Origin: Clostridiales bacterium UBA3277
Lineage (GTDB): Bacteria > Bacillota > Clostridia > Oscillospirales > Oscillospiraceae
Assembly (NCBI GenBank): GCA_002362145.1
Contig: DETX01000028.1
Coordinates: 11,181 to 17,640, forward strand
DNA: 6,460 nt
Reading direction: 5' to 3'
Part shown: positions 1-6,460 of the stretch, one piece after another
Position numbering within the stretch: the first letter of the stretch is position 1
Layout: every line of letters starts with the position of its first letter
Position numbers and translations under genes: made by a program
The notes under the pieces: model-generated
The model's database searches: none
Told to the model about the DNA's origin: nothing
The model's input: only the letters and a program-made list of their open reading frames with translations

Positions 1-526
1 CCGGACCTTCCAGAACATCCGCCTGTTTACGGATATGTCGGCCCTGGACAATGTGAAGGTGGGTATGCACAACTCCATTCGATGCAGCTTTGCCGAGTCT
101 CTCCTCCATCTTCCCGGCTACTTTAAGGCGGAAAAGCAGGCCAATGCCCGGGCCATGGAGCTGCTGGACTTTATGGGTCTGGCGGACGTGGGGGATAAGA
201 AGGCCGGAAGCCTGCCCTACGGCGTCCAGCGCCGGCTGGAGATCGTCCGGGCCTTGGCCACGGACCCCTCCATCATCCTGCTGGACGAGCCCGCCGCGGG
301 TATGAACCCCAGCGAGACCACGGAGCTCATGCACCAGATCCGCCGCATCCGGGATACCTTCCACATCGCCATTTTCCTCATTGAGCACGATATGAATCTG
401 GTCATGAACGTCTGCGAGGCCATCGCCGTGGTGAACTACGGCCGCATCATCGCCAAGGGCACCCCGGAGGAGGTCCGTTCGGACCCGGCGGTGATTGAGG
501 CCTACCTGGGAAAGGAGGGGAACTGA
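1..526 (+). CDS. livG: LivG, branched-chain amino acid ABC transporter ATP-binding protein (5' end cut off by window)
   Basis: This is one of the two ATPases that power high-affinity uptake of leucine, isoleucine and valine (or related amino acids) with LivH/LivM permeases and a LivJ/K binding protein, at the inner face of the membrane. The reading frame is open from base 2, and 174 residues are visible. It opens in the Q-loop (RTFQNIRLF), so the Walker A motif lies outside the window. Visible motifs, numbered from the first visible residue: ABC signature LPYGVQRR (about 71-78), Walker B with D-loop LLDEPAAGMNP (about 93-103), and switch histidine in LIEHDM (about 129). DEPAAGMNP is typical of LivG rather than LivF. 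The signature has P and V where LSYGQ is more usual, which I take as family variation. It ends 4 bases before livF. An in-frame ATG at 35 is inside the domain and is not the start. Confidence 0.93.
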   Translation, partial: RTFQNIRLFTDMSALDNVKVGMHNSIRCSFAESLLHLPGYFKAEKQANARAMELLDFMGLADVGDKKAGSLPYGVQRRLEIVRALATDPSIILLDEPAAGMNPSETTELMHQIRRIRDTFHIAIFLIEHDMNLVMNVCEAIAVVNYGRIIAKGTPEEVRSDPAVIEAYLGKEGN

Positions 527-530
527 CGCC

Positions 531-1229
531 ATGCTGAAGATCGAGGATATGCACGTCTTTTACGGCGCCATCCACGCCATCAAGGGCGTTTCCTTCGAAG
601 TGGGAGAGGGCGAGATCGTGGCCCTGATCGGCGCCAACGGCGCCGGAAAGAGCACGATATTAAAGACCGTCTCCGGTTTGATGCACCCCCGCTCCGGCTA
701 CATTACCTTCCTGGGAGAGGATATCTCCCATACCGACGCCTACAAGCTGCTGCGCACGGGCCTGGCCCACGTCCCCGAGGGACGGCGGATCTTCTTGCAG
801 ATGACCGTCCAGGAGAACCTGGAGATGGGTGCTTACATCCACAAGCAGGCCGCCCAGGAGGACCTGGAAAAGGTGTTTGCCTACTTCCCCCGGCTCAAGG
901 AGCGGCGCAAGCAGATCGCCGGAACCCTCTCCGGCGGCGAGCAGCAGATGCTGGCCATGTCCCGGGCCCTGATGAGCCATCCGAAGCTCATGATGCTCGA
1001 TGAGCCCTCCATGGGCCTGGCCCCCATCCTGGTGGATCAGATTTTTGCCATCATCAAGCAGCTCCACGCCGCGGGCACCACCATCCTTCTGGTGGAGCAG
1101 AACGCCAGAAAGGCCCTTCAGATTGCCGACCGGGCCTATGTCCTGGAGACCGGAAAGATCACCCTCAGCGGCACCGGCGCGGAGCTGGCCAGCTCCGACG
1201 CGGTGAAAAAGGCCTACCTGGGCGGCTGA
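531..1229 (+). CDS. livF: LivF, branched-chain amino acid ABC transporter ATP-binding protein
   Basis: This is the second ATPase of the LivFGHMJ-type importer, expected to pair with LivG under the LivH/LivM permeases. It has 232 residues, a normal LivF length. Motifs: Walker A GANGAGKST (34-42), the LivF-typical Q-loop region VPEGRRIF (81-88), signature LSGGEQQMLAMSRAL (133-147), Walker B and D-loop MMLDEPSMGLAP (154-165). LVEQNA (187-192) puts Gln at the switch-histidine position, which is normal for LivF. The start at 531 is chosen because AAGGAGGGG (511-519) lies about 10 bases upstream and the protein then begins MLKIEDMHVFYG, as in other LivF proteins; an ATG at 495 would add 12 residues and overlap livG. 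Only 4 bases separate it from livG, so the two are almost certainly co-transcribed. A terminator follows, so this is the last gene of the operon. Confidence 0.95.
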   Translation: MLKIEDMHVFYGAIHAIKGVSFEVGEGEIVALIGANGAGKSTILKTVSGLMHPRSGYITFLGEDISHTDAYKLLRTGLAHVPEGRRIFLQMTVQENLEMGAYIHKQAAQEDLEKVFAYFPRLKERRKQIAGTLSGGEQQMLAMSRALMSHPKLMMLDEPSMGLAPILVDQIFAIIKQLHAAGTTILLVEQNARKALQIADRAYVLETGKITLSGTGAELASSDAVKKAYLGG

Positions 1230-1247
1230 GGCCAAAGAAAAATGAGA

Positions 1248-1271
1248 CCCGGCCTGTTTCAACAGGCCGGG
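1248..1271 (+). repeat. Perfect 11-bp hairpin after livF
   Basis: CCCGGCCTGTT (1248-1258) and AACAGGCCGGG (1261-1271) are exact reverse complements around a 2-base centre. The hairpin lies 19 bases after the livF stop codon. No T-run follows directly, so alone it is not a standard intrinsic terminator. It may protect the 3' end of the liv mRNA or act with the T-tailed hairpin just downstream. Confidence 0.75.
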
Positions 1272-1273
1272 GG

Positions 1274-1318
1274 AAACACCCCCGCACCCCCTGCATAGAC
1301 TGTGCAGGGGGTGTTTTT
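1274..1318 (+). terminator. Intrinsic terminator of the liv operon, with two alternative left arms
   Basis: CACCCCCTGCA (1285-1295) pairs perfectly with TGCAGGGGGTG (1303-1313), and TTTTT follows at 1314-1318: a standard rho-independent terminator. An upstream stretch AAACACCCCC (1274-1283) is also an exact complement of GGGGGTGTTT (1307-1316), so two left arms can compete for one right arm. The right arm holds AGGGGGTG (1306-1313), close to the Shine-Dalgarno consensus AGGAGGTG, 5 bases before the ATG of the next small gene. Terminator and ribosome binding site therefore share bases. Confidence 0.85.
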
Positions 1319-1468
1319 ATGTGCCGGAAGAGCAAGCTCCAGGGCTGCTGCCTCATTGCCCTGGGCCTGGGGGTGTTGATCGGCCACAGCCTGGAGAGCG
1401 TTTTTATTTGCTTCTGCGGCGGCGTGGGGCTGGTGGTTTTTGGCTTTTTTGTTATGGGACGGCGGTAG
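1319..1468 (+). CDS. Small hydrophobic membrane protein, 49 residues, unknown function
   Basis: I do not recognise a named family. The protein begins MCRKSKLQGCC and ends VMGRR. Two hydrophobic segments are visible: about residues 7-22 (LQGCCLIALGLGVLIG) and about 28-46, separated by the short polar turn HSLES. Basic residues at both ends (RKSK and GRR) suggest a two-span hairpin with both termini in the cytoplasm. There are five cysteines (2, 10, 11, 31, 33). The start is supported by AGGGGGTG at 1306-1313, 5 bases before the ATG, but that site lies inside the liv terminator stem. The next gene's apparent promoter starts just after the stop codon. It could be a real sporulation or envelope small protein, or a chance frame; coding is favoured by the strong SD, the well-formed hydrophobic pattern and basic ends. 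Confidence 0.6.
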   Translation: MCRKSKLQGCCLIALGLGVLIGHSLESVFICFCGGVGLVVFGFFVMGRR

Positions 1469-1471
1469 CGG

Positions 1472-1501
1472 GACATAATCGGGTCCGGGGGGCCATAGAC
1501 T
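1472..1501 (+). promoter_or_regulatory. Candidate sigma-E (mother-cell sporulation) promoter for the SPOCS/LysM gene
   Basis: GACATAAT (1472-1479), a 14-base spacer, then CATAGACT (1494-1501). The known sigma-E pattern is roughly a -35 of GTCATATT type, about 14 bases, then CATACA(A/C)T. The -10 matches 7 of 8 positions and the -35 matches 6 of 8. The distance to the ATG at 1534 leaves a short leader with an AAGGAG ribosome site. Coat proteins of the SipL/SpoVID kind are known to be made under sigma-E, which fits. This is a match by eye only. Confidence 0.5.
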
Positions 1502-1533
1502 GTAGGGACAAACGGATAAGGAGTGATCCTGAG

Positions 1534-3030
1534 ATGGAACTGAATTTCGCGAAAAAAGATGTTGCCTGCCTGGACGCGGTCCTCCGGGAGATTCAAAACA
1601 GTGAGCAGACCCAGACCATCCAGATTCCCGACGGGCTGCCGGACGTGGGGAAGGTCCTGGCCGCCTGGGGCCAGTGCATCCAGCGGGGGAAGGAGTGGCG
1701 GGGCGGCAGCATCGGCTTCACCGGCGGCATGATGGTGTGGGTCCTCTACGCCCCGGAGGACGGCGGCAGGGAAATCTGCATCGACGGCTGGATTCCCTTC
1801 CAGATGCAGTGGGAGCTGCCCGGGGATACTCCGGAGGGGGACATCCGCATGAAATGTCTTACCCGGTTTGTGGACGCCCGGTCCGTCTCCCCCAGGAAGC
1901 TGCTGGTCCGGGCGGGCATGGGCGTTCTGGCGGAGGCCTGGGCACCGAAGGCGTGGTCCTTCTCCCAGCCCGCCGGTGAGACCCGGGACGTGGAGCTGCT
2001 GCAAAACACTTACCCCGTGCGCCTTCCCAAGGAGGCGGGAGAAAAGACCTTCCTCATAGACGAGGAGCTGACTCTGCCGGACACCCTTCCCCAACCGGAC
2101 AAACTCGTCTATTACCGGATGGAGCCGGTGATCACCGAGCGGAAGGTCCTGTCGGGAAAGCTGGTTTTCCGGGGGAACAGCCGGCTTCACATCCTCTACC
2201 GCAGCGGGGAGGGCTCCCTGCAAAGCTGGGATACGGAACTGTCTTTCTCCCAGTTCGCGGAGCTGCGGGAGGAGCACAGCACCGACGCCCAGGCGGAGCT
2301 TCTGCCCGGGGTGACCAGCCTGGAAGCGGAGATCAGCGACGAGGGCCGCCTGCGGCTGAAGGCCGGAGCGGTGGCCCAGTATCTCATCAGCGATTTGGAG
2401 CCCCTGACGGTGGTGGAGGATGCCTACAGTCCCGGACGGGAGACGGAGCTCCAGCGGGAGAGCCTGGAGGTCCCCGCGCTGCTGGAGAGCCGCCGGGAAA
2501 CCCTCAGCGGGGAGCAGACCCTGGGCGGTGAGACGGGAACGGCAGTGGATGTGGTTCTCCTTCCGGATTTCCCCCGGGAGATACCCACCGAGACCGGGGT
2601 GGAGCTGGAAGTGCCGCTAACCGCCCAGGTTCTCTTCTATGGGGAGGACGGGGCCCTGCGCTCCGGCACGGCCCGCTGGGAGGCCCGCCAGAGTCTGTCG
2701 TCCAGCCAGGACAGCCGGATCACAGCGCTGCCCGGCCCCGGAGAAATTCAGGTGATCCCCAGCCCCGGAGGCTTCCAGCTCCGGTCGGAGACGGCTCTGG
2801 ACTGCACCGCCAGCGCCAGCCGGGGCATCCCCATGGTGACGGGGGTGACCCTGGGGGATGTGAAGCAGAAGGACCCGGCCCGTCCATCCCTGATTCTCCG
2901 CCGGGCGGGGGCAGGGGGGCTGTGGGACATCGCCAAAAGCGCCGGCTCCACGGTGGAGGCCATTCGGCAGGCCAACGCCCTTCAATCGGAGCCCGCCCCG
3001 GGGCAGATGCTTCTCATACCCGTGCCATAG
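1534..3030 (+). CDS. SipL-like spore coat morphogenesis protein: DUF3794 (SPOCS) repeats plus C-terminal LysM
   Basis: This 498-residue protein is probably a coat-base protein at the outer forespore surface. In Clostridioides difficile, SipL has SPOCS and LysM domains and binds the SpoIVA ATPase to anchor coat and cortex. Here I see three DUF3794-like segments: about residues 30-135 (IPDGLPDVGKVLAAWG to the RKLLVRAG strand), about 199-290 (VLSGKLVFRGNSRLHILYRS, a typical SPOCS repeat), and about 353-443. A LysM-like module closes the protein (about 452-498): GLWDIAKSAGSTVEAIRQAN, then PGQMLLIPVP. The start at 1534 is chosen because AAGGAG (1518-1523) lies 10 bases before the ATG. The longer frame opening with GTG at 1321 would overlap the small gene and has no family resemblance there. 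There is no signal peptide, as expected for a mother-cell protein. It lies downstream of a sigma-E-like promoter. SipL orthology itself is inferred. Confidence 0.85.
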   Translation: MELNFAKKDVACLDAVLREIQNSEQTQTIQIPDGLPDVGKVLAAWGQCIQRGKEWRGGSIGFTGGMMVWVLYAPEDGGREICIDGWIPFQMQWELPGDTPEGDIRMKCLTRFVDARSVSPRKLLVRAGMGVLAEAWAPKAWSFSQPAGETRDVELLQNTYPVRLPKEAGEKTFLIDEELTLPDTLPQPDKLVYYRMEPVITERKVLSGKLVFRGNSRLHILYRSGEGSLQSWDTELSFSQFAELREEHSTDAQAELLPGVTSLEAEISDEGRLRLKAGAVAQYLISDLEPLTVVEDAYSPGRETELQRESLEVPALLESRRETLSGEQTLGGETGTAVDVVLLPDFPREIPTETGVELEVPLTAQVLFYGEDGALRSGTARWEARQSLSSSQDSRITALPGPGEIQVIPSPGGFQLRSETALDCTASASRGIPMVTGVTLGDVKQKDPARPSLILRRAGAGGLWDIAKSAGSTVEAIRQANALQSEPAPGQMLLIPVP

Positions 3031-3032
3031 GC

Positions 3033-3046
3033 AAAACGCCGCCGGT
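3033..3046 (+). other. Left half of a probable split intrinsic terminator
   Basis: AAAACGCCGCCGGT starts 3 bases after the stop codon of the SPOCS/LysM gene. Its exact complement ACCGGCGGCGTTTT lies about 1 kb away at 4052-4065. Placed side by side, the two would form a classic bidirectional GC-rich stem with A and T tails. No good plus-strand terminator with a T-run is left directly after the SPOCS gene; only a short CCGCC-GGTT-GGCGG hairpin (3039-3052) remains there. Confidence 0.5.
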
Positions 3047-3052
3047 TGGCGG

Positions 3053-3079
3053 GGTGTTCGTAAGACAGTATAATAAGCA
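3053..3079 (+). repeat. Left terminal inverted repeat of the cassette
   Basis: GGTGTTCGTAAGACAGT (3053-3069) is identical, inverted, to 4028-4044. After one extra base (A at 3070), TAATAAGCA matches TAACAGGCA of the right copy at 7 of 9 positions. The part TGTTCGTAA recurs in direct orientation near 3157-3165. Confidence 0.75.
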
Positions 3080-3261
3080 AAAGGCGTTACTTTCGAGGTC
3101 ACGCCTTTTGCCTTGGGGGGGGATAGCCGCAAAGCGGCGCAAGGGATGCAATCCCTTGTTCGTAACGCAGCGCCGCAAAACGCCCCGGACATTCAGGTGC
3201 CTGGGGCGTTCAGTCTCCCAGGGCGCACAAACGGGGGTTACCACGTATAGAAGTGCGCCCT
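3077..3261. other. Hairpin-rich non-coding segment: five consecutive inverted repeats
   Basis: Five stems follow one another. (1) GCAAAAGGCGT (3077-3087) with ACGCCTTTTGC (3101-3111). (2) GCCGC (3126-3130) with GCGGC (3134-3138). (3) CAAGGGAT (3140-3147) with ATCCCTTG (3151-3158). (4) AACGCCCC (3179-3186) with GGGGCGTT (3203-3210). (5) AGGGCGCAC (3220-3228) with GTGCGCCCT (3253-3261). All are perfect over the stated arms. There is no credible gene here: the open frames on both strands lack family resemblance and proper ribosome sites. It could be a structured RNA, recombination-end structure or a set of terminators for the flanking converging genes. Confidence 0.65.
3177..3210 (-). terminator. 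Possible terminator of the peptidase gene
   Basis: Read on the minus strand, stem AACGCCCC...GGGGCGTT (extended by GG/CC with one bulged base) ends in TTTT, two of which are in the stem, followed by GCGG. It lies about 95 bases after the minus-strand stop codon. The short T-run makes it a modest candidate; the 3077-3111 hairpin, followed on the minus strand by TTATTATA, is an alternative. Confidence 0.4.
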
Positions 3262-3305
3262 TGTGCCTGTTCGACAAACTGGAATTTGTAGAGGCATTCA
3301 TTTTT

Positions 3306-3923
3306 TTATATTAAGCTAACGCTATCACCTTCAACATAAACTGCTTGTCCATCAGCAAGATGAATTTCACCTCTATCACTTGGCACCTCCATGAGTTTAG
3401 TGCCATTCGAATGGGGTATTATTGGATTATTTATAATATGTAATCCATCATCCAAATTCCCCGCTGCATACATACTTCCAGCACTTATTCCAACATATAC
3501 AAGACCATTATTAATTGCCTTTTCAATTATTCTATCAAATCCCGTTCTGACCATTTCACGACAAAGGACAGTACTTTCTCCACCACTAACAAAGACAGCA
3601 TCAAATGATTTCAATTCCTCAACGGTTAATAGCCTGGTAATCATAAAAGGTTCTTTAATATATGACGAATATGTTCTCTTGTAATCTTTTGAAAGAATTA
3701 GTTCGAGATTATATACAAGTATATTCTCATATCGAATTCCCATTAATGAAAGTTCATCAAAACATATTGCAAATCCCTCCCTTGCTCCATCCGTTTCAAT
3801 TCCAGCAGTAGGGATATAAAGTATTCTCACCTCTTCGGGTTGCTTTCCTATATCATCAAAAAATTTCTTTTTCATATCATTTGATAAGCCGCAAGATGTA
3901 AGAAACAAATGTCTTCCATTCAT
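3306..3923 (-). CDS. Peptidase S51 family protein (dipeptidase E-like serine peptidase), AT-rich passenger gene
   Basis: This 205-residue cytoplasmic protein belongs to the peptidase E / type 1 glutamine amidotransferase-like fold. Known members cleave N-terminal Asp dipeptides or process cyanophycin fragments; the substrate here is unknown. Visible features: N-terminal strand LFLTSCGLS (6-14), RILYIPTAG (33-41), the glycine turn VFVSGGEST (110-118), and the nucleophile elbow VGISAGSMYAAG (144-155) with Ser147 as the predicted nucleophile. His171 in IIPHSNG is a candidate catalytic base. Length fits the shorter members (about 200-230). The start at 3923 is chosen because GAGGAGTGA (3937-3929) lies 8-9 bases upstream and the protein begins MNGRHLFLTS; extending to 4043 adds 40 residues with no family resemblance, across the promoter. 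The gene opposes its neighbours, is AT-rich and lies between inverted repeats, so horizontal transfer is likely. Confidence 0.88.
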   Translation of the reverse strand: MNGRHLFLTSCGLSNDMKKKFFDDIGKQPEEVRILYIPTAGIETDGAREGFAICFDELSLMGIRYENILVYNLELILSKDYKRTYSSYIKEPFMITRLLTVEELKSFDAVFVSGGESTVLCREMVRTGFDRIIEKAINNGLVYVGISAGSMYAAGNLDDGLHIINNPIIPHSNGTKLMEVPSDRGEIHLADGQAVYVEGDSVSLI

Positions 3924-3936
3924 AATTTTCACTCCT

Positions 3937-3956
3937 CTACAAATCCCGATTTGTAG
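3937..3956 (-). promoter_or_regulatory. Perfect palindrome in the leader of the peptidase gene, possible operator
   Basis: CTACAAATC (3937-3945) and GATTTGTAG (3948-3956) form a perfect 9+9 inverted repeat with a 2-base centre. It lies between the -10 (3971-3976) and the ribosome site (3929-3937), overlapping its edge. It could be a repressor site or an RNA hairpin that limits ribosome access. ATTTGTAGAGG also occurs inverted beyond the gene's other end (3284-3294). Confidence 0.45.
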
Positions 3957-3970
3957 GTCTGTTCGGTTCC

Positions 3971-3999
3971 ATAGTATCACAAAACAGGATAAAATACAA
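3971..3999 (-). promoter_or_regulatory. Candidate sigma-A promoter of the peptidase gene
   Basis: On the minus strand, TTGTAT (3999-3994), a 17-base spacer, then TACTAT (3976-3971). Matches to TTGACA and TATAAT are 3 of 6 and 4 of 6, with ideal spacing. It lies within the cassette and about 50 bases before the start codon, so the passenger gene would carry its own promoter. Confidence 0.45.
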
Positions 4000-4018
4000 G
4001 AACAGACACAGCAGTGTA

Positions 4019-4044
4019 TGCCTGTTAACTGTCTTACGAACACC
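4019..4044 (-). repeat. Right terminal inverted repeat of the cassette
   Basis: On the minus strand, 4044 to 4028 read GGTGTTCGTAAGACAGT, identical to the left copy. The next nine bases, TAACAGGCA, match 7 of 9 after a 1-base gap. Confidence 0.75.
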
Positions 4045-4051
4045 GCACTTT

Positions 4052-4065
4052 ACCGGCGGCGTTTT
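4052..4065 (+). other. Right half of the probable split terminator
   Basis: ACCGGCGGCGTTTT is the exact complement of 3033-3046. In this orientation it ends in TTTT, as the 3' arm of a plus-strand terminator for the SPOCS/LysM gene would. It is now about 1 kb from its partner. Confidence 0.5.
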
Positions 4066-4068
4066 CAT

Positions 4069-4103
4069 AAAAACCGCCGTTCCGGGGGGAGCCGGAACGG
4101 CGG
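4069..4103 (-). terminator. Strong minus-strand hairpin terminator with no obvious gene
   Basis: CCGCCGTTCCGG (4074-4085) and CCGGAACGGCGG (4092-4103) form a perfect 12-bp stem with a 6-base loop. On the minus strand TTTTT follows at once (4073-4069). On the plus strand no T-run follows. No minus-strand gene lies upstream within the window, so it may insulate the cassette from antisense transcription. Confidence 0.65.
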
Positions 4104-4253
4104 CGGCAGGAAGGTCGCATGGGGGATGTCCTGTCAAATTAAGGATACGGTTTTCCAGTGTCGAAATCAAGGGAAATCCGCCGGAAGATCATTTTTTCAG
4201 GGAGCCTGCCCCGGGACAACCCGGCGAGGGGGAATTTTCCCGGGAAATAAGTT
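4104..4253. other. Non-coding stretch upstream of the CobW operon, with short palindromes
   Basis: No credible gene is seen here. Small dyads cluster near its right end: CCGGG-ACAA-CCCGG (4211-4224), GGGAA-TT-TTCCC (4230-4241), and the perfect 12-base palindrome TTTCCCGGGAAA (4236-4247). They lie upstream of the promoter, so they could be protein-binding sites. Chance or remnants of an older terminator are also possible. Confidence 0.4.
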
Positions 4254-4283
4254 TACAAAAACTTCCTTGTAGCGGTTGACAAG
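4254..4283 (+). promoter_or_regulatory. Three alternating half-sites at 12-base steps over the CobW promoter -35 region
   Basis: ACAA (4255-4258), TTGT (4267-4270) and ACAA (4279-4282) occur exactly 12 bases apart in alternating orientation. This makes two overlapping dyads, TACAA-n8-TTGTA (4254-4271) and CTTGT-n8-ACAAG (4266-4283). They cover the -35, a sensible place for a repressor. The sequence does not match the Bacillus Zur box I know, so the regulator is unnamed. Confidence 0.35.
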
Positions 4284-4295
4284 CGGTGATATAAT
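4267..4295 (+). promoter_or_regulatory. Sigma-A promoter with extended -10 for the CobW operon
   Basis: TGATATAAT (4287-4295) is a perfect extended -10 (TGnTATAAT). At 17 bases upstream, TTGTAG (4267-4272) is a weak -35, as is usual with an extended -10. A perfect TTGACA at 4276 is only 8 bases from this -10 and 13 from a second TATAAG (4295-4300), so it cannot serve as a normal -35. The leader to the ATG at 4336 is about 35 bases. Confidence 0.7.
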
Positions 4296-4335
4296 ATAAG
4301 GCAGGACAAAATTTATACAGAAGGTGTATTTTATC

Positions 4336-5490
4336 ATGACAAAAATCGATATCTACTCCGGCTTTCTGGGCGCTGGCAAGACCACGCTCATCAAAAAAAT
4401 GATCGCCGAGGGCTACCAGGGACAGAAGCTGGTCCTCATCGAAAACGAGTTCGGCGAAATCGGCATCGACGGGGGCTTCCTCCAGGACGCGGGCATCAAC
4501 ATCACCGAGATGAACTCCGGCTGCATCTGCTGCTCTCTGGTGGGCGACTTCGGCCGGGCCCTTCAGCAGGTCATCGCCGAGTACCATCCCGACCGGATTC
4601 TCATTGAGCCCTCCGGCGTGGGCAAGCTCTCCGATGTCATCGGCGCGGTGAACAAGGTCACCAATGACGAAGTGACCCTGGGCTATACCGTGGCGGTGGC
4701 CGACGCGGGGAAGGTCAAGGTCTATATGAAGAACTTCGGGGAGTTCTACAACAACCAGGTCGAGACCGCCTCCACCATCATCCTGTCCCGGACCGACGCC
4801 ATTCCCCAGGCGAAGCTGGATGCCGCCGTGGCCATGCTGCGGGAGCATAACCAGGTGGCTACCATTGTCACCACCCCCTGGGCGGAGCTGACGGGCGAGC
4901 AGCTGCTGGCCGCTATGGAGGGCAAGGCCTCCCTGGCCGCGGAGCTTGCCAAAATGGAGCTTGAGCGCCTGGCTGCCAAGGACGAGGAAGAGGAGCACCA
5001 CCATCATCATGATGATGAGGAGCATGACCATTGCTGCCATCACGACCATGACGAAGAGCATGAGCACTGCCATCATCACGATCACGACGAGGAGCACGAG
5101 CACTGCCATCACCACGATCACGACGAGGAGCACGAACACTGCTGCCATCATGACCATGAGGAAGAACACGACCACGATGAGCACTGCGGCTGCCACCACC
5201 ATCACCACCACCACGCCGACGAGGTCTTTACCTCCTGGGGCACCGAGACGGCCAAGAAATTCGACCGGGAGACGGTGGAGAAGGCCCTCCATGAGCTGGA
5301 CGAGGGTAAGTATGGCATGATCCTCAGAGCCAAGGGCATCCTTCCCGCCGCTGACGGCCCCTGGATTCACTTTGACTATGTGCCCGGAGAGTTTAACGTC
5401 CGCACCGGCGCTGCCGACGTGACCGGCAAGCTATGCGTCATCGGCTCCAAGCTGGATGAGGCGGGCATCGAGAAATTGTTTGGGGTGTAA
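4336..5490 (+). CDS. CobW/COG0523 GTPase metallochaperone with a very large His/Cys-rich insert
   Basis: This 384-residue cytoplasmic protein belongs to the G3E GTPases that hand metals (zinc, cobalt and others) to client proteins; B. subtilis YciC and zinc chaperones of the ZNG1 type are relatives. Motifs: Walker A GFLGAGKTT (9-17), ENEFGE (36-41), metal motif GCICC (62-66), EPSGVG (91-96), and SRTD (151-154) at the base-recognition position. Residues 221-293 hold 37 His and 8 Cys, mostly in five 12-residue repeats. A CobW C-terminal domain follows (about 295-384; YGMILRAKGILP, WIHFDYVPGEF). The start at 4336 is chosen because AAGGTG (4321-4326) is 9 bases upstream and the GTPase strand begins directly; a GTG at 4324 would add four residues inside the leader. 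It is co-transcribed with the next gene, 2 bases away. Zinc is the likely metal, but nickel or cobalt cannot be excluded. Confidence 0.93.
   Translation: MTKIDIYSGFLGAGKTTLIKKMIAEGYQGQKLVLIENEFGEIGIDGGFLQDAGINITEMNSGCICCSLVGDFGRALQQVIAEYHPDRILIEPSGVGKLSDVIGAVNKVTNDEVTLGYTVAVADAGKVKVYMKNFGEFYNNQVETASTIILSRTDAIPQAKLDAAVAMLREHNQVATIVTTPWAELTGEQLLAAMEGKASLAAELAKMELERLAAKDEEEEHHHHHDDEEHDHCCHHDHDEEHEHCHHHDHDEEHEHCHHHDHDEEHEHCCHHDHEEEHDHDEHCGCHHHHHHHADEVFTSWGTETAKKFDRETVEKALHELDEGKYGMILRAKGILPAADGPWIHFDYVPGEFNVRTGAADVTGKLCVIGSKLDEAGIEKLFGV
5005..5184 (+). repeat. Five tandem 36-base repeats encoding 12-residue His/Asp/Glu/Cys units
   Basis: Residues 224-283 of the CobW protein fall into five 12-residue units close to HDHDEEHEHCHH (starting at residues 224, 236, 248, 260 and 272). 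The three middle units are nearly identical in protein and very similar in DNA, which points to recent duplication. Such tracts can change length by replication slippage and are prone to assembly error. Confidence 0.85.
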
Positions 5491-5492
5491 CT

Positions 5493-6437
5493 ATGCAGCA
5501 GATTCCGGTATATGCCTTTACAGGCTTCTTGGATTCCGGCAAGACCAAATTTATCCAGGAGACATTGGAGGACCCCCGGTTTAATTCCGGTGAGAAAACC
5601 CTGCTTCTGGTCTTTGAAGAGGGGGAGGAGGAGTATGACTTCTCCACCTACCCCGGGAAAAACGTCTATTTGGAGGTTCTGGACCAGAAAACCGTCACCA
5701 CGAAGGAGCTCAGCGACCTTGCCAAAAAGTACAAGGCCGAGCGGGTGGTGGCGGAGCTCAACGGGATGCAGCAGGTGGGAGACCTCTATATGCGCTTCCC
5801 GGAGAACTGGGCAGTGGCCCAGGAGATCATGTTCGCCGATTCCACCACCATCCTGGCCTACAACGCCAATATGCGCAATCTGGTCATGGACAAGCTGGTG
5901 GGGGCCCAGATGATCGCCTTCAACCGCCTGGAGCCCGGGACGGATGTGATGCCCTTCCATAAGCTGGCCCGGGCGGCCAACCGGAATGTGGACATCCTCT
6001 ACGACTATACCGACGGCACCACCGCCCCGGACACCATCGAGGACCCTCTGCCCTGGGACATGGAGGCCCCGGTGATCACCATTAAGGACGAGGACTACGC
6101 CCTGTGGTATCGGGACGTCTCCGAGGAACCTCAGAAATACGACGGAAAGACCGTGAATTTCAAGGCCCAGGTGGCCATGCTCCGCCGGGATAAAAACGGG
6201 ATGTTTGCCCCCGGCCGGTTTGTCATGACCTGCTGCGTCCAGGATATCCAGTTCTGCGGCATTCCCTGCCGGTATGCCCAGGCGGCGGAGCTGGAATCCC
6301 GGTCCTGGGTCATGGTCACGGCTAAGGTCAGCTGTGAAAAGCACCGCCTGTACAAAGGAGAGGCGGGCCCCATGCTCACTGCTCTGTCCATAGAAAAGAA
6401 CGCCCCTCCCGCCGAACCGGACGTGGCGACTTTCTAA
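5493..6437 (+). CDS. Degenerate CobW-like P-loop protein with a YcgQ/TIGR03943-like C-terminal domain
   Basis: The 314-residue protein begins like a CobW GTPase: VYAFTGFLDSGKTKFIQ, with a valid Walker A (GFLDSGKT, 11-18) in which Asp replaces the usual Gly. Other family motifs are altered: FEEGEEEYD (41-49) stands where ENEFGE is expected, the CxCC metal motif is missing, ELNG (88-91) replaces EPSG, and FNRLEPGTD (143-151) holds the base-recognition region. From about 220 the sequence resembles the C-terminal domain of YcgQ/TIGR03943 proteins, partners of YcgR-type permeases: KTVNFKAQV, then FVMTCCVQD (243-251), SWVMVTAKV (271-279). Cysteines 247, 248, 255, 259 and 281 could bind metal. It starts 2 bases after the CobW stop with a weak GGGGTG site (5482-5487), suggesting translational coupling. 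I infer a metal-linked partner or regulator of the upstream chaperone; the C-terminal assignment is from memory of the family pattern. The last 23 bases of the window show nothing. Confidence 0.75.
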   Translation: MQQIPVYAFTGFLDSGKTKFIQETLEDPRFNSGEKTLLLVFEEGEEEYDFSTYPGKNVYLEVLDQKTVTTKELSDLAKKYKAERVVAELNGMQQVGDLYMRFPENWAVAQEIMFADSTTILAYNANMRNLVMDKLVGAQMIAFNRLEPGTDVMPFHKLARAANRNVDILYDYTDGTTAPDTIEDPLPWDMEAPVITIKDEDYALWYRDVSEEPQKYDGKTVNFKAQVAMLRRDKNGMFAPGRFVMTCCVQDIQFCGIPCRYAQAAELESRSWVMVTAKVSCEKHRLYKGEAGPMLTALSIEKNAPPAEPDVATF

Positions 6438-6460
6438 TACTGATATTCAATAAAAGACTT

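Follow-up and report, generated by a model that had tools for sequence, protein, structure and literature searches.

Integron cassettes are mostly single, promoterless small genes of varied function that lie beside a shared promoter and are bordered by short sites; integrons have an integrase in their platform and can hold cassettes in arrays. Their attC-type sites recombine as folded single strands (PMC7923331). Mobile insertion cassettes (MICs), such as MIC231 of Bacillus cereus and mic-qnrD, carry a passenger gene between inverted-repeat ends, have no transposase gene and are thought to move in trans (PMC3913671). Short, non-coding members with inverted-repeat ends (TIRs) are the hallmark of MITEs (PMC10969869), and group IIC introns use terminator stem-loops as targets and insert beside the stem-loop (PMC7923331).

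The window, which is the whole stretch of 6,460 nucleotides of DNA analysed here, contains a SipL/LysM-like gene (1534-3030, plus strand; Pfam SipL and LysM), followed by an AT-rich block and by a gene for a CobW-like GTPase (4336-5490, plus strand; Pfam cobW and CobW_C). The block at 3048-4049 is best read as a TIR-ended, transposase-less cassette that interrupts the terminator hairpin of the sipL-like gene and was likely placed there by a trans-acting enzyme of the transposase type. Its GC content of 0.406 contrasts with 0.624 in the 1 kb on each side and falls to 31-37% in 200-base windows across 3301-4000, in agreement with the AT-rich gene between GC-rich neighbours described in the initial annotation of this DNA. 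The CobW-like protein carries a long His/Asp/Glu/Cys-rich insert (4990-5220) that is probably metal-binding, and a second strong terminator-like hairpin (13 pairs, minus strand) lies at 4073-4104, between the element and cobW.

The TIRs are located at 3048-3069 (plus strand) and 4028-4049 (minus strand), with outer limits uncertain by 1-3 nt. A repeat scan recovered the inverted repeat noted earlier (3053-3069 and 4028-4044) at 17 of 17 positions. Of the 76 ends in a consensus, 67 have G as the fourth base outward from GGTG, and the TIR is thus about 24 bp long, with the core GGTGTTCGTAARACAGT. On visual inspection, a possible resemblance of the TIR to xer/dif sites was considered. A second inverted repeat (3033-3046 and 4052-4065, 14 of 14 positions complementary) lies just outside the first. 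The initial annotation had placed a further repeat match inward of the ends, but the match is in fact outward. Since the rejoined flanks form a terminator hairpin, this outermost repeat is not element DNA; it is the intrinsic terminator of the sipL-like gene, split in its loop, with one half of the stem on either side of the cassette.

The passenger gene (3306-3923, minus strand) encodes 205 residues and belongs to peptidase S51 (Pfam PF03575, Peptidase_S51, E 1.3e-18), as expected from its earlier description as peptidase E-like. A SAGS serine motif was read from its sequence, and its solved relatives include 6iru, 6a4t and 3l4e. A predicted ribosome-binding site, AGGAGT, was read at 3931-3936 (minus strand). 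The gene had also been credited with its own promoter and perhaps its own terminator. A candidate promoter, TTGTAT-17-TACTAT (3999-3971, minus strand), was recognized by eye in the conserved right arm, but it is weak by consensus and absent from the list produced by the promoter/terminator scan. That scan does list a terminator-like hairpin in the right arm (4026-4001, minus strand), but the three such sites barely exceed the shuffled mean of 1.7. A subterminal hairpin at 3077-3111 (14-bp arms, 93%) is a predicted terminator on the left side. An Rfam search of 3000-4400 with E values up to 1 returned only ctRNA_pGA1, at 24.1 bits against a gathering score of 45.

The same ends recur in pairs in other genomes. 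The set studied comprises 38 complete elements, namely that of the window and 37 from 27 genomes; 29 came from scans of the family, six were added after an order-wide search, and less stringent searching of eight genomes supplied the last three. They were chosen by eye from TIR scans with no fixed rule, and elements cut by contig ends were dropped. In 300 genomes of one family, a TIR 20-mer with at most one mismatch matched 68 sites, spread over 40 genomes, compared with a single site for the reversed-pattern control, which argues against chance. Some part of the element was matched in 68 of 300 genomes of the family of genome G002 (G002 included), a count for which the best two candidates per genome were scored and in which many matches are to the 3' module alone; across the order, 15 of 345 genomes had a match to the right arm. 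A record of Subdoligranulum variabile contains similar arms with a different gene between them. Two non-coding forms with the same ends, L272 (129 bp, 249-377) and L108 (206 bp, 1152-1357), also lie in terminator hairpins and are MITE forms of the family. Three contigs (G300:C71, G006:C6 and G101:C29) stop 97, 88 and 160 bases past a left TIR, and multi-copy arms thus seem to break assemblies. In viral contigs the 20-mer had no match; exact copies of the 15-mer TIR core occurred in 55 stretches, always singly and never as a pair, which was read as chance. A phage BLAST returned no match for the window element or its right arm, and three phage records matched L106 only over 45-66 bases.

The passengers of these elements are mostly unrelated genes. 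Pfam identified peptidase S51, glyoxalase, CDP-alcohol transferase, several GNAT acetyltransferases, arylamine N-acetyltransferase, NUDIX, HAD, MazG, TfoX_N, cupin, Ada, HTH, DUF2089, DUF6442 and a beta-helix protein. Peptidase S51 is found both in the window and in L167 (25% identical over 122 residues), and the glyoxalase both in L066 (by Pfam) and in L105 (by DNA). The cassette family with varied passengers that the initial annotation had guessed at therefore exists, with paired ends in 37 further complete elements that mostly carry other passengers.

Split terminators are the usual site of the family. At most sites the flanks are mutually complementary and A/T-tailed, while the stem sequence differs from site to site. 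Paired stems in the first 29 elements have a mean of 15.0, compared with 8.8 for mispaired flanks, and none of 10,000 permutations reached the true mean. Rejoined flanks of all 38 elements fold with a mean of -25.9 kcal/mol, versus -13.2 (sd 4.7, n=1406) for mispaired flanks; a fold of -15 or below is attained by 36 of 38 true pairs and 448 of 1406 mispaired ones, and of -20 or below by 33 of 38 and 117 of 1406, respectively. The two exceptions at -15 are L170, for which no hairpin is rebuilt, and L263, for which it is weak. The six later elements alone average -24.7 against -14.5 for mispaired flanks. The number of base pairs across the join is not discriminating, with at least eight in 37 of 38 true pairs and also in 1050 of 1406 mispaired ones. 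Trimming of the flanks has a small effect (-25.6 untrimmed, -26.0 at best, for 5/5), and the nearly flat scan means that folding does not fix the exact ends; by eye, 2-5 bases of the loop may be present twice at some sites, as in a target-site duplication. A recheck listed further facing TIR pairs, which were kept outside all counts: hairpins are rebuilt for L108 (-22.3) and L114 (-21.8), which would count as members 39 and 40, but not for L183 (-11.1) or L266 (-6.3), whose ends have 4-5 mismatches.

A preference for terminator stem-loops is common to these elements and to group IIC introns (PMC7923331) and could suggest an intron-like retroelement. This reading is extremely improbable: the 39 scanned cassette proteins include no reverse transcriptase, 3000-4400 has no Rfam intron match, the ends are inverted repeats, and insertion is in the loop instead of after the stem. 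The cassette thus stands apart from group IIC introns, which are retroelements.

Relatives of the host gene provide the comparison of occupied and empty sites that had been proposed at the outset. SipL relatives were found at five genome loci (L001-L005; 54-66% identical). In L001, L003 and L004, sipL is followed by cobW with no insert, and in L002 and L005 no cobW follows sipL within the DNA read. A search for syntenic empty sites in the genera of L105 and L166 yielded none that had the same terminator; the flanking genes are present there, although not side by side. All 11 loci read in the genus of G130 are without a TIR-like match, and several have, by eye, uninterrupted terminators of other sequence; three of 11 loci in the genus of G123 have a TIR-like match with five mismatches, taken as chance. 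These comparisons bear on the reading of the block as an immobile relic or vertically inherited segment with coincidental repeats. Such a reading could draw on the lack of a transposase in the scanned genes, but the block is missing from the same place in three relatives, the same ends surround other genes at unrelated sites, and L106 and L118, which are 95.7% identical over 1326 bases, are located in different terminators. It is therefore largely refuted, and we regard it as very improbable. Neither a block present everywhere at this site nor unpaired repeats, the two outcomes named in advance as contrary to a cassette, was found, which supports the interpretation as a cassette.

The initial annotation had also stated that no transposase or recombinase is present. 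Pfam detected neither kind of domain in 39 cassette proteins, a set that includes two from the incomplete elements L061 and L094 and does not comprise every small ORF, nor in three neighbouring proteins of the window. Among larger TIR pairs checked for a transposase, L270 encodes the beta-helix protein, and none was seen in L271 or L272. No IS with like ends was seen in the eight genomes searched for element ends. The cassette is likely mobile and would be moved by an enzyme encoded elsewhere.

One protein family within the elements might be considered for that role. ORFs of the small nuclease DUF559 (PF04480) lie in the left arms of L106, L110, L118, L121 (as a fragment), L127 and L184, identified by Pfam for L106 and L127 and by HMM position for the others. 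However, two of eight genomes (G130 and G079), both with complete elements, gave no DUF559 match, and the nuclease is also encoded outside cassettes, between palindromes (L206, L212, L214, L217 and L219). DUF559 was thus rejected as a general mobiliser, and it is improbable as the mobilising enzyme. The DUF559 genes, both within some cassettes and alone, are flanked by palindromes that by eye are REP-like. RAYT genes likewise sit between REPs.

Within the arms, most passengers occupy a slot between two short inner sites, GTTCGACAAACTGGAATTTG on the 3' side and CAAATTCCGATTTGT on the 5' side. In the window these are GTTCGACAAACTGGAATTTG (3269-3288, plus strand) and CTACAAATCCCGATTTG (3937-3953, plus strand), as identified by site comparison among elements; they overlap an inner inverted pair (3274-3294 and 3934-3954, 86%) that the initial annotation did not separate out. 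The inner slot, the nature of the outer repeat as a split terminator and the terminator loop as the usual site of the family were all absent from that annotation. The inner sites are near-palindromes, such that they are direct copies of one site and also inverted copies of each other. Of 33 elements, 26 have the left site (at most five of 20 mismatches), compared with none of 3300 shuffles, and 22 have the right site (at most three of 15 mismatches), compared with 1.0% of shuffles. L098, L121, L182, L270 and L272, which lack a passenger, are short or have the gene in the opposite orientation, were left out of this test. An earlier test with a stricter window gave 22 of 26 for the left site and 15 of 26 for the right. 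The sites are missing or poor in L096, L123, L192 and L204, as is the right site in L132, L178 and L271. The site consensus was built from the first 29 elements, which leaves only the six added later as independent; all six have the left site (0-6 of 20 mismatches), and their best matches to the right site have 3-5 of 18 mismatches. A strict pattern of the filled left site matched nine sites in eight of 300 genomes, while the backward pattern had no match.

Several elements are informative about the slot. The passenger-less L121 and L182 have one fused site each, and a fused-site pattern, built from those two, finds only them in 300 genomes. L105 combines the left arm of L089 (96%) with the passenger and right arm of L066 (95.6%), with the switch inside the left site. 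L269 contains two genes (HAD and NUDIX), a third site and a composite junction between the genes; the junction folds (-5.7 kcal/mol), but the site consensus differs from attC as described in PMC7923331. The NUDIX unit of L269 recurs in L168 (76% identical), which has a third site and one gene, with no second ORF of more than 60 residues found. Exchange of passengers at the inner sites is predicted from these arrangements.

Homologous recombination between the conserved arms is a fair rival for the passenger-exchange step. Under this alternative, the outer mobility would be as proposed above, the passengers would be swapped through the arms, and the inner sites would be leftover or regulatory. 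Arms that are 93-96% identical despite different passengers (L166 and L168, L105 and L089) are similar enough for homologous exchange, and a deletion between short direct repeats (CAAATT) could account for the fused site of L121 and L182. However, the same sites border passengers in several unlike arm types as well as catA13 on a plasmid, and L269 has a composite site between two genes. We consider the alternative possible but rather unlikely.

The DNA between the left subterminal hairpin and the left inner site is a structured 3' module (3119-3264, minus strand), delineated by a 25-sequence alignment with pair counts and by its occurrence on plasmids. Its conserved hairpin (3221-3260) adjoins the left inner site. 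Pairing holds in 96.5% of its cells, and a double change is seen in 27 cells compared with 7.2 in shuffled data (reached in 0 of 500), although the hairpin was predicted on the same 25 sequences as were used for the pair tests. Neither the number of pairs with a double change (4 versus 3.0; 147 of 500) nor that of further pair types (13 versus 11.8; 145 of 500) exceeds the shuffles.

The 3' module matches seven plasmid records, four from Campylobacter, two from Subdoligranulum and one from Pusillibacter. It adjoins the cargo of tnpV elements (L244-L247); tnpV is annotated on the opened plasmid records L244 and L245, and a recombinase is annotated beside it on L244. We take these tnpV/recombinase elements to be Tn4451-like. 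The Campylobacter jejuni plasmid L247 has catA13 immediately flanked by inner sites, one left and one right; the inner sites were not found on L245 and L246. Additionally, the left arm of the L166 type is 86-88% identical to the module near the cargo of the tnpV elements, and the right arm shows 82-92% identity to the tnpV end and the DNA beyond, with the homology stopping at the TIR (position 1097 of 1111). Since in the L166 element (4429-5539) the right arm corresponds to the end of the tnpV gene up to the TIR, this element seems to have captured element-border DNA.

The mechanism that we propose builds on what is directly supported, that is the ends, the type of target, the varied passengers, the site-bordered slot and scanned genes free of recombinases. 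A trans-acting enzyme of the transposase type would recognize the element ends together with a hairpin loop, which may be chosen through folded or cruciform DNA. The subterminal hairpins of the element (3077-3111 and 4001-4026) would restore termination and so could make insertion nearly harmless. The promoter in the right arm would drive whichever gene fills the slot, and passengers may be exchanged by recombination at the inner sites in the manner of gene cassettes. A bolder reading, possible but less than probable, is a two-level, integron-like system of gene capture in anaerobic gut Clostridia. Its platform of promoter, structured 3' module and att-like sites would take up promoterless single-gene cassettes; an enzyme that acts in trans and recognizes folded DNA would let the whole platform jump into terminator loops; and mobilisable plasmids and elements would draw cargo, catA13 among it, from the same slot. 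Many genes are followed by terminator loops, which should be close to neutral as targets, so that insertion there would be a quiet way to add expressed genes. Should the slot function as predicted, Clostridia would possess gene cassettes of a kind separate from the classical integrons, and the same slot is linked to a chloramphenicol-resistance gene (catA13) on a plasmid of Campylobacter. The element ends (AGNNGGGTGTTCGTAARACAGTTAA), together with the slot sites and the hairpin, provide a search handle for further passengers and for the missing enzyme.

No published account of gene cassettes in terminator loops was recognized in the open-access literature, most subscription journals lying outside that search. 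The family resembles integron cassettes in its apparently promoterless, small and varied genes, the shared predicted promoter, the short bordering sites and the two-gene L269 with its foldable junction. It differs in the sequence and length of the sites, in usually having one gene and in the TIRs that wrap the whole; moreover, because the scanned proteins include no integrase and the site consensus differs, it was not filed as an integron cassette. The tnpV elements have arm homology in common with it up to the TIR, but on L244 they carry a recombinase, which the cassette lacks. L272 and L108 are MITE-like in the sense of PMC10969869, whereas the window element, at about 1 kb and with a gene for 205 residues, is not. 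By form it is a mobile insertion cassette, with inverted repeats present and a transposase absent, and it is distinguished from the MICs by insertion in a terminator loop, inner sites that border a slot for the passenger, a structured 3' module and many unrelated passengers.
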